Positions 1-64,000 of a stretch of 64,000 nucleotides of DNA are shown piece after piece. The stretch spans positions 72,481-136,480 of the forward strand of contig JANXEN010000001.1 of the NCBI GenBank assembly GCA_025058345.1, given 5' to 3'. This DNA comes from Sulfolobales archaeon (GTDB taxonomy: Archaea; Thermoproteota; Thermoprotei_A; Sulfolobales; NBVN01). Position 1 is the stretch's first letter. Each line of letters begins with the position of its first letter. The notes beneath the pieces were generated by a model. That model was not told where the DNA came from. It did not search any database and was given only the letters and a program-made list of their open reading frames with translations. Both the position numbers and the translations under genes were made by a program.

Positions 1-30
1 GTGCTAGATAGCTATTTAAGTTTACCCCCA

Positions 31-270
31 CTACCTTGACTGCGTCAACAAAGAAATTATGCGGATGTCCTCCCTAGCAGTAGATACGATTATGAATCCC
101 CTAACTTCAAGAATCATTATAAACCTTAGAAAGTCTGAGTAAGTAATCTCATACCTTTTCCTAATTATGTCGTAGAGGTCCCTATCTTTGATTGTCCCAC
201 CGTTAGTGCCTATCGCTTCAAGTATGTCGGACATTACGTTACTAGGGTATGGGTCAACTTGACGCACCAT
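31..270 (-). CDS. small winged-helix-like protein
   Basis: About 79 residues, predicted mostly helical with a C-terminal beta-like hairpin (RGFIIVSTAREDIRIIS). The order of helices followed by a short hydrophobic hairpin resembles small archaeal winged-helix proteins. I chose the ATG at 270 because GGGTGA sits just upstream; a TTG one codon earlier is also possible. It lies downstream of the CDC48-like gene on the same strand, 120 bases away, with its own TATA-like box (RC of ttataac near 334-341). Function unknown; a DNA-binding role is inference only. Confidence 0.6.
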   Translation of the reverse strand: MVRQVDPYPSNVMSDILEAIGTNGGTIKDRDLYDIIRKRYEITYSDFLRFIMILEVRGFIIVSTAREDIRIISLLTQSR

Positions 271-390
271 CAATCACCCTAAATACACACCGCTAACTCA
301 CCTTCCATTAACTCCTCCTCATATAGGGAAACCTGTTATAACCCTGATAATGATTATATGCTCTCAGATTATAAATGTTTACTACTTAAC

Positions 391-1818
391 CTAAAGGTTG
401 GGGGTTATATGATATTTCGGTAATCTTTGTCTAATCTTACTTACCCATTCTTCATAGAACTTAATCATCTGTTTTGCTAATGACGGTTGAATGTTTTGGA
501 ACGCGTCCATGAAGTGATTAAGCGTCACCAGCGATGCGTTTATATCCTGTCTCAGCGCTATTAAAGCTGCTTCTCTTACTAGTGCTTCTATATCTGCCCC
601 TGAGTATCCTTCAGTGAGTTCCGCCAGCTTCTCTAGGTTTACATCACTTGCCAGGGGGACATTCCTAGTATGTACTTTAAGGATTTCGAGTCTAGCCTTC
701 CTATCCGGAGGCGGTACGTAGATAACCCTATCAAACCTACCAGGCCTTAAAAGAGCTGAATCAACTAAATCAGGTCTGTTAGTAGCTGCTATGACAGCTA
801 CATTCCTCAGTTTCTCAATACTGTCTAGTTCTGTCAGTAGTTGACTTACTACTCTCTCAGTCACATGGGTATCTTCAAATACGCCCCTTGTCGGTGCTAT
901 GGAATCTATTTCATCAAGGAAGACCACTGATGGTGCGTAGATCCTCGCCTTCCTGAAAATCTCCCTAATAGCTCTCTCAGACTCACCAACCCACTTACTA
1001 AGTATTTCAGGGCCTTTAATGGCTATGAAGTTAGCTCCCGATTCATTAGCTACTGCTTTAGCGAGTAAGGTCTTACCGCAGCCTGGAGGACCATAAAGTA
1101 AGACCCCCTTAGGAGGCTCAATACCCAACCTCTTAAAAAGCTCTGGATACTTTAACGGTAACTCCACTAACTCCCGCATCCTCTCAATAACATGCCTCAT
1201 ACCACCTATATCTTCGTAAGTCACTCTAGGGACCTTCGCGAACTCAGCCGGCCTCTCAAGTATTACGACCTTAGTAGTATCCCTAACAACTACGGGTCCT
1301 GCAGGCTTAGTCTGGACAACAACGAAGGGAACTGACTGACCTAATATGGGTATTAACACGTTATCCCCTTCAAGAAGCGGATAATCAACTAACCTCTTCA
1401 AAACGTAACTAGTGAAGTTACTATCTGAAGATATAGAGTATGAAGGGGATGCTACAGCCAATTTAACGATAAGCGCTTCCTTCGTATCAACTTTTCTGAT
1501 AATTACTTTATCACCTATGCTCACACCTGCATTCCTCCTAATCACACCATCCATCCTTATGATGCCCTTACCTTCATCATCAGGGTAGCTAGGCCACCCT
1601 ACCGCCACTGTAGGTTTCTTACCAACGATTTCAATAACATCACCCACTTCAATCCCTAAATCCTTCATAACATTCAAGTCGATCCTAACCTTACCTCTAG
1701 TTGCGTCCTTCTGCTTAGCTTCAGCAACCCTCAACACGACCTCCTTCTTAACTCTCTGCTGAGGCGTCACAGGCTGCTCTGAACCATCACTGCTAGGGTT
1801 ATCTGTAATACTACTCAC
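391..1818 (-). CDS. CDC48/p97-like AAA ATPase with a single AAA module
   Basis: 475 residues. Residues ~23-190 form the CDC48 N-domain (double-psi barrel plus four-stranded part). One AAA module follows: Walker A GPPGCGKT at 243-250, Walker B VVFLDEID at 298-305, arginine-finger segment RPGRFDR at 358-364. Archaeal CDC48 normally has two AAA modules in about 720-770 residues and acts as a hexameric unfoldase feeding the proteasome. Here the part before Walker A ([20 protein letters not shown]) looks like D1, while the part after ([20 protein letters not shown]) and the C-terminal end ([18 protein letters not shown]) look like D2. This suggests loss of the segment between the two modules. The start is GTG, with GGAGAGAGG close upstream and a TTTAAAATT box further up. 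An active unfoldase is plausible because all motor motifs are intact. Confidence 0.9.
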
Positions 1819-1955
1819 CTCTCTCCTAACAGTATAGAGTACACACTAATTTTAAACCCCTAATATCATTAGTTAATTAAAAAGTGCTGTAGAACATTCC
1901 TGCAGTACCATTAAAGATATTTTGAGGTAATTAAAACTAAATGTTGAAGCGACCA

Positions 1956-2234
1956 TCAACCAGCGTCTGTCCTAGTAACTAACTCAGACTCAACGCTTTC
2001 AACACCGTTTAAGCCTTTAATAATCCCTTCAACTTCCTCAGTACCCCCTTCAATATCCTCAGGCATTAATAGGTAAAGCCTAAGTACGTACAACCCAAAT
2101 GCAACGTAGACCTTCTCACTCTTAACTAGCTCATACCTAGATGGTAGTACCTTCCTCAACTCACTAACTACACCATCTAAATCGACCTCTATATCTTTAG
2201 GGTAGACTTTAAGGACAGCTAATATTTTAGCCAT
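1956..2234 (-). CDS. ef1b: translation elongation factor 1-beta (aEF-1B)
   Basis: About 92 residues from the ATG at 2234, matching the family's usual ~90. It is the guanine nucleotide exchange factor that reloads EF-1alpha with GTP. Visible features are the N-terminal strand AKILAVLKVYP, the middle AFGLYVLRLYLLMPE and the C-terminal GLNGVESVESELVTR, a ferredoxin-like exchange-domain pattern. A longer reading from 2261 would overlap the upstream zinc-ribbon gene. The internal ATG is preferred because GGAGGTGG lies 7-8 bases upstream, overlapping the neighbour's stop. The two genes are therefore likely co-transcribed and coupled. Confidence 0.92.
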   Translation of the reverse strand: MAKILAVLKVYPKDIEVDLDGVVSELRKVLPSRYELVKSEKVYVAFGLYVLRLYLLMPEDIEGGTEEVEGIIKGLNGVESVESELVTRTDAG

Positions 2235-2247
2235 TAATACCACCTCC

Positions 2248-2466
2248 TTAAGGACCTTCAAAACCGCACTTCGGGCAAACGTATTTGACGTTGAAGTCTC
2301 TACACATTTTACAACGCCATATAGTAACGGAACCGCAGTTAGGGCATAAGAACTTAATACCCTTCTCCATTGGGGATACTAACTTACCGCAGCTACTACA
2401 TACTGGAGGTGTTGATGATTCTATTACCACAGGTCCTTTATTGCTGACGTACTCTCCTGACTCCAT
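2248..2466 (-). CDS. two-zinc-finger RNA-binding-type protein
   Basis: 72 residues with four CxxC pairs: CSSC, CPNC, CKMC and CPKC, enough for two zinc ribbons. This matches the small archaeal zinc-ribbon family (DUF1610-like) almost always encoded beside aEF-1beta and thought to act in translation. The ATG at 2466 is preferred; a TTG at 2475 is three codons upstream. A TTTTTAAG box lies about 35-40 bases upstream. It heads the two-gene unit with EF-1beta. The RNA-binding role follows from family knowledge, not from this sequence. Confidence 0.85.
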   Translation of the reverse strand: MESGEYVSNKGPVVIESSTPPVCSSCGKLVSPMEKGIKFLCPNCGSVTIWRCKMCRDFNVKYVCPKCGFEGP

Positions 2467-2551
2467 TATCGGCAACCAGTACTAGATAATAGTAAGGGGC
2501 TTAAAAATATGTTATAAACCCCTTAAACACTCACACTGATGGAGTTGTGCG

Positions 2552-3604
2552 GTGGGGGTTGACTTAAGAGAGTTAATACCTGATAAAGCGATTAGAGTTA
2601 TCAACGACTTGAAAGAACTCCATGGTAGAACCGTAGCTATAGATGCGTATAACGCACTTTATCAATTCCTAACAGCTATTAGACAACCAGATGGAACTCC
2701 CCTTATGGATTCAGCAGGGAGGGTTACAAGCCATTTAAGCGGTTTATTTTACAGGACAATTAATTTAGTGGAAGTATGTATAAAACCTATATACGTATTT
2801 GATGGTAAGCCACCTGAATTAAAGTCTAGAGAAATAGCTCAGAGGTCCTTAATTAAGGATGAGGCCTTAGTTAAATATAAGCAGGCCTTAGAACGTGGTG
2901 ATCTTGAGTCAGCCCATAGATATGCGCAGATGTCGTCAAGACTGACTAATGAGATGGTTGATGAGGTAAAGGAGTTGCTGAGCGCTATGGGCATTCCATG
3001 GATTCAAGCACCTTCCGAAGGTGAGGCCCAGGCTGCATATTTAACGTTGAGAAATAGTTCGTGGTCTACGGCAAGTCAGGACTACGATTCACTTCTCTTC
3101 GGCTCACCTAGGCTTATAAGAAACCTAACCATTTCAGGTAAGCGTAAACTACCTAAGAAAGACATATATGTTGAGGTAAAGCCGGAAGTCATAGAACTAA
3201 ATACGCTTCTTAACGTTCTAGACATAAGTAGGGAACAGTTGATAGATATAGCTATACTTCTAGGAACTGACTACAACCCAGACGGAGTTAAAGGTGTTGG
3301 GCCGAAAACCGCGTTAAAACTAATAAAAACTTACGGTTCTTTAGATGGTGCTCTTAAGGCCTTACCTGAAGCGCGGTTCCCAGTAGATCCCTTTAAAATA
3401 AAGGAGTTCTTCCTAAACCCGCCGGTAGTGGCTGATTATATAATTGAGTGGGGTGAACCGGACAAAGAGTTAATTAAAGAGGTGCTTATTTCACGTCACG
3501 ACTTTTCAGAGGACAGAGTCAATGCCGCCTTAGAAAGGTTGATGAAGGCGTTTAAAGAATGCATTAAGTCTAGGGTTAGGGGGCTTGATGCGTGGGTTAG
3601 ATAA
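2552..3604 (+). CDS. fen: flap endonuclease 1 (FEN1)
   Basis: 350 residues, the normal FEN1 length. It cuts 5' flaps during Okazaki fragment maturation and repair. The acidic metal ligands are visible in order: D31 in AIDAY, D in FDGKPPELK, the pair of E in APSEGEAQAAY, two D in SQDYDSLLFG, and D in GTDYN; the helix-hairpin-helix GVKGVGPKTALKLIK follows. The C-terminus (GLDAWVR) looks like a PCNA-interaction box but the leading glutamine is missing. GTG start. It converges on dph6, with only 3 bases between the stops. Confidence 0.95.
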   Translation: MGVDLRELIPDKAIRVINDLKELHGRTVAIDAYNALYQFLTAIRQPDGTPLMDSAGRVTSHLSGLFYRTINLVEVCIKPIYVFDGKPPELKSREIAQRSLIKDEALVKYKQALERGDLESAHRYAQMSSRLTNEMVDEVKELLSAMGIPWIQAPSEGEAQAAYLTLRNSSWSTASQDYDSLLFGSPRLIRNLTISGKRKLPKKDIYVEVKPEVIELNTLLNVLDISREQLIDIAILLGTDYNPDGVKGVGPKTALKLIKTYGSLDGALKALPEARFPVDPFKIKEFFLNPPVVADYIIEWGEPDKELIKEVLISRHDFSEDRVNAALERLMKAFKECIKSRVRGLDAWVR

Positions 3605-3607
3605 ACA

Positions 3608-4294
3608 TCAACATATTCCAGCGTCTTCAATTATTAGATACCCGACCCAATGGTTAGGATGCCATACCTTCCTACTAGATCTAACGCATATACTTCTCTG
3701 ACCGAATAGCGGTGACTTTATAACATAAGTCTCGAATTCCCCTCCCTCACCAACGAAATTAATGCCATGTTTAATGCAGTTACTTACGAAGCTCTCTAAA
3801 TTATTTAAGTTTAACACGCTACCTAACCAAGTAGAGTTTAATCCATATGCTTGAATAGCTGTAATTATAAACCCTAAACTCCTAACCTCCTCAAGAAGTA
3901 AGGTATGTGGGTCGTAACTCCATAGAGGAGTTACATGCACCATGTCTAAGTCGCTGCAGATGCTATCCACCCTAGATTTTTGATAGTTGGAGGCTATGAC
4001 ACCACTAACCACGTATTTAAATCCAGCACTTCGAAGTTCTTCAAGCTTCCTCCTCAACTCAAATACCTCTCTATCTTTAACACCGCTACTGTAAAGTACA
4101 GTATAATCTATACCTAATAACTTGGCGTGCAATAAACACCACTCGATGTTTACACTATGAAATAACCAGGAATCCGACCTTAAAGGACTTACTACAAGTA
4201 GTTTCTCAACGTTATAACCTTGACTTATTGCCTTAAGTAATGCGTAATGAGAGTCCTTCCCACCGCTATATAGAACTAACGCCCTCTCAACTAT
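3608..4294 (-). CDS. dph6: diphthine-ammonia ligase (Dph6-like ATP pyrophosphatase), non-canonical ATA start
   Basis: This enzyme amidates diphthine on elongation factor 2. The PP-loop LYSGGKDS lies at 4250-4273, upstream of the first TTG in frame (4132), so a protein starting at 4132 would lack its ATP site. The frame is open back to a TAG at 4307-4309 but contains no ATG, GTG or TTG before the PP-loop. The best start is ATA at 4294, in the four-base overlap ATAG with the stop of the upstream gene, just where ATGA would be expected. That gives about 228 residues, the usual family length, with the later motifs YGLNSTWLG and GEGGEFETYV present. An ATG-to-ATA change or a sequence error are the two explanations. 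Family assignment is secure; start is inferred. Confidence 0.85.
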   Translation of the reverse strand: MVERALVLYSGGKDSHYALLKAISQGYNVEKLLVVSPLRSDSWLFHSVNIEWCLLHAKLLGIDYTVLYSSGVKDREVFELRRKLEELRSAGFKYVVSGVIASNYQKSRVDSICSDLDMVHVTPLWSYDPHTLLLEEVRSLGFIITAIQAYGLNSTWLGSVLNLNNLESFVSNCIKHGINFVGEGGEFETYVIKSPLFGQRSICVRSSRKVWHPNHWVGYLIIEDAGIC

Positions 4295-4947
4295 GTCGCA
4301 GCACCTCTAACCACTTCCAAGGCTGCCTCAACAACGTACATCAAGCAATTAACATCCCCATTTTTACAGATAGAAACCAATACACAATCACCATCTCTAA
4401 CACCGTAATCCTTTAGTATATTCCTCCAGAACTCTTGATCGGTAACGTCATATAAACTCTTGGAATTAGGTAGCTTGAATACACCATCTATGTAATAAAG
4501 TATTAACCCCCCAACACCTCCTTTCTTAACTACGAGGTCCCTAACATTTAATACCCCTCCAACACATTCAACTAATTTAATCCCATTCTTAAGTAAAGTG
4601 ATCGATACCCTACATCTAGCACATATATCTGAACTAATTAAATCTTGGCTTCCAACTATCACTAACTTACTACTTAATACCTTAAGGACTTCGAAGCCTT
4701 TAGAAGTAAGTAAAACACCAGCTACCGAGTCTACGAAAATCAATCCAGCTTCAGACAGCCTCCTCACTAAAGTCCTAACGCTACCTTCACCAATACTTAA
4801 GATCTTTGAAAGTGCTTTCCTCCCAGAAGGCCCTTTAGAGCATTCGTATAGGGTTAAGTATATGTGGTATGCAGTAAAGCCAGGTTTAACGTTACCTTTA
4901 GGTAGTAATATCTTATCGATTATATCGAAGACCTCTTTAACATCCAT
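4291..4947 (-). CDS. winged-helix regulator, DUF4443-type
   Basis: 218 residues. Residues ~20-95 form a helix-turn-helix/winged-helix (LSKILSIGEGSVRTLVRRLSEAGLI is the core). The C-terminal ~110 residues match what I recall of DUF4443, a small archaeal domain of unknown ligand. ATG start. It overlaps dph6 by four bases, so the two are probably translated from one message. Probable DNA-binding regulator; target unknown. Confidence 0.72.
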   Translation of the reverse strand: MDVKEVFDIIDKILLPKGNVKPGFTAYHIYLTLYECSKGPSGRKALSKILSIGEGSVRTLVRRLSEAGLIFVDSVAGVLLTSKGFEVLKVLSSKLVIVGSQDLISSDICARCRVSITLLKNGIKLVECVGGVLNVRDLVVKKGGVGGLILYYIDGVFKLPNSKSLYDVTDQEFWRNILKDYGVRDGDCVLVSICKNGDVNCLMYVVEAALEVVRGAAT

Positions 4948-5018
4948 AAACTCCCGTAATTACGTAACATAGCTAATTAAAATTTATTTAGGTTCAAGTT
5001 AAGATGGTTGTGGTGTAA

Positions 5019-5957
5019 TTGTTGAGGAGGCTTAAATGCAAGGACTTACTCTCCATAGCAGAGCTCAGTCGGGAGGATTTAATTTACTTATTAGAGACTT
5101 CCAAATTATTTAAGAGTAGATACTACGCTGGTGAGAGGGTAATCAACGTTCTAACCGGTAAATCACTAGCTATGATATTTCAGAAACCAAGTACTAGGAC
5201 AAGGGTTAGTTTTGAAGTAGCTATGCATGAGTTAGGTGGATACGCACTCTACCTAAACTGGAATGACCTACAGCTAGGTAGGGGTGAGACCATAGCCGAT
5301 ACAGCTAGAGTACTGAGTAGGTACGTCGATGGTATTGTAGCTAGAGTACTGAGGCATTCAGACCTCGTAGAACTAGCTAAACACTCCTCAATACCTGTTA
5401 TCAACGCGTTAAGCGATCTTGAACACCCGTGTCAGACGTTAGCTGATCTACTCACCATTTGGGAAAAGAAGGGTAAGTTAGAGGGGATTAAAATCGCCTT
5501 TGTTGGTGATGGTGCGGACAACGTCCTTAACTCATTACTCATAGCTAGTGCTAAGCTAGGTATAAACATCTCCATAGCAACCCCTGTAGGCTACGACCCT
5601 AAGGGAGATATCCTGAGGATTGCCGAAAGTGAAGCAGTCAGATACGGGTCTGTGATTGAAGTAGTGAGAGAGCCTGAGGAAGCCGTCAAAGGAGCTGACG
5701 TTGTATACACGGACGTTTGGGTAAGTATGGGGCAGGAAAGTGAGAGAGCTAAAAGAATTGCGGACCTGAGTAAATATAGGGTTACAGTAGACCTGATTAA
5801 GTTAGCTAAGGATGATGTAGTGTTTATGCATTGCTTACCTGCGAAGAGAGGTGAGGAAGTAGTTGATGAGGTGATAGATGGTAGATGGTCTGTTGTGTGG
5901 GATCAGGCTGAGAATAGACTACATACACAGAAAGCTGTATTAGCGCTTCTTCTTTGA
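5019..5957 (+). CDS. argF: ornithine carbamoyltransferase
   Basis: 312 residues, full length. It makes citrulline from ornithine and carbamoyl phosphate in arginine synthesis. Carbamoyl-phosphate motif STRTR at 58-62, HPCQ in the first domain, and the ornithine-binding signature HCLPAKRG near 271 are all intact; HCLP separates it from aspartate carbamoyltransferase. Two consecutive TTG codons (5019, 5022) are possible starts. It overlaps the convergent downstream gene by 18 bases. No other arginine genes are in the window. Confidence 0.95.
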   Translation: MLRRLKCKDLLSIAELSREDLIYLLETSKLFKSRYYAGERVINVLTGKSLAMIFQKPSTRTRVSFEVAMHELGGYALYLNWNDLQLGRGETIADTARVLSRYVDGIVARVLRHSDLVELAKHSSIPVINALSDLEHPCQTLADLLTIWEKKGKLEGIKIAFVGDGADNVLNSLLIASAKLGINISIATPVGYDPKGDILRIAESEAVRYGSVIEVVREPEEAVKGADVVYTDVWVSMGQESERAKRIADLSKYRVTVDLIKLAKDDVVFMHCLPAKRGEEVVDEVIDGRWSVVWDQAENRLHTQKAVLALLL

Positions 5958-6506
5958 TTTCTTCCTAGATCTCCTCCTTTTCCTACTTTTACGTTTCTTA
6001 GGTTTCTCTGGTTTTATAACCTCAAATTTCTCGTTATCTAGCACTATCCTAATACCTGAGTCGGTCCTTAATATAATTCCTAAGTACTTACTGCTGTCCT
6101 CGACATGTAAATCACCTTCGAAGACGTACTTCCCTTCAAACATATCGTAGTGCTTAATACTTATTTGAGATCCGTAGAAGGCATCAACTTCCTTACCATT
6201 TACTGGTTTGATTAAAACCGAAAGTCCTAGCAACTTCTCCGGTCTTGGCGATATGAGTGACTTAGAGGTTTTAAGGCTCTTAACATACTCAAACAGTTCT
6301 ACACACTGCGAACCGTTGCAACCGCTCACCATTATGCAGTCACATGCGGAAAGCCCCAACCTACTGATGAGTTCACCTAAATCTACTTCTTCAATGGCTA
6401 CGCTATCGTCAAAAACTAACTCCTTAATTAATTCTAGAGCTGTGAATCTTACCTCAGGGACCTCAACCTTAGCGGTCTTGAAACACTTAACTTTCATAGC
6501 ACACAT
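5940..6506 (-). CDS. hypothetical protein with highly basic C-terminal tail
   Basis: 188 residues; not recognised. Residues 1-160 are mixed alpha/beta with several cysteines (CDC, SGCNGSQC). From ~165 the chain is almost only lysine and arginine with a few serines (starts KPKKRKSRKR), a tail typical of RNA- or DNA-binding proteins. The coding end overlaps argF by 18 bases on the opposite strand. An RNA-associated role is only an inference from the tail. Confidence 0.7.
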   Translation of the reverse strand: MCAMKVKCFKTAKVEVPEVRFTALELIKELVFDDSVAIEEVDLGELISRLGLSACDCIMVSGCNGSQCVELFEYVKSLKTSKSLISPRPEKLLGLSVLIKPVNGKEVDAFYGSQISIKHYDMFEGKYVFEGDLHVEDSSKYLGIILRTDSGIRIVLDNEKFEVIKPEKPKKRKSRKRRRSRKKSKKKR

Positions 6507-6523
6507 CGCTTTAACTATACATA

Positions 6524-7012
6524 CTATCTCTTATACCCTATTCGTCTGAGGAACTCCCTCCTCTCCCTCTTATCTTCTTCTCCTTCAATACCCAGTGATT
6601 TAAATCCATCAACAACCCCTAAAACAGACCTGCCCTGATCGGTTTCAGCAACTATTAACTGAAGCGGGTTTGAAGTCGCTGCATATATAGTAGTGACTTC
6701 CTGGACATGCTTCAACGCGTTTAAAACGTTAATAGGCCATGCCCCACTAATATATACTATAAACGTATGGCCTGCTCCGACCCTTAAGGCGCTTTCCTCA
6801 GCAAGCTTAACTAACTGCAAATCATTACCGTCACTCCTCACTAACCTTTTACCACTAGCCTCACAAAAAGCGAGGCCGAACTTAATGGAAGTCGATGAAG
6901 TAATTAATGCCTCATAGATATCTTCAACAGTTTTAATGAAGTGTGAATGCCCAACTATAACGTTGGTGCCTTCTGGAACTGGAATATTAATCACTTCAAA
7001 CCTTAAACTCAT
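6524..7012 (-). CDS. adenosine-specific kinase / AMP-binding protein (DUF355)
   Basis: 162 residues, the normal length of this archaeal and thermophile family. Recognisable stretches are [19 protein letters not shown] near the N-terminus, GLAFCEASG, and the conserved middle [10 protein letters not shown]. Members bind AMP or adenosine; a kinase activity has been proposed. It lies 17 bases upstream of the basic-tail gene on the same strand and 18 bases downstream of a possible 32-residue ORF. Confidence 0.85.
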
Positions 7013-7030
7013 TATTACCCTGAAAACAAT

Positions 7031-7129
7031 TTACGTAGACCTTATTAAGGTTTTACACATAACGCAATCAACTACAGCTACCTCAAACCCCCACTCCATA
7101 TCAACAACCCTTACTGAAAAACTCATCAT
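7031..7129 (-). CDS. possible leaderless 32-residue protein with CxxC
   Basis: A short open frame of 32 residues, starting ATG ATG and containing DCVMCKTL (a CxxC pair). A TTTATAAG box on the minus strand (7147-7155) lies about 25 bases upstream of the ATG, so the start would coincide with the transcript start, as in many crenarchaeal leaderless genes. It precedes the adenosine-kinase-like gene by 18 bases. The same TATA box serves the divergent tRNA-Ala. It may be only a leader of the next gene. Confidence 0.35.
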   Translation of the reverse strand: MMSFSVRVVDMEWGFEVAVVDCVMCKTLIRST

Positions 7130-7146
7130 ACACAAACTACTAATTA

Positions 7147-7155
7147 CTTATAAAT
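7147..7155 (+). promoter_or_regulatory. TATA box of tRNA-Ala (shared, divergent)
   Basis: CTTATAAAT, about 26 bases before the first base of tRNA-Ala (7177). Its reverse complement ATTTATAAG is equally well placed for the minus-strand ORF starting at 7129. Confidence 0.65.
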
Positions 7156-7176
7156 CCCTGTAAGTAGTCTGATTAG

Positions 7177-7253
<77 letters not shown>

Positions 7254-7377
7254 AATACTTTAAACCCGCTCAGATTATTGAGATAGTCTAATTTATGAGG
7301 AATTAGTGATTATGCCTGATTACACTCGCATTTAAAAATTAAATTCTTGAAGTAGGTTTAACTAAGGTTGGTCTGAA

Positions 7378-8502
7378 GTGGTTAAGGTATTAATAACTAA
7401 TGCCACTATATTGACTTTGTCTAGAAAGCATGACCTAATAATAAATAATGGGTATATTTACATAAATGATGGTGTCATTAAGGCTATTGGTAGTGGTGAA
7501 GTTCCTGAGGAATTGCATTATTCTGAGCTCCTCATTTCGGGGAGAGGGCGGGTAGTAGTTCCTGGCGTAGCTTCGGGCTATACTAGAATTTCTACGTATC
7601 CAATAAGACATGTGCTGCGTTCCTTAGGTGATGAGAAGGTTTACGAGTACTTATCAACCTTAAGTAGGGTGGATATCTACTACTCTGCAGTACTAGCCTT
7701 TACTGAGTTACTATATAGAGGGGTAACGTCTCTGATGATTTCGGATATCTACCTAGATGACATCGCTAGAGCAGCTAACGATGTAGGCATGTCAGTAGTG
7801 CTGGCATCCCCTCTAAACATAAAGTTACGTGACTATGACCCTTACCACGAATTTAAGCTAGTAATGCATAGATGGCATGGCAGATTCGATAACATATTAG
7901 GGGCGGCTGCATTCTATGGAGACCCTGACGAAAGAGAGATTTCACTAGATGATTATCCGGGAGGGAAGGTCTTCGTAATAGGGTCTAATGATTTGGAGCG
8001 ACTGAAGAAGTTAGCCCGCGATGATGTTGTAGCTATCGACCCTCTTAAAGAAACGCCAACAGCACTAAGCGTTATTAGGACATATAGAACTTTAAGTATG
8101 TGGAGGCCTTTTCAAGGATTTGGCATAGGTGATAGCGCCACATACGATATTTTCGACATGTTAAGAACCCTCTCTAGGGCAGGCCATAGCAGTCTAGACT
8201 TACTTTTCAGCGCAGCAAGCAGCACTACTTCGATGATAGGTCTAGACAGCTTCAACTGCATTGAGGAAGGAAAGAAAGCCAACATAATCATCTACAACTT
8301 CACTGAACCACCTGCATGGCCGTTAATCAACTCGGTAGAAGCTGTAACTAATGCCCTAGTAGGGAGCGAGTTAAAGGTAGAGTCCGCAATCGTTGGAGAT
8401 AACATACTTGTAGATGGTGGGGAGGTACTTAGTGTTGGATCAGATTTAATTAAAAAGGCAACAGCACGGCTTGAGAGCATAATCAAGGGTTTTATTAAGT
8501 AA
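7378..8502 (+). CDS. amidohydrolase-superfamily homologue lacking metal ligands
   Basis: 374 residues. The composite beta sandwich of amidohydrolases is clear: N-terminal VLITNATILTLS and NGYIYINDGVIKAIG, and C-terminal IEEGKKANIIIYNF with VGDNILVDGGEVLSV. The barrel motif expected as PGFVDxHxH reads PGVASGYTRIS, and I find no later His or Asp in the usual positions. So this is probably not a metal-dependent hydrolase; it may be a structural or regulatory paralogue. GTG start, TATA-like tttaaaaat about 45 bases upstream. The stop abuts the stop of the next, convergent gene. Confidence 0.75.
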   Translation: MVKVLITNATILTLSRKHDLIINNGYIYINDGVIKAIGSGEVPEELHYSELLISGRGRVVVPGVASGYTRISTYPIRHVLRSLGDEKVYEYLSTLSRVDIYYSAVLAFTELLYRGVTSLMISDIYLDDIARAANDVGMSVVLASPLNIKLRDYDPYHEFKLVMHRWHGRFDNILGAAAFYGDPDEREISLDDYPGGKVFVIGSNDLERLKKLARDDVVAIDPLKETPTALSVIRTYRTLSMWRPFQGFGIGDSATYDIFDMLRTLSRAGHSSLDLLFSAASSTTSMIGLDSFNCIEEGKKANIIIYNFTEPPAWPLINSVEAVTNALVGSELKVESAIVGDNILVDGGEVLSVGSDLIKKATARLESIIKGFIK

Positions 8503-9204
8503 TCACTCCTCGAACTCCTCCAACCTCTCCACCTTGTACTCGATGCCGACCCTCTTCTTAACAAGTTCTATGATCTTAGCTGCATCGTTAAGGCTTACGT
8601 ACTTAGCGTTTGATGAAAACTTATCTATATTCTCCTTAATCGCATCTTCTATACTTACACCACGGCACTCAATCTTAAACTTCTCAACCACCATAGGTGT
8701 TGGTTCTAACGCTGCACCCTTCTTAACGAAGACCAACTCATTATCTACTGGGGTTATTATGAATGCACCTACCTCCCTATCACCTAACTTCATGACGTAG
8801 ACTAAGTCACCGTCTTCTGTCTCACCCAACCTCTCGACGTTAAACACCACCGCCGCTTCTGCAACGGCTTTAATTCCTTCCTTAACCCTCTCTAAAACGG
8901 TTTTAACCTCATCATCAGGCATCCTCTTAAATACTTCAATCTTCAAAGTATCGAATAACCACTCAATAACTCCGTCCTTCAATTCGTAATCGACGGAGAT
9001 CCTAACTAGGTCACCCTTACCTAACCTTAACTCATCTACGAAAACCTTATAGAGTACCTTGTTCAGCTGAGCTACCTTAAACGCTACTTCAGAACCCTTT
9101 ATAATGCCTTCCCTAACATGATCGCGCAGTTGTGCAAACATAACCCTCCTAACCTTATCGGCATATGCCCCTACAATAATGTAACCAGATCTTAAAGTAC
9201 CCAT
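8503..9204 (-). CDS. DUF2258-like crenarchaeal protein
   Basis: 233 residues, no signal peptide or membrane segment. N-terminus GYIIVGAYADKVRRVMFAQL followed by alternating strands and helices and an acidic C-terminus (VERLEEFEE). It resembles the crenarchaeal family DUF2258, related by some authors to the ThermoDBP single-strand DNA-binding group; I recall this rather than can prove it. ATG start. Convergent and directly abutting the amidohydrolase homologue. DNA-binding is a possibility only. Confidence 0.6.
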   Translation of the reverse strand: MGTLRSGYIIVGAYADKVRRVMFAQLRDHVREGIIKGSEVAFKVAQLNKVLYKVFVDELRLGKGDLVRISVDYELKDGVIEWLFDTLKIEVFKRMPDDEVKTVLERVKEGIKAVAEAAVVFNVERLGETEDGDLVYVMKLGDREVGAFIITPVDNELVFVKKGAALEPTPMVVEKFKIECRGVSIEDAIKENIDKFSSNAKYVSLNDAAKIIELVKKRVGIEYKVERLEEFEE

Positions 9205-9275
9205 AAAACCACCGTATTTAATATCATTCTTTAAATATAAATCTATATTAAATTTCCAAAATAAGTTGATATGAT

Positions 9276-10127
9276 ATGTGTGGAAGACTGATTAAAGAGA
9301 TAGCGAGTAAAGTCCTGGATAAGGATACGGCAAGTAAGGTATGGAGTAGGGTAGAGGTTGTAGGTGATATAGCATTAATAAGGAAACCTCCTCAGATCTC
9401 TCCGGAACTTTTAATCCCGCTCGCTAATGAAATCCTCAATAACCTACCGTATGTAAAGTCCGTTTGGGCATCGACGTCGCCGATTCAAGGCCCACATAGA
9501 ACTAGGAACTACGTACATCTAGCTGGTGAATACAGAACCACAACTATTTACAGGGAACATGGCTGCTCTTTCTACGTAGATATAGTTAACACATACATAT
9601 CGCCTGTGCTAAGCTATGAGCACCTAAGGGTAGCTAAGGAGGTAAGGGGGGGTGAGTACGTAATTAACATGTTTGCAGGTGTAGGGCTATTCTCGATAAT
9701 AATAGCTAAACATGCAAGACCGTCTAAAGTGATCTCAATAGACATAAACCCATATGCTTACGAACTAATGGTTAGGAACGCAAAAATTAACAAAGTAGAT
9801 GATGTTGTAGAGCCGGTGTTAGGGGATGCTGGAACCGTAATTAAGGACTACAGATCTAAAGCCGATAGAGTCCTAATGCCGTTGCCAGAACTAGCGTTTA
9901 ACTACTTCCAGCACGCCGTAAACGCGATTAAAGATATTGGTGTAATACACATCTACGAATTTGAGAGGGGATATGATAAAAACACAGCTATAAGTAACGT
10001 AACCACTAAATACTTAAGAAAGTCTTCAGAACTCGGAATTAATGCAGAGGTATTATCATCTAGGGTCGTTAGGTCGGTAGGTCCTAGAAAGTACCAAGTA
10101 GTTATAGACTTAAAAATCTCCAAGTAA
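9276..10127 (+). CDS. trm5: tRNA (guanine37-N1)-methyltransferase, Trm5 family
   Basis: 283 residues. It methylates G37 next to the anticodon using SAM; archaeal relatives also take part in wyosine synthesis. Visible: substrate region GPHRTRNYVHLAGEYRTTTIYREHGCSFYVDI, SAM motif NMFAGVGLFSIIIAK around residue 130-145, acidic SAM ligand SIDINPYAYE, and the catalytic-loop motif MPLPELAFN (Trm5 NLP-like). Length fits the Trm5b type. ATG start, divergent from the DUF2258-like gene with a shared AT-rich promoter region. Confidence 0.9.
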   Translation: MCGRLIKEIASKVLDKDTASKVWSRVEVVGDIALIRKPPQISPELLIPLANEILNNLPYVKSVWASTSPIQGPHRTRNYVHLAGEYRTTTIYREHGCSFYVDIVNTYISPVLSYEHLRVAKEVRGGEYVINMFAGVGLFSIIIAKHARPSKVISIDINPYAYELMVRNAKINKVDDVVEPVLGDAGTVIKDYRSKADRVLMPLPELAFNYFQHAVNAIKDIGVIHIYEFERGYDKNTAISNVTTKYLRKSSELGINAEVLSSRVVRSVGPRKYQVVIDLKISK

Positions 10128-10135
10128 GTAGCTGT

Positions 10136-10573
10136 TCATTCCCTTTTAGCAACTAGATTAGTCACCTCATCCCTAATCAAAACCACTACAAATACCCCTA
10201 AAGGCTCCTCACTCAAACTCAGATTTAATTCTGAATGCGAAAACGGTGGGATAGTTAATAACTCCTCCGTCCTAAAGACATCGTAACTTAAGTTACCGTA
10301 AAAAACAACGTATCCTACTATCTTAAAAGGTTCTGGAAGATTATTTACTAAAGTAATCAATACCCAGTTATCGACATACCTGTACTTACACTCAGTCATG
10401 TATGTAAGCGACCTACGCAATACGTACCTATCAATCATCCTCATATTCGTGGAACCGTATTCATCAACTGCACGGAGTAAGCCGTAAATGGTTGATGAAA
10501 CTATTATTAAAGCCAGTAGAAGTAGGACCAAACCAACAACGCTGCTCAAGCCTCTATCCGTATGTGTAGCCAT
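10136..10573 (-). CDS. type IV pilin-like protein (downstream of a pair)
   Basis: 145 residues from the ATG at 10573, preceded by GAGAGGG. The N-terminus HTDRGLSSVVGLVLLLLALIIVSS has the form of a class III (type IV pilin) signal: charged start, G before the processing site, then a hydrophobic helix. The rest is beta-rich and would be outside the membrane. It overlaps the upstream pilin-like gene by 20 bases. No pilus ATPase, membrane platform or signal peptidase gene is in the window. Specific pilus type unknown. Confidence 0.65.
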   Translation of the reverse strand: MATHTDRGLSSVVGLVLLLLALIIVSSTIYGLLRAVDEYGSTNMRMIDRYVLRRSLTYMTECKYRYVDNWVLITLVNNLPEPFKIVGYVVFYGNLSYDVFRTEELLTIPPFSHSELNLSLSEEPLGVFVVVLIRDEVTNLVAKRE

Positions 10574-11006
10574 ATATGACCCTCTCGCCACCTTCGTAAA
10601 CCACCTTAACCTGAAACACCATACCTTCAGACAACTTAATCGGTGACTTAAACTCCAATACCCTTATTTCTAAGGGTTCTAAAGTTATTGACGAACCGCC
10701 AACAGGAACGTTATCTACATATATAGACACGATCTCAAGCTTAACAACACCGTTGCATACCACTAACTTAATCGTGTTCGATGATTTACTTCCCGAAACC
10801 ATTATCAGGTCTAGAGATTTAACGGCCTCCGTAGCTTTCCTCTCAACATCTGATTTAAACAACGTACTGACACCGTATGAGTAATTGTTAATGGTAATAA
10901 TGACTAATGACCCTAAGGCCATCGTTATCAATAACACCATCAGGGAAGCAACCAATTCACTAACTCCGCTGAGGAATTCTCTACGAGGTGACATACTTCT
11001 GAACAT
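10554..11006 (-). CDS. type IV pilin-like protein (upstream of a pair)
   Basis: About 150 residues. RREFLSGVSELVASLMVLLI has a basic start, a glycine and a hydrophobic segment with a glutamate near its start, as in archaeal pilins and FlaG/FlaF-like proteins. A TATTTAATT/CTATATAG box at 11017-11036 (minus) overlaps longer possible starts, so ATG 11006 or ATG 10994 is preferred. Followed by and overlapping the second pilin-like gene, so the two may form a heteromer. Confidence 0.6.
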   Translation of the reverse strand: MFRSMSPRREFLSGVSELVASLMVLLITMALGSLVIITINNYSYGVSTLFKSDVERKATEAVKSLDLIMVSGSKSSNTIKLVVCNGVVKLEIVSIYVDNVPVGGSSITLEPLEIRVLEFKSPIKLSEGMVFQVKVVYEGGERVIYGYTYG

Positions 11007-11042
11007 CATATAAGCACTATATAGAATTAAATAAGACACTAT

Positions 11043-12626
11043 TTAAGCGTTAACGGCATCAACCAGCTTTATAACTCTCCCGTCTAGTAAATTAATCAGA
11101 GATTTCCTAATAAATGCTTCAGACGCCCACCTACACCGTCTCCACGTCACTACCGTAACGCTTCTATACTTACTAACTAACATCCCTATAAATTTCCTTA
11201 ACTTACTACTAAACCTTAATAACGTACCTACATCTACATCATCAGGTAATTTAAAATGAGAATATGGATATGTGTGAATTAAGGCTGTAGGTATCAAAGT
11301 GAAGAATGGTATGTAGGCATACGTATCTTCGGGACTTACACCTAGTTCTACTATAAGATCATTAAACTTCTTGCTTACCTTATTGTAACTCCCGTCAATA
11401 AATAGAGGAATTAATACGGCATCTTTGTAGGCCCCGCCATGTCTTGAAATGTAGTTACTTAAGAACCTTTCATGCCTAATTATTTCAGGTCTGTAGTACG
11501 ATGTCTCATCGTACAGAAATAGTGCGTGGGAATCGCCACGTATCCTAGGATCTAAGACCTCAAACCAATTTACGAAATCTTTACGTGTAAATAACTTAAG
11601 TAAATACCTTAGCGATGGGTGACCCCTAGCCCTCTCCTCAAGCAATTCCCAAAGCCTACCCTCCCTAATAGCTACCTTTACGTTCTTAATCTCTCTTAAA
11701 ATCACGTAGAGATTGTGAAGAGCTAAGTTACGCGTTCTTTCCTCCTCATCCATATCGATTAAAGACCCTACATCGTACCTGCTGCAAATAGGGCATTCGC
11801 ATGGTAAGTAGTCTAAATCTCTAAGTAGGTAAGTACCTCTCTCCGTCATATACCTACCACCTCTAGCGTAGAGTATGTATGAAGCTGAATCAAACATATC
11901 TACACCTAAGGCTACTGCGAAAGGTATTATCATCGGGTGACCAGCGCCGAATAGGTGGACGGGCTTATCTATAGGCACTATCCTCTTAGTGGTTAAAACC
12001 ATCATAAACACTTTAGAGTAATCGTACTTCTCCATTAGTAGGACTGGGCTACCTATAGCGTAGATGGAAAAGCCCTCAAAGTCCTTACCTACTGTAGCGC
12101 ATCTACTAACTAAATCTAAGTATGTACCCCCCTGAATAGGTAGAACCCATAAAGTCTTACTGCCCATTACTAATTCCGACGATATAGCCGCCCGTCTTAA
12201 GGTCTCCTCAACACTATGTAAGGCTTCCTCATAAAGCGCGTTATCCCGGGTAGGGATGTCAGCAATTACTGCTATATCGCTCCCAATACTTTCCTGGAAT
12301 TTGACTATCTCAACAGGATCGAGTTTTACTTTCTCATCACCGTATCGCAGTAATTGATACGCACCTGAATCAGTCATTACCACACCATCGAAACCTAGGA
12401 AGTCATGTATGTCGCTAACTGAATGTCCTAAATTCTTCATGATGATGTAGGCATTAGTAATTAGCTGTGTGAAACCTAAATCACGCAGCAAATTTACTGA
12501 AACTTCCTTAGACTGCCTCAACGGGTTAACAACTGGGAAAAAAGCAGGTGTTTCTATTGAACCGCTCTTCGTCACTAACTTACCGATTCTTCCAGCTAGG
12601 TCTTTATCCCTGACCTCGAATACCAC
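11043..12626 (-). CDS. tgtA: archaeosine tRNA-guanine transglycosylase catalytic subunit, no PUA domain
   Basis: 527 residues. It exchanges G15 of tRNA for preQ0, the first step to archaeosine. Catalytic aspartates are seen in MTDSGAYQLLRYG (near 86) and GVDMFDSASY (near 249); the zinc site is CECPIC plus the H of ALHNLY. After the catalytic domain come C1-like sequences, but the C-terminal PUA domain of full-length archaeal TgtA (~580 residues or more) is absent. A free-standing PUA protein at 48703 may supply it. GTG start one base after the stop of the Sm-protein gene. Confidence 0.92.
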   Translation of the reverse strand: MVFEVRDKDLAGRIGKLVTKSGSIETPAFFPVVNPLRQSKEVSVNLLRDLGFTQLITNAYIIMKNLGHSVSDIHDFLGFDGVVMTDSGAYQLLRYGDEKVKLDPVEIVKFQESIGSDIAVIADIPTRDNALYEEALHSVEETLRRAAISSELVMGSKTLWVLPIQGGTYLDLVSRCATVGKDFEGFSIYAIGSPVLLMEKYDYSKVFMMVLTTKRIVPIDKPVHLFGAGHPMIIPFAVALGVDMFDSASYILYARGGRYMTERGTYLLRDLDYLPCECPICSRYDVGSLIDMDEEERTRNLALHNLYVILREIKNVKVAIREGRLWELLEERARGHPSLRYLLKLFTRKDFVNWFEVLDPRIRGDSHALFLYDETSYYRPEIIRHERFLSNYISRHGGAYKDAVLIPLFIDGSYNKVSKKFNDLIVELGVSPEDTYAYIPFFTLIPTALIHTYPYSHFKLPDDVDVGTLLRFSSKLRKFIGMLVSKYRSVTVVTWRRCRWASEAFIRKSLINLLDGRVIKLVDAVNA

Positions 12627-12627
12627 T

Positions 12628-13080
12628 CTACATCCTCTTCTTCCTTAACTCCAAATACTCTTGATATAGACTATATAGCTTAGAAGCTAAAGGCCCTGAA
12701 CCCTCTACACCATTCTCACTTACTTTATACTTATCGTAAACTATAACTAGGTTAGCTTCCTTAACCACTTTAACAGAGCCTGGAGGTAAGTTAAGCTTAG
12801 ACACGATAAAGGAGGAGAACTCATTAGGGTCAAACATCGGCTGCTCCTTAGAAATTATTTCAGATACCCGGTCCCCATGTATTAAAACCCTATAACATAC
12901 ATTACCGTTGTTGTCTCTAGCGTCACCCAACACTATATGTAGAGCTAATCTATCACTAACATCAACACCTAGTAAAACACCCTCATAAGTCCTACCATCG
13001 ACTAACTTAACAACAACGTACTTATCTATTAAATTGACGACTTCATTAACCAATCTCTTCGCAATATTTGAAATGCTCAT
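12628..13080 (-). CDS. Sm-like archaeal protein with C-terminal domain (SmAP3 type)
   Basis: 150 residues. Residues ~8-75 are an Sm fold: Sm1 KYVVVKLVDGRTYEGVLLGVD and Sm2-like VLIHGDRVSEI. The second half (LPPGSVKVVKEANLVIVYDKYKV onward) is an alpha/beta extension as in the Pyrobaculum SmAP3 protein. Sm proteins form rings that bind U-rich RNA. Directly upstream of tgtA, likely one transcript, consistent with a role in RNA metabolism. Confidence 0.85.
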   Translation of the reverse strand: MSISNIAKRLVNEVVNLIDKYVVVKLVDGRTYEGVLLGVDVSDRLALHIVLGDARDNNGNVCYRVLIHGDRVSEIISKEQPMFDPNEFSSFIVSKLNLPPGSVKVVKEANLVIVYDKYKVSENGVEGSGPLASKLYSLYQEYLELRKKRM

Positions 13081-13142
13081 CTTATATACCTAACTTCATT
13101 ACTAAGTGCTTACTTTTAAATTTAGATAAAAAATTCAAGCCG

Positions 13143-13523
13143 TTAAATAACTTCAACTTTAAAGTACACTTCATCCATGTAATCGAATACCTTATAGATG
13201 GAATCACTTCTAGACTCAATTATTAATAAGAAGCCCCACAGGGAATACAGCACTTTATAAACCCCTTCCCCTACCTTTTTGGAGATTACGTAGCCGCGCA
13301 TAACTAAGTCAACGCCTTCTTTATAGGCAGGCTTACCCTTAGATATCGTTATCCTGACTTTACTGTTTAAATCGAAGTTCTTAAGCGTTTTATGAACGTC
13401 AAATGTAGCTTTAACTTCGGGATTCTCAACTGTGACTATAATTACCTGAGGGATTAAAGACTTATCAATACTCTTTACAAAACCTTCAAAGCTCACATTA
13501 TTTAATCCGACCTCAACACTCAT
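13143..13523 (-). CDS. rpo8: RNA polymerase subunit Rpo8 (RpoG)
   Basis: 126 residues from ATG 13523 (132 from 13541). Rpo8 is the crenarchaeal counterpart of eukaryotic Rpb8. The C-terminal pattern RGYVISKK, YSLWGFLLII and MDEVYFKVEV lines up with Sulfolobus Rpo8 (GYVV, SLFGLLVKI, MDHIYFCV). The TATA box CTTATAAC (13554-13561) predicts a transcript start near 13532, between the two ATGs, so the second ATG is preferred. Divergent from the gene at 13615. Confidence 0.85.
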   Translation of the reverse strand: MSVEVGLNNVSFEGFVKSIDKSLIPQVIIVTVENPEVKATFDVHKTLKNFDLNSKVRITISKGKPAYKEGVDLVMRGYVISKKVGEGVYKVLYSLWGFLLIIESRSDSIYKVFDYMDEVYFKVEVI

Positions 13524-13553
13524 TCCAGACACACATTCCATATATCTTAAGGA

Positions 13554-13590
13554 CTTATAACGTTATGAGTTTCCGAACGCTTTAAATAAC
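13554..13590. promoter_or_regulatory. divergent TATA boxes between rpo8 and the HerA-like unit
   Basis: Minus-strand box GTTATAAG (13554-13561) serves rpo8. Plus-strand box CTTTAAATA (13580-13589) lies about 28 bases before ATG 13615, so the plus-strand gene is probably leaderless or nearly so. Confidence 0.6.
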
Positions 13591-13614
13591 TGCTAGAATT
13601 AAGGGTTAAAACAT

Positions 13615-13938
13615 ATGATGCTACTTAATTATAGAGTTAAAGGCCGGACTAACAACACAGTCTGCTTAGAGTTAGTCAACGAAGAAAGGGAGGAGGAATT
13701 GAAGATCAACTTCATAGAAGTTGTTAAGACTTTATTGAAGGTATGTAAAGACCTGCAATTAAGTGCTATCACAACTATTTCGAGGAAAGGTTATAAAACA
13801 GTAATATTGATGAACTCTAACGATGTTCAAAACTGTGAAAACTTATTTAAAATTTTCATAGATACCTACAGCTCAAAAAACATACGGGTTGAAGAGGTTG
13901 AGTGCGTTGATTTCCTGGATAAGGTAAGCCCTTTATAG
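13615..13938 (+). CDS. N-terminal domain of HerA-like ATPase, or separate 107-residue protein
   Basis: 107 residues, no recognised domain; mixed alpha/beta with NYRVKGRTNNTVCLELV at the start and VECVDFLDKVSPL at the end. Its last codons are AGC CCT TTA before TAG, and C-CCT-TTA is a perfect X-XXY-YYZ slippery heptamer. A -1 shift there leads into the frame of the HerA-like gene, which is open through 16 further codons (IDRVKFRKYVAINQDSL) before that gene's first ATG. I think the two reading frames belong to one protein of about 465 residues, made by programmed frameshifting or broken by an indel. See 13929-13938. Confidence 0.7.
   Translation: MMLLNYRVKGRTNNTVCLELVNEEREEELKINFIEVVKTLLKVCKDLQLSAITTISRKGYKTVILMNSNDVQNCENLFKIFIDTYSSKNIRVEEVECVDFLDKVSPL
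13929..13938 (+). other. candidate -1 ribosomal frameshift site CCCTTTA followed by TAG
   Basis: Bases 13929-13935 are C CCT TTA in the upstream frame, immediately followed by the stop TAG at 13936-13938. Slipping back one base gives CCC TTT ATA GAT AGA and enters the HerA-like frame, which has no stop from 13923 on. No strong downstream stem-loop is evident by eye. An alternative is a one-base indel in the sequence or genome. Confidence 0.5.
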
Positions 13939-13985
13939 ATAGAGTTAAGTTCAGGAAGTACGTAGCCATAAATCAAGACAGCTTA

Positions 13986-15011
13986 ATGGTTAACGAGCCT
14001 ACCTACACCAAGTGCTCTGAAACAGTGCTATTAGGTAATTTAAATGAAGACGGGTTTGAGAAGGTGTTCGGTTTACCTGTAAATGACTTCTTAAGACATA
14101 CATTGATAGTTGGATCCACAGGGTCAGGTAAGACAACCACAGCTGCCGTTATCTCATCCCAACTCATCAGGTATGGTAGTGTAATCGTAGTTGATTGGAA
14201 TGATGAGTACTTAAAGAAGATTATGGACTTAGGCGTGCATGATGTGGCATTCATAAACGATTTCAAAATCCCTCTAAGATTTAATGATTTTGACGAACTC
14301 ATATCGATATTAAATGATGTTCTAGAACTTAGCGATGCTCAAACTTACCTCCTATATAAATTCATGGATAGTGGAGATTACGAACCTACGCTACAGGATT
14401 TAATGGACTTCTTAGAATTCGCTCAAGTAGACTCTAAGTGGATGGTTGAGACTAAATCAGCACTACTGAGGCGTTTGAAGTTGATTTACAACTCTAAAAC
14501 TAAAGACCTATATCGCGATATCTCTCCGAAAGAGGTTATAGAGCTTATACTTAAAGATGAGGGTAAAGTATACATCCTTTCACTCAAAGGTCTTAGAGAT
14601 CTTAAGTTGAGGAGGTTAGCAGTACTGACCTTCATAAAACTTATAGAGGAAGTCAAAAAGACGGATAACACGTTACGTAATGTCTTCATATTTATAGATG
14701 AGGCACATCATATAGCTAATTCATCACTTATGAGTAGAATGGCAGCTGAGGTACGTAAATTAGGCGTAGGTCTAGTATTAATAACTCAATCACCTTCAGC
14801 CATAAACAATGAAATAATTGCCAACTGCAACGTTAAAATCGTCCACACCGTTAAATCTAATTCAGATATTGATGTGTTAGTTAAGTCTCTAGGGGTTAAC
14901 GAATTACGTGATGTGTTGCCGAGGCTTAATGTAGGTGAAGTAGTTGTCGATTCACCATCGCTGAGACATGTTGTTAAGGTATCAATCGATACTAGCTTGA
15001 AGAGGAAATAA
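13986..15011 (+). CDS. HerA-like (DUF87) P-loop ATPase
   Basis: 341 residues from the first ATG. Walker A is GSTGSGKTTTA (near 43), Walker B VFIFIDEAHH (near 240), and an arginine-rich segment MSRMAAEVRKLGVG with ITQSP follows, all typical of HerA/FtsK-type hexameric DNA translocases. The N-terminal barrel expected before Walker A is mostly missing from this frame and may be the 13615 reading frame. No NurA nuclease gene is next to it, so this may be a HerA paralogue rather than the repair HerA. The 3' end overlaps fap7 by 20 bases, convergent. Confidence 0.85.
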   Translation: MVNEPTYTKCSETVLLGNLNEDGFEKVFGLPVNDFLRHTLIVGSTGSGKTTTAAVISSQLIRYGSVIVVDWNDEYLKKIMDLGVHDVAFINDFKIPLRFNDFDELISILNDVLELSDAQTYLLYKFMDSGDYEPTLQDLMDFLEFAQVDSKWMVETKSALLRRLKLIYNSKTKDLYRDISPKEVIELILKDEGKVYILSLKGLRDLKLRRLAVLTFIKLIEEVKKTDNTLRNVFIFIDEAHHIANSSLMSRMAAEVRKLGVGLVLITQSPSAINNEIIANCNVKIVHTVKSNSDIDVLVKSLGVNELRDVLPRLNVGEVVVDSPSLRHVVKVSIDTSLKRK

Positions 15012-15576
15012 TACCTACCACATCTTCAACAACATCACCGTCTTTAAGCCAGTCAACCTTAGTTTCGCAAATTACCTCCCCATTAATTATCCCAAGAACT
15101 TCAGCAATCACGTCGTTGAGGTCTTTACCAGTAACATCCACCTCACAAACCTTGCTTTTGTCATGCTCGGCTAGGGCGTTAAAGGTGCAGACCCCTACTA
15201 ACTCAGCCTCAAGGTTATCTAATAACTTCCTACCAATCCATCCCTTATCAACTAGTCTCTTATAAAGCATTCTAGGATCTAACCTAAGTACTAATAACTT
15301 ATAGATGAGTTCATCGCTAACTACCTCACCGTAATGACTATCGATTACTACATAACCATCTGATTTACTAATCAACTCATTTAACGTATTCCTTAATCTC
15401 TGCTCGTCGATGATGAAGGAATTCGTATTGCTGTCGTATTCCATGTATAACTCATTACTTAAAACGAAATCACTTAGATTTAAGTACTTAGCTCCTAAAA
15501 CCTCAGCTAGCTTCAATGCAACTGCTGTCTTACCGACTCCGGGAGTGCCACTGATTACTATGGCTTTACCTGCCAA
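14992..15576 (-). CDS. fap7: Fap7/AK6-like adenylate kinase-type ATPase
   Basis: 194 residues. Walker A is GTPGVGKT at 10-17, and the NMP-binding and lid motifs (VVIDSHYGE, LVLRLDPRMLYKRLVDKGW) follow the Fap7/hCINAP pattern. In archaea and eukaryotes this protein acts with uS11 in late maturation of the small ribosomal subunit. It is longer than many homologues, with an acidic C-terminal extension (DWLKDGDVVEDVV). It follows the A-ATPase genes after 30 bases. Confidence 0.85.
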   Translation of the reverse strand: MAGKAIVISGTPGVGKTAVALKLAEVLGAKYLNLSDFVLSNELYMEYDSNTNSFIIDEQRLRNTLNELISKSDGYVVIDSHYGEVVSDELIYKLLVLRLDPRMLYKRLVDKGWIGRKLLDNLEAELVGVCTFNALAEHDKSKVCEVDVTGKDLNDVIAEVLGIINGEVICETKVDWLKDGDVVEDVVGIISSSS

Positions 15577-15606
15577 ACTTGAAACACCTAAACTCCACTG
15601 AGTTTA

Positions 15607-17589
15607 TTATCCAGTACCCACTAATACAAATCTCTTTAGCGAAATTTTAAGTGGTTTAAATTCCTTGCCACCACCTTCATAAAACTTCGGAAGGAACTCG
15701 ACGAAACACAGCCTCAGAGAATGGACGAAAGACCCTATAACACCGAACGTTAAGTTAATTAAGTTTGTCAACAGTATGATAGCTAAGGCAGTAATTGACG
15801 CTATCAATAGATTAACTACAGGGATGTTAACGTTTGCTATTATCGCATTTGCAGCCATTAACGCTAAATCGTTGAAATTCCTAGCCATTAAGTACGTAGC
15901 TAAACCTATTCCGGCCAGACGTGTATATGAGAAGATATCTCCTAAGAGGCCTGTGACGTCGAATAACCAGAGAAAGAGGCCTACGGACCTAAGACTTAAG
16001 TACCTACCGATAACCAAAACCATAACACCTATTAAAGAGATGTAGAGGAGGAAGTCATAATACATATCACTTATCGGCAACGGCTTCATCTTAAGGAAGT
16101 AGTAGAGGATGTATGGAAGGGCAGCAAATTCAGCTATCAAAAGCCCTAACTCCGAAAGTAAAGTGGATTTATCTAATGTCTTGACAGCTCTCACTAAGCC
16201 GAGGAAATGGGCTAAATTAACATGCACTAACCCAATTAATAACGCTAGTGATATAAATGGAAGAGGTTCTGCGACGTTAATTACGGGTGTGTAGTAAGGT
16301 ATTGAGTAACCTGCGTATGTATTGGTTAAGATCCCGAAGACTATGGCTGAAATACCTAATGTAAATAACATCTTCTTAAGGTTTAAGTACCCTTCAGAGT
16401 AGGGATTCTCTATAAATCCTATCTTATCCATCACATACTTAAGTATAAGGATGAGCGCAACACCGTAAACCACATCAGCCGTCATTAAGCCAAAGAATAC
16501 GAAGAAGGAGTAAGTAATTAAGGCAGTAGGGTCCCACTCACCGTGTTTTGGAATACCGTAAAGCCTCGTTACTAATTCGAAGTATTTAACTGGTGATGCG
16601 TTATTTAACTTCGTTGGGGGGAGGACGTTAATAGGCTTTAATTCCTCCACGTATATGTACTTAAACCTACTATAGAGGGTGTTAGTTAAGTTTTCGTAAT
16701 TCCTTTCAGGCACCCAACCCTCAACTACATAACTATATTCACTGATTAGGGAATTCAATATGTTTTCAACCCTCTCGACGTAGAATTCATGTAGGATTTT
16801 AGCCTTAGCAATAAGCTCTAGGTTCTTATTGATGAGTTGATTAAGCTCTGCTCTAAGGCCTTCGATATTAGACCTTAAGTTTACTATCTTAGTGTCTAGA
16901 TCATTAATAAAGTCTTGAATCGTTAGATTGAGACTAGGTAGTTCAATAATTTCGCCCTTAATCTCATTCATAAACTCTTTAAGCTTCCCTAGATCGTCTC
17001 TGAAGCCCAAGAAATTTACCAGTAAGTCCTCCTCACCTATTCCAGCAGTACATACAACATTTACGCCACGTAGAGCGTTTTTAATGTTATCTAACTGATC
17101 GTGCTTAACTTTAACTAACTTAGCGAAAAGTAAATCACCTTCAAAGCTTAGATTAGATAAATATGTATTACCGCATTTAGGTAGTAACGCCCTTAGATAC
17201 TTAGCTACGGCACTGTATTCATCTAACTTAGCTTCAAGTCCATCAACGTTACTAATAACGACCTCCATCCTCGTCTTCAAGGATTTAATGGAATGTAAAA
17301 CTTTGAGGAACTCGTTCTCTAATTCAGCAATATTTAAATCACTCTTAACTTCCACCAACTTCGCCGAATCTACGTAGCCTTCAATGAACCTAACGATTTT
17401 TATAAACTCGTCAGCTAAGGTAAGCTTACTTCTAAGGGACGCTAGGTCTTGCTCAGGTATTTTCCTAACTTCCTCAATGTGGACTACACCCAATTCATGA
17501 AGTGATGAAGTTACTTCATCCGTATAATCCTTCAATGTGATTATCCTAACGTACTTTAACCTTTCCGGGTAGGAAATAAATCCGTACAA
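15607..17589 (-). CDS. atpI: A-type ATP synthase subunit I (a subunit)
   Basis: 660 residues, normal length. The first ~330 residues are cytoplasmic coiled coil (for example NLRSNIEGLRAELNQLINKN). The second half has about seven membrane segments, with TADVVYGVALILIL and GDIFSYTRLAGIGLATYLMA as family landmarks; the arginine in SYTRLAGIG is the expected proton-channel residue. It forms the stator half of the proton path. Downstream of subunit H by two bases. The catalytic subunits are not in the window. Confidence 0.94.
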   Translation of the reverse strand: MYGFISYPERLKYVRIITLKDYTDEVTSSLHELGVVHIEEVRKIPEQDLASLRSKLTLADEFIKIVRFIEGYVDSAKLVEVKSDLNIAELENEFLKVLHSIKSLKTRMEVVISNVDGLEAKLDEYSAVAKYLRALLPKCGNTYLSNLSFEGDLLFAKLVKVKHDQLDNIKNALRGVNVVCTAGIGEEDLLVNFLGFRDDLGKLKEFMNEIKGEIIELPSLNLTIQDFINDLDTKIVNLRSNIEGLRAELNQLINKNLELIAKAKILHEFYVERVENILNSLISEYSYVVEGWVPERNYENLTNTLYSRFKYIYVEELKPINVLPPTKLNNASPVKYFELVTRLYGIPKHGEWDPTALITYSFFVFFGLMTADVVYGVALILILKYVMDKIGFIENPYSEGYLNLKKMLFTLGISAIVFGILTNTYAGYSIPYYTPVINVAEPLPFISLALLIGLVHVNLAHFLGLVRAVKTLDKSTLLSELGLLIAEFAALPYILYYFLKMKPLPISDMYYDFLLYISLIGVMVLVIGRYLSLRSVGLFLWLFDVTGLLGDIFSYTRLAGIGLATYLMARNFNDLALMAANAIIANVNIPVVNLLIASITALAIILLTNLINLTFGVIGSFVHSLRLCFVEFLPKFYEGGGKEFKPLKISLKRFVLVGTG

Positions 17590-17591
17590 TC

Positions 17592-17882
17592 CTATAACCC
17601 TAGCACTAGCCGTAAGTACTCGCCAACTATCTCCTCCTTAAACCTTAAGTAATTCTCTTTAATACTCTTAATCCTGATGTCATGGAGTTTCCTTAACTCA
17701 GATATCCTAGAGTGGAATTCCTCCTCCAATTTCCTAGTTAATTCTACCGGTAACTCTACACTAACTCCCCTCCTCAATAATTCCTCAGCATCTTTCTTAG
17801 CTTCAGACAGTATCTCTTCAGCCTTTTTTTCAGCTTCCTTAATTATGCTACGGGCTTCCTCCTCTATAGCAGTTAGCGACAT
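17592..17882 (-). CDS. atpH: A-type ATP synthase peripheral stalk subunit H-like
   Basis: 96 residues, almost entirely a charged heptad helix: IEEEARSIIKEAEKKAEEIL at the start, then a short break (GVSVELPVEL) and a second helix. This fits the stalk subunit H that pairs with E to hold the A-ATPase stator. ATG start, TATA-like GTTTAAATT (minus) about 30 bases upstream, followed by atpI after two bases. Confidence 0.8.
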   Translation of the reverse strand: MSLTAIEEEARSIIKEAEKKAEEILSEAKKDAEELLRRGVSVELPVELTRKLEEEFHSRISELRKLHDIRIKSIKENYLRFKEEIVGEYLRLVLGL

Positions 17883-17972
17883 ACTAATCCAAACATATCA
17901 CTATCGGGTGAAATTTAAACCTTAAGCAGGCTTATTGCTGATGCATAATTCTGAAGGACTTTTGAGGTTAGC

Positions 17973-18027
17973 GATCAGCCCTCACACGGCAATTCATCGA
18001 TCCGCTCCGGAGATATCCTCATCATCA
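17973..18027 (-). ncRNA. candidate C/D box sRNA
   Basis: On the minus strand: C box ATGATGA (18019-18025), a 14-base guide, degenerate D' CGGA (18001-18004), C' CGATGA (17994-17999), guide ATTGCCGTGTGAGGG (17979-17993), D box CTGA (17975-17978). Spacing suits an archaeal 2'-O-methylation guide. A TTTTTAA box lies about 25 bases upstream on that strand. The weak D' lowers confidence. Targets were not identified. Confidence 0.45.
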
Positions 18028-18130
18028 ATATATTAACGGCATTACAGGTTAAAAATGAATTCAATCCATAACATGTCTACACCTTAAACATGTCTTAAAC
18101 CGTAGAATTAATCGCCCCTAAAGCAGCTAC

Positions 18131-18140
18131 ATATATTTAA
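18131..18140 (+). promoter_or_regulatory. TATA box for the plus-strand C/D sRNA
   Basis: ATATATTTAA, about 25-30 bases upstream of the C-like box at 18165, so transcription would begin just before the RNA. Confidence 0.5.
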
Positions 18141-18162
18141 GTACTGTTGGGGATTACTAACA

Positions 18163-18214
18163 CGGTGTTGAGCTCACGGAAACTGATTGATGATGTAGGC
18201 TCGTGTTTCTGAAA
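18163..18214 (+). ncRNA. candidate C/D box sRNA
   Basis: C-like box GTGTTGA (18165-18171, one mismatch to RTGATGA), 11-base guide GCTCACGGAAA, D' CTGA (18183-18186), C' TGATGA (18188-18193), guide TGTAGGCTCGTGTTT (18194-18208), D CTGA (18209-18212). The tight D'-C' spacing and the two guides of about 11-15 bases fit archaeal C/D sRNAs. A TATA box is at 18131-18140. Guide targets not determined. Confidence 0.6.
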
Positions 18215-18272
18215 ATATGTTGTAGAAGTACTTTTATTAAATTCTAAAAGTAAAGTAAATTGTAAGAATACC

Positions 18273-18824
18273 ATGTTTGACTTACTGTTAACTACTACTA
18301 GGGTAATATACGATTTAAAAAGCGTTAAGGTTGCTGTACTTAAAGATCTGGGTAAATTCCCAGTAGATGGTGATGTAAGTGCCGTATCTAGAGGCCAGGA
18401 GGTTGAACTCCCTAGATGGTTAGCTAAAAAGCTATCTGAATTAGGTGTGGTTGAAATTAGGCTCCGCCCTACAACACCAGATGAAGTCGGTAAATACTTA
18501 ATCAGTGAGAAGAACGTGGGTAAGTCCTCCATAAATAAATTAAGGGATGACTTCTACTATGAGGTTAGGGAATTATTAAGTAGGGTTAAGAGCTCATCAG
18601 TTGATGCAGATTCCGCAATAGCTGCTATTAGATTGGAGTCTAACTTACGTGACTTCATTAGGCTTAGAATGAATAAAATAATTAACTTAACCGTATTAAA
18701 CACAACGCGTGAGAGGATTGAGGGAAACCTAACGATTGAGGAATTAGTATTGTTTAAGATGTTAAATGATTTACTATCCTCATGGCTTAATCAACTAGCT
18801 CCTAAGGTGCTTAGAAGTGAGTGA
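18273..18824 (+). CDS. gins23: GINS complex subunit Gins23 (Psf2/Psf3 type)
   Basis: 183 residues. The small beta domain is at the N-terminus (VSRGQEVELPRWLAKKLSELGVVEIR) and the helical domain follows, the order typical of Psf2/Psf3 rather than Sld5/Psf1. GINS joins MCM and a GAN/Cdc45-like protein in the replicative helicase. It overlaps mcm by eight bases; a gins23-mcm pair is known in Sulfolobus. ATG start. Confidence 0.82.
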   Translation: MFDLLLTTTRVIYDLKSVKVAVLKDLGKFPVDGDVSAVSRGQEVELPRWLAKKLSELGVVEIRLRPTTPDEVGKYLISEKNVGKSSINKLRDDFYYEVRELLSRVKSSSVDADSAIAAIRLESNLRDFIRLRMNKIINLTVLNTTRERIEGNLTIEELVLFKMLNDLLSSWLNQLAPKVLRSE

Positions 18825-21800
18825 TGAATTAAGCAGAGTTGAATCACTGCAGCAAAAGTTTGTAGAGTTCTTGAAGACGTTTAAGGACGATGAGGGGAGG
18901 TATAAGTATGAGGATAGGATAAAGCAGATGATGGTTGAAGGGAGGAGAAGCATAGTAGTCGATTATGAAGACTTAGTTAAATTCGATGTTACGCTTTTCG
19001 ACGAATTGACTGGAAGACCTGATGACGTACTCCACCACTTTTCAGAGGCCATTAGGGAAATAGTGCAGGAGTTTGATGAAGAGTATTCCTTAAAGGTAAG
19101 TAAGTTCATCCCCAGAATTAGTGGTTTACCTATCACCCTTTCTTTAAGGGAGCTCTCTAGCGAACATATAAATAAGTTAGTCATGATTGAGGGAATTCTA
19201 GTTAGGGCTACCCCACCAAAGCAGAAGATGTTTAAGGCAGTGTACGCACATGTGCTACCTACCGGTGAGGTACATGAATTTGAGTGGCCGCCATTACCGT
19301 CTGATGAGGTGGCTGATGAGCTTGAGAAACCGGCTTACTGCCCACTCTGTAAGGAGGATGTAATCGGTGAGAAGGGTAGGGGCTTCAGTAGAGGTGTTTT
19401 TAGACTAGTTGTGGAGAAATCTAAATATAAGAATTGGCAGAAGGTAGTCCTTCAGGAGAGGCCTGAGGAGGTCCCTGCAGGCCATATACCAAGATCTGTT
19501 GAAGTAGTCCTTACAGACGACATCGTTGATACGGCAAGACCCGGTGATAGGGTATCTATAATTGGTGTTGTTAAGCTTTTAAAGGAATTTAGAAGAAAAT
19601 CCGTATCATCCGTCTTCGACGTATATGTTGAGGCTAATAACGTTATAGTCGCTCAAAAATTTCTTGAAGAAGTTAAGTTAGGTAGGGATGATGAGGAAGT
19701 TATCAGAAAATTAGGTAGGGACCCCCTTATAAGGAGGAAAATAATTGCTAGCATAGCGCCATCTATATATGGTTTATGGGATATTAAGGAATCTATAGCT
19801 CTTCAACTATTTGGTGGAATCCCTAAAATAGCGCCGGATGGAACGAAGATTAGAGGAGACATACATATACTTATAGTGGGTGATCCCGGCACAGCAAAAA
19901 GCCAAATACTTCAATACGTATCAAGAATAGCCCCCAGAGGACTTTACACGACCGGTAAGGGATCCTCAGCAGCAGGTCTATGCGTAGGCGGTAATACCTA
20001 CATCTACTCCGATAAGGGACTACTACGTATTAAGGAACTCGTTGAGAGTAACTTAATAACATTCGAATTAGATGGGGGAGTACTAACCTCATTGGAATCG
20101 AGGAACACTAACGTGGCCTCTTACCTAAATAATGAAATCTCGTACTCAACAGCAAAACGTTACTACATGTTGTGGAGTTATAAGACCTTAAGGATTAAAA
20201 CCTCCCTAGGTATCGACTTAATAACAACGCCTGAGACTAAGCTATTAGTTTACGAAAATGGTGTAGTTAGGTGGAAGGAAGCTTATACATTAAGTGAAGG
20301 TGATTACGTAGTAGTTGTTAGAAGGCTTCCCGAACATACCTCAGAACTCACTTTACTAGATATGTTAACAGATGACGCATACGTTAAGATTAAGAAGGAA
20401 TTTACAGACAAATTAGTCAGAGAATTATTAAATAAATTCTTAACTGTTAGTAATCTACTTAAAACCGTCCCTATAGGTAAGTCGTGCTTCTACAAGTTAC
20501 TCCACCACTCCGTAATCAAATTAGCCAAACTTAAACTACTACTAGAGTACGTTGAAGTAAGTAACACTAAGCTACATGAAAGTGTTGAAGAGATAGGTTA
20601 TAGGGGACTTAAGGGGTTAAATTGGATTAAGCTTCCTTCATTTCAGGCTGAATTCGCTAAACTACTTGCTATGTTTATAGCTAACGGCTCCGTAAAAACT
20701 GACAAACTTAGTAGGCCAGCAACCCTAACATACAGAACACGCTCAGAAGAAGACTTAAGTACGCTCATCAAATTAATTAAAGACTCACTCAAAATTCAAC
20801 AAACTGAAGTCCATAGGGTGGGAAAGGAGTACCTACTATCAATTAATAATAGAGCCTTAGCCACGATGCTGTACTACATCGGTATCCCATCAATTGACGG
20901 TGAGTTAAGTCCTAAGGTATTAATGCCTAAATTACCTAATCACTTCCTAACTCACCTCATTAGAGAGTTAATTCTCTTAAGAGGTGGGTTAAACACTACC
21001 CACGTTTATATATCGTTACCTAATAGGGGTGTTGCGGAACTCCTCCACATTACGTTAAGAAAGTTTGGGATATTATCATCTCTTCGTGACTTACGTTCTG
21101 GTTATGAACTTATAGTGTCAGACCTTAAATCCCTTAAAAAACTGGAGGGAATCTTATCATGCAGGGTACTCGATGCAGATGGTGCCTCTGCCTCAGATGG
21201 TCTATCAAGCGATTACGTTGATCTAAACGATTATTTAACTGGGGTTAAGGTTGTAGGTGTTTTTGAGTTAGGCGGTGATTACGTATATGACCTAACTGTT
21301 GAGGGTTCTCATTCATTCATAGCTAATGGCTATGTAGTTCATAACACCGCTGCTGTTATAAAGGAGAAGCAGTCCGGTGAGTATTTCTTAGAAGCTGGGG
21401 CTATGGTCTTAGCTGATGGTGGGACTGTATGTATTGATGAGATCGATAAGATGAGGGATGAAGATAGGGTAGCGATCCATGAGGCTATGGAACAGGGTAC
21501 AGTTAGCATAGCTAAAGCAGGGATAGTTGCTAGGTTAAATGCTAGAACTTCTGTATTAGCTGCTGGTAATCCTAAATACGGGAGATACATCTCTTCGAGA
21601 CCTATAGCAGAAAACATAAATTTACCCATAACGATACTCTCTAGATTTGATTTAATCTTCACTTTAAGAGATATAACTAACTTAGACCGAGATAAATCAT
21701 TGGTAAGACATGTTCTTAAATCACATGAGAGCATTGAAGAAGTGAAGCCTGAGATACCTCCCGACATTTTAAGGAAGTACATCGCTTATGCTAGGAAGTA

Positions 21801-22296
21801 CGTGAGGCCTAAACTCACTAGGGATGCTGAAATCCTGATAGAGGAGTTCTACTTAGAAATGCGTAGGAAGAGTGCCGAAACTCCTGAAGCCCCAATAGCT
21901 ATAACTACTAGGCAGCTTGAAGCCCTTGTCAGACTTGCCGAAGCTCACGCCCGGATGGCGTTAAAGAATTACGTCGATGCTGATGATGCTGCAGAAGCAA
22001 TAAGGTTAATGAACGTCATGTTAGAGAACGTCGGGATAGACCTGGAAACAGGACATATAGATATAGATGTGATAATGACCGGGAAGCCTAAGAGTGTCAG
22101 AGATAAGGAACTAATAATTAAGGACATAATTAGGGAGTTAAGCGGTGAATCAACCTGCGCAAAGATTAAAGATATAGTTAGGGAAGCCGTTAAGAGAGGC
22201 ATTGATGAGGATTTCGTAGAGAAGTACTTGATGAAGTTAAGGAGGGGTGGGGAAGTCTATGAAGTTCATGCAGGCTGCATAAACTTCGTTGATTAA
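18817..22296 (+). CDS. mcm: replicative DNA helicase MCM (intein-containing precursor)
   Basis: 1159 codons; about 704 residues after removal of the 455-residue intein, a normal archaeal MCM. The N-terminal domain carries zinc ligands CPLC; the AAA part has Walker A GDPGTAKSQ, Walker B CIDEIDKM, sensor-1 AAGNPKYGRY and arginine finger SRFDL; a winged helix ends the protein. The extein reads SSAAGL/TAAVIKE across the intein, restoring the MCM motif. GTG start overlaps the end of gins23, so helicase and GINS are co-expressed. MCM unwinds the template at the replication fork. Confidence 0.96.
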   Translation: MSDELSRVESLQQKFVEFLKTFKDDEGRYKYEDRIKQMMVEGRRSIVVDYEDLVKFDVTLFDELTGRPDDVLHHFSEAIREIVQEFDEEYSLKVSKFIPRISGLPITLSLRELSSEHINKLVMIEGILVRATPPKQKMFKAVYAHVLPTGEVHEFEWPPLPSDEVADELEKPAYCPLCKEDVIGEKGRGFSRGVFRLVVEKSKYKNWQKVVLQERPEEVPAGHIPRSVEVVLTDDIVDTARPGDRVSIIGVVKLLKEFRRKSVSSVFDVYVEANNVIVAQKFLEEVKLGRDDEEVIRKLGRDPLIRRKIIASIAPSIYGLWDIKESIALQLFGGIPKIAPDGTKIRGDIHILIVGDPGTAKSQILQYVSRIAPRGLYTTGKGSSAAGLCVGGNTYIYSDKGLLRIKELVESNLITFELDGGVLTSLESRNTNVASYLNNEISYSTAKRYYMLWSYKTLRIKTSLGIDLITTPETKLLVYENGVVRWKEAYTLSEGDYVVVVRRLPEHTSELTLLDMLTDDAYVKIKKEFTDKLVRELLNKFLTVSNLLKTVPIGKSCFYKLLHHSVIKLAKLKLLLEYVEVSNTKLHESVEEIGYRGLKGLNWIKLPSFQAEFAKLLAMFIANGSVKTDKLSRPATLTYRTRSEEDLSTLIKLIKDSLKIQQTEVHRVGKEYLLSINNRALATMLYYIGIPSIDGELSPKVLMPKLPNHFLTHLIRELILLRGGLNTTHVYISLPNRGVAELLHITLRKFGILSSLRDLRSGYELIVSDLKSLKKLEGILSCRVLDADGASASDGLSSDYVDLNDYLTGVKVVGVFELGGDYVYDLTVEGSHSFIANGYVVHNTAAVIKEKQSGEYFLEAGAMVLADGGTVCIDEIDKMRDEDRVAIHEAMEQGTVSIAKAGIVARLNARTSVLAAGNPKYGRYISSRPIAENINLPITILSRFDLIFTLRDITNLDRDKSLVRHVLKSHESIEEVKPEIPPDILRKYIAYARKYVRPKLTRDAEILIEEFYLEMRRKSAETPEAPIAITTRQLEALVRLAEAHARMALKNYVDADDAAEAIRLMNVMLENVGIDLETGHIDIDVIMTGKPKSVRDKELIIKDIIRELSGESTCAKIKDIVREAVKRGIDEDFVEKYLMKLRRGGEVYEVHAGCINFVD
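19981..21345 (+). mobile_element. intein in MCM with eroded LAGLIDADG endonuclease
   Basis: 455 codons inside mcm. First residue C (CVGGNTYIYSDKG), last residues VVHN, then T as +1 residue of the extein; the splice blocks F/G are VYDLTVEGSHSFIANGYVVHN in two parts. Block B reads TTPETK where many inteins have a His after TxxH. The endonuclease part is present but weak: FAKLLAMFIANGSV has N in place of the catalytic D, and the second motif, RELILLRGGLN, has no acidic residue. Splicing looks possible; homing activity is probably lost. It sits just after Walker A, where MCM inteins are known in other archaea. Confidence 0.92.
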
Positions 22297-22345
22297 TAAA
22301 TACTTTTAAGCTTAATACATTATCCCTATACGTAGGTGCTGATCT

Positions 22346-22594
22346 GTGAGTGAGTTAGTCATTAAATTAAGTAACGGTAAGGAAGTCAAAATAGATAGGG
22401 ATGCGTTAGAGGCCATCAACAAGTATGTAAGGTTTGAAGTCTCCTTAGAAGCTCTTGCTAAGGAATTAGGTCTAGAGAGTTGGGAGGAGACGTATGAGTT
22501 GATTAAGAAAATACCGGCATGGATCGCGTGGACCCCACCATCAGTTTTTAATTACGAGAAAGAACGTCTAATCAATAAATTGAAGAGTCAGTAG
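22346..22594 (+). CDS. small conserved-looking protein of unknown function
   Basis: 82 residues, acidic-basic mix, predicted helical: KVDRDALEAINKYVRFEVSLEALAKELGL followed by WEETYELIKKIPAWIAWTPPS. The middle resembles a helix-turn-helix but no family is recognised. GTG start; 49 bases downstream of mcm and 12 before the Pcc1-like gene, so probably in the same transcript as one of them. Confidence 0.65.
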   Translation: MSELVIKLSNGKEVKIDRDALEAINKYVRFEVSLEALAKELGLESWEETYELIKKIPAWIAWTPPSVFNYEKERLINKLKSQ

Positions 22595-22606
22595 ATGTAA
22601 CATCTT

Positions 22607-23056
22607 ATGTATTCCCTTAAGGCAGTACTTACAGTTGAGTATGGTAAGGAGCTAAGGGCGTCTCTAGAGGTTGGTGACGCTTTATACCCATACGATAATT
22701 CAGTAAAGGTTGGGGCAAGCAATTACGGGGGAGTATTGCTACTATACTCATCATTAACGTACGATGAAATTAGTAAGATACTGAGGAATACGATGTTAAC
22801 GTATGTTAGAAGCATAGTTAAGGTTGAGAAATGTTGTTCAGAATCCATCGAAGAACTCACCACCTGCGTAAAGGAATACTTAACTCAGAATAACTTAAGA
22901 GTAGGTAAGGTTAAAGTCTTCGAAAGAGGGGAAATAAAGAAACGCATTAGGGAAATACTTAACAAGTTAAGTGATGCGATTGATGCTAAATCAAACTTAA
23001 AACTAAACATAGTTCCTATAGATTATAAGGTATGTTTAAGTGTACAGGAAACTTGA
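22607..23056 (+). CDS. Pcc1-like KEOPS subunit with C-terminal extension
   Basis: 149 residues. The first ~85 (KAVLTVEYGKELRASLEVGDALYPYDN then a beta strand pair and LRNTMLTYVRSIVKVE) fit the CTAG/Pcc1 fold, the dimerising subunit of KEOPS that makes tRNA t6A. Typical archaeal Pcc1 has about 80-90 residues, so the last ~65 (starting CCSESIEELTTCV) are an addition. Distant similarity; moderate confidence. A Cgi121-containing gene is at 54288. Confidence 0.55.
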   Translation: MYSLKAVLTVEYGKELRASLEVGDALYPYDNSVKVGASNYGGVLLLYSSLTYDEISKILRNTMLTYVRSIVKVEKCCSESIEELTTCVKEYLTQNNLRVGKVKVFERGEIKKRIREILNKLSDAIDAKSNLKLNIVPIDYKVCLSVQET

Positions 23057-23131
23057 ATGAGTAAACGTATACTAAGATTAGGTAACTACTTATTAGCTAA
23101 AAACACTTGCTGGAATCGGGGTTTAAAGTGA
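23057..23131 (+). CDS. possible 24-residue coupled ORF
   Basis: ATG directly follows the TGA of the Pcc1-like gene, and its own TGA overlaps the GTG start of the next gene as GTGA (23128-23131). The predicted peptide is short and basic (MSKRILRLGNYLLAKN onward). It may only couple translation of its neighbours, or be spurious. Confidence 0.3.
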   Translation: MSKRILRLGNYLLAKNTCWNRGLK

Positions 23132-24450
23132 TTTTATTCGACGTAGGTGTGCTTGGGTGCGGGTGGGCTGGTATAATATCCAGTTACTTAACTTCGTTAA
23201 AGTACCCTGAGAGTAGTATAGTATGTATTGATAAGGATGAGTGGTTAGGCGGTTTATTAAGGAGTGCTTTTGTAGACGGCTTCCAATTCGACATAGGTGG
23301 GAGCCACATCATATTCTCGAGCAACCCGAATACCCTTAACGACCTACTTGGATTCCTGAAGGACAACCATATACAGCATGAGAGAAAGACGTATATACTA
23401 ATTAATCATGACTTCATCCCCTATCCCTTTGAGAACTCCCTTAATGTGATGCCTCCAGAAATTAGAGGGGAAGTACTTGTAGCGTTTGTTGAGAGTCTTC
23501 TAGAGAGGTGCAGACAGCCTAACTGGGAACCCCGCAACTTCCGTGAATGGATGTATGGATTCTTTGGGAAGGGGATAAGTAGACTTTACCTAGAACCATA
23601 CAATTCTAAACTTTGGAAAAGACCTCTAGATGAGTTAGATGTGGATTGGGTTTACACACCGGGTAGATTACCTCTTCCTAATTGGAGGGATGTGATACGT
23701 TCGGGAGCAGGTATTAAGACTGAGGGGTATAAAGAGCAGGCAAGGTTCTATTACCCACTGCGTGGCGGGATTCAAACGCTTTATAACAGTGTTGCGAATC
23801 AGGCCATCAGCAGAGGTGTTAAGGTCTTAAACGGTTTGAAGATTTCTAAAATAACTAAGATAGGTGACGGTTGGTTACTCAATAACTCAATTAAAGTAAG
23901 AAAGCTGATATCTACAATACCTCTCAACGAGTTAATTGATGCCTTAGATCTCGGAGAATATGAGCGAAAGCTAGCGAACCAACTTGACTACAACTATGTC
24001 GCTGTTGTTGGCTTAGCTCTCAGGAAGAAGGCTCCCCCAATGCATTGGATATACAATACGATGAGTGATGTAGTGTTCCACAGACATATCTGGATATCTA
24101 ACTACAGCCCATATAATACACCTAATAAAGATGAGTACTCAAGCATAATGGCTGAAGTCACCTTACCTCCTACTAACAGCGTATTAAGTGATAAACTAGT
24201 TGATGAAGTACTTTCTGGTCTTACTAGGATCGGTATTCTAGAGAACCCGGATAAGGAAGTCATATTCTCGAAGATGTGGGTACATAGGTATGGATACCCA
24301 GTACATACTATAAGGTCTAATAAAGCTAGAGGAGAGCTTTTAAGGACGTTGAATGAATATGGAATCATCACCATCGGTAGATGGGGTAGTTGGAAGTATC
24401 TAAACATGGATAAAGTTTACGAACAAGCTATGAGCTCTCTAAACATGTAG
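23128..24450 (+). CDS. FAD-dependent oxidoreductase, UDP-galactopyranose mutase / amine oxidase-like
   Basis: About 440 residues from GTG 23128 (447 from TTG 23107). The Rossmann motif is VLGCGWAG, with the acidic ribose ligand in VCIDKDE and the second nucleotide motif GGLLRSAFVDGFQFDIGG. The pattern of the second domain (HIIFSSNP, YPFENSL, KLWKRP) is closest to UDP-galactopyranose mutase-like and protoporphyrinogen oxidase-like enzymes of archaea. The exact substrate is unknown; a role in glycan or isoprenoid modification is inference. GTG 23128 is chosen because it gives the usual short lead before the Rossmann motif and overlaps the preceding ORF. Confidence 0.72.
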   Translation: MILFDVGVLGCGWAGIISSYLTSLKYPESSIVCIDKDEWLGGLLRSAFVDGFQFDIGGSHIIFSSNPNTLNDLLGFLKDNHIQHERKTYILINHDFIPYPFENSLNVMPPEIRGEVLVAFVESLLERCRQPNWEPRNFREWMYGFFGKGISRLYLEPYNSKLWKRPLDELDVDWVYTPGRLPLPNWRDVIRSGAGIKTEGYKEQARFYYPLRGGIQTLYNSVANQAISRGVKVLNGLKISKITKIGDGWLLNNSIKVRKLISTIPLNELIDALDLGEYERKLANQLDYNYVAVVGLALRKKAPPMHWIYNTMSDVVFHRHIWISNYSPYNTPNKDEYSSIMAEVTLPPTNSVLSDKLVDEVLSGLTRIGILENPDKEVIFSKMWVHRYGYPVHTIRSNKARGELLRTLNEYGIITIGRWGSWKYLNMDKVYEQAMSSLNM

Positions 24451-24525
24451 CGAAAGACATGCATATAAGTAAGGAAAATAGGGAACCACTACATATGTAA
24501 TTGGGTATTATTAACAGATTAACGT

Positions 24526-24573
24526 CCTACTACATCTGTTGGTGTAATAACACAGTAGGTGTGTGATACACAC
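24526..24573 (+). repeat. imperfect hairpin plus perfect inverted repeat before gar1
   Basis: CCTACT (24526-24531) and AGTAGG (24554-24559) pair, with an inner pair TGTT/AACA. It abuts the perfect inverted repeat GTGTGT-GAT-ACACAC (24559-24573). It lies in the 173-base leader before gar1-tfb. It could be an operator or an RNA element; function unknown. Confidence 0.35.
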
Positions 24574-24623
24574 TTACCCTTAAATAATTAAGTATTGGTA
24601 TTACTTTATAGGGCGTTTGCTTT

Positions 24624-24863
24624 ATGAAGAAGATCGGTCACTTCTCCCATAGGTCTGCCTCAGGCAGGTTTATAATTAAGATACACAACCAGGTTAAACC
24701 ACCTAAACTAGGGAGTAAGGTACTTACTTCTGATGGAAGCGTTGTAGGTCTGCTTATCGATGTAATAGGTCCTGTTAGAAACCCGTACGCAGTAATTAAG
24801 CCTTTAAACAGTAACGTAGTACTAGAACCTCTTGAGGAATTATACGTTAGGTGTTCTATATGA
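24624..24863 (+). CDS. gar1: H/ACA RNP protein Gar1
   Basis: 79 residues, normal for archaeal Gar1. A short beta barrel pattern is visible: IGHFSHRSASGRFIIKI, PPKLGSKVLTSDGSVVGLLIDVIGPVRNPYAVIKP. Gar1 works with Cbf5, Nop10 and L7Ae in rRNA pseudouridylation. Stop overlaps the tfb start as ATGA, the common archaeal gar1-tfb arrangement. Confidence 0.88.
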   Translation: MKKIGHFSHRSASGRFIIKIHNQVKPPKLGSKVLTSDGSVVGLLIDVIGPVRNPYAVIKPLNSNVVLEPLEELYVRCSI

Positions 24864-25717
24864 ATTGCCCACACTCATCAATAATATTTGACGAACTCCA
24901 CGGAGAGTTTGTATGTGTTGAGACCGGTGAGGTTATTGAAGAGAAAATATTTGATCAAGGTCCTGAATGGAGAGCATATAGTCCTGAGGAGTTTTCAGAA
25001 AGAGCTAGAGCAGGTTCACGGCTAACTAACAAAGTACATGATTTAGGGATAACGACAACCATAGATACCTGGAGCTTTGAAGGGAGGCGGCTTCAATCAA
25101 TACATAGAAAACTTAGGATAACCAACAATAAGGAGCGTAAGTTGGCTAAGGCCTTAGGCTTAATGAACGACATCATCGGTAAGTTAGGGCTCCCTAACAC
25201 CGTCAACGAGTTTTCAGGCTCTATAATCAGGAAACTCAGTGCTAAAGGAATTATCAAAGACAGAAACGTTAATTCCTTCATTGCTGCCTCCATAATACTT
25301 TCATGTAATTACATGAAGGTGCCGATAGACCGTGATGAAGTTTTGAGGGCATGTGAAGTTACTAGACATGATTTATGGAAAGCTATGCTTAAAATCACTA
25401 GAGATAGTGGTGAATTCATCACAATTAAGGTCCCTGAACCTCAAATTTACCTAGATAAGTTGAGGGCTGAGTTGGGACTTCGGGCTGAGGTTTCAGCACT
25501 GGCAAACAGAATATTAGGCATTGCTAGGAGTAGCGGACTAACAAGCGGTAAGGGCCCTATAGGTTTAGCTGCAGCTGCCCTTTACATCGCCTCAGTACTA
25601 CTTGATGATAAGAAAACTCAGAAAGAAATAGCGGAGAAATGCGATATAACCGAAGTAACTGTTCGGAACCGCTATAGAGACCTCGTAGACAACATCACTA
25701 TAGTTATAGAGGTCTAA
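24860..25717 (+). CDS. tfb: transcription initiation factor TFB (divergent linker)
   Basis: 285 residues. TFB bridges TBP-TATA and RNA polymerase. The zinc ribbon is reduced (CPH near the start, then CVETG), as in some crenarchaeal TFBs; B-reader QGPEWRAYSPEE and two cyclin folds are present, ending KTQKEIAEKCDITEVTVRNRY. The linker between reader and first cyclin fold is about 13 residues shorter than in Sulfolobus TFB1 and lacks the usual LRxWQ motif. ATG at 24860 overlaps gar1; GTG 24851 is an alternative. Possibly a specialised TFB, with another copy elsewhere. Confidence 0.92.
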   Translation: MNCPHSSIIFDELHGEFVCVETGEVIEEKIFDQGPEWRAYSPEEFSERARAGSRLTNKVHDLGITTTIDTWSFEGRRLQSIHRKLRITNNKERKLAKALGLMNDIIGKLGLPNTVNEFSGSIIRKLSAKGIIKDRNVNSFIAASIILSCNYMKVPIDRDEVLRACEVTRHDLWKAMLKITRDSGEFITIKVPEPQIYLDKLRAELGLRAEVSALANRILGIARSSGLTSGKGPIGLAAAALYIASVLLDDKKTQKEIAEKCDITEVTVRNRYRDLVDNITIVIEV

Positions 25718-25821
25718 CCGTAAGCAGTTATTTCGGTATGCTAACCTAACTTACTGGATTAGTTTTCACCACCTCACTCCTTAAATGCGTCCTTACGAGT
25801 TTATTATCAGGTAGTGATGTG

Positions 25822-27006
25822 ATGGAGTATGTTAAAGTAGTTGAGGGAAGGGCTCATCTATTGATACCTAATCCAGACCTATTTAGAAGGTCTGACGGTG
25901 TATATGAGCCGTCGTGGGCACCTGTATTTTATAACCCTAGAGCTTCACTCAACAGAGACCTCTCAGTCGTAACGTTTGCTAAGTTAGGCGAGTTCTACGG
26001 CATAAGCTCATTCAACGCTGCTGACGTACTTGCGGGGGTCGGAGTTAGAGGAATTAGATATATCCTCGAAGTTCCGAACATCAACAACATGATACTTAAT
26101 GACATCAACCAAAACGCGGTTACGTTAATTAAGGAGAACTTAGCTATGAACGGAATAAACGATAAGGCATCTGTTTATCGAAGCGATGCTAACGCACTTC
26201 TTTATAGGCTTAAAGAAGGGAGAGTTAAGCTAAATTACGTTGATGTAGACCCTTACGGAACTCCAGTCCCCTTCATACCTAGCTCACTCTCAAGCATTAC
26301 TAGAGGAGGTTTCCTAGGAGTGACTGCAACCGATATAGCCCCACTCTCAGGAGTTAAGCAATTCGCTGGTTCTAGAAGATACGACGTTATGCTTACTAGA
26401 ACAGACTTCAAATATGAGGTGGGTTTAAGGGTACTTCTGGGATATATTGCAAGGAGAGCTGCCGAACTAGATAAGTACTTAGAACCTATTTTAGGTGTTT
26501 TCCATGACCACTACTTTCGGCTATTCGTAAGAATCGATAGGAGTGCCAGCAAATCTCATAAAATGATTTCAGAGAACCTCGGATACATACTTTACTGTAA
26601 GAACTGCCTTCAAAGAACCCACATAAATGATTTAAATTCAGCGAACTTCAACTGCTTGAGATGCGGCGGAAAGCTCGAGCTCTTAGGGCCTTTATGGGTA
26701 GGTGTTATAAATAATAAGGAATTCCTAAACCAATTAATCGATTTAGTAAAAGGAAGATATAACTACTTAGGAAATCATGCAAGGCTTCTAAAACTTTTAT
26801 CAACTATTAGAGATGAGGTGGAGGTCCCATATTACTACGACCTAACATCAATAGCCAGCTCCCTTAAGGTTAACATACCCAAAATCGATGAAACGATTGA
26901 GTGCTTAGAAAATATGGGATTTAAGGCGAGTAGAACCCACCTAACTCCAACCGGTATTAAAACAACTGCAGGCGTTGAAGCCGTTGTAGAATGTATAGCC
27001 AAATAA
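25822..27006 (+). CDS. trm1: tRNA (guanine26-N2)-dimethyltransferase Trm1
   Basis: 394 residues, normal length. It adds one or two methyl groups to G26 using SAM. Visible: SAM region ADVLAGVGVRGIRYILEV, catalytic VDPYGTPVPFIPSS, and a zinc-like pair CKNC...CLRCGG in the C-terminal domain. ATG at 25822 (a GTG is one codon before). Confidence 0.95.
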   Translation: MEYVKVVEGRAHLLIPNPDLFRRSDGVYEPSWAPVFYNPRASLNRDLSVVTFAKLGEFYGISSFNAADVLAGVGVRGIRYILEVPNINNMILNDINQNAVTLIKENLAMNGINDKASVYRSDANALLYRLKEGRVKLNYVDVDPYGTPVPFIPSSLSSITRGGFLGVTATDIAPLSGVKQFAGSRRYDVMLTRTDFKYEVGLRVLLGYIARRAAELDKYLEPILGVFHDHYFRLFVRIDRSASKSHKMISENLGYILYCKNCLQRTHINDLNSANFNCLRCGGKLELLGPLWVGVINNKEFLNQLIDLVKGRYNYLGNHARLLKLLSTIRDEVEVPYYYDLTSIASSLKVNIPKIDETIECLENMGFKASRTHLTPTGIKTTAGVEAVVECIAK

Positions 27007-27016
27007 CGAATTTATG

Positions 27017-27382
27017 TCAATCATTTATCTGCAAAAACTTCGTCAACCTACCACATATTAAGGGGTTGAAGTAACTACCTAAACCGCATTTCTCTAAATC
27101 CTTACAAAGGAAGCAGGGTATCGACATCGCCGGATTTAGCTTAACTAAAAGCTTAACGCTCTCTGACTTCTTAGACACGTAAATCAATTTATAGGTCCTC
27201 CTCCCCTTAGAAGTCGTAGGCACCCTCTTAATTAAGCCAGACCTAACTAATTTATTAACAGCCCTACTGCCTTCTCTGCTATCGATCCCTAAAACATTCC
27301 ACAGGTCACTTTGTACAACTCCATCTTCTCCGCCTTTCTTAACCATGTTCAATATCTTATCCTCAAAGCTTTGCTTAGTCAT
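27017..27382 (-). CDS. tfeB: TFE-beta, winged helix plus cysteine cluster
   Basis: 121 residues. Residues ~5-70 form a winged helix (SDLWNVLGIDSREGSRAVNKLVRSGLI and KGRRTYKLIYV). The C-terminal cysteines PCFLCKDLEKCG...ICGRLTKF fit the iron-sulphur cluster of TFE-beta/RPC39. TFE-beta pairs with TFE-alpha to stabilise the open initiation complex. TATA-like CTATATAAATA (minus) and GAGGAG precede the start. Convergent to trm1. Confidence 0.8.
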   Translation of the reverse strand: MTKQSFEDKILNMVKKGGEDGVVQSDLWNVLGIDSREGSRAVNKLVRSGLIKRVPTTSKGRRTYKLIYVSKKSESVKLLVKLNPAMSIPCFLCKDLEKCGLGSYFNPLICGRLTKFLQIND

Positions 27383-27474
27383 CAAGGTGCTCCTCTACAC
27401 CTTATTTATATAGTGTTTACAGAGGTAATATATTTATATCCGCCCACACCAATAACTGCTTAAGTATAAGTGCT

Positions 27475-28029
27475 TTACTCCCTCCCTAAACTACCCAGTA
27501 ATTTACTGGCTACTATGCTCGGTAAAGAATTTCTATTAACTAAAGTTACTTCATATCTTACAGCGTTTCTAAGTAGCTCACCCACCTCAGAATCACTTAA
27601 TCTCCAGTGAGTAACTGCTAATACGTTTTTAGGATTTCTTAACACGTAAATAATTGCATCCCTAAGTTGCTTAACCTTTAGCTCCATAGGCCCTATCTCA
27701 TCAATACAAATGACGTCTGCATTGATTGCTGCATTCGTAAGTGCTTTAACACCAATGCTTACCGCATCATTAACGTTGATGCAGTACTTCCCAACCCTCA
27801 AATCGTTGGGGCAATTAGGGGATGTACGAGCTAACCAGCCCTCAACCCCCTCCATTATATCTACTATTTTGAAGCCCGATCTAGCGCCCTCAACTCTAAA
27901 TTCAGGGCATACAATACCGCCGACAACATAGCCATGACGTCTAATATCCTCAACAACCTTAGTAAATACCGTTGTCTTACCCACGCCTGGCCTACCAGTC
28001 AATACTATAATCAATTGATTCACCCGCAA
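27475..28029 (-). CDS. THEP1-family nucleoside-triphosphatase
   Basis: 184 residues, normal length. Walker A is GRPGVGKTT near residue 12, and the THEP1 signature DEIGPMEL lies near 105. Family members hydrolyse several NTPs; the cellular role is not known. Start is TTG 28029 or GTG 28023. Single gene, with TATA-like elements in the AT-rich upstream gap. Confidence 0.9.
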   Translation of the reverse strand: MRVNQLIIVLTGRPGVGKTTVFTKVVEDIRRHGYVVGGIVCPEFRVEGARSGFKIVDIMEGVEGWLARTSPNCPNDLRVGKYCINVNDAVSIGVKALTNAAINADVICIDEIGPMELKVKQLRDAIIYVLRNPKNVLAVTHWRLSDSEVGELLRNAVRYEVTLVNRNSLPSIVASKLLGSLGRE

Positions 28030-28108
28030 AAGGCATTAACACTTATTATGAAACGTAGAATGTGGGTTAAGTCCTATCACTTCCCTACTAAACTACATTA
28101 CATTACAA

Positions 28109-29077
28109 TTACTTATGACTTATTACTGTTATCTTATTTAAGTTAGTTCCGTAGACGGAAAGCTCGTCTAAAACTGCGTTCCTTATACTCCGCCTTAACA
28201 CCGTCTTAATGTCCGACGGCACTATCCGAGTTAATTTCTCGGTCTCCAATATCTTCCGCACAACGTCCTTTAGTGTTATCCTCCCAACATCACCCTCAAC
28301 AACGAAACTTACCTCACACCCATCTCTAGATATGATGATGAAGTCGGGCGCTGACTTACTTACCCTATAAGTTGTCACCTTATCCTTACTTAATTCTAGA
28401 AGTTCCAGTAATTTAGTAGACTCAGCTGTAGTGTCTGGGGAAGCCTTAGTAAGACCTAACTTTAAGCTCTCCATAGTTATCGGATCTATAATATCTTCAC
28501 CTAATACCTCAATAAGGCGTTCAGCAACCTCTAAGCTAACGTTACTATCATTCCTTAAGTAGTGGAATATCATCCTCCTCGAAACCCCTGAACTCAATGC
28601 TAAATCACCTAAGCTCAGCCCTCTCTCCGCCTTAATCCTTTCCAATTTCTTGGAGTTGATTCTGATGAATAGGCTGTTCTTCCTCTGAATTAAGAAGACG
28701 TCAGACGTACGTCTTAAGATGTTATTTAACGTTTTATCACTTATTACGTATAACCCCTCCCTCTCATGCACTACGTTATCGTAAGTGATCTCATCATTCA
28801 ACACTAACGGCACGGCATCGATAGCTGATGCTGCGTTAATTAAATCATTGACCTCATCCTTATGTACGTTCTTTATGCCTAGCTTTACCCTCAGCAATAA
28901 CCTACTACCGTCCTTAACAGCCACGAGGTCTATAGACCTCTCACGATAGCTACTTGGATAGTTAAGAACTTCAAAAGAATAACCGTTCCTGCTTAAGATA
29001 GTCTTAACTCTCTCTAACAATAACTTAACTTCACGCTTTCTTTGGTCAAAGCCCCCGTGAGGTACTTTATATGACAT
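28109..29077 (-). CDS. archaeal HTH-type regulator with nuclease-like N-terminal domain
   Basis: 322 residues. Central helix-turn-helix (LERIKAERGLSLGDLALSSG, then VSRRMIFHYLRND) is of the XRE kind. Residues 1-140 contain a restriction-endonuclease-like core (SIDLVAVKDGSRLLLRVK) found in this archaeal family of putative regulators; a second similar core (PDFIIISRDGCEVSFVVEGD) lies in the C-terminal part. ATG start. Function unproven. Confidence 0.75.
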   Translation of the reverse strand: MSYKVPHGGFDQRKREVKLLLERVKTILSRNGYSFEVLNYPSSYRERSIDLVAVKDGSRLLLRVKLGIKNVHKDEVNDLINAASAIDAVPLVLNDEITYDNVVHEREGLYVISDKTLNNILRRTSDVFLIQRKNSLFIRINSKKLERIKAERGLSLGDLALSSGVSRRMIFHYLRNDSNVSLEVAERLIEVLGEDIIDPITMESLKLGLTKASPDTTAESTKLLELLELSKDKVTTYRVSKSAPDFIIISRDGCEVSFVVEGDVGRITLKDVVRKILETEKLTRIVPSDIKTVLRRSIRNAVLDELSVYGTNLNKITVISHK

Positions 29078-29142
29078 CTAATACCTCTGCAGGTTGTGGG
29101 TAACCACTTAATTACTTAGTGACGAGTGATTTAAACTTAACC

Positions 29143-29844
29143 CTATTTGAAGTACTTAGCGTAGACCATCGCATGGTCCTTATCGAACGGGTCTAAATGA
29201 ATGACGTCAAGTATCTCGAAGTGACCTACCTTCAAAGTATCTATCTCACGTCTATATATTTCGTCAGGTTCTTTAGTAACATCTATACTTCTAGCCTTAA
29301 TCGCTAAGTACAGGTATCCACCGTCCTTAAGGAATAACTTAGAATTCAATAGGACTAAACTAGCCTGATCAGGTTGAGCTACGTCAGCATATATAACCTC
29401 AACAGGCTCAGCAACATGTTTGTACTTCTGAGGGAATCTAGCGTCGGCAAGTATCGGAATTATGTTCTTCCTACTTTCAGCAACCGTTATGAGTTCCCTC
29501 ATAACTCTAGGTGCGAACTCAACAGCGTAAATCCTCCCCCTCAAACCAACTATGTCTGAGATATGACTTGCTGTAGTTCCACTACCGGCACCTAAGTAAA
29601 GCACCTTACTACCAGATGAGATCGAGAGCTCTTTAATACCTTTAAGTAATGCAGCCGCTAACTTACTCCTATACGCGTTCCACTCCCTATACTCTACATC
29701 ACCTAACTTAAACAACCACTCATCATAAACCTTTTTACCTGGGACTAAGTTCTTAGTCGCCAACCTAGTAGAGCCGTCCTCCAACTCCACTACGTAAACG
29801 TCCCTATACGTTGAGTGCTCATAAACCCTCACAACCTCAGCCAC
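29143..29844 (-). CDS. flpA: fibrillarin-like rRNA/tRNA 2'-O-methyltransferase
   Basis: 233 residues from GTG 29844, the usual length. It is the methyltransferase of C/D box RNPs. SAM motif YLGAGSGTTASH, acidic ligand AVEFAPR, and the C-terminal DKDHAMVYAKY are intact. A longer reading from 29931 is unlikely: the family begins at (M)AEVVRVYEH, and GGTGGT lies just before GTG 29844. Nop5, the usual neighbour, is not adjacent. The candidate C/D sRNAs in this window would be its guides. Confidence 0.95.
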   Translation of the reverse strand: MAEVVRVYEHSTYRDVYVVELEDGSTRLATKNLVPGKKVYDEWLFKLGDVEYREWNAYRSKLAAALLKGIKELSISSGSKVLYLGAGSGTTASHISDIVGLRGRIYAVEFAPRVMRELITVAESRKNIIPILADARFPQKYKHVAEPVEVIYADVAQPDQASLVLLNSKLFLKDGGYLYLAIKARSIDVTKEPDEIYRREIDTLKVGHFEILDVIHLDPFDKDHAMVYAKYFK

Positions 29845-29958
29845 AATACCACCTAATAGTAATGAGGTTATTAAGGTATATAAGTTTAGAGAACAACCTC
29901 TAATTTTAAGACTTTTATAGTGCTGTCGCAAGTTAAAAGCAAGTTATTACGTAAGCTT

Positions 29959-30378
29959 TCAGAGCGGTGATGTAGGTCTCCTACCTTCCTCTTCCTCATA
30001 GCCTCTTAACTCTATGAATGCAGGTAATTTACCTTCCCTAATTAGCTTTTCAGCCATCTCCTTAACGGTTAGAGTGTGCCTTATATCAAGCTCTAATAAC
30101 GTATTCAGTATATTGTAGGTTGTATTCCAAACATCTATTAACATATCCTTAGTTACGTAGTTAAGTATGAACGGATCGTTTAACCACTGATCGAAGGCCT
30201 TTAAGGTCTTCATCATATGTTGAAATGCCTGCCTAATTACTAACACTAAGGTCAACCTATCCGCAGCATCAGCAGCGTCGTTTATTTGATTAAACATCTC
30301 TACAGCCTTCTTCTGCATATCAATCCACTCGCTTAGGGTTCCCAGCGAGGATAGTATTCTTGACATTCTTGAAGACAT
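29959..30378 (-). CDS. DUF2153-like helical protein
   Basis: 139 residues, nearly all helical (MQKKAVEMFNQINDAADAADR, MMKTLKAFDQWLNDPFIL, KEMAEKLIREGKLPAFIELRGYEEEEG). I recall it as the crenarchaeal DUF2153 family; no function is known. It lies on the same strand as flpA, 114 bases upstream of that gene's start. Confidence 0.6.
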   Translation of the reverse strand: MSSRMSRILSSLGTLSEWIDMQKKAVEMFNQINDAADAADRLTLVLVIRQAFQHMMKTLKAFDQWLNDPFILNYVTKDMLIDVWNTTYNILNTLLELDIRHTLTVKEMAEKLIREGKLPAFIELRGYEEEEGRRPTSPL

Positions 30379-30421
30379 ACTTCCACATCACTTATGTAGT
30401 GCTTATAAATCTTATAAGGTC

Positions 30422-30805
30422 TTATGACTTTAAATTGTAGGGCTTACCTCCCTCTAGGACTTCCTTAGGGATTTTATGTGAGAATTTCCTAAGGAACTCA
30501 ACATCATCAGCCGATTTACGTAAATCATCCGGCAACATCCTAGGAATCTCATCTATTATAGGATACCACCTTAAGCACTTCTCACATATTAAGATGCCGT
30601 CAACAACTTCATTCTTTAGACATTCATCACATGGTGTTTCCTTAACGTCTTTAACGTAACCAACTTTAAAACCGCAGTAAAGGTCGCAGAAAGGCTTCTC
30701 CACCATGGGGACCCTCTGATAAGTCTTCTCATTAAAGACCGTGAGTTTTAGGGGGAAGTTCCTACACATAGGGCAGGCAATTATGTTAATTAATGAGTAC
30801 TTCAC
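30422..30805 (-). CDS. Trm112-like zinc-binding protein
   Basis: 127 residues. Zinc pairs ACPMC, CDEC and CEKC surround a beta-rich core ending in RWYPIIDEIPRMLPD, the typical Trm112 ending. In eukaryotes and archaea Trm112 activates several methyltransferases that modify tRNA, rRNA and release factor. Overlaps the upstream phosphohexomutase gene by four bases (ATGA), so co-translated. Confidence 0.8.
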   Translation of the reverse strand: MKYSLINIIACPMCRNFPLKLTVFNEKTYQRVPMVEKPFCDLYCGFKVGYVKDVKETPCDECLKNEVVDGILICEKCLRWYPIIDEIPRMLPDDLRKSADDVEFLRKFSHKIPKEVLEGGKPYNLKS

Positions 30806-32198
30806 TTCTTAATCACCTCATGTGTCAGAGTTACTATCGTACTTAATAACTTATTAGCCGTAGCCTCATCTTTAGCCTCAACGAAGATACGTATTATTGG
30901 CTCAGTACCGCTAGGCCTCACTAAAAACCAGTAATCAGGGTTGATGACCTTAACACCATCTATATCTATCACTCTATCCTCACTGAAAGCTTCTATTAAT
31001 CGCTGCTTTATTAATTCCATAATTTCATCCCTAAACCTGGGGTCGATAGTGACTTTAGTTTTAATTACGTGAGTTGCGGGGATCTTATCGTAAAGTTCGT
31101 GAAGGCCTAGGTTGCTGTACGCTAAGCACTCCAGCATCAAAGCAGCTGCCATAGCACCATCCCTCACGTACTGATGCCTCCCATATAGGAAGCCTCCATT
31201 CTCCTCAAAACCTAGTAAAGAACCCTCACGGATCATTGTCCTAGCGATGTTTATGCTTCCAACCTTAGTCCAAATCACCTCAACACCGTATTTACTTAAC
31301 ACCTCATCAATCATTGTACTAGAGGATATTGCTGTAACGACTTTCTTAGGGATTTCCGACCCCTTACTACTGAGGATATGTTCGCAAAGTATTATAGCTG
31401 CTCTATCTCCAGGTAAAAACCTACCAAACCTATCTACGAAGACAGCCCTATCAGCATCGCCATCATGCGCTAACCCTAGGTCAGCACCTAAGGATTTAAC
31501 AACGCTTGATAATTCACCTAGATTCTCGGGAGATGGTTCAGGGTTGCGATATGGAATATGTGATAAATCGCAATTAAGTGTGAGGACCTTAGCACCTAAC
31601 CTCCTTAAAAGCTCTGGTGTAGTTAGCGAACCTACGTTATTTGCGCAATCAACCACTACTCTAAACCTCTTCTTAGAAATCTTATCCACGTCTACGTGGC
31701 TTAGGATTCTATTTATGTAGAATTCGTTAACGTCTTCAACGTTCGTAACTTTATACCCTAACCTAGCCCAAGGAACTCTTCTAAACATTAAATCTCGGTA
31801 TATCTCCTCAACAGCCTCCTCAACATCTCTCGTTGCCTCCACTCCATCACTTAATATGAGTTTCAAACCACTATATTCGGGTGGATTATGACTTGCTGTT
31901 ACCATAACCCCCGCATCAAATCCGTGAGTCTTAACATATAGTTGCAGAGCTGGAGTTGGAGTAAGTCCAGCGAAGAAGACCTTAACACCGGTTGATAAGA
32001 GGCCTGAAGTAACTGCATTAACTAAAAACGCGTTACCTGCCCTACCATCACATCCAACTAACATCCTACAACCATCGCCGAAGTAAGACCCTATAGCTAA
32101 TCCAAGCCGTAAAGCGTTCTCAGGAGTTAACCACTCATTAACGACCCCTCTAACGCCGTCGGTGCCGAAAAGTCTATGACTATTCGTAAAATCACCAA
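30802..32198 (-). CDS. phosphoglucomutase/phosphomannomutase, 5' frame disturbance
   Basis: About 465 codons including the true N-terminus. Phosphoserine loop VMVTASHNPPEYSG, metal loop HDGDADRAVF, sugar loop FEENGGF and phosphate loop RPSGTEPIIRIF are intact. The family start LFGTDGVRGVVNE lies at about 32138-32176 in frame, upstream of the first in-frame ATG (32064). No ATG, GTG or TTG exists between that motif and the stop upstream. A TATA box (32220-32228) points to a transcript start at TTG/GTG 32198/32195, which is in the other frame; a -1 shift at CTTTTC (32167-32172) would join them. Either a sequence indel or an unusual start. The enzyme interconverts sugar 1- and 6-phosphates. Confidence 0.85.
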
Positions 32199-32219
32199 GG
32201 TATTAACTGCTTCAAAGAA

Positions 32220-32228
32220 CTTATAACC
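32220..32228 (-). promoter_or_regulatory. TATA box of the phosphohexomutase gene
   Basis: Minus-strand GTTATAAG; its centre is about 26 bases before TTG 32198, the distance expected for a leaderless crenarchaeal start. Confidence 0.55.
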
Positions 32229-32319
32229 TTATCATAAATTGCTGGGAAATTAACCCTACGTCAAGTAATTAATCTAGATCAGCTACCTAGGTAATATAAA
32301 TTTAAATTTAAGGTATTAA

Positions 32320-35271
32320 TTGTTGGAGGGGTTACCTATTGCTACAGAAGGTGTTAAGTATTTAAATGATGTAGCTCTTAAGTGGCAGAATGAATGGGGT
32401 AGACTTAGGGCCTACAACCAAGACCCTGATAGAAGGCCTAAGTTCTTCATAACTGCTGCCTTCATGTACCCAAACTCGCCGGCACATATAGGTCATGCCA
32501 GAGTTTACCTAATCGCTGATGTTTTAGCGAGGTACGCAAGGATGCGGGGGTTAAACGCGTTATATCCTATGGGCTTCCACTACACAGGTACTCCAATACT
32601 TGCGATGTCTGAATCCATAGCCAAGGGGGATGAAGCACTTATTAAGGAGTTAGAAGAGCTTTACAGCCTAACACCCGATGATATAGAGCTACTTAAAAAC
32701 CCGCTACAATTAGCTAAGTACTTCCATAAACGATCTAAGGAGTCAATGACCCGCTACGGATTAGGTATTGATTGGCGTAGGGAGTTCACTACCATAGATC
32801 CTGAATTCCAATCGTTTATTAGATGGCAGTTCGAGAAACTTAGAGAAAAGAACTTCATAGAAAGGGGTTCTCACCCCGTAGGATGGTGTCCAAACCATCA
32901 AATGCCTGTCGGCATGCATGACACTAGAGATGATGTAGAACCTGAAATAGATGAGGTAGTTGTGATAAACTTTATAGACTCCTCCGACAACGAGGTGTTC
33001 TATCCAGTAGCGACTTTAAGGCCTGAGACCGTATTAGGTGTTACTAATCTATGGGTTAGGCCAGACGTAGAGTACTGTAAATGTGAGGTAATGCACAGTA
33101 ATAACCGTAGATATACTTTAATACTCTCACGCGATGCTGCGGAGAAGCTATCCTTCCAAATGAAGATCAGAATCGTTAACTCCTTCAAAGGCTCTGAGAT
33201 AGTCGGTAAGTCTGTCATCAACCCCCTCAGCGGAAATAGAGTCAACATCTTAGAGGCCTACTTCGTAGATCCAAAATTCGGCACAGGTTTAGTGATGAGT
33301 GTACCCGCGCATGCGCCATACGACTACGTAGCCTTAGTTGAGTACTTAAGTGGGGGGAAGAATGCAGCACCCCCTCTAATACCTTTAATAGTACTTCAAG
33401 GTTATTCGGATGCTCCAGCAAGAGATGCGGTAATTAGGTTAGGTATTAAGTCGCAGAGAGATGTTGGGCTGCTAGAAAAAGCTACTAAGGAAATATACTT
33501 AGGTGAATTCGCTAACGGTGTGATGAGGGAAGACCTCCATAAACTCGTAGTATATGAAGTCATTCAAGGAAGTAAGAAATTTATTGCAGATGAGGTCTGC
33601 AGTGTTTCAGTACCTACTGCGAGAGAGAGAATAAAGAAATTCCTGACCGAGAACGGCTACGCCCTAACCATTTTCGAGGTCATGAATAGACCTGTTTACT
33701 GTAGATGCGGGTCAGAGGTTGTGGTTAAAGTCCTTGAAAATCAATGGTTCATAAATTACGGAGATCCTAAATGGAAGGAACTAGCGTTAGAAGCCTTGAA
33801 CAACATGAGGTTAGTGCCTGAGGAAACTCGTAAACAATATGAGGCGACGGTGGAGTGGCTGCAGAGGAAAGCCTGCGCCAGAAGTAGGGGGTTAGGGACA
33901 GAACTTCCTTGGGAAAAGGGATGGATCATCGAAAGCTTAAGTGACTCAACGATCTACATGTCGTTCTATACATTAATACATAAGATAAGGGAGTTAGCAA
34001 TACCGCCTAGCAAATTAACGATTGATTTCTGGGACTACGTATTGCTAGGTGTAGGCAGTCCTGAAAAGATAGGTGAGGAGCTTAAGATCCCTCCTGAGCA
34101 CCTACGAAGTATAAGGGAGGAATTCACGTATTGGTACCCTCTTGACGTTAGGTGCAGTGGTAAGGACTTAATACCGAACCATCTAACATTCTTCATATTC
34201 AACCACGTCGCTATATTCCCTAAGCAATTATGGCCTAAGTCCATCGTAGTTAATGGCTGGGTATTAAGGGAGGGTGAAAAGATGAGCAAATCCAAGAGGA
34301 ACGTACTTACTTTAGAGGATGCCCTACGTAAATACTCACCAGACGGGCTTAGGGCATCTCTAATGCTGTCTGCAGAGGTTGAGCAAGACTTAGACTTTAG
34401 GGAGAATTACGCTTACTCAGTAGTCGAGCATATCAAGAACATAGAGTCACTAATATTTAAAGCAGTCAGTAACGTAAACCGTTCAGAACACTCAATAGCT
34501 GATAAATGGTTGAGGAGCAGACTTCAAAGACATCTAAAGGAGGTAACAGACGATTTAAGTAACGTCAGACTACGATCTGCGGCAGTAAGGATATTCTACC
34601 TAATGTATCAAGACCTCATAGACTACCTCAGCCTCTCAGAAAATTCAGCATCAAACGTAGTTATCGAATACGTGGAAGCTTGGGTTAAGATGATGGCACC
34701 GTACGTACCGCATATAGCTGAGGAGATATGGCATCACCTAGGTAAGAACACCTTAGTGATTAATGAGAGCTGGCCCTCATATAGGGAAGACCACGTAAGT
34801 AGTGATGCGGAACTTTCGGTAGAGTTCGTAAAAACTCTAATAAATGATGTTAGGGAAATAGCTAAATTCGTTAAGGAAGGTAAGGCACTTCATCTATACG
34901 TATCTAAGAAGGAAAGATATGAAGACTTAATTAAAGTTATAAACTACGTAGCTAACGGCAAACCATTAAATGAAATAATAAAATCGTTCACTAAAGGTGT
35001 AAGTCCTAAGGAATTAAGTGAGGTAGTGAAGAACGTGAGGAGACTCTACGACCTAGCCATCTCTTTAAGACCTGAGATTAAGGAACTAATAGTCAGCTCA
35101 GGAGGTATAGATGAGGGATACGTAATTAACTCATTAGCCAGTTACATTAAGTCCTCACTCGATATTAAAGAACTCACGTTATATTACGCGGATGGCGAAG
35201 GTGTCCCTGACCTCGGAGGTAAGAAGAAACTCGCACTGCCCTTCAAACCTGGAATCTATATGAGTACCTAA
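32320..35271 (+). CDS. leuS: leucyl-tRNA synthetase
   Basis: 983 residues, normal for the archaeal/eukaryotic type. HIGH motif in SPAHIGHARVYL, KMSKS in GEKMSKSKRNVL near 655, and an inserted editing domain with GTGLVMSVPAHAPYDY. It charges tRNA-Leu and removes wrong amino acids. Two TTG codons in a row (32320, 32323) are possible starts; tttaaattta at 32300-32309 is the promoter. Divergent from the phosphohexomutase. Confidence 0.97.
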   Translation: MLEGLPIATEGVKYLNDVALKWQNEWGRLRAYNQDPDRRPKFFITAAFMYPNSPAHIGHARVYLIADVLARYARMRGLNALYPMGFHYTGTPILAMSESIAKGDEALIKELEELYSLTPDDIELLKNPLQLAKYFHKRSKESMTRYGLGIDWRREFTTIDPEFQSFIRWQFEKLREKNFIERGSHPVGWCPNHQMPVGMHDTRDDVEPEIDEVVVINFIDSSDNEVFYPVATLRPETVLGVTNLWVRPDVEYCKCEVMHSNNRRYTLILSRDAAEKLSFQMKIRIVNSFKGSEIVGKSVINPLSGNRVNILEAYFVDPKFGTGLVMSVPAHAPYDYVALVEYLSGGKNAAPPLIPLIVLQGYSDAPARDAVIRLGIKSQRDVGLLEKATKEIYLGEFANGVMREDLHKLVVYEVIQGSKKFIADEVCSVSVPTARERIKKFLTENGYALTIFEVMNRPVYCRCGSEVVVKVLENQWFINYGDPKWKELALEALNNMRLVPEETRKQYEATVEWLQRKACARSRGLGTELPWEKGWIIESLSDSTIYMSFYTLIHKIRELAIPPSKLTIDFWDYVLLGVGSPEKIGEELKIPPEHLRSIREEFTYWYPLDVRCSGKDLIPNHLTFFIFNHVAIFPKQLWPKSIVVNGWVLREGEKMSKSKRNVLTLEDALRKYSPDGLRASLMLSAEVEQDLDFRENYAYSVVEHIKNIESLIFKAVSNVNRSEHSIADKWLRSRLQRHLKEVTDDLSNVRLRSAAVRIFYLMYQDLIDYLSLSENSASNVVIEYVEAWVKMMAPYVPHIAEEIWHHLGKNTLVINESWPSYREDHVSSDAELSVEFVKTLINDVREIAKFVKEGKALHLYVSKKERYEDLIKVINYVANGKPLNEIIKSFTKGVSPKELSEVVKNVRRLYDLAISLRPEIKELIVSSGGIDEGYVINSLASYIKSSLDIKELTLYYADGEGVPDLGGKKKLALPFKPGIYMST

Positions 35272-35352
35272 GTACTCAATAACTTCCTCAAATAAATACA
35301 CAATATTTAAACGTAAGCACCTAGTAATTAGTGTAGAGGTTTATACTAAAAA

Positions 35353-35360
35353 CTTATAAA
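35353..35360 (+). promoter_or_regulatory. TATA box of alba
   Basis: CTTATAAA, followed by a leader of about 35 bases that contains AAGGAG (35393-35398) and AAGGTG before ATG 35419. Confidence 0.6.
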
Positions 35361-35418
35361 CCTACCCATAACACATTAACTGAACAACAAATAAGGAGAT
35401 AAAAATAAGGTGTTAAGT

Positions 35419-35715
35419 ATGGCTCAGTCAGGTCCAATCTCAAGTAATGTAGTATTAGTTGGTAAGAAACCGGTAATGAACTACGTACTAGCAACTCTAA
35501 CACTACTAAACCAAGGTGTTGAGGACGTAATAATAAAGGCTAGAGGTAGGGCTATAAGCAAAGCAGTCGATGCCGTAGAAATCGTTAGGAGTAGATTCCT
35601 GCCTGATAGAGTATTAGTTAAGGACATAAAAGTTGGCAGTCAAGTAGTGACAGCTCAGAACGGAAGGCAGACCAGAGTTTCAACCATTGAGATCTTAATA
35701 TCTAAGAAAGACTAA
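35419..35715 (+). CDS. alba: chromatin protein Alba
   Basis: 98 residues from ATG 35419. Alba binds DNA and RNA as a dimer and compacts crenarchaeal chromatin. The pattern [40 protein letters not shown] and [10 protein letters not shown] is diagnostic; the lysines in GKKP include the residue acetylated in Sulfolobus. A GTG three codons upstream is less likely. Confidence 0.97.
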
Positions 35716-35753
35716 CGAACCAACTAATAAAAAACAACCAACATACACCCTTA

Positions 35754-35764
35754 GGAGTTTTTTG
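35754..35764 (+). terminator. T-run terminator after alba
   Basis: Six T residues (35758-35763) about 40 bases after the alba stop, with no strong hairpin. Oligo-T tracts end transcription in Archaea. Confidence 0.4.
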
Positions 35765-35892
35765 TAAAACTACGTAACTCACAACCCCTAAGCATCCATA
35801 CCCTTACTAATTCCCACCTAATTTTAGAAGGAGGTAAAACTCCATTACACTAATAAGAGTGTAAGAAATACGGATTACTCGGTGGTGATTTG

Positions 35893-36573
35893 ATGGGGCC
35901 ACTAATACGTAGGTTAAACGAATTAGGGAGACCGCTAATCCAGATAGCCATGGATTTCCTAAGCATTGACGATGCTGTAAGGCTGATTAGGAAGCTCAAC
36001 GGCTTGGAGGTAGATATATTTGAAGTTGGGACCCCGCTAATAAAGTCTGAGGGTATTAAAGCGGTTAAGACTGTAAAATGGTTAGTAAGCGATTCAGTAG
36101 TATTGGCTGATATGAAGACCGCTGACACCGGCGGTCTAGAGACTAGGTTAGCAGCTGAGAACGGAGCTGATGCTGTGTCAGTATTAGCTAGTACAAACGA
36201 TGAGGTAATATCCTCAGCGTTGAAGGAGGCGAAAGCCCTAGATGTAGATGTTGTTGTAGATACTATAGGTAGATTAAGCGTCCCGGGAGTAGTCGGTGAG
36301 TTAGTACCGTTAGGGGTTAAGATAATTAACATACACTTAGCTATAGACGTACAGTTAAGTAGTGGTAAAACCGTCGCTGACGTCATAGGCGTTATAAAAG
36401 ACGTTAAGAACTTATATAGCGATTTAATAATATCAGCATCCGGCGGTGTAAAACCTCAACATATTAGAGATTTAGTTAACGGTGGCGTTGATATAATTGT
36501 TATGGGGTCCGCAGTTACTAAGGCAGGCGATCCTGCTGAAATCGTTAGGCAGGCATTTAAATGCCTTAAGTAA
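35893..36573 (+). CDS. hps: 3-hexulose-6-phosphate synthase
   Basis: 226 residues. It belongs to the OMP decarboxylase superfamily; the motif LADMKTADTGGLE (DxKTxD) selects HPS over OMP decarboxylase (DxKxxDI), and NIHLAIDVQ and SASGGV follow. In Archaea it runs in reverse to make ribulose 5-phosphate and formaldehyde from hexose phosphate. The partner isomerase PHI is not adjacent. ATG 35893 with GGTGGTGA upstream; a TTG precedes it by one codon. Confidence 0.88.
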   Translation: MGPLIRRLNELGRPLIQIAMDFLSIDDAVRLIRKLNGLEVDIFEVGTPLIKSEGIKAVKTVKWLVSDSVVLADMKTADTGGLETRLAAENGADAVSVLASTNDEVISSALKEAKALDVDVVVDTIGRLSVPGVVGELVPLGVKIINIHLAIDVQLSSGKTVADVIGVIKDVKNLYSDLIISASGGVKPQHIRDLVNGGVDIIVMGSAVTKAGDPAEIVRQAFKCLK

Positions 36574-36597
36574 TCTCGAATCTTTAGGAATCTTATA

Positions 36598-36654
36598 GGT
36601 CATTGCGTGGGTTTCTCATCAGTTCTCAGCGCTTATTAACCCAACTCATCCCCT
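36598..36654 (-). ncRNA. candidate C/D box sRNA
   Basis: On the minus strand: C-like GGGATGA (36646-36652), 16-base guide, D' CTGA (36626-36629), C' TGATGA (36616-36621), guide GAAACCCACGCA (36604-36615), D-like ATGA (36600-36603). C and D each have one mismatch. TATA-like CTTAAAAG lies about 20 bases upstream on that strand. Confidence 0.4.
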
Positions 36655-36705
36655 ATAAGTTCTAACTTTTAAGTTATTATTAATAATATTTATTGTCTTA
36701 GGTGG

Positions 36706-37392
36706 TTGGACATCCAGTTCTACGGAGGTAAGAAGTATCGGAGTCTAAGGTTAAGGATCGAGGCAGTCGACCTCCTGATGGCTTATAAGCAGGTTTTCTC
36801 GTATGAGGAGCTATCGAAGAAATTAGATATACATACATCAATGCTTTGTAGATACTCCCAAGGATTAACCGTACCTAACGAGAATAATGTGAAGAAAATA
36901 ATTAACGTACTACTAAGTAAGGAGTCCGTAAGGGAGTTCATATATAGATGTTTAGGTAAGTACGGTTGGGACTTAAATAAGGTACTTGCGAACCATAAAA
37001 TACTTAACGTCGTAAGCTTATACGCCTCTAACACAATTCTAAATAACTTAGCTGGAAGTGGGCTTAAACTACTGATAGCATTACCAGGGACTTCAGCATT
37101 AGTGACTTCGTTAATAGCTACTAAGTTAGGGCTCCCTATAGCGCTTATACCTTATGAGTCAACTAAATCTCTGGGGGATATAGTTGAAGTACGTGACGAT
37201 AGTTACCTACGTAAAGGAGATTACGTCGCGGTGATTGTAGACATACTCACAGTCGATAATTTAGAGATTATTACAGATTTTCTGGATAAGCATGAGTTAA
37301 TTCTGAAGTGCCTGATTGCAATACTCCTAGTTGATAGAGGTTTAGAAAGCGAGGTAGGGAGAATTACGCTTTTTGATTATCTAATTCCTTAA
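36706..37392 (+). CDS. HTH-phosphoribosyltransferase-like regulator (GfcR-like), degenerate PRPP site
   Basis: 228 residues. Residues ~20-70 are a helix-turn-helix (FSYEELSKKLDIHTSMLCRY). Residues ~95-228 follow a type I phosphoribosyltransferase fold (LLIALPGTSALVTSLIATKLGLPIALIPYES). The PRPP loop, usually VVDDxxTTG, reads VIVDILTVDN, so PRPP binding may be lost. Similar fusions regulate sugar or purine genes in haloarchaea. Here it follows hps and converges on enolase. TTG start. Confidence 0.7.
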   Translation: MDIQFYGGKKYRSLRLRIEAVDLLMAYKQVFSYEELSKKLDIHTSMLCRYSQGLTVPNENNVKKIINVLLSKESVREFIYRCLGKYGWDLNKVLANHKILNVVSLYASNTILNNLAGSGLKLLIALPGTSALVTSLIATKLGLPIALIPYESTKSLGDIVEVRDDSYLRKGDYVAVIVDILTVDNLEIITDFLDKHELILKCLIAILLVDRGLESEVGRITLFDYLIP

Positions 37393-37407
37393 AAACTAGA
37401 TAGACGT

Positions 37408-38685
37408 TTATGGGAGTTTTGCCTTCCCAGCGTACCTAGCATCACCGCCTAACCAATACTCAATCCTAAGCAGTTCGTTGTACTTTGCTGTTCTCTCACC
37501 CCTTGCGGGCGCTCCAGTCTTTATAAGCCCTGTCTCATAAGCGACGCTTATATGCGCTATTGCATTATCCTCTGTCTCACCGCTTCTATGACTTATGATG
37601 GCCCTCTTTCCGGAATCCATAAGCATCTTTACGCAGTCCTCGCTTTCGGATAACGTCCCAACCTGATTAATCTTAACTATACAACCGTCGATGGAATCTT
37701 CTGAGAGAGCTCTCCTAACTCTATCTACATTCGTTACTGTTAAGTCATCGCCTATTAGCAGCGTATGGCCTTTAACGTACTTACGTAGCTCAGAGAACTC
37801 CTTAAACGCTTCTTCATGTAGGGGGTCCTCAATCACTTTTATTGGATAAAGATGTATCAACTCTCTATAATACTCTATCATATCTGAAGTACTTAATTCC
37901 TTTCCGTCAACCTTATACACGTTCTTACTTTCATCAAATATCTGCGACGCAGCTACATCTAACGCTAAAAACACATCAACCCCTTCAGAATATCCAGCCC
38001 TCTTAATAGAATTAACTAACGCGTCTAAAGCCTCTGAAACCTTCCTCATAGGTGGTGCGTAGCCACCCTCATCACCTACATTAATTGCTGAAGGCCCGTA
38101 CCTCTCCTTAAGGTATTTCCTAAGCTCTTTATAGAGCTCTATAGCGATTTTTAAGGCGTCAGAGAACTTATCAGCACCTACAGGCAATATCATAAACTCC
38201 TGGAAAGGTAAGTCGTTCCCAGCATGAGCGCCTCCGTTAATTAAGTTCATAAGTGGTGTTGGAAGTAAATTAACCTTAAAACCACCTAAGAATTGGAAGA
38301 GCGGTAACCCTAAAGTATCTGCAGCCGCCTTCACATTAGCCAAAGACACTGCAGTTAGTGCATTAGCTCCTAATCTGGATTTATTAGAAGTTCCGTCAAG
38401 CTCAACTAGCTTCCTATCTATAAACCTATATAGAGTTGAGTCAAGGCCCTTTAAGGCAGGCGCTACGAACTTATTTACGTTTTCAACAGCCCTTAAAACA
38501 CCTCTACCTCCGTAACTCCTCCCACCATCTCTTAACTCTAAAGACTCGTACTTACCTTTAGAGGCTCCGGAAGGTGCTGCCGCCCTACCAACTCCTCCAC
38601 CCTCAGTTATGACTACAACCTCAACTGTCGGATCGCCTCTAGAGTCGATTATCTGTAAGGCATATACATCACTTATGGCTGACAT
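37408..38685 (-). CDS. eno: enolase
   Basis: 425 residues. It interconverts 2-phosphoglycerate and phosphoenolpyruvate. Motifs: N-terminal IIDSRGDPTVEV (D where N is usual), LLIGDDLTVTN metal region and SHRSGETEDN substrate loop. Length and catalytic residues are normal. ATG 38685 has GGTG upstream; ATG 38697 lies close to the predicted transcript start and is possible. Converges on the HTH-PRTase gene. Confidence 0.96.
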   Translation of the reverse strand: MSAISDVYALQIIDSRGDPTVEVVVITEGGGVGRAAAPSGASKGKYESLELRDGGRSYGGRGVLRAVENVNKFVAPALKGLDSTLYRFIDRKLVELDGTSNKSRLGANALTAVSLANVKAAADTLGLPLFQFLGGFKVNLLPTPLMNLINGGAHAGNDLPFQEFMILPVGADKFSDALKIAIELYKELRKYLKERYGPSAINVGDEGGYAPPMRKVSEALDALVNSIKRAGYSEGVDVFLALDVAASQIFDESKNVYKVDGKELSTSDMIEYYRELIHLYPIKVIEDPLHEEAFKEFSELRKYVKGHTLLIGDDLTVTNVDRVRRALSEDSIDGCIVKINQVGTLSESEDCVKMLMDSGKRAIISHRSGETEDNAIAHISVAYETGLIKTGAPARGERTAKYNELLRIEYWLGGDARYAGKAKLP

Positions 38686-38752
38686 GAAGTACACCATACC
38701 TTAAGTTAATTAAGTGCAATATAAATATCACAGTAATTTAGTGAAGGTAAGG

Positions 38753-38760
38753 TTAAATAA
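38753..38760 (+). promoter_or_regulatory. TATA box for C/D sRNA at 38.8 kb
   Basis: TTAAATAA, ending about 25 bases before the C box at 38785, appropriate for a transcript starting near 38780. Confidence 0.45.
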
Positions 38761-38781
38761 CCTCCACATCTAGGAATTAAT

Positions 38782-38838
38782 GGAATGATGTTAACGATGG
38801 GCGGACTGACGATTGATGAGTCACTGCAGCACTGATCC
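38782..38838 (+). ncRNA. C/D box sRNA
   Basis: C box ATGATGT (38785-38791), guide TAACGATGGGCGGA (38792-38805), D' CTGA (38806-38809), C' TGATGA (38814-38819), guide GTCACTGCAGCA (38820-38831), D CTGA (38832-38835). Spacing and order are those of archaeal 2'-O-methylation guide RNAs, and a TATA box is at 38753-38760. Targets not determined. The best of the four candidates in the window. Confidence 0.68.
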
Positions 38839-38945
38839 GTATATTGAGCTCCACTACGTAGCTAAACATTATCTAAATGTGGTAGAAAGGTCTTAAGGAA
38901 TATGTGGAGAATTACTTCAAATAGAAAAGTAGTTAACTCCCTAAA

Positions 38946-40112
38946 TCACGACCTCTTACGCTTTCTCTCCTTCTCCCTACTCTCCTCAGAAATCTCTATA
39001 GGTACTACCTTAACTCCAACCCCCAGTAGCTTCCTCACCACGCTGTCTAGGAACCTTATGTAGGATCCTTTCTGACCCATAAAAGGGCCGAGAGCCTCAC
39101 TAGATATCTTAACTATTAAGTAAGTTCCGACGAAGTCTACATCCTTAACCTTCTTCCAAACCCATGAAATCGGATGGAGCGCTCGGATAAGTTGGGTGAG
39201 TTCGAGGGTCAGCTCAACAACCCTTACCTTCCTATTTAAGTCCTTCTCAATAGCGTTGATTCTCTCACCGCCCTTACCTACTAACCTACCTAGATGTCCC
39301 TGCTTAACTACTATTAATAAGCTAGGTATATGTTCTGAGGAAAGCTCGTATTTCTTGATGCTCTCATCAAGCTCAACTATGGTTATTACGTCAGCATCAG
39401 GTGCATGCGCCCTAATGAATTCCAAGGATTTGACTTCACTCTCGCTTAAGGTCCGGCTCCTCATTAAGTACTCTATTGCTAGCTTAATCCCCCTCTTAGC
39501 TCCAGCCCTAACGATATCTTTAATGCCTAAGTCTATTACCTTAGCCCTAGCTTCACTTGCCAATACATCTCTAAGCAGTGATGTTGCGTCCTGAACCCCT
39601 CTACTCCTCAGCGATTGAAATATAGGGTCTGCAGCAACTATTAACCTACTATTCCTACCAACCCTCAGGAAAACCTCGATAAGTGACTCGATCTTTATCG
39701 ACTGCGCATCATCTATAAATACTAATGAGTCGTCGAATGTACGGCCCTTTAAATAATGCGTATCTACGAAGACTAACTTCCCATCACTCATCAACTTCGC
39801 TATATTATCCCACGAAATAAACGTACCTAACACGTCAATAACGTATGATTTAATTAACTCCACATACTGAGGTCCAGCCTTAGCTAGAGTTAACTCCTCA
39901 CCAGTTGTAACATCTACGATAGGCTTAACGACCACTAACTTCTTATACCTACCCTCCTCTAATGTATCTATCCCGTAGGCCAAGCTAAATAACGACTTAC
40001 CGCTGCCCGTAGGGCCGAACACACCAACGATCTCGTACTCACTATTACTTAACGCATTCACCAGATCTACCTGACCGGGTGTCAGCGGCTTCACCACCTG
40101 CAGCAGCTTCAC
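38946..40112 (-). CDS. PhoH-like ATPase with two KH domains
   Basis: 388 residues. N-terminal PhoH-type P-loop: Walker A GPTGSGKS near 34, Walker B SLVFIDDAQ, then ADPIFQSLRSRG. The C-terminal half has two KH-like units, LLIVVKQGHLGRLVGKGGERI (first) and GPFMGQKGSYI (second), followed by a basic tail. Archaeal relatives are thought to act on RNA; an RNA helicase/decay role is inference. ATG start. It is the sole gene between enolase and the FBP gene on the minus strand. Confidence 0.83.
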   Translation of the reverse strand: MKLLQVVKPLTPGQVDLVNALSNSEYEIVGVFGPTGSGKSLFSLAYGIDTLEEGRYKKLVVVKPIVDVTTGEELTLAKAGPQYVELIKSYVIDVLGTFISWDNIAKLMSDGKLVFVDTHYLKGRTFDDSLVFIDDAQSIKIESLIEVFLRVGRNSRLIVAADPIFQSLRSRGVQDATSLLRDVLASEARAKVIDLGIKDIVRAGAKRGIKLAIEYLMRSRTLSESEVKSLEFIRAHAPDADVITIVELDESIKKYELSSEHIPSLLIVVKQGHLGRLVGKGGERINAIEKDLNRKVRVVELTLELTQLIRALHPISWVWKKVKDVDFVGTYLIVKISSEALGPFMGQKGSYIRFLDSVVRKLLGVGVKVVPIEISEESREKERKRKRS

Positions 40113-40217
40113 TCAAATCACCGTCATTAGTTAAGTCATAAGCTAAAAATATTTTTAATTTCCTCCGCTACGTAGCTAAGTCAAGATTAGCTTAGACTAT
40201 AGTATTTAAGTGCTTTA

Positions 40218-41417
40218 ATGAATAATATGAATCGGTGTTTAAATTTGGTTGAGAAGAAGTTAACAACAGTCTCAGTCATTAAGGCTGATATAGGTTCTTT
40301 AGCCGGACATCATGTCGTCCATCCAGATACTTTAGCAGCTGCTACTAAGATATTAGCTGAGGCTAAGATTAAGGGAGTGATTGAGGATTTCTACGTAACT
40401 AACGCAGGCGATGATTTAGAGCTCATAATGACTCACCGTAAGGGAGTTGACTCACCTGAGGTTCACGGCCTTGCCTGGGAGGCCTTTAAGGAGGCAGCTA
40501 AGGTCTCAAAGGATCTAGGACTCTACGCAGCTGGTCAGGACTTACTCAGCGATGCGTTCTCAGGAAACGTGAGAGGGTTAGGGCCCGGGGTTGCTGAGAT
40601 GGAGTTCGTGGAGAGGCCGTCTGAGCCTATAGTCGTATTTATGGCTGATAAGACTGAACCAGGGGCGTTTAACCTACCTATGTTTAAGATCTTTGCAGAC
40701 CCATTCAACACTGCGGGATTAGTCGTCGATCCTAAGCTGCATGACGGGTTTAAGTTTGAAGTATTCGACGTATTTGAGGGTAGGAGTGTAGAGCTCTTCC
40801 TCCCAGAGGAGATGTATGACTTGCTAGCAATTATAGGCACTACGGGTAGGTACATCGTTAGGAGAGTCTATAGGAAGAAGGATAACGAGATAGCCGCTGC
40901 TGTAAGCGTTGAAAGGTTAGGACTCATGGCCGGTAGGTATGTAGGTAAGGATGACCCTGTTGCTGTAGTTAGAGCTCAGTCAGGCTTCCCAGCAGTTGGT
41001 GAGGTATTAGAGCCGTTCGCAACGCCTCACCTAGTTGCTGGGTGGATGAGAGGATCTCACTACGGCCCAATAATGCCTGTCCCCCTAAGGTACTCTAAAT
41101 GCACTAGGTTCGACGGCCCTCCAAGGGTTGTAGCTTTAGGATTCCAGGTTAAGGAAGCGAAGTTAGTAGGTCCTGCAGACCTCTTCGACGACCCAGCATT
41201 CGATAACAGTAGGAGGACTGCTGAAGTGGTTGCCGACTACATACGCAGGATGGGGCCGTTCATGCCGCATAGGTTAGGGCCTGAAGAAATGGAGTACACA
41301 ACGCTTCCTGAAGTTCTTGAGAGGCTTAAGGATAGGTTTAAAGCAGTTGCCGGTGAACCGAAAGCTAAGAAACCTAAGATAGAGTCAGAACTCCTAAGTA
41401 CCCACGCAGCAGATTAA
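40218..41417 (+). CDS. fbp: fructose-1,6-bisphosphate aldolase/phosphatase (type V)
   Basis: 399 residues. This bifunctional archaeal enzyme condenses triose phosphates to FBP and hydrolyses it to F6P, pulling carbon toward glucose. VSVIKADIGSLAGHH at the N-terminus, the metal-binding NAGDDLELIMTH and the Schiff-base region GRYIVRRVYRKKDNE (lysines) are visible. Length is normal. Followed after 18 bases by tpiA, which supplies one of its substrates. Confidence 0.95.
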   Translation: MNNMNRCLNLVEKKLTTVSVIKADIGSLAGHHVVHPDTLAAATKILAEAKIKGVIEDFYVTNAGDDLELIMTHRKGVDSPEVHGLAWEAFKEAAKVSKDLGLYAAGQDLLSDAFSGNVRGLGPGVAEMEFVERPSEPIVVFMADKTEPGAFNLPMFKIFADPFNTAGLVVDPKLHDGFKFEVFDVFEGRSVELFLPEEMYDLLAIIGTTGRYIVRRVYRKKDNEIAAAVSVERLGLMAGRYVGKDDPVAVVRAQSGFPAVGEVLEPFATPHLVAGWMRGSHYGPIMPVPLRYSKCTRFDGPPRVVALGFQVKEAKLVGPADLFDDPAFDNSRRTAEVVADYIRRMGPFMPHRLGPEEMEYTTLPEVLERLKDRFKAVAGEPKAKKPKIESELLSTHAAD

Positions 41418-41435
41418 ATCAAACCTATTTTTAAG

Positions 41436-42143
41436 GTGTTACTTACCTTGTTTAAACCACCTATTATAGTAATCAACTATAAAGTGTATAATACTTCATT
41501 CGGTTTGAGTGCATTATCAATAGCTAGAGCTGCTGAGGAAGTCTCCAAGGAGGTGGGGATAACCATCATATTAGCACCACCATCCACGGAGATAAGGACG
41601 CTGGCAACCAACGTTAATATACCTATAATCGCACAACACGTAGATCCTGTAGAGTTAGGTGCCTACACAGGCCACCTACCTCCTGAAGCAGTTAAGGAGG
41701 CTGGAGCTAAGGGATTCATAATAAACCACAGCGAGAGAAGGTTAAGGATAGATGAAGTGGCTAAACTCATTAAGAGAGCCTATGAGTTAGACCTAACCAC
41801 ATTAGCATGTGCTGACGTGCCTGAAGTAGCTGCAGCCATATCGATACTAAACCCAGATATGATAGCCATAGAGCCACCAGAACTCATCGGTTCAGGCATA
41901 GCTGTCTCAAAAGCAAAACCTGAAATAATAGTAAAAACTGTGTCGAAAGTACGTGAAGTAAATAAGAAGACAACAATACTAACCGGCGCCGGCATCTCCT
42001 CAGCCGAAGATGTAGCTAAGGCAATAGAGTTAGGTACATCAGGAGTTCTAGTAGCGTCAGCCATCATGAAGGCCAAAGAACCTAAGAAAACCCTAGAGGA
42101 GATGGCTAAGGCAGCAGTAAAGGCTTCTGCAATAAAGCACTAG
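41436..42143 (+). CDS. tpiA: triosephosphate isomerase
   Basis: 235 residues, the short archaeal form. Active-site residues are N and K in VINYKVY, H in INHSERR and E in AIEPPELIG; phosphate loops GIAVSKA and TGAGISSAED follow. It interconverts DHAP and GAP. GTG 41436; it forms a gluconeogenic pair with fbp. Confidence 0.95.
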   Translation: MLLTLFKPPIIVINYKVYNTSFGLSALSIARAAEEVSKEVGITIILAPPSTEIRTLATNVNIPIIAQHVDPVELGAYTGHLPPEAVKEAGAKGFIINHSERRLRIDEVAKLIKRAYELDLTTLACADVPEVAAAISILNPDMIAIEPPELIGSGIAVSKAKPEIIVKTVSKVREVNKKTTILTGAGISSAEDVAKAIELGTSGVLVASAIMKAKEPKKTLEEMAKAAVKASAIKH

Positions 42144-42157
42144 AAATTAGATGAGTT

Positions 42158-42343
42158 ATGGTGGACTTAGGGCCTAAAGACCCCCAAGGCTACTACCTAA
42201 TTAAAACCACCAAAGACAGAGTAGAAAAGATCAAGGGATCACTAAATAATGTAGAGCTAATACCATTAGATGATGAAAACCTCATAATCCGAACAAAAAG
42301 CAGGAAAACAATCCTCAAAATAATTAAAGCACTCAACACCTAA
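42158..42343 (+). CDS. small hypothetical protein
   Basis: 61 residues, charged, predicted beta-alpha (GYYLIKTTKDRVEKIKGS, then ENLIIRTKSRKTILKIIKAL). Not recognised; 14 bases after tpiA, likely in the same transcript, and 12 bases before tRNA-Arg. ATG start. Confidence 0.55.
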   Translation: MVDLGPKDPQGYYLIKTTKDRVEKIKGSLNNVELIPLDDENLIIRTKSRKTILKIIKALNT

Positions 42344-42355
42344 ACACTTAAACTA

Positions 42356-42433
<78 letters not shown>

Positions 42434-42822
42434 AAACAAGCTGCTTTTGTTGAAAGCAACTAAACCCAAGGCAAAACACCTTAGCGACTTGACGAGCCCA
42501 TGTGGAGCATACGTTCAAACCTTAGTATATACAGAAAATGTAAACAATAACCGGTAGAAAATAGAAAACTTTGCGATTTGGGGAACATAAGGAAGCTTTC
42601 ATCTCCACTTCAACAGCAATATAAATCTACTGCAAGGAAAAGGCTGCCTTTGAGAAACCATGACACAACCACAACTATAATGGTGGGAAGTATTAAGAGC
42701 AAAAGGAAACCCATATGTTAGGCAGCAGCAAAAGCAACGCTAACTCATGAGTGAGGGCTGGAAACGAAGGGCAAACATATAAATCACAGCATATCTAACC
42801 ATTAGGTGTTGAATAACTCGAT
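42434..42822. other. 389-base non-coding stretch after tRNA-Arg
   Basis: No intact gene. A hairpin TGCTTT-TGTTG-AAAGCA lies at 42442-42458, shortly after the tRNA. A frame with a plausible ATG and two in-frame stops (42660-42783) may be a decayed gene. Its A-rich sequence differs from the packed genes around it and may be an insertion remnant. Confidence 0.5.
42660..42783 (+). pseudogene. possible decayed transposase-like reading frame
   Basis: From ATG 42660 the frame reads MTQPQL, stop, WWEVLRAKGNPYVRQQQKQR, stop, then LMSEGWKRRANI, stop. A TATA-like AATATAAATC sits ~40 bases before the ATG. The composition of the translated parts is that of a real protein, and WWEVLRAKGNPYV reminds me of crenarchaeal transposase N-termini, but I cannot confirm this. 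Confidence 0.3.
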
Positions 42823-43101
42823 ATGATTCAAAAACTTTATGGATCAAAACATATTCTGGTCATCTCTAACCAATTTTTGAGCGAATATTTAGCCCTCATG
42901 AAGGAAGGAGCTACACCCTTTATCGTCCTCAAACCTTTAAAAACGATGAAACTATACTCCCCCCCCCCTCCATACGCAATTTTATGTAGGGTAAGGGCTC
43001 ACTTAGACCTGGGTGGTGATGGTAATCCGTACGAGAATAACGAATTCATATACTCATGGAGCTTTACGAATCAATTAACAGTCAACGTGTACCAAAAATA
43101 A
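42823..43101 (+). CDS. doubtful 92-residue ORF
   Basis: 92 residues, no recognised domain, with a SPPPPYA segment coded by a run of eight C residues (42960-42967). It lies between the decayed stretch after tRNA-Arg and an AT-rich gap. It could be a remnant of an inserted element or not a gene at all. Confidence 0.25.
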   Translation: MIQKLYGSKHILVISNQFLSEYLALMKEGATPFIVLKPLKTMKLYSPPPPYAILCRVRAHLDLGGDGNPYENNEFIYSWSFTNQLTVNVYQK

Positions 43102-43376
43102 ATCTAAATTAAATTATTTTTTAGATCTGCATTTAATTATTTCATTCTTTATTTGAGATTTATTAGTGTGTTTAGATGCTTCTGGATGCGCCTGCATCAG
43201 CGTTCGGGAGTAAATCAATTCTGAAATCTGTGTTTGTGTTGTTTCTTAATGTTTTATTTATTTGAATGGTTTACCTATATTCATGTGGGTTAGGTAGCGC
43301 TTAGGTATATTTTCATATAGTATGAATGAGTTGTAGTGTCTTCTAAACTATGCATGACTTGTGTTTAAGCCTTAAT
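43102..43376. other. AT-rich non-coding gap before the FGGY kinase gene
   Basis: 275 bases, unusually rich in T, with no gene, tRNA or C/D pattern seen. It contains repeated short T tracts and separates the uncertain ORF from the convergent FGGY kinase gene. Confidence 0.4.
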
Positions 43377-44819
43377 TTATTTGCTGTATGTTTTCCTAAC
43401 GCTTTCAACTAGTTTTAGGAATGGTTCTAAGCAATTATCATACATGCCGCACTTCTCTGCATTGGGATATATATAGTTTGGTTGTCTGCTTTCTTCGATC
43501 TGTAGGTGTTCTAAGTTCCTCACATATCCTAGAGCTCTTAAAGCTGTGTTTGATGCGCCAAGCACTACTGCATCACGTGGACTACTATGTATGGCTATAG
43601 GCCTGCATAGTATGTGGGAGAATACTTCAACTAATTCGATGTTACTGCACCCACCTCCTGCGCAATGGACTTTACTTACCTTAACTCCGTTCTCATTAAG
43701 TGCTGTAAGTATAGCCCTTACGGTGAGTGCTATACCCTCTACGACGGCGCGGTTTACATGGCTTTGGTTATGCTCTAGTCGGAGGCCGAATAGCGTGAAT
43801 GCTAAGTTAGGGTCTCTGAATGGGTACCTCTCACCAACTAGGTACGGTAGTGCGTAAATACCTTCTACGCAAACAACGTTTTTAGTTATCGGGAATGAGT
43901 CAGTGCCTAGGAGCTTTTTTAGCCATTCAACCACAACCATGCCGTTATTTGATGCGCCGCCTACAGCTCTATAGCCGTCTGCCGCATAGTAAGTAAAGAA
44001 TCGTGCTTCAGGGTTTTTATCGATGATTATTTCATGTAGTAAGGTCCTTATGACTGCTGTAGAACCTAGATTTAAAACAGCTTCTGAGCCGAAGGCTCTG
44101 TATCCGATGTTCTGTAAGGCACCATCGAAGCTTCCGAGAATTAACGCAACCTTATCCATAATACCAACCTCATGTAGGTTAACGTAGTCGTAGACCTTAG
44201 CCCCTTCATAGAGTTCGGGAAGCATATCCTCACTGACTTGAGAGATTTCAAGTGCTAATGAGTCCCACTTCAAGTTATGTATGTTTAGGAATCCTGTACC
44301 TGAAGCTACACCATAATCAACTACGTGACGCCCAATTAACTTATAGGCTATGTAATCCTTTACAAAGCTTAACCTAATATTTTGCTGTAATTCCCCCTGA
44401 GTTCTCAGCCAAAGCGTCTTACATAAGGGGAGGACAAATAGTGGTGGGCAACCAGTCCTCATGTAGAGTTCGCTACCGAATTCCTCTAGGAATTTCTGAG
44501 TTTTTGAGGACCGACGGTCTAGATGAGTCATAACGTTGGTAACCACGCCGAAATCCGCGTTAAGTAACGCTAAACCATGGAGGTAGGTGCTCAACGAGAT
44601 TGCCTCAACACGTGATTCATAACCTTTAACTACCTCACGAATACCCCTTAAAGTTAGTTCCCATAAGATGTGTAAGTCATGCTCAGCTGCTGATGTGGTC
44701 TTAGTAATTAGTGGGACTTCAGCAACGAAGTTCTTTAAAATTCTGAGGTCATGATCGACTAATCCAACCTTTACGCTGGAGGTACCGACATCAACTGAAA
44801 TAATCATAGTTAATTCCAA
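43377..44819 (-). CDS. FGGY-family carbohydrate kinase
   Basis: 480 residues. N-terminal phosphate loop ISVDVGTSSVKVGLVD, the FGGY region around LDRRSSKTQKFLEEFG, and the C-terminal ATP motif CAGGGCSNIELVEVFSHIL are present. Closest to xylulose- or gluconate-type kinases; exact sugar not determined. ATG start. It is isolated, with no transport or sugar-isomerase gene beside it. Confidence 0.87.
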   Translation of the reverse strand: MELTMIISVDVGTSSVKVGLVDHDLRILKNFVAEVPLITKTTSAAEHDLHILWELTLRGIREVVKGYESRVEAISLSTYLHGLALLNADFGVVTNVMTHLDRRSSKTQKFLEEFGSELYMRTGCPPLFVLPLCKTLWLRTQGELQQNIRLSFVKDYIAYKLIGRHVVDYGVASGTGFLNIHNLKWDSLALEISQVSEDMLPELYEGAKVYDYVNLHEVGIMDKVALILGSFDGALQNIGYRAFGSEAVLNLGSTAVIRTLLHEIIIDKNPEARFFTYYAADGYRAVGGASNNGMVVVEWLKKLLGTDSFPITKNVVCVEGIYALPYLVGERYPFRDPNLAFTLFGLRLEHNQSHVNRAVVEGIALTVRAILTALNENGVKVSKVHCAGGGCSNIELVEVFSHILCRPIAIHSSPRDAVVLGASNTALRALGYVRNLEHLQIEESRQPNYIYPNAEKCGMYDNCLEPFLKLVESVRKTYSK

Positions 44820-44992
44820 ATTAATGAGGTTATGGGAAAATTTAATCTTGACTTCGATTCGGGGTATGTGGTATGTGGATGATGTAAAGCGTTAGCACTA
44901 CATAGCACAATACGACCTCCTTAACTTATGAAAAGCTTTTTAAGTTGTTGGTTAAGATGTTCTTAGGAACCTTACGGGTAGTGTGAGCTGTA

Positions 44993-45508
44993 GTGAAGAT
45001 ACCGCTGGATCAGATATGTGTTAAGTCTGGTGTGCTTTGCCCCCGATGTCAAGGGTTAGTGGACAGTAGAGCTGTCGAACCCTACGAGATTGAGGTCATG
45101 AAGGCCCTACTTGACTTAGAGAATAATCCAGACTTCAAATTCCTGAAAGATTTAGTGTACTATAAAGCAGTTAAGTCAGGTAATTTCCTAGTACTCCTAC
45201 TTCAGTTTCCGGACTTCTCAACTACACCTAGATTAATCAGTAAGTTAGATAAGCAGTTGACTGAAATGTTAGGTATTAAGGTCCGAGTCATAGATAGGTC
45301 CTCCAACAACATTAAATCTGTAGCCCTTCAGTTAATTATGCCTGCCAGAGTTTCAGGGATAAACACTCTATGGCTTCCCGACGGCTCTACCCAATACATA
45401 GTTAGGATCCCCAGGTCTGATAGCAGGTACCTCCCTGCCAGTAAGGAGGTAATTGAAGAAGTTTTAAGTAGTTTAGTAGGTAATAGCGTTAGGATCAGAA
45501 CTGAATGA
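44993..45508 (+). CDS. NusA-like KH-domain protein with N-terminal CxxC
   Basis: 171 residues. N-terminal CPRC suggests half of a zinc site; the rest contains KH-like beta-alpha units (LVLLLQFPDF, MLGIKVRVIDRSSN). It resembles the small crenarchaeal protein annotated as NusA-like elongation factor, typically beside aspS. Function unproven; RNA binding is likely. GTG start, 11 bases before aspS. Confidence 0.6.
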   Translation: MKIPLDQICVKSGVLCPRCQGLVDSRAVEPYEIEVMKALLDLENNPDFKFLKDLVYYKAVKSGNFLVLLLQFPDFSTTPRLISKLDKQLTEMLGIKVRVIDRSSNNIKSVALQLIMPARVSGINTLWLPDGSTQYIVRIPRSDSRYLPASKEVIEEVLSSLVGNSVRIRTE

Positions 45509-45519
45509 AGTGATCTAGT

Positions 45520-46821
45520 ATGGGTGTATTCAGGACACATCTATCTAGCGATATTAGTAATTCGATGGTGGGTTCTGAAGTAGTTGTTGCTGGTTGGGTG
45601 CATAATAAGAGGGATTTAGGAGGTAAGAAGTTTCTGATAATTAGAGATAAAGACGGGTATATTCAGGTAGTGATCAGTAAGTCAGATTCTGAAGACCTCA
45701 TGAAGAGGTTCTACGAACTTACGCCTGAGTCGGTAGTTAGCGTTAGAGGTGTTGTAAAGGCTGATGATAGAGCTCCAGGAGGTTTTGAAATAGTGCCTAA
45801 ATCCATAACTGTTCACAGCGTTGCTAGTGCTCCATTACCTCTGGACGTAACCAGTAAGGTGAAGGCAGATATAGATACTAGACTTCGTGAGAGGGTGTTA
45901 GACCTACGTAGGGAGGAAAGTAAGGCAACATTTAAGATAATATCAGTGACGCTTAAGTCCATTCGAGAGGAACTCTACAGCAATGGCTTCATAGAGGTTA
46001 ACACACCTAAAATAATAGCTACAGCAACTGAGGGTGGTGCGGCATTATTTCCAGTCATCTACTTCGGTAGGGAGGCATTTCTAGCGCAAAGCCCACAGCT
46101 ATATAAGGAATTACTTGCAGGTGCTTTTGAGAGGGTCTTCGAGATAGCTCATGCGTGGCGTGCCGAGGAATCAGATACCCCATACCACCTATCAGAGTTT
46201 ATAAGTGTTGATATAGAGATGGCCTTCGCGAACTACGAGACCGTCATGGAGGTACTTGAGAAGGTCATATATAGGGTAGTTAAGAACGTAGGTGAGGAAT
46301 GCTCTAAAGAGCTTAAGGTACTTAACCATGAATTACCTCATGTAAAACTACCTTTTAAGAGGTTTAAGTACGTTGACGTGATAGAAATCCTCAAAGGTTT
46401 AGGGTCTAATATAAGTAGAGGCGATGACGTAACAGCCACAGATTTAAAGACCTTCTCTAAAGAGATCGGTGAAGATCTTTACTTCATAATTGAGTGGCCA
46501 TCAAATGCAAGACCTTTCTACACGAAACTATGTGATTCCACTCCAGAATTCACAGAGTCATTCGACTTCATATACAGCTTCTTGGAGATTGCCTCCGGCA
46601 GCTCCAGAATACATAGGAAGGAAGTACTCATCAGCAGGTTGAGGGAGAAGGGATTAAATCCAGAAAGCTTTAACTACTTCCTAAGATGGTTTGATTTCGG
46701 GATGCCGCCGCACGCAGGGTGGGGTATGGGTTTAAATAGGTTAGCGTTGATGGTTACAGGCAGAAATAACGTAAGGGAAGTGACGCTATTCCCACGAGAT
46801 AAGAAGAGGTTAGAGCCTTAA
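45520..46821 (+). CDS. aspS: aspartyl-tRNA synthetase
   Basis: 433 residues, archaeal type. N-terminal OB-fold anticodon-binding domain ([18 protein letters not shown]), class II motif 2 [16 protein letters not shown] and motif 3 [12 protein letters not shown]. It attaches Asp to tRNA-Asp; archaeal forms often also charge tRNA-Asn. ATG start. Confidence 0.95.
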
Positions 46822-46883
46822 ACTTAGATTACATTTCTTTACATGGTTAAGGATTTAAGACTGTACCTCAATCAACTTATTTG

Positions 46884-47201
46884 ATGGTAAGTAAGAAACT
46901 AGTGTTTAAGAGTAAGTACTTTAGAGATCTACTATTAGGGAGGAAGACCACCACAATAAGACTCACAAGCAAGGTGAGTGTTGGTGATGTAGTGGAATTA
47001 GTGGCGGGTAACTTGAAGGTAGGAACTGCAATTATAGAACGTATTAAGACTAAGAGATTAGATGAGTTAACAGATCAAGACGCCTTAAATGATGGATATA
47101 GGAGTAAGGATGAATTGATCAGAGATTTAATCAAGATTTACGGAGATAGAATTAGAGGTAACCTCGAAGTTAAAATAATATACTTTAGGCTGCTTCCATA
47201 A
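46884..47201 (+). CDS. ASCH-domain (PUA-like) protein
   Basis: 105 residues. The pattern LVFKSKYFRDLLLGRKTTTIRL followed by VGDVVELVAGNLKVGTAIIERIKT is the ASCH fold, an RNA-binding PUA relative. Small archaeal members are of unknown role. ATG 46884, with a TTG one codon earlier. Confidence 0.82.
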   Translation: MVSKKLVFKSKYFRDLLLGRKTTTIRLTSKVSVGDVVELVAGNLKVGTAIIERIKTKRLDELTDQDALNDGYRSKDELIRDLIKIYGDRIRGNLEVKIIYFRLLP

Positions 47202-47452
47202 TGTTTACCGCTCTAATCAAACGTAAGCCTCCACTACTCGCCCAATAATGTTGGCCTCCACAACAAGCGGATGAAGAATGGTATAACCCAATATATTAAC
47301 CTACATCCTGACTTAGGTAGGACTTAAGTAAAGGTTATTGACTTATTCATAATAACTATATACTCCTCACATCTTTAAAGGATCTTAAACCTTCGTTTAA
47401 GTACTGCAGCTGTCGTGGCACTATGTCGAGGAGACCTGTTAAAGAGACATAC

Positions 47453-47462
47453 AGTATATATG
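47453..47462 (+). promoter_or_regulatory. TATA box of the PAN operon
   Basis: AGTATATATG, about 28 bases before the first possible start codons TTG 47485 and GTG 47488, so PAN may be translated from a leaderless message. Confidence 0.5.
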
Positions 47463-47484
47463 CTTTCTTATACGTATCTTATTA

Positions 47485-48702
47485 TTGGTGTGGTATGTGA
47501 GTGTGTCTGAGGATCGAGAGAAGAGATATCAGGACCTACTAGATTATGTTAGGTATCTTGAGCAGAGAGTTCAGGAAATGGAGGCTGAAATATCCCTCCT
47601 AAGGAGGGAGATTAAGTACTATAAGCAGGAAATCGATAAGCTTATGGCGCCGCCATTAATTGAGGGCATACTCCTTGAGATACTGGATGAGGATAAAGCC
47701 GTAGTAAAGAGCACTACAGGACCTAATTTAATAGTGAGCATTAGCGGCAATATAGATAGGGGGAAGTTATTTCCCGGTATGTATATAGCTCTGAATCAGC
47801 GGGGCTCAGCCATAGTTGACGTTCTACCGATGAGGGAGGATCCGGCTGTTAGGGCTATGGAGATCGTCGAGAAACCTAAGATTAAGTACATCGACGTCGG
47901 CGGTTTAAGTAGGCAGATCCAAGAGTTACGGGAGGTTGTAGAACTGCCGATTAAACGACCAGACCTTCTGAGGGATTTAGGTATAGAACCTCCTAAAGGT
48001 ATAATGCTTTACGGACCTCCTGGCTGTGGGAAAACTTTATTAGCTAAGGCCGTTGCCGGCGAGTCTAACGCAACCTTCATAAGATTAGTTGCTTCGGAAC
48101 TTGCGCAGAAATTCGTTGGGGAAGGAGCTAGGATGGTGAGGGAGCTATTCGCTCTGGCTAGACGTAAAGCACCTTCGATAGTTTTGATAGATGAGATAGA
48201 TGCCATAGCTGCTAAGAGAATTGATATAGGGACTAGCGGTGAGAGGGAGATCCACAGAACACTAACCCAACTACTAGCTGAGCTAGATGGGTTTGACCCA
48301 CTAGATAACGTTAAGGTAATAGCCACCACTAACAGGATAGACATACTTGATCCAGCGTTACTGAGGCCCGGTAGGTTTGATAGAATTATTGAGATACCTC
48401 TCCCAGACCTAGCTGGGAGGTTAGAGATATTTAAGATACATACTAAGAAGATGAAGATAAGTGATGAAGTAGATCTTGGCGTTCTTGCCAAGATCTCTGA
48501 AGGAGCTACGGGCGCAGATATAAAAGCTATATGTACTGAGGCAGGTTTCTCAGCATTGAGGTCTAACCGAACGTACGTAAATCATGAAGACTTCCTACAT
48601 GCGATTAATAAGGTCTTAAAAGGTAGGTTTAGACCGTATACGAATGAGAGTGAATATGTCCCAGAGGTTAAGGACAGCGAGGATAAACATTTGGTGATAT
48701 AG
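47485..48702 (+). CDS. pan: proteasome-activating nucleotidase PAN
   Basis: 405 residues. N-terminal coiled coil (~10-60), OB domain, then AAA with Walker A GPPGCGKT, Walker [11 protein letters not shown] and arginine region [11 protein letters not shown] unfolds substrates for the 20S proteasome. The C-terminus ends DKHLVI and so lacks the HbYX motif (hydrophobic-Tyr-X) that docks to the proteasome in most PANs. Starts TTG 47485, GTG 47488, 47497 and 47503 are possible. It is followed by genes for a PUA protein and a PAC2-type assembly chaperone. Confidence 0.94.
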
Positions 48703-49191
48703 GTGAATTTAATTAGGGAGGTAAAACCCAATGAGGTCCAGATGTTGAGGGCCACTGCTGACTACCAATTTAGATATGATGTAGGGCGTCAACTCATACC
48801 TGATAATGCTTTATTGAAGATTTCCAGAAAGACTGGAAGGATTAGGGAAGTCCTAACCGTAAATAATGAAAGAATAGCATCGATCAGAGCATCTACCTTT
48901 ACTTTTAATTTGTCACTATATGGTGGGTCTCTACTTCATAAATTAGTCAGCGGTTTGCGAGTGAAGGTTGTTAATGACGTTATAGAATATGTAATAAGTG
49001 GGGGATCCGTATTTTCAAGACATGTACTACATGTTGATGATGAGTTAAGGGCCGGTGATGAGGTCCTAGTTGTTGATGAGGATGATAACTTACTTTGCGT
49101 TGGGAAGTTAGCGCTATCCCCATATGAGGTAATGTTCTTTACACGCGGTGTTGCTGTAAAGTTGAGGGAGTGTGTGGAGGCGGTTAAATGA
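48703..49191 (+). CDS. PUA-domain protein, possible TgtA C-terminal half
   Basis: 162 residues. The second half is a PUA domain: FSRHVLHVDDELRAGDEVLVVDEDDN then VGKLALSPYEV and FTRGVAVKLR. The first half resembles the C2 domain that precedes PUA in archaeal TgtA. The window's TgtA (11043) lacks these parts, so this may be the second subunit of a split archaeosine transglycosylase. Directly after PAN and overlapping the PAC2 gene by four bases. Confidence 0.78.
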   Translation: MNLIREVKPNEVQMLRATADYQFRYDVGRQLIPDNALLKISRKTGRIREVLTVNNERIASIRASTFTFNLSLYGGSLLHKLVSGLRVKVVNDVIEYVISGGSVFSRHVLHVDDELRAGDEVLVVDEDDNLLCVGKLALSPYEVMFFTRGVAVKLRECVEAVK

Positions 49192-49919
49192 GCGTTGACA
49201 TAGTTATAGATGAGAAGTATTTAGAGAGGTTAAAATTAAGGGATGGTTGGGTTTTAATCACTGGATTCCCGGGCTTCGGGTATGTAGGCACCATAGCCAC
49301 TAGATATATAGTAACTCAGTTAGGTGCTGAGAAAGTAGGTAATGTGATAACTAAGTACATGCCTGATTTCATAGCTCTCGATGATTACGGCGTTTTAACT
49401 CCATATGAAGTGTTTACATCTTACGATCATGGTTTAATAATTTTAGTGAATAACGCGACGCCCCCATCTGTTGAGAGGGTAGCATTCGCTAAGGCTGTTA
49501 CTAGGTGGGCTAAATCCTTAGGCGTTAGGGAATTCATACTTGTAGGTGGGCTTAATAGCAAATTTAGAGAAGGTGGCGAGAGGCTTAGATGGCTTAAAAC
49601 TTCGGTCAGTGGTAGGGAGTTGCCGGAGCCTAAGTTCCATAAAGGACTTTACGTAGTGGGCCCTCTGGCAATTCTATTCATGACTTTAGAGGTTGAGAAG
49701 GTGCCTGCAGTCATGATCTTACCGTATACTGAGCCGGATAAATTCGATCCTAAGGCAGCAGCAGTCTTTATAGAGAAGATGAACGAGCTACTAAACCTTA
49801 ACGTAAGTATTCAGGGTTTGATGGAATACTCAAGAGCTGTTGAGGAGGCTGAAGCCCTACTCTCGGAGACTTTGAGGAATGCTAAGGAAGAGGATAAAAG
49901 ACCTAAACCCTACATCTAA
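49188..49919 (+). CDS. pbaA: PAC2-family proteasome assembly chaperone
   Basis: 243 residues. Motifs ITGFPGFGYVGTIATRYIV, FILVGGLNSKFRE and YVVGPLAILFM are typical of the PAC2/PbaA family, which helps assemble the 20S core or binds its cap. Start overlaps the PUA stop as ATGA. Linkage with PAN supports a role in proteasome assembly. Confidence 0.85.
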   Translation: MSVDIVIDEKYLERLKLRDGWVLITGFPGFGYVGTIATRYIVTQLGAEKVGNVITKYMPDFIALDDYGVLTPYEVFTSYDHGLIILVNNATPPSVERVAFAKAVTRWAKSLGVREFILVGGLNSKFREGGERLRWLKTSVSGRELPEPKFHKGLYVVGPLAILFMTLEVEKVPAVMILPYTEPDKFDPKAAAVFIEKMNELLNLNVSIQGLMEYSRAVEEAEALLSETLRNAKEEDKRPKPYI

Positions 49920-49925
49920 ATTAAA

Positions 49926-50231
49926 TTACTTACCCAGAGTTCTTAACTCCCTAACCTTATTTGAAAGAGTTTTCAACAGTGATAGTTTCTTCAACCCCTC
50001 AACCCCGTGAACTAGAATACGCCCACTAACCCCTAAGTACCAAACCCTACTGTACCTTACATCCCTATCAACATTGCACTCAAGCCTTAACTCCCTGCAG
50101 GCATTGAGTAACTCATCTACTGTGGGCTTAACGACTGAGTAATGCTTAGATAACTTACGACCTAACCTTCTAGGGAGGGTTGAATCTAAGTACTGAGGCC
50201 ATACTACTAAGACTCGCCTATTGTTCCCCAT
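49926..50231 (-). CDS. srp19: signal recognition particle 19 kDa protein
   Basis: 101 residues. RVLVVWPQYLDSTLPRRLGRKL and CRELRLECNVDRDVRYSRVWYLGVSGRILV are typical SRP19 landmarks. It binds the 7S RNA and orders SRP54 assembly. It lies five bases after eS8 on the same strand and converges on the PAC2 gene. Confidence 0.92.
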   Translation of the reverse strand: MGNNRRVLVVWPQYLDSTLPRRLGRKLSKHYSVVKPTVDELLNACRELRLECNVDRDVRYSRVWYLGVSGRILVHGVEGLKKLSLLKTLSNKVRELRTLGK

Positions 50232-50236
50232 TAAAT

Positions 50237-50626
50237 TTACCCTAAGAGGATGGCGTTAATAACACCTTCCTGTCCAGGCCTTGAAGTGATCTTAGCCTTA
50301 CCTAATTCGGTCTCAACTAAAGCTCCTTTAGTAATTATACCTCTTTGTGAATACTCCCTATTTGCCGGTGTTTCCAAGATCTTCAAGACCTTACACTTCC
50401 TAGACTTGCCTGTTTTTAAGTCAGTGACGTTAACATATAAGCACTTCTTAACCCTTAACTTGATGTTACCTCCTCTAACCCTTTCATGTACTATGCTGTG
50501 TCCCTCACCGCTTAAGGTTGTGTGTGTGGGGTAGCTACCGGTCTCGTACTTCCTATTACCTCTATGCGGCCTTCTCCTACCTCCTGAGATCTTCTTAAAA
50601 TCACTTCCTTGATAGACACTCATCAT
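50237..50626 (-). CDS. rps8e: ribosomal protein eS8
   Basis: 129 residues, normal. Basic N-terminus SGGRRRPHRGNRKYETGSYPT and C-terminal KITSRPGQEGVINAIL identify the family. Small-subunit protein, co-transcribed with srp19. The first two codons are both ATG (50626, 50623). Confidence 0.95.
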   Translation of the reverse strand: MMSVYQGSDFKKISGGRRRPHRGNRKYETGSYPTHTTLSGEGHSIVHERVRGGNIKLRVKKCLYVNVTDLKTGKSRKCKVLKILETPANREYSQRGIITKGALVETELGKAKITSRPGQEGVINAILLG

Positions 50627-50700
50627 CTATTACCTTACTTACTCTTAAGGAATTACCGCTTAAAAAGTTTTAATTAAGTTAGTAGAGGGGATCTACATCG

Positions 50701-51519
50701 TTGCCTAAAAAGATTGTGCGGAAGTTAAGTAAGTACTTCTACGTAGCGTTAAAACCGGTATATAAGGTTTATGAGAGGTGGTTATGGCTTCAAATAGCTG
50801 ATGGACCTATACCGAGGCACGTAGCTGTGATACCGGATGGTAATAGAAGATGGGCTAAGGAATTGGGGAAACCGATTACGTACGGACATGATGTCGGATA
50901 CGCCAAGCTAAAGGAATTACTTACATGGCTTTGGGAGCTGGGTGTTAAGGTGGTTACGATTTACGCGATGTCGTATGAGAACTGCATCTATAGGTCTGAA
51001 GATGAGAGGAAACACCTATTTAACTTAATTAACCATGCGTTGGAGGACCTAATGAAGAGTGATACCATCCACGAGAAGAGGGTTAGGATTAGGGTTTTTG
51101 GAAGGTTAGACATGGTCCCTGCGGACTTAATTAAAAGCGTACGTGATGTAGAGGACTTAACGAAAGACTATGGAGATAGATGCATTAACGTAGCTCTATG
51201 TTATGGAGGCCGTCAGGAAATAGTTGACGCGGTGCAGAAATTAATAAATGATGTAGTGAGCGGTACTGTAAGAGCTGAGGAAGTGAATGAAAACCTATTT
51301 AGCAAATATCTATATACCTCACATCTCGATAATCCTCTAGATGAGCCAGACTTAGTTATGAGGACCTCAGGTGAGTTAAGACTAAGTAACTTCCTTCTAT
51401 GGCAGATAGCGTATAGCGAGCTATATTTCTGTGATGTTTTCTGGCCTGAGTTTAGGAAAATTGATTTATGGAGGGCTGTGAGATCGTATCAAAAGAGGGA
51501 AAGGAGGTTCGGAAAATAG
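50701..51519 (+). CDS. uppS: cis-prenyltransferase (polyprenyl diphosphate synthase)
   Basis: 272 residues. Catalytic Asp in VIPDGNRRWAKE (near 45), the conserved YAMSYENCIYRS region and RTSGELRLSNFLLWQ with the arginines that bind IPP. It makes the long cis-polyprenyl carrier for glycan export. TTG start. Divergent from eS8. Confidence 0.94.
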   Translation: MPKKIVRKLSKYFYVALKPVYKVYERWLWLQIADGPIPRHVAVIPDGNRRWAKELGKPITYGHDVGYAKLKELLTWLWELGVKVVTIYAMSYENCIYRSEDERKHLFNLINHALEDLMKSDTIHEKRVRIRVFGRLDMVPADLIKSVRDVEDLTKDYGDRCINVALCYGGRQEIVDAVQKLINDVVSGTVRAEEVNENLFSKYLYTSHLDNPLDEPDLVMRTSGELRLSNFLLWQIAYSELYFCDVFWPEFRKIDLWRAVRSYQKRERRFGK

Positions 51520-51530
51520 ATCAACGTGAT

Positions 51531-52622
51531 TCAGTAAGTCCTCATAAATTTCTTCTCCACGATATATAGGATTGCACTAACACTCATTATCACTATTATA
51601 TATATAAATAACATGTTAGTTATTCTATACTCGTTTAGAATTATCATTACCTGCTGAACGTCTGTCGGCTGTAGGGATGACATCACTTCTAATACCCTGG
51701 TTAAGAATTGATAGAATATAAGGAGTAGGGTTAGCGCTATCAAATCCCTCCAAATCTTGATACTCCTCCTAAGTACTCTTAAGGTTAGCCTACCTACTAT
51801 TAAGGGAATTAATGATAGGAGAAAGAATGGAACTGTATTACTTAAATACAGAACTATTGAATTCACATCATAATTATATCCACGGGACGCTAAGGATATG
51901 TAGAAGATCACACCAGTCATAGCAACTGAGAGAGTTGTAAGTATTAGGGATATCCGAGTTATTGGAGACATTCGCCACCATTTACTAACGGCTTCGTCAA
52001 GTCCAAACCCCTTAAATATGAGTAGAATAGCTATGAGTAGTGAAATTACGGGGGATACGTAAGTAACTAAGTTGATCATTAAGAAAACTGAGTATATGAG
52101 TATGAGGATGCCTGGAAAACCTAAAAATACCTTAGAAAACCTACGTTCCTCTAATATCTTCCTTAAGTACCTCCCGAGAAGTACGTACGTCTCCTCAACA
52201 CCCCTTAACTGCTCAACGATGACCCTCTCAACACCGACTACATTAACCTTAGACTGAATTATCGGCAACACCTTCTCATCCTCAGCGCTATCAACTACCA
52301 CTATAACATCGCTTACCCCAACCCCAGCCAGCACCCTATCTAATTCATCACTTATTTTAATGCCTGCCTTAGAGGAAGAACTCGCATCACCAGCTACTAA
52401 CACTACCTCAGCTGAGGACCCTCCTGACTTAATTAAGTCGTTGTAGAGTTTAAGAGCTGTAAAAATGACGTTTAGGTCTGAGTCCTGAGGTGATGAGAGT
52501 GCATAATCATTAGCTACCTTAAGTACGTTACCATACCCTACAATCGGTGTGTTGACGCCTAATTTACTGATGTCGTTGTCGAAGTCAATAGCTATTATTG
52601 CTATCTTCTTAGAGCTGCTCAT
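51531..52622 (-). CDS. DUF373 membrane protein
   Basis: 363 residues. The N-terminal ~150 residues are soluble alpha/beta (IAIIAIDFDNDISK, VVLVAGDASSSSKAG); about six to seven membrane segments follow (for example GFPGILILIYSVFLMINL). This matches archaeal DUF373. Function unknown. It overlaps the upstream coiled-coil gene by 14 bases. Confidence 0.78.
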   Translation of the reverse strand: MSSSKKIAIIAIDFDNDISKLGVNTPIVGYGNVLKVANDYALSSPQDSDLNVIFTALKLYNDLIKSGGSSAEVVLVAGDASSSSKAGIKISDELDRVLAGVGVSDVIVVVDSAEDEKVLPIIQSKVNVVGVERVIVEQLRGVEETYVLLGRYLRKILEERRFSKVFLGFPGILILIYSVFLMINLVTYVSPVISLLIAILLIFKGFGLDEAVSKWWRMSPITRISLILTTLSVAMTGVIFYISLASRGYNYDVNSIVLYLSNTVPFFLLSLIPLIVGRLTLRVLRRSIKIWRDLIALTLLLIFYQFLTRVLEVMSSLQPTDVQQVMIILNEYRITNMLFIYIIVIMSVSAILYIVEKKFMRTY

Positions 52623-53478
52623 GATATTCTCCGTAGAGTATTCTCAGATCCTCGAATGTTAGACGCTCCCCCCTCCTCCTCTTCTCCTCAACAAGTTTCT
52701 TCTTCTCCTCAATTATCTTCTCCTCAGCAGCCTTAGTTTTAGCTATTCGGACCTCCTTTAACTTTTGATTTAGAGAAGCATACCTTTCCCTCAACTCGTT
52801 AATCTTAGATGCTGTGTTTATCAAGCTTTGAACTAAGTTACGGATTTCCTCACTCACTTCACTTAATTTACGCTTAATTTCATCCCTACTCTTATTTATG
52901 TTTCTTATCTCCTCTCTACGTACATTTATTTCTGAAGTTAATTTATCAAAAACATTATTAAGTTCATTTAATTCAATAGTTAGTGAAGATATCTGAGCTC
53001 TTAAATCCAATAACTCACCACTTAACTTCTTCGCTTCTAAAGCTTTACTCAACATTCCTTCCAACCTGCCAATCTCTTTAATAATCTTATTCTCTTCCTG
53101 AATAGGGAGAGACTCAGTTATGATCCTCCATTCCATTGAATCTATTTTCTTCCTTAGGGAGTCTATAGAGACTTTACTGAAGGAACTTAATTCGCTGAAC
53201 TCCCTCCTCTTACTGAAGAACTCGTTCTTTATGTCTCTTAACTTACTGATGAGTTCCCTTCTCTTAATTATTACCTCGTTCCTCTTAACCTCTAAGTCCT
53301 TTATAGCTTTCCTAATTTCCTCAATCTTATCTCTATATGCCCTTATAGTCTCTAAGTACTTTGACTTAAGGCTCTTTAACTCACTTATCCTCTGCCTAAT
53401 ATTTAGTTTATACTCCTCTAACCTCTTTAACTCATCCCTTAATTCAGTGATCTGCTTAAGTAACTCTTCCTCAGCCAT
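52609..53478 (-). CDS. long coiled-coil protein (COG1340-like)
   Basis: 289 residues, almost all coiled coil from residue 3 to ~275, with only short breaks (for example ITESLPIQEEN). No membrane segment. Small SMC-like coiled-coil proteins of this kind are widespread in archaea and bind RNA or ribosomes in some reports. ATG start; it precedes DUF373 and follows the acyl-CoA synthetase subunit by eight bases. Confidence 0.8.
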   Translation of the reverse strand: MAEEELLKQITELRDELKRLEEYKLNIRQRISELKSLKSKYLETIRAYRDKIEEIRKAIKDLEVKRNEVIIKRRELISKLRDIKNEFFSKRREFSELSSFSKVSIDSLRKKIDSMEWRIITESLPIQEENKIIKEIGRLEGMLSKALEAKKLSGELLDLRAQISSLTIELNELNNVFDKLTSEINVRREEIRNINKSRDEIKRKLSEVSEEIRNLVQSLINTASKINELRERYASLNQKLKEVRIAKTKAAEEKIIEEKKKLVEEKRRRGERLTFEDLRILYGEYHEQL

Positions 53479-53486
53479 GTGGAGTG

Positions 53487-54197
53487 CTACCCTAGTATTA
53501 TTCTAGCATCCGCGATTTTAGCTCCCTTACCCACCTCGTAAAGCATTATAGGGTTAAGGTCTACGTCCTTAACCTCACCAACGCTCTCAACGAACTTAGA
53601 GAGCTTGATAAGTATCTCAGTTAATGCCTTCTTATCCCTAGGCGCCTGCCCTCTATAACCTTCAAGTATTTTAGCCGACTTAATCTCGTTGATCATGTTC
53701 TCAGCATCGTGATGAGTTAGAGGTACTATACGGAAGCTAACATCCCTTAAGACTTCAACGAAAATACCTCCTAACCCGAAGAGTATTAACGGACCGAAGG
53801 TAGGGTCTTTAGTAGAACCGACTATGACCTCTAACCCGCTTGGAACCATCTCCTGAACTAAAATTCCGTACACCTTCGCGTTTGGAGCTCTCTCACCGAC
53901 GTTCTTAAAGATTTTGTTGAAGGCCTCTCTAACCTCGGATGAGTTATTGAGACCTACGATAACACCACCGACGTCAGATTTATGAACTATATCTGGACTT
54001 ACAACCTTAAGAACTACCGGGTATCCAATACTTTCAGATAGTCGAACGGCTTCTTCAGCGCTCTTAGCTAAACCTGCCTTAGGTACTGGAAGGCCGAAAA
54101 CTCTAAGGACGTCGTATGCTTCGTGCTCAAGTAACTTATACCTACCCTCCCCTTTAGCATTAGCGATTATCTTTCCCACAAGGTCTAAACTCATCAA
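53487..54197 (-). CDS. acdB: ADP-forming acyl-CoA synthetase beta subunit
   Basis: 236 residues, the free beta subunit length. ATP-grasp pattern: YPVVLKVVSPDIVHKSDVGGVIVGL and the later EVKDVDLNPIMLY; FGLGGIFVEVLRDVSFRIVPL contains the loop of the family. With an alpha subunit elsewhere it makes ATP from acetyl-CoA or another acyl-CoA. TATA TTTAAATAC (minus) is upstream. Confidence 0.9.
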   Translation of the reverse strand: MMSLDLVGKIIANAKGEGRYKLLEHEAYDVLRVFGLPVPKAGLAKSAEEAVRLSESIGYPVVLKVVSPDIVHKSDVGGVIVGLNNSSEVREAFNKIFKNVGERAPNAKVYGILVQEMVPSGLEVIVGSTKDPTFGPLILFGLGGIFVEVLRDVSFRIVPLTHHDAENMINEIKSAKILEGYRGQAPRDKKALTEILIKLSKFVESVGEVKDVDLNPIMLYEVGKGAKIADARIILG

Positions 54198-54287
54198 CTA
54201 CACACCGTTACAAACTCGTTATTAAGTATTTAAACATTATTAACGCTGAATAACAGCTTAACGCGCACGTGAATTAAATAGCTCCGA

Positions 54288-55133
54288 CTACGAGATGTAC
54301 TGAAACAATGAGATCTTGGTTAATATAAGTGAATGCACCTTATTAAAATCTAAGCCTATATGCTCGGGAATACCATAAACATTGACGACATCCCCTAGAG
54401 CTTCAAGGTTGTAACGATTCACCAACTCCGAAGGATTTACTTCAGAAAATGCTGTAGGTAAGTACAAACCAGAGCTTTTAGAACCCCTACAAACCCTTAT
54501 AAGTAGGTAGCTGCTTGATTTAATTTCTTTTAATTTATTTACGACTTCGAATATCTGCCTATTCGAAAAAAGCCTAAGTAAGAATTCTATGTAGGGCTTC
54601 TTACTTAAGTTCCGACCCTCATCAATGGCTTTAAAAGTCAGAAGTGATGCGAGGAGGAGTTGTTTATCAGATATTATGAGAGTTGACGGCAATATCTGCG
54701 TGATGCAGTCCTCAATCTGAAACTTATCTAAGTCTCTCACCAGCTTTAACGCATCATCGTAACTTACCTCATAGATTGATAAGACTACCTTACCTAACTC
54801 ACCACGTAAATTACTCCACACTTCCTTAACATCAGGGACGTATGAACCGCCATGACTTATAGGTATAAACGTAAGTTTATCACCGTCCTTAACCACATAA
54901 TCGTAACCGTTAACAACCATGAAGTCAACACCGTTAATGAAGACGATGTAGGAAGTGTTTAGCGTTCCATCACTGCCTATAGCTGAAGACATCTTAGGAT
55001 ATACTTTATGCAAATAAATTAGTAGGTCTCTCAAATTACAGTTATTTAAACCCTCTATAGAGACCTCAACACTATTTAAACCTAATTCACGTCGTAAAAC
55101 ACCTAAAAACTCGAGTACAACCCTCAAAATCAC
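54288..55133 (-). CDS. Urm1-like ubiquitin fold fused to a Cgi121 domain
   Basis: 281 residues. Residues 1-96 are a beta-grasp of the MoaD/Urm1 type: RVVLEFLGVLRRELG, FINGVDF, VVKDGDKLTFIPISHGG. HGG at 94-96 equals the C-terminal end of Urm1 but is here followed by more chain. Residues ~110-260 look like Cgi121, the KEOPS cofactor-binding subunit (TLIISDKQLLLASLLTFKAI, GRNLSKKPYIEFLLRLFSNRQI). Cgi121 helps KEOPS make t6A and binds tRNA; Urm1 activates sulphur for tRNA thiolation or conjugates to proteins. GTG start overlaps eS17's stop, so expressed with the ribosomal gene. Confidence 0.82.
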   Translation of the reverse strand: MILRVVLEFLGVLRRELGLNSVEVSIEGLNNCNLRDLLIYLHKVYPKMSSAIGSDGTLNTSYIVFINGVDFMVVNGYDYVVKDGDKLTFIPISHGGSYVPDVKEVWSNLRGELGKVVLSIYEVSYDDALKLVRDLDKFQIEDCITQILPSTLIISDKQLLLASLLTFKAIDEGRNLSKKPYIEFLLRLFSNRQIFEVVNKLKEIKSSSYLLIRVCRGSKSSGLYLPTAFSEVNPSELVNRYNLEALGDVVNVYGIPEHIGLDFNKVHSLILTKISLFQYIS

Positions 55134-55354
55134 TGACCCTGAGTTTCTGCAGTACCTGCTGTGCTCTCCAGCTTCATGTTAGCAAGACGTGTCAGGTAAC
55201 CAGCTATTTGGTTCCTTAACTTCTTAGACTTAACGTACACGTTACTCTTAACTAACTCCTTATTCGAATTAAAATCTGTAGTAACTTTATCTTGGAGTTG
55301 TTCAAATAGCTTCTCAGCAGTTCTTTTTACAGCTGATGTCCTTACCTTCCCCAC
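55130..55354 (-). CDS. rps17e: ribosomal protein eS17
   Basis: 74 residues from GTG 55354. The family core starts GKVRTSAVKRTAEKLFE, and SKKLRNQIAGYLTRL is diagnostic. A longer reading from 55384 would begin only five bases after the TATA box (RC of cttaaatat, 55388-55396) and is not favoured; GTG 55354 is about 10 bases after the predicted transcript start. Overlaps the Urm1-Cgi121 gene by four bases. Confidence 0.9.
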   Translation of the reverse strand: MGKVRTSAVKRTAEKLFEQLQDKVTTDFNSNKELVKSNVYVKSKKLRNQIAGYLTRLANMKLESTAGTAETQGQ

Positions 55355-55443
55355 GTCAATCCCTGAAAGAAGAGTTTGGTACACAGCCTTAAATATGTTT
55401 ATCCTTCATTATCTTTGGATAGCCCTTATCGCTGTTCATTAAA

Positions 55444-55453
55444 GCTTATATAG
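55444..55453 (+). promoter_or_regulatory. TATA box of the thermosome gene
   Basis: GCTTATATAG, 34 bases before ATG 55487; the leader is short. Confidence 0.5.
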
Positions 55454-55486
55454 AAGTCACTGAAATAGAATTCAAGGGATTAGAGT

Positions 55487-57148
55487 ATGAGTCAGAGTGG
55501 TCAAGCTGTAGGAGCTATTGGTCCTACTGGTATACCTGTTCTAATACTTAAGGAAGGCAGTAGCAGGACAACCGGTGCAGATGCTTTAAGGGCTAACATG
55601 ATGGCTGCTGTAACCATTGCGGAGATGTTGAGGACTACTTACGGTCCTAGAGGTATGGATAAGATGTTGGTCGATACTCTAGGTGATGTAACGATAACTA
55701 ATGATGGTGCAACAATATTGGATAAGATGGATGTTCAGCACCCAGCAGCTAAGATGTTGGTTCAGATAGCTAAGGGTCAGGATGATGAGGTTGGAGACGG
55801 CACTAAAACAGCTGTTATATTCGCAGGTGAGTTGCTCAAGAGTGCTGCGGAATTACTGACTAAGGATGTACATCCAACAATCATAATTAACGGGTATAAG
55901 AAGGCCTTAGAAGACGCTGTTAGCTACGCAAATAAGATTGCTAAGCCTGTAAGCATAAGCGATGAGGATTTCCTAGCGCGTGCCGCCTCTACAGCTCTAA
56001 CTAGTAAGGCAGTGCATGGAGTTAGAGATACTTTCGCGAGAGTCGCTGTTAGGGCCGTTAAGCAGGTTGCTGAGTTAAGGGGTGATAAATGGTACGTCGA
56101 CCTCGATAACATACAGATAATTAAGAAACATGGCGCTTCATTAGCTGATTCGCAGTTAGTTTATGGTGTAGTCCTAGATAAGGAAGTAGTACACCCAGGT
56201 ATGCCTAAGAGAGTTGAGAAAGCTAAAATCGCACTAATTGACGCACCCCTAGAGATCGAAAAACCTGAAATAGATGCTGAGATAAGGATAAGCGACCCAC
56301 TTCAGATGAGGAGGTTTATTGAGGAGAAGGAAAACATCCTTAAGGACCTAGTCGATAAGTTAGTTGCTGTTGGGGCTAACGTAGTTGTCTGCCAGAAAGG
56401 CATCGATGACGTCGCACAACACTTCCTAGCAAAGAAGGGAATACTCGCCGTAAGGAGGGTTAAGAGATCCGATATGGAGAAACTAGAGAGAGCGACTGGA
56501 GGAAGGATAGTAAGTAACATAGAAGACCTTACTGAGAAGGACTTAGGATACGCCGAGCTAGTAGAGGAGAGGAAGATCGGTGAGGATAAGATGGTATTTA
56601 TTGAGGGCACTAAGAATCCGAGAGCGGTAAGCATAGTGATAAGAGGAGGTTTAGAAAGAGTTGTTGATGAGGCTGAAAGGTCGTTTAGGGATGCTTTATG
56701 CGTAGTAGCTGATGTAATTAAGTTACCTCTAATAACTTATGGCGGTGGCGCATTCGAAATGGAGGTAGCCTCATATATAAGGGACTTAGCGACAAAGATT
56801 GGTGGTAAGGAGCAATTAGCGGTTGAGGCCTTCGCTAAAGCCCTTGAGGGTGTTGTGGTAGCGTTAATTGAGAATGCCGGTTTAGACCCAGTAGAATATA
56901 TCATGAAGCTTAGAGCATCGCATAAAAAAGAAGGAGGGTATAAGTACGGTGTGAACGTATTCACAGGCGAGATAACTGATATGAGTGAGTTAGGTGTTAT
57001 AGAGCCCCTAGCAGTTAAAGTCAACGCATTGAAGGCAGGTACGGAAGCTGCAGCAATGATCTTAAGGATAGATGACGTAATAGCAGCTGCGAGAAGTAAG
57101 GACGTAGGTAAGAAACCTGGGGAACCTGGTAAGAAAGAGGAAGAGTAG
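55487..57148 (+). CDS. thsA: thermosome (group II chaperonin) subunit
   Basis: 553 residues, normal. ATP-site motifs [22 protein letters not shown] and [14 protein letters not shown]; near the C-terminus [13 protein letters not shown]. It folds proteins in an ATP-driven double ring. Only one subunit gene is in the window; others may exist. The tail is [11 protein letters not shown], acidic-basic rather than GGM-type. Confidence 0.97.
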
Positions 57149-57204
57149 GAATTCAATAAAATAACTCATTACAATAAATAGAATTTTTATACCTTACTTT
57201 ACAG

Positions 57205-57226
57205 GCCTAACTTACTAGGCATTTTT
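57205..57226. terminator. bidirectional hairpin terminator
   Basis: GCCTA (57205-57209), loop ACTTAC, TAGGC (57216-57220), then ATTTTT. It is 57 bases after the thermosome stop and ends at the truD stop, so it can serve the plus strand; on the minus strand it lies just after truD. Confidence 0.55.
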
Positions 57227-58455
57227 CAATACGCGGTGCCCTTAAAAAGCTCTCTAAGCAGTATTGAAGCGTAGCACCCCCTTATTAACATAAACTCCAT
57301 CCAAACACCGTCTGTTACGAAGTTTAGGTTTAAATCTTTAACTTTGAAGGTGGATTCCCTAACATAGCTCCTACAGTTGATGTTTAAATCTCTAACTAGG
57401 AAGTGCTGCTGCTCTACCCCCTCAGCATTCATAACCTCACGCACGAATGACTCACAAATACCGTCACGTAAAGCCATATTAGTGCCGGGAACGATTAGCG
57501 TCTCACAGGTATTGCTAACACTTTCCACTCCACCTAAATGTCTTAATGCTTTGCTTAAAGCCTTATTAAATAGGTAGGATTGGTAAGCCTCTACGTAGAA
57601 ATTAAGAATTTCTATAGGTAAGGAATTAATAGCCTTAAGGGGGTCTCCATACATCATCATCGCCCTGCAGACAATGCGTTCAATCCAGTAATCGCTTGAA
57701 AATAGCTTATATGCCTTCCTAAAATTACCTGATTCGAATTCCTCCCTAGCTCTGATAACACTCTCACTCTCCAATACATGAGGAGCCCCCGCGATAAGCC
57801 TAGTAGCTTCATCCCAAGCCCTCCTTACGATTGCCTTCCCGACTAGATGGGTGATCGGTCGAATAGTTCCGAATCTTTGATAGCCGTAGTAATTCGGTAG
57901 CATCATCGACTTAAGCAAGTCCTCAACGCCCCTTAACCTCTCCATAACCACGTTTTGAGGCGCTATAAAGTTAAGAAACACGTTAAACAGGTTGCCAAGT
58001 AAGTAACCACTCCTAACAGGGTAGTGGCTACTTCTGTAGAAGCATAACCTCAGAGGTCCTAATGAGTAACTAGCCCTTATAAGCCCATCTGAATTCCTTA
58101 AGTTATTAGTGTTTAGTGAGATAAATTGGCATGAATAACTGTCACTATCCTTCAATCCAGCATATCCTATATCTGCTTTAAAGAACTTCTTAAGTAGTTG
58201 GATGGCGTAGAAGGTATCAACCCCTTCCTTACACAGTACGTAGTGTACGTACTTGCTGGTGAGCTTTTCAGCTACGTCGCCTTCAAAACATATGTTGAAG
58301 GAGGCTTTAACACCATCTAAAGAAACTTCGAAAACCCTAAAGGTGTTTGGCGACTTCCTAAACTCTAAAACATCACCTAGATTAAGTCCTTCATAAACGT
58401 AGTAATCCATACCCAACAATTTATCTATAGTGGGTGCTTCAATCACTGAAATCAC
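57226..58455 (-). CDS. truD: tRNA pseudouridine synthase TruD
   Basis: 409 residues, the archaeal type. It makes pseudouridine 13 in tRNA. The catalytic Asp is in YAGLKDSDSYSCQFIS (near 105), and NYYGYQRFGTIRPITHLVGKAIV is the second signature. ATG start; its start is directly next to the stop of pth2 (58456). Confidence 0.94.
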   Translation of the reverse strand: MISVIEAPTIDKLLGMDYYVYEGLNLGDVLEFRKSPNTFRVFEVSLDGVKASFNICFEGDVAEKLTSKYVHYVLCKEGVDTFYAIQLLKKFFKADIGYAGLKDSDSYSCQFISLNTNNLRNSDGLIRASYSLGPLRLCFYRSSHYPVRSGYLLGNLFNVFLNFIAPQNVVMERLRGVEDLLKSMMLPNYYGYQRFGTIRPITHLVGKAIVRRAWDEATRLIAGAPHVLESESVIRAREEFESGNFRKAYKLFSSDYWIERIVCRAMMMYGDPLKAINSLPIEILNFYVEAYQSYLFNKALSKALRHLGGVESVSNTCETLIVPGTNMALRDGICESFVREVMNAEGVEQQHFLVRDLNINCRSYVRESTFKVKDLNLNFVTDGVWMEFMLIRGCYASILLRELFKGTAY

Positions 58456-58821
58456 TTAAAGGAGCTTAAATCCCTTCGAAACTTTATCCAGGATGTTAGA
58501 GGGTGCAGGACCTACACCTAACGTAGTCAATGTGTTAGGAGGTAACTCAGTCCTCCCTGCATCATATATTAGAGATGTAGGCAGCCCTAACTTACTGAAT
58601 TCCTCGTAAGCCCTTAATAAATCCGATTCTGATGCACATGCTAGAACGACCTTCTTCTGACCTTGCTCAACCCATAGGTATACCCACTCAGGCTTAGTTC
58701 TCAAAACCTTCAGCACTGAATCAACTGCAGCATGAGCTACTTGAGCGGCTAACTTACCCTTACTCATGCGTAGGTCTTTCCTCACAATAATTACTTGCTT
58801 GAATTCCTCCACTACGTTCAT
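58456..58821 (-). CDS. pth2: peptidyl-tRNA hydrolase Pth2
   Basis: 121 residues. It frees tRNA from stalled peptidyl-tRNA. Conserved VRKDLRMSKGKLAAQVAHAA at the N-terminus and DAGRTELPPNTLTTLGVGPA near the C-terminus. ATG start; directly before truD. Confidence 0.95.
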   Translation of the reverse strand: MNVVEEFKQVIIVRKDLRMSKGKLAAQVAHAAVDSVLKVLRTKPEWVYLWVEQGQKKVVLACASESDLLRAYEEFSKLGLPTSLIYDAGRTELPPNTLTTLGVGPAPSNILDKVSKGFKLL

Positions 58822-58848
58822 CCAAACTAACGATCTAAAATTAAGTTC

Positions 58849-59178
58849 TTATAAGTAATGACTTAAATTACTTAAGATCGTATCAATGACTGAAGATCTA
58901 CAAATGTTGAAGCACTCGACGTAACATCTCCCCTTCAAGTTATTCTCTGAGTGACACTTCGACGAACATGAATGGTTACATACCGAGACATCAGGCTCTA
59001 GTAAATAGTAGTTCCTATCACCATCAATTTCATATATCCTAACTAACCTAACTATGTTGGCAGACTTCAGTAAGTTAATCACATCAGGGTATATAGTCCT
59101 CGGAAATATGAAGAAGTTGAAAACCCTCAACGACTTAGAGACCTTAGCTCTTAACTCCTCATCTCCCAATGATTGCAT
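58849..59178 (-). CDS. small protein with cysteine-rich C-terminus
   Basis: 109 residues; not recognised. The last ~45 residues hold seven cysteines and two histidines, beginning CNHSCSSKCH and continuing CYVECFNIC, a possible zinc or iron-sulphur site. The N-terminus is amphipathic (SKSLRVFNFFIFPRTIYPDV). It overlaps the next upstream gene by 20 bases. Metal binding is inference. Confidence 0.6.
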   Translation of the reverse strand: MQSLGDEELRAKVSKSLRVFNFFIFPRTIYPDVINLLKSANIVRLVRIYEIDGDRNYYLLEPDVSVCNHSCSSKCHSENNLKGRCYVECFNICRSSVIDTILSNLSHYL

Positions 59179-59563
59179 ATCTCTTCACCGGAATCTTGAG
59201 CTGAGAACACACACATGTGAGGATGTTTAAAATCGATTTATCACTACATCTTAAGGCCCTCACCTTCAGCTTCCTATATACAGCTCTACATACAACAGAA
59301 CCAGCAGAATTAAAGACTAAAAACTCACCCTTAACTCTTCCCCTCAACCCTTTAACGAACCGTAGCTGAACCGCGAAGTACTCCTTAGGTACCTCGACCT
59401 CATGTTCGAAAGCCTCACCATCCACGTATAGGGGCCGTACAGGCCTTGAAGCTCTCGGCTTAATGTCTAACTTACTGCAATTTCTGTCAACAACTAAGTA
59501 TAAGCTTCTAGACATGTGTTTACCGCTATTACTCTTAGACCTCTCCACATACATCTTAATCAT
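59159..59563 (-). CDS. hypothetical protein upstream of the Cys-rich gene
   Basis: 134 residues; not recognised. Basic, with a central beta-rich part (FAVQLRFVKGLRGRVKGEFLVFN, then SVVCRAVYRKLKVRALRC) and five cysteines near the C-terminus. A nucleic-acid-binding beta barrel is possible. Overlaps the Cys-rich gene by 20 bases, so likely translated together. Confidence 0.6.
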   Translation of the reverse strand: MIKMYVERSKSNSGKHMSRSLYLVVDRNCSKLDIKPRASRPVRPLYVDGEAFEHEVEVPKEYFAVQLRFVKGLRGRVKGEFLVFNSAGSVVCRAVYRKLKVRALRCSDKSILNILTCVCSQLKIPVKRYAIIGR

Positions 59564-59813
59564 TAGGTCGAGCCACCATCAAAGATAGATACTCATCAAC
59601 TAAGGAATATTTGTGAAAGCAGTATTAAATGTTTAGTAGATTGGGGTTACAAACAGACCCTACAAAGTGAAGTTCGTATACCGCATACTTTTTAATGATC
59701 TAATGTTGGTAAAGCTAAAGTGTGAAGTAAGGTCAAACCTAAGCTAGCGTATTGTAACATTAGGTAGGTGCTTTTCCTCATATACCTATGTTGAGCTCAT
59801 ATGAAGCGGTGAG

Positions 59814-60668
59814 TCAATCAATAATTACACCCATCACCACATCCTTAAAGGTAGCCCTAATCAGATACCTATCTAAGGTAGATGCATTAACCTCAACCAA
59901 CACACTCCAGTAGACACCATCTCTAAACATATTAACGATGCTTTCAGAAACCGCATCACCGGAAGCAACATCAACAACTTCAAGTGTAAGTAAATAGTCA
60001 CTAACATTATGGGGGTCAAATATCCAGACCCATACTAAGGTAGATGTAGGGCTGACGCGGCTTGCAAGCATAGAGTAACTCCTAGTTGAGTTTTCAGCAA
60101 CTATCCAACCATCAGTACTTCCAGGTTTAACCCCTATAACGGAGATAGAGGCAGTATTCGATACAGATTCACTGAACTCTAACACTAGCTTTAAGCTGAA
60201 TTTACCTACACCTCCAGCACTCCATCTAAGCGTAAGTGTTGCATTATAATCCCCTTCAGTAACGGTTAATGGCGCATCATAACCAGGTATTAACATCATA
60301 ATCCTATAGCAGTGCCCTCCAATACTGGCTAAGCAAGGCATTAAGATCTTATAGCTATGTGTACCAGACCTAAGTAATAGCTCACCGCTTAAGATTAAGG
60401 TGAAGTTACCCTCATAACTAGTTAATTTACCCCTAACGACTACGTTACCTGAAGGAATGTAAAGACTGCCTAGACTTACCGACCTCTCGCCTTCCTCACT
60501 ATCCACATTAAATTCAACATCTATTATCTTAGTACTTGGCTTAACATCAATTACACCCTTCAAATTAACCTCCATTAAATTCCTCACATAGAATGCTGTA
60601 GGAGTTATAACGCAGGCTACTAAAATAATTAAAAGCGCAACATATGTAAAGGAATTTCTCCCCACCAC
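59814..60668 (-). CDS. membrane-anchored beta-rich extracellular protein
   Basis: 284 residues. An N-terminal membrane helix (FTYVALLIILVACVITPTAF) acts as signal anchor, and the rest is beta-rich with many S/T and a few NxT/S sites, so likely outside the cell. Cys in MPCLASIGGHC may form a disulphide. No family recognised. ATG start. Confidence 0.65.
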   Translation of the reverse strand: MVGRNSFTYVALLIILVACVITPTAFYVRNLMEVNLKGVIDVKPSTKIIDVEFNVDSEEGERSVSLGSLYIPSGNVVVRGKLTSYEGNFTLILSGELLLRSGTHSYKILMPCLASIGGHCYRIMMLIPGYDAPLTVTEGDYNATLTLRWSAGGVGKFSLKLVLEFSESVSNTASISVIGVKPGSTDGWIVAENSTRSYSMLASRVSPTSTLVWVWIFDPHNVSDYLLTLEVVDVASGDAVSESIVNMFRDGVYWSVLVEVNASTLDRYLIRATFKDVVMGVIID

Positions 60669-60755
60669 ATCACCACCAAATAAGTGTTCATCTAATAAAC
60701 TATAACTCTAATCCTAACACAATCATGTACAACTAATCGAACATTAAATACGGTC

Positions 60756-61070
60756 TTACGACAATCTCTTACAGCAACTCTTAATCACCACGGTAGAGAA
60801 CGATATCAATAACAGGCTGTAAATTAAGAGAAGAATCAATAACTTATTCGACAAAGATGATAGTAAGTCAAGCCATTCATCCACAACCTTAATGCCTTCA
60901 TATGCAGTTATGTTTAAATTAGCTATACGCAATATAGCGTTCCCGATCATATCTCGAGCAAGGGAGGTTGTAACAGCCTTAAGTCCGAAAATATAGAAAG
61001 AACCGAACATACCTAGAATACCGAACGTCAAAACTGTAAAGCTAAGCAACCTACATAACCTGGACATCAT
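60756..61070 (-). CDS. small protein with two membrane segments
   Basis: 104 residues: helix one ~8-35 (LLSFTVLTFGILGMFGSFYIF), a soluble part of ~40 residues, helix two ~72-96 (LLILLLIYSLLLISFSTVVI). Not recognised. It lies upstream of the anchored extracellular protein on the same strand, 87 bases away; they may work together. Confidence 0.55.
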   Translation of the reverse strand: MMSRLCRLLSFTVLTFGILGMFGSFYIFGLKAVTTSLARDMIGNAILRIANLNITAYEGIKVVDEWLDLLSSLSNKLLILLLIYSLLLISFSTVVIKSCCKRLS

Positions 61071-61340
61071 GAACGCCCATTAAATAGTTTGTCCTATCTA
61101 AGATTAATAGATTAGGTGTTTTCTAAAACGTAACACTTATGTAATCCTCGCTAATACTGCATGGAAGATGTATCTAAGCGTTTATGGAGGTAGCTTAACC
61201 TACAGATATAGATGTGTGCTATAAGCTATAGGGATGTAGACAACTAAACCAAACCAACTCCCAATACCACTACCTTCAAGTATAACGATTATGTCAATAC
61301 ATGGTAAATTAATGTATAAGGACTTAAAGCCTAACTGTAG
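61071..61340. other. 270-base intergenic region
   Basis: No gene seen between the two-helix membrane protein and tRNA-Arg(GCG). It contains the promoter of the membrane gene. No C/D box or hairpin terminator was found. Confidence 0.4.
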
Positions 61341-61415
61341 CGGGCCCGCCGGGATTTGAACCCGGGTTCTCCGGCTCCGCAGGCCGGCGCCTTATCCTGG
61401 CTAGGCCACGGGCCC
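61341..61415 (-). tRNA. tRNA-Arg (anticodon GCG)
   Basis: On the minus strand: acceptor GGGCCCG/CGGGCCC, anticodon stem CCGGC/GCCGG around loop CTGCGGA (anticodon GCG), T-arm CCGGG/CCCGG around TTCAAAT. Discriminator G; the next bases are CTA, so CCA is not encoded. No intron. TATA-like CCTTAAAC (minus) upstream. Its acceptor and T-arm match tRNA-Arg(UCG) at 42356. Confidence 0.95.
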
Positions 61416-61456
61416 TTTCGGAGGTTTAAGGCTTCATTATGCTATTTGTATGGAGG

Positions 61457-61466
61457 TTTTATAAAG
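61457..61466 (+). promoter_or_regulatory. TATA box of the DNA polymerase gene
   Basis: TTTTATAAAG, about 50 bases before ATG 61514. Confidence 0.55.
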
Positions 61467-61513
61467 TAATTATGCTCGTTATTAATTGGTTAGTGGGTGG
61501 TTAGAGAGCTATT

Positions 61514-64000
61514 ATGGGTAGGGGTAAGTATAGAAGTTTACTTCAGTACGTTAGGGAATGCGATCCTGTTAGTAATGATGTAGTTAAGTTTAGTTTCGAC
61601 TCAGTTCATGTAAAAGTTTTGAGGAGGTGTAGTGGCTGCGTTAAAGTTGTTCTACACTCTAATAAGTATGAAGTGGTAAGGGATGTTGATGACTCGTTTT
61701 TACTTGGCTCTTACTATTCTGGGGATTTAGGGAAGGCGTACCTTAAGTTCTATAGCGACTCGAAAGATATGGTCTATATATGGTATGATTCCTTAGGCCA
61801 TAAGCCGTACTTCATAACAGACCTCCCTCCGGATAAGATTTTAAGTAATAAAGGTATAGTATCCGATAAATCATTCCACGGCACTGAATTAGTTGAGAAG
61901 GTTGATTTATTAAGCGGTAAGAAGGTTGTATTGACTAAGATTATTGTGAAGGATCCTCAGGCAGTACCCCGTTTAAGGGATTTAGTGCCTAAGGCTTGGG
62001 AGGCAAAGATAAAGTATCACGATAACTACATCTTCGACCTTGGGTTAATACCGGGTATGATGTATTCGATACATGAAGTTAAGATACAGCAGGTTAGGCT
62101 AGACCTTAGTGACGAACTCCTTAATAACGTAAGCAAGTACTTTAAGGATGAAGGCCCTGATGTGCTTAGACTTGCACATCTCATGATGCCTATCTATGAG
62201 TTAAGACCTCCTAAGATTAGAAGGTTAGCCATAGATATTGAGGTATTCACACCATACAGGAGTAGGGTACCGAACCCTGAAGAACCCTCGTACCCAATAA
62301 TAAGTATTGCATTAGTCTCTAATGATGGCCTCCAGAAAGTGCTGGTTCTATGGAGACCGAACGTAGAATTAGGCAGCAAGCATGACCTGCCGGACGACGC
62401 GGTAGTTGAATTATTCGACTCCGAGGAAGCTATGATTAAAGAGCTATTTAGAGTGGTTAATGATTATCCATTAATAGTGACGTTCAACGGAGATAACTTC
62501 GACCTATACTACTTAATGAATAGAGCTTTACTGCTAGGTATTGATGCTGATTTCATTCCGTTTGAAATGGTGAGAGACTTCATAGGTGTGAGACACGGCT
62601 TCCATGTAGACCTATATAAGTTCTTCAGCATTGAGGCTATTCAGAACTACGCCTTCGAAGGCAGATATAAGGAGAAGACCTTAGATGCTGTGGCTGGAGC
62701 GTTAATAGGTGTTTCTAAAGTTGAGGTTGACACCTTCGTAAGCGACTTACCACTTACAAAGCTGGTGGAGTATAACTTCAGGGATGCGTGGCTGACGCTC
62801 AACTTAACGATGTTTGACGATGAACTGGTGTGGAAGTTAATAATTCTAATATCACGTCTAGCTAAAATGAGTATAGAGGACGTTACTCGGAGGAAGGTTT
62901 CTGCGTGGATCAAGAACCTAATGTTTTGGGAGCATAGGCAGAGAGGCTATCTAATACCTAATCAGGAGGATTTACTAAGTGTTAAGGGTAAAGTAGTTAC
63001 AGCAGCTAAGATAGGGGGGAAGAGATATGCCGGTGCTATAGTTATTGACCCGGTACCTGGGGTGTACTTCAACGTAGTTGTGGCGGACTTCGCATCACTG
63101 TACCCCAGTATAATAAAGAAGTGGAACATAAGTTACGAAACTATAGATCCGTTAGAGAAGCGCTGCACTAAACTCTACGATATAAAGGATGAGAAAGGCG
63201 ATACAATACATAAAGTATGTGTTGATGTCGCTGGAATAACTTCACAGATTGTGGGTTTGCTTCGGGACTTCAGGGTTAAGATCTATAAGAAGTTATCTAA
63301 ATCCCCACAAATCAGACAGGAACTTAAGAGTTGGTATGAAGTTGTCCAAAGAGCTATGAAGGTTTACATAAACGCCAGTTATGGTGTCTTCGGACACGCT
63401 AAGTTTCCCTTCTATACACCCTCAGCTGCTGAGTCTGTAACGGCAATAGGTAGATACGTTATATCCTCAACGATAGCTAAGGCTAAGGAGTTAGGTCTTA
63501 AAGTTCTATATGGGGATACTGACTCACTATTCCTTTGGAATCCTAGTGAGGACTCACTGCAGAAGTTAAGGGATTGGGTTGTAAGTAACTTTGGCTTAGA
63601 CCTCGAGTTAGATAAGACTTATAAATTCGTAGCCTTCGCATTGAAGAAGAATTATCTAGGTCTTCAGGACGGGGGAGGCATCGACGTTAAGGGTTTAATG
63701 GGTAAGAAGAGGAACGTCCCTAAAATACTGCAGGAGACCTTCATAGAGGTCGTTAACGCATTATCTAAACTTAATAACACTCCTGAAAGCATGGAGGACG
63801 TTAAGGAGTTCCTAAGACTTAAAGTACATGATCTATACGTAAAACTTAAAGACAGGTCATTCACCCTCGACGAAGTTGCATATAGAACAACCTTAAATAA
63901 AGATCCTTCAGAGTATGTGAAGACAACACCTCAACATGTGAAGGCAGCTAATCAGCTAATCAACAACGGGGTAAACATAACTAGAGGAGATGTCATACTT
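61514..64000 (+). CDS. polB1: family B DNA polymerase (B1 type), runs off the window end
   Basis: At least 829 codons in one open frame; the C-terminus lies beyond 64000. The main replicative polymerase. Exonuclease motifs: AIDIEVFTP, TFNGDNFDLYYL, and YNFRDAWLT. Polymerase motif A is DFASLYPSIIKKWN, motif B YINASYGVFG, motif C YGDTDSLFL. Motif A is close to Sulfolobus PolB1 (DFASLYPSII-WN). No intein is seen in the three motifs. ATG start. Upstream is divergent tRNA-Arg. Confidence 0.94.
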   Translation, partial: MGRGKYRSLLQYVRECDPVSNDVVKFSFDSVHVKVLRRCSGCVKVVLHSNKYEVVRDVDDSFLLGSYYSGDLGKAYLKFYSDSKDMVYIWYDSLGHKPYFITDLPPDKILSNKGIVSDKSFHGTELVEKVDLLSGKKVVLTKIIVKDPQAVPRLRDLVPKAWEAKIKYHDNYIFDLGLIPGMMYSIHEVKIQQVRLDLSDELLNNVSKYFKDEGPDVLRLAHLMMPIYELRPPKIRRLAIDIEVFTPYRSRVPNPEEPSYPIISIALVSNDGLQKVLVLWRPNVELGSKHDLPDDAVVELFDSEEAMIKELFRVVNDYPLIVTFNGDNFDLYYLMNRALLLGIDADFIPFEMVRDFIGVRHGFHVDLYKFFSIEAIQNYAFEGRYKEKTLDAVAGALIGVSKVEVDTFVSDLPLTKLVEYNFRDAWLTLNLTMFDDELVWKLIILISRLAKMSIEDVTRRKVSAWIKNLMFWEHRQRGYLIPNQEDLLSVKGKVVTAAKIGGKRYAGAIVIDPVPGVYFNVVVADFASLYPSIIKKWNISYETIDPLEKRCTKLYDIKDEKGDTIHKVCVDVAGITSQIVGLLRDFRVKIYKKLSKSPQIRQELKSWYEVVQRAMKVYINASYGVFGHAKFPFYTPSAAESVTAIGRYVISSTIAKAKELGLKVLYGDTDSLFLWNPSEDSLQKLRDWVVSNFGLDLELDKTYKFVAFALKKNYLGLQDGGGIDVKGLMGKKRNVPKILQETFIEVVNALSKLNNTPESMEDVKEFLRLKVHDLYVKLKDRSFTLDEVAYRTTLNKDPSEYVKTTPQHVKAANQLINNGVNITRGDVIL

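Follow-up and report, generated by a model that had tools for sequence, protein, structure and literature searches.

In a 64,000 nt stretch of DNA from a Sulfolobales archaeon (hereafter the window), we identified a gene that joins a Urm1-type ubiquitin-like protein (Ubl) to Cgi121, a subunit of the tRNA-modifying KEOPS complex. Its product is probably a co-translated linear precursor that would be cut after an internal HGG motif by a JAMM protease, yielding mature Urm1 and Cgi121; both the cleavage and the enzyme are inferred from comparative sequence evidence and from characterized precursors of similar design. Comparison with about 150 related genomes suggests that, in this hot-spring archaeon, a dedicated protease separates the Ubl from the tRNA-modification subunit. 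An earlier note on the same DNA had recognized the two domains, the internal HGG, the overlap with the gene for ribosomal protein eS17 and the need for cleavage, all of which our analysis bears out; its emphasis on a union of two tRNA-modification systems did not survive the comparison. The locus contains the following features.

54288..55133, minus strand: Ubl(Urm1)–Cgi121 fusion gene, an ORF of 281 aa with a GTG start.
54846..55133, minus strand: Urm1/ThiS-type ubiquitin fold, residues 1–96 (PF09138, PF02597, Urm1/SAMP1 PDB matches).
54846..54854, minus strand: HGG, residues 94–96, with a predicted cut after G96 (invariance across extended Ubls).
54825..54857, minus strand: flexible junction, residues 93–103 (AlphaFold model, pLDDT <50).
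54291..54788, minus strand: Cgi121 domain, approximately residues 116–281 (NF011465, profile matches to solved Cgi121s).
55130..55354, minus strand: ribosomal protein eS17, likely GTG start at 55354 (NF002242, 2.7e-24).
55487..57148, plus strand: thermosome subunit, a divergent neighbour in conserved context.

The eS17 gene is the first of the unit and overlaps the fusion gene by 4 bp (GTGA, 55130–55133); this adjacency is syntenic in nearly all relatives, and the thermosome neighbourhood has already been described in PMC2948915. Homologues with the two domains as separate genes, which the earlier note had coupled with an assembly artefact as grounds for doubting the fusion, do exist among the relatives, but the same fusion recurs in two related MAGs (63% and 51% identity) and an assembly or frame artefact is therefore ruled out. 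A contig search with the single fusion protein as query gave no match. Internal re-initiation of Cgi121 at an in-frame GTG at residue 106 (V) was considered and set aside, a well-placed Shine-Dalgarno sequence not being seen by eye. Other translation genes lie near the locus: TruD (PF01142; window 57226-58821, minus strand) is preceded by a peptidyl-tRNA-hydrolase-like ORF recognized by eye.

The N-terminal half of the protein matches Pfam Urm1 over residues 8–96 (PF09138, E=1.5e-8 for the 98 aa alone, passing the cut-off) and ThiS (PF02597, 1e-4), and its top PDB match is a Urm1 structure. For the C-terminal half, the assignment to Cgi121 would be called weak from the single sequence and firm with a family profile. 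The single sequence scores 4e-9 and 36.5 bits against the NCBIfam Cgi121 model NF011465, below the curated cut-off of 40, and 0.004 against Pfam CGI-121, also below cut-off, with the matches to Cgi121 models starting at residue 122; a profile of 20 syntenic relatives, by comparison, matched the solved Cgi121 proteins of P. furiosus (6.6e-12) and M. jannaschii (4e-9), and human TPRKB (2e-7). In an AlphaFold model of the fusion, built with ten fused relatives (mean pLDDT 81), the HGG and junction form one unstructured segment at residues 93–103, and the two halves separately match Cgi121 structures (7szc, 4ww5, 7kjt; Foldseek 3.7e-7 to 1e-5) and SAMP1/Urm1 structures (3po0, 2ax5, 4wwm). By an inferred correspondence of numbering, K178, Q193 and I194 of the fusion align with exact spacing to K59, Q74 and I75, the tRNA CCA-binding residues of Cgi121 from T. 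kodakarensis (Thermococcus). The Gly-Gly of the Urm1-type domain is internal in the encoded chain and would become a C-terminal end only if cleaved, which is the point on which the earlier note had insisted for activation by an E1 enzyme.

Conservation around this motif was assessed in 54 extended Ubls, that is, Ubls with residues after HGG (37 from the Sulfolobales order and 17 thaumarchaeal-type fusions). These sequences were extracted via the HGG motif, and the HGG count by itself is therefore circular, but among extended operon Ubls typed by HMM end none (0) lacked HGG. Full invariance is confined to H, G, G and D70, against a mean column conservation of 43%. The residue immediately after HGG, mostly serine, is 43% conserved, and the following residues about 20%. 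A cleavage site would be expected to look like this, with an invariant HGG and variable residues behind it.

Among 147 relatives searched, the named ones being Sulfolobales and Desulfurococcales MAGs, the S17e-linked Ubl was typed by its C terminus in 82 genomes. It ends at HGG in 45 and is extended in 37, of which ten have it fused to Cgi121, 14 to a phosphoribosyltransferase (PRTase) and 13 carry tails after HGG, including R, SI, DI and KE. The Cgi121 fusions occur in genera g1 and g4, in g7 and in one g14 genome of another family, and the comparison indicates at least three fusion clades in the Sulfolobales order, interleaved with separate-gene relatives and new for the order. Fused Ubls often have a tailed Ubl as their closest relative: one (G006) lies beside g1 and g4, and another (G062) comes from the genus that also contains the fused G033. 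The second type of fusion is found in family f5 (14 genomes), where a Ubl with internal HGG is joined to a xanthine/hypoxanthine-type PRTase.

Ubl–PRTase fusion loci of f5: L049:1214-2062, minus strand; L050:1379-2209, plus strand; L074–L085.

In the literature searched, no paper brought together Urm1, phosphoribosyltransferase, archaea and fusion. Families f3, f7, f8 and f10 share the gene order S17e–Ubl–PRTase–Cgi121, in which the PRTase is a gene of its own and the Ubl ends at HGG; in two f5 genomes Cgi121 is still detected downstream of the Ubl–PRTase fusion; and at loci without the PRTase the Ubl abuts Cgi121 or is fused to it. From this order, every fusion joins the Ubl to a gene found directly downstream of it in relatives. 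The proposal that the chain unites two tRNA-modification systems is thus poorly matched by a Ubl that is instead fused to a PRTase where that gene comes next, and the fusion is a caution against inferring functional partnership, because the Ubl seems just to have joined whichever gene came next.

Several other details of the operon emerged from the survey. In genus g5 (L012, L015, L016; MAGs 59–76% complete) a Ubl was not found between S17e and Cgi121, and a JAB match was also absent. In unfused relatives (L011, L018, L020–L022 and others) the ATG of Cgi121, in a different frame, often lies within the CATGG that encodes the HG of the Ubl. Stop-codon readthrough was considered for relatives with an in-frame TAG between Ubl and Cgi121 (L014, L017, L019, L024) and rejected, others having TAA, TGA or another frame.

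The earlier note had suggested looking for a protease cut after GG and for a partner E1 enzyme; genes for JAB (G000:C51:11270), the candidate protease, and for a ThiF/E1-like enzyme are present in the same genome. When the same 147 genomes were searched for JAB (Prok-JAB, PF14464, over cut-off), it was present in 37/37 with an extended Ubl vs 8/45 with a Ubl stopping at HGG (Fisher 1e-15), genome counts that overstate the independence of the evidence, since the independent contrasts are few. By genus, the numbers with and without JAB were 16/0 for extended and 2/19 for HGG-stop Ubls (1e-8); calls of absence depend on incomplete MAGs, and the extended class has zero absences. A tree built from S17e, Ubl and thermosome fragments (short sequences, giving modest support) contained seven independent contrasts in Ubl extension, of which four were concordant with gain or loss of JAB, none was discordant and the remaining three were uninformative, both members being JAB-positive. 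In the wider phylum all 17/17 fused genomes examined are JAB-positive, as are 278/397 overall, and the thaumarchaeal agreement is weak evidence because JAB is common at that level. E, HxH and D are preserved in the JAB sequences from 25 genomes; the JAB of the present genome has E, HSH and D, with a loop one residue short of the metal-binding JAMM motif EXnHS/THX7SXXD as given in PMC300881. Most f1 JABs share this shorter loop, a point against the proposed role.

Cleavage by some other protease, with the JAB correlation arising merely from phylogeny or from MoaD–MoaE fusion, would explain the same pattern. This reading accepts the cleavage and questions the enzyme alone, so that confidence in it overlaps with confidence in the precursor. 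Only four contrasts are informative, and JAB also tracks MoaD–MoaE fusion (PF02391 search); JAB has other plausible substrates in these genomes, MoaD–MoaE included. Nevertheless, MoaD–MoaE fusion is insufficient as the sole reason for JAB. The association persists in every MoaE stratum, with JAB present/absent in 29/0 extended vs 4/10 HGG-stop genomes where MoaD–MoaE is fused, 4/0 vs 3/18 where MoaE is separate and 4/0 vs 1/9 where MoaE was not detected; moreover, 32 genomes have a fused MoaD–MoaE and no JAB over cut-off, whereas none has an extended Urm1 without JAB. We consider a different protease quite unlikely. The present genome itself encodes a MoaD–MoaE fusion with an internal SGG (L107:1092-1817, minus strand), another likely JAMM substrate.

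The chain might alternatively stay intact, with the Ubl built permanently into Cgi121 to bring Urm1-pathway or proteasome partners to KEOPS or to exert control over it, thereby physically joining two tRNA-modification systems. Such a role would suit the repeated joining of the two domains in distant lineages, their shared nature as tRNA-modification factors and the conserved synteny. It would leave the invariant HGG without evident use, and it sits badly with the free variation of the residues behind HGG, with the fusion of the same Ubl to a PRTase in another family, with the tracking of Ubl extension by JAB and with short tails that would need equal trimming; on balance the comparative evidence favours a precursor that is separated again, and a permanently joined protein seems unlikely. 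It is very improbable that the fused Ubl is a relict whose work has passed to another Ubl encoded on its own (for example G000:C33:208504), leaving Cgi121 as the only working part. The genome does have further genes for Ubls, and the product of one stops precisely at GG, but H, G, G and D70 would be expected to be lost from a relict and are invariant across the 54 extended Ubls, and the GG-ending paralogue is of another type (PPAAGG).

On the precedent of HvJAMM1 (see below), a precursor cut after G96 is the most economical reading. Under this model, eS17 and the Ubl–Cgi121 chain would be expressed from one overlapping transcription unit, and the JAB/JAMM metalloprotease of the same genome would cut after HGG within the flexible junction. 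The released Urm1, with its C-terminal Gly-Gly, could then be adenylated by the ThiF/E1-like enzyme (4.5e-77) for sulphur transfer or protein tagging, between which sequence alone cannot tell, and the released Cgi121 would join KEOPS. The genome also encodes Pcc1, a PP-loop ATPase from the superfamily to which TtuA/NcsA belong, and a free-standing Ubl ending in GG (L105); Kae1 (PF00814) was not detected in this 82.6% complete assembly, probably because some 17% is missing. Further Ubl-like ORFs of the genome have residues after GG (L106:881-1198, minus strand; L108:911-1210, plus strand; FGGCPLCAAS, FGGSLSLTHHFI).

Such fusions may have originated when the Ubl stop codon was lost and translation read into the gene lying downstream, in lineages whose existing JAMM protease made C-terminal extensions harmless. 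That JAMM lets Urm1 lose its stop and fuse to any downstream gene, be it Cgi121 or a purine-type PRTase, with short tails as intermediates, may be a general rule in the Sulfolobales, and we give this an even chance of being correct. In eukaryotic ubiquitin–ribosomal protein fusions, ubiquitin is freed by cutting after GG, and the rule, if true, would provide their archaeal counterpart. It predicts that extended Urm1 does not occur without JAMM and names an explicit enzyme–substrate pair, so that what looked like a curiosity becomes a testable claim about the evolution and maturation of ubiquitin-like precursors outside eukaryotes.

The architecture itself is a new occurrence of a known one. 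Makarova & Koonin (2010) reported Ubl fused to Cgi121 in every member of the Thaumarchaeota available at the time, in some of them apparently sharing a transcript with S17 (PMC2948915), and the architecture is therefore not new. The thaumarchaeal fusions have the same domains, order and eS17 neighbour, with an internal HGG in 17 such relatives; the present genome, in contrast, lies in the Sulfolobales order and has close relatives with separate genes, so the Sulfolobales fusions look like separate events. The parts of PMC2948915 that treat the fusion suggest that SAMPylation regulates KEOPS or that the functions are coordinated, without JAMM processing, and take Cgi121 as absent from Sulfolobales and Desulfurococcales. 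In Sulfolobaceae-like loci (f11; L043:1683-2063, L044:1391-1759 and others), the 123–148 aa ORF after Urm1 is a shortened Cgi121 (hhalign 96.8%, 2.8e-10), probably arCOG07188; Cgi121 of S. islandicus has already been studied (PMC10989989), and Sulfolobaceae Cgi121 is accordingly not claimed here as a new discovery. The Urm1 of S. acidocaldarius, S. solfataricus and S. islandicus (PMC4569737, PMC12625751; PDB 4wwm) shares the HGG terminus and the neighbourhood S17–Urm1–small protein–thermosome outlined for Sulfolobales in PMC2948915, but is a free-standing protein ending at HGG; JAB over cut-off was not found in the f11 genomes of our sample.

The closest mechanistic precedents are Ubl–MoaE fusions. 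In SAMP1–MoaE, HvJAMM1 cleaves precisely behind the terminal Gly in vitro, with in vivo support and activation (PMC4443979), and DRJAMM cuts MoaD–MoaE (PMC8832034). These fusions resemble ours in having an N-terminal ubiquitin fold with GG joined to a downstream partner and a co-occurring JAMM, and differ in that the present Ubl is of Urm1 type with HGG, is joined to a KEOPS subunit or, in f5, to a PRTase, and its cleavage is predicted. The Caldiarchaeum ubiquitin precursor, as its processing by CsRpn11 is outlined in PMC6043591, belongs to the ubiquitin family proper and has a different partner or tail, but there too the modifier is released by a cut after GG.
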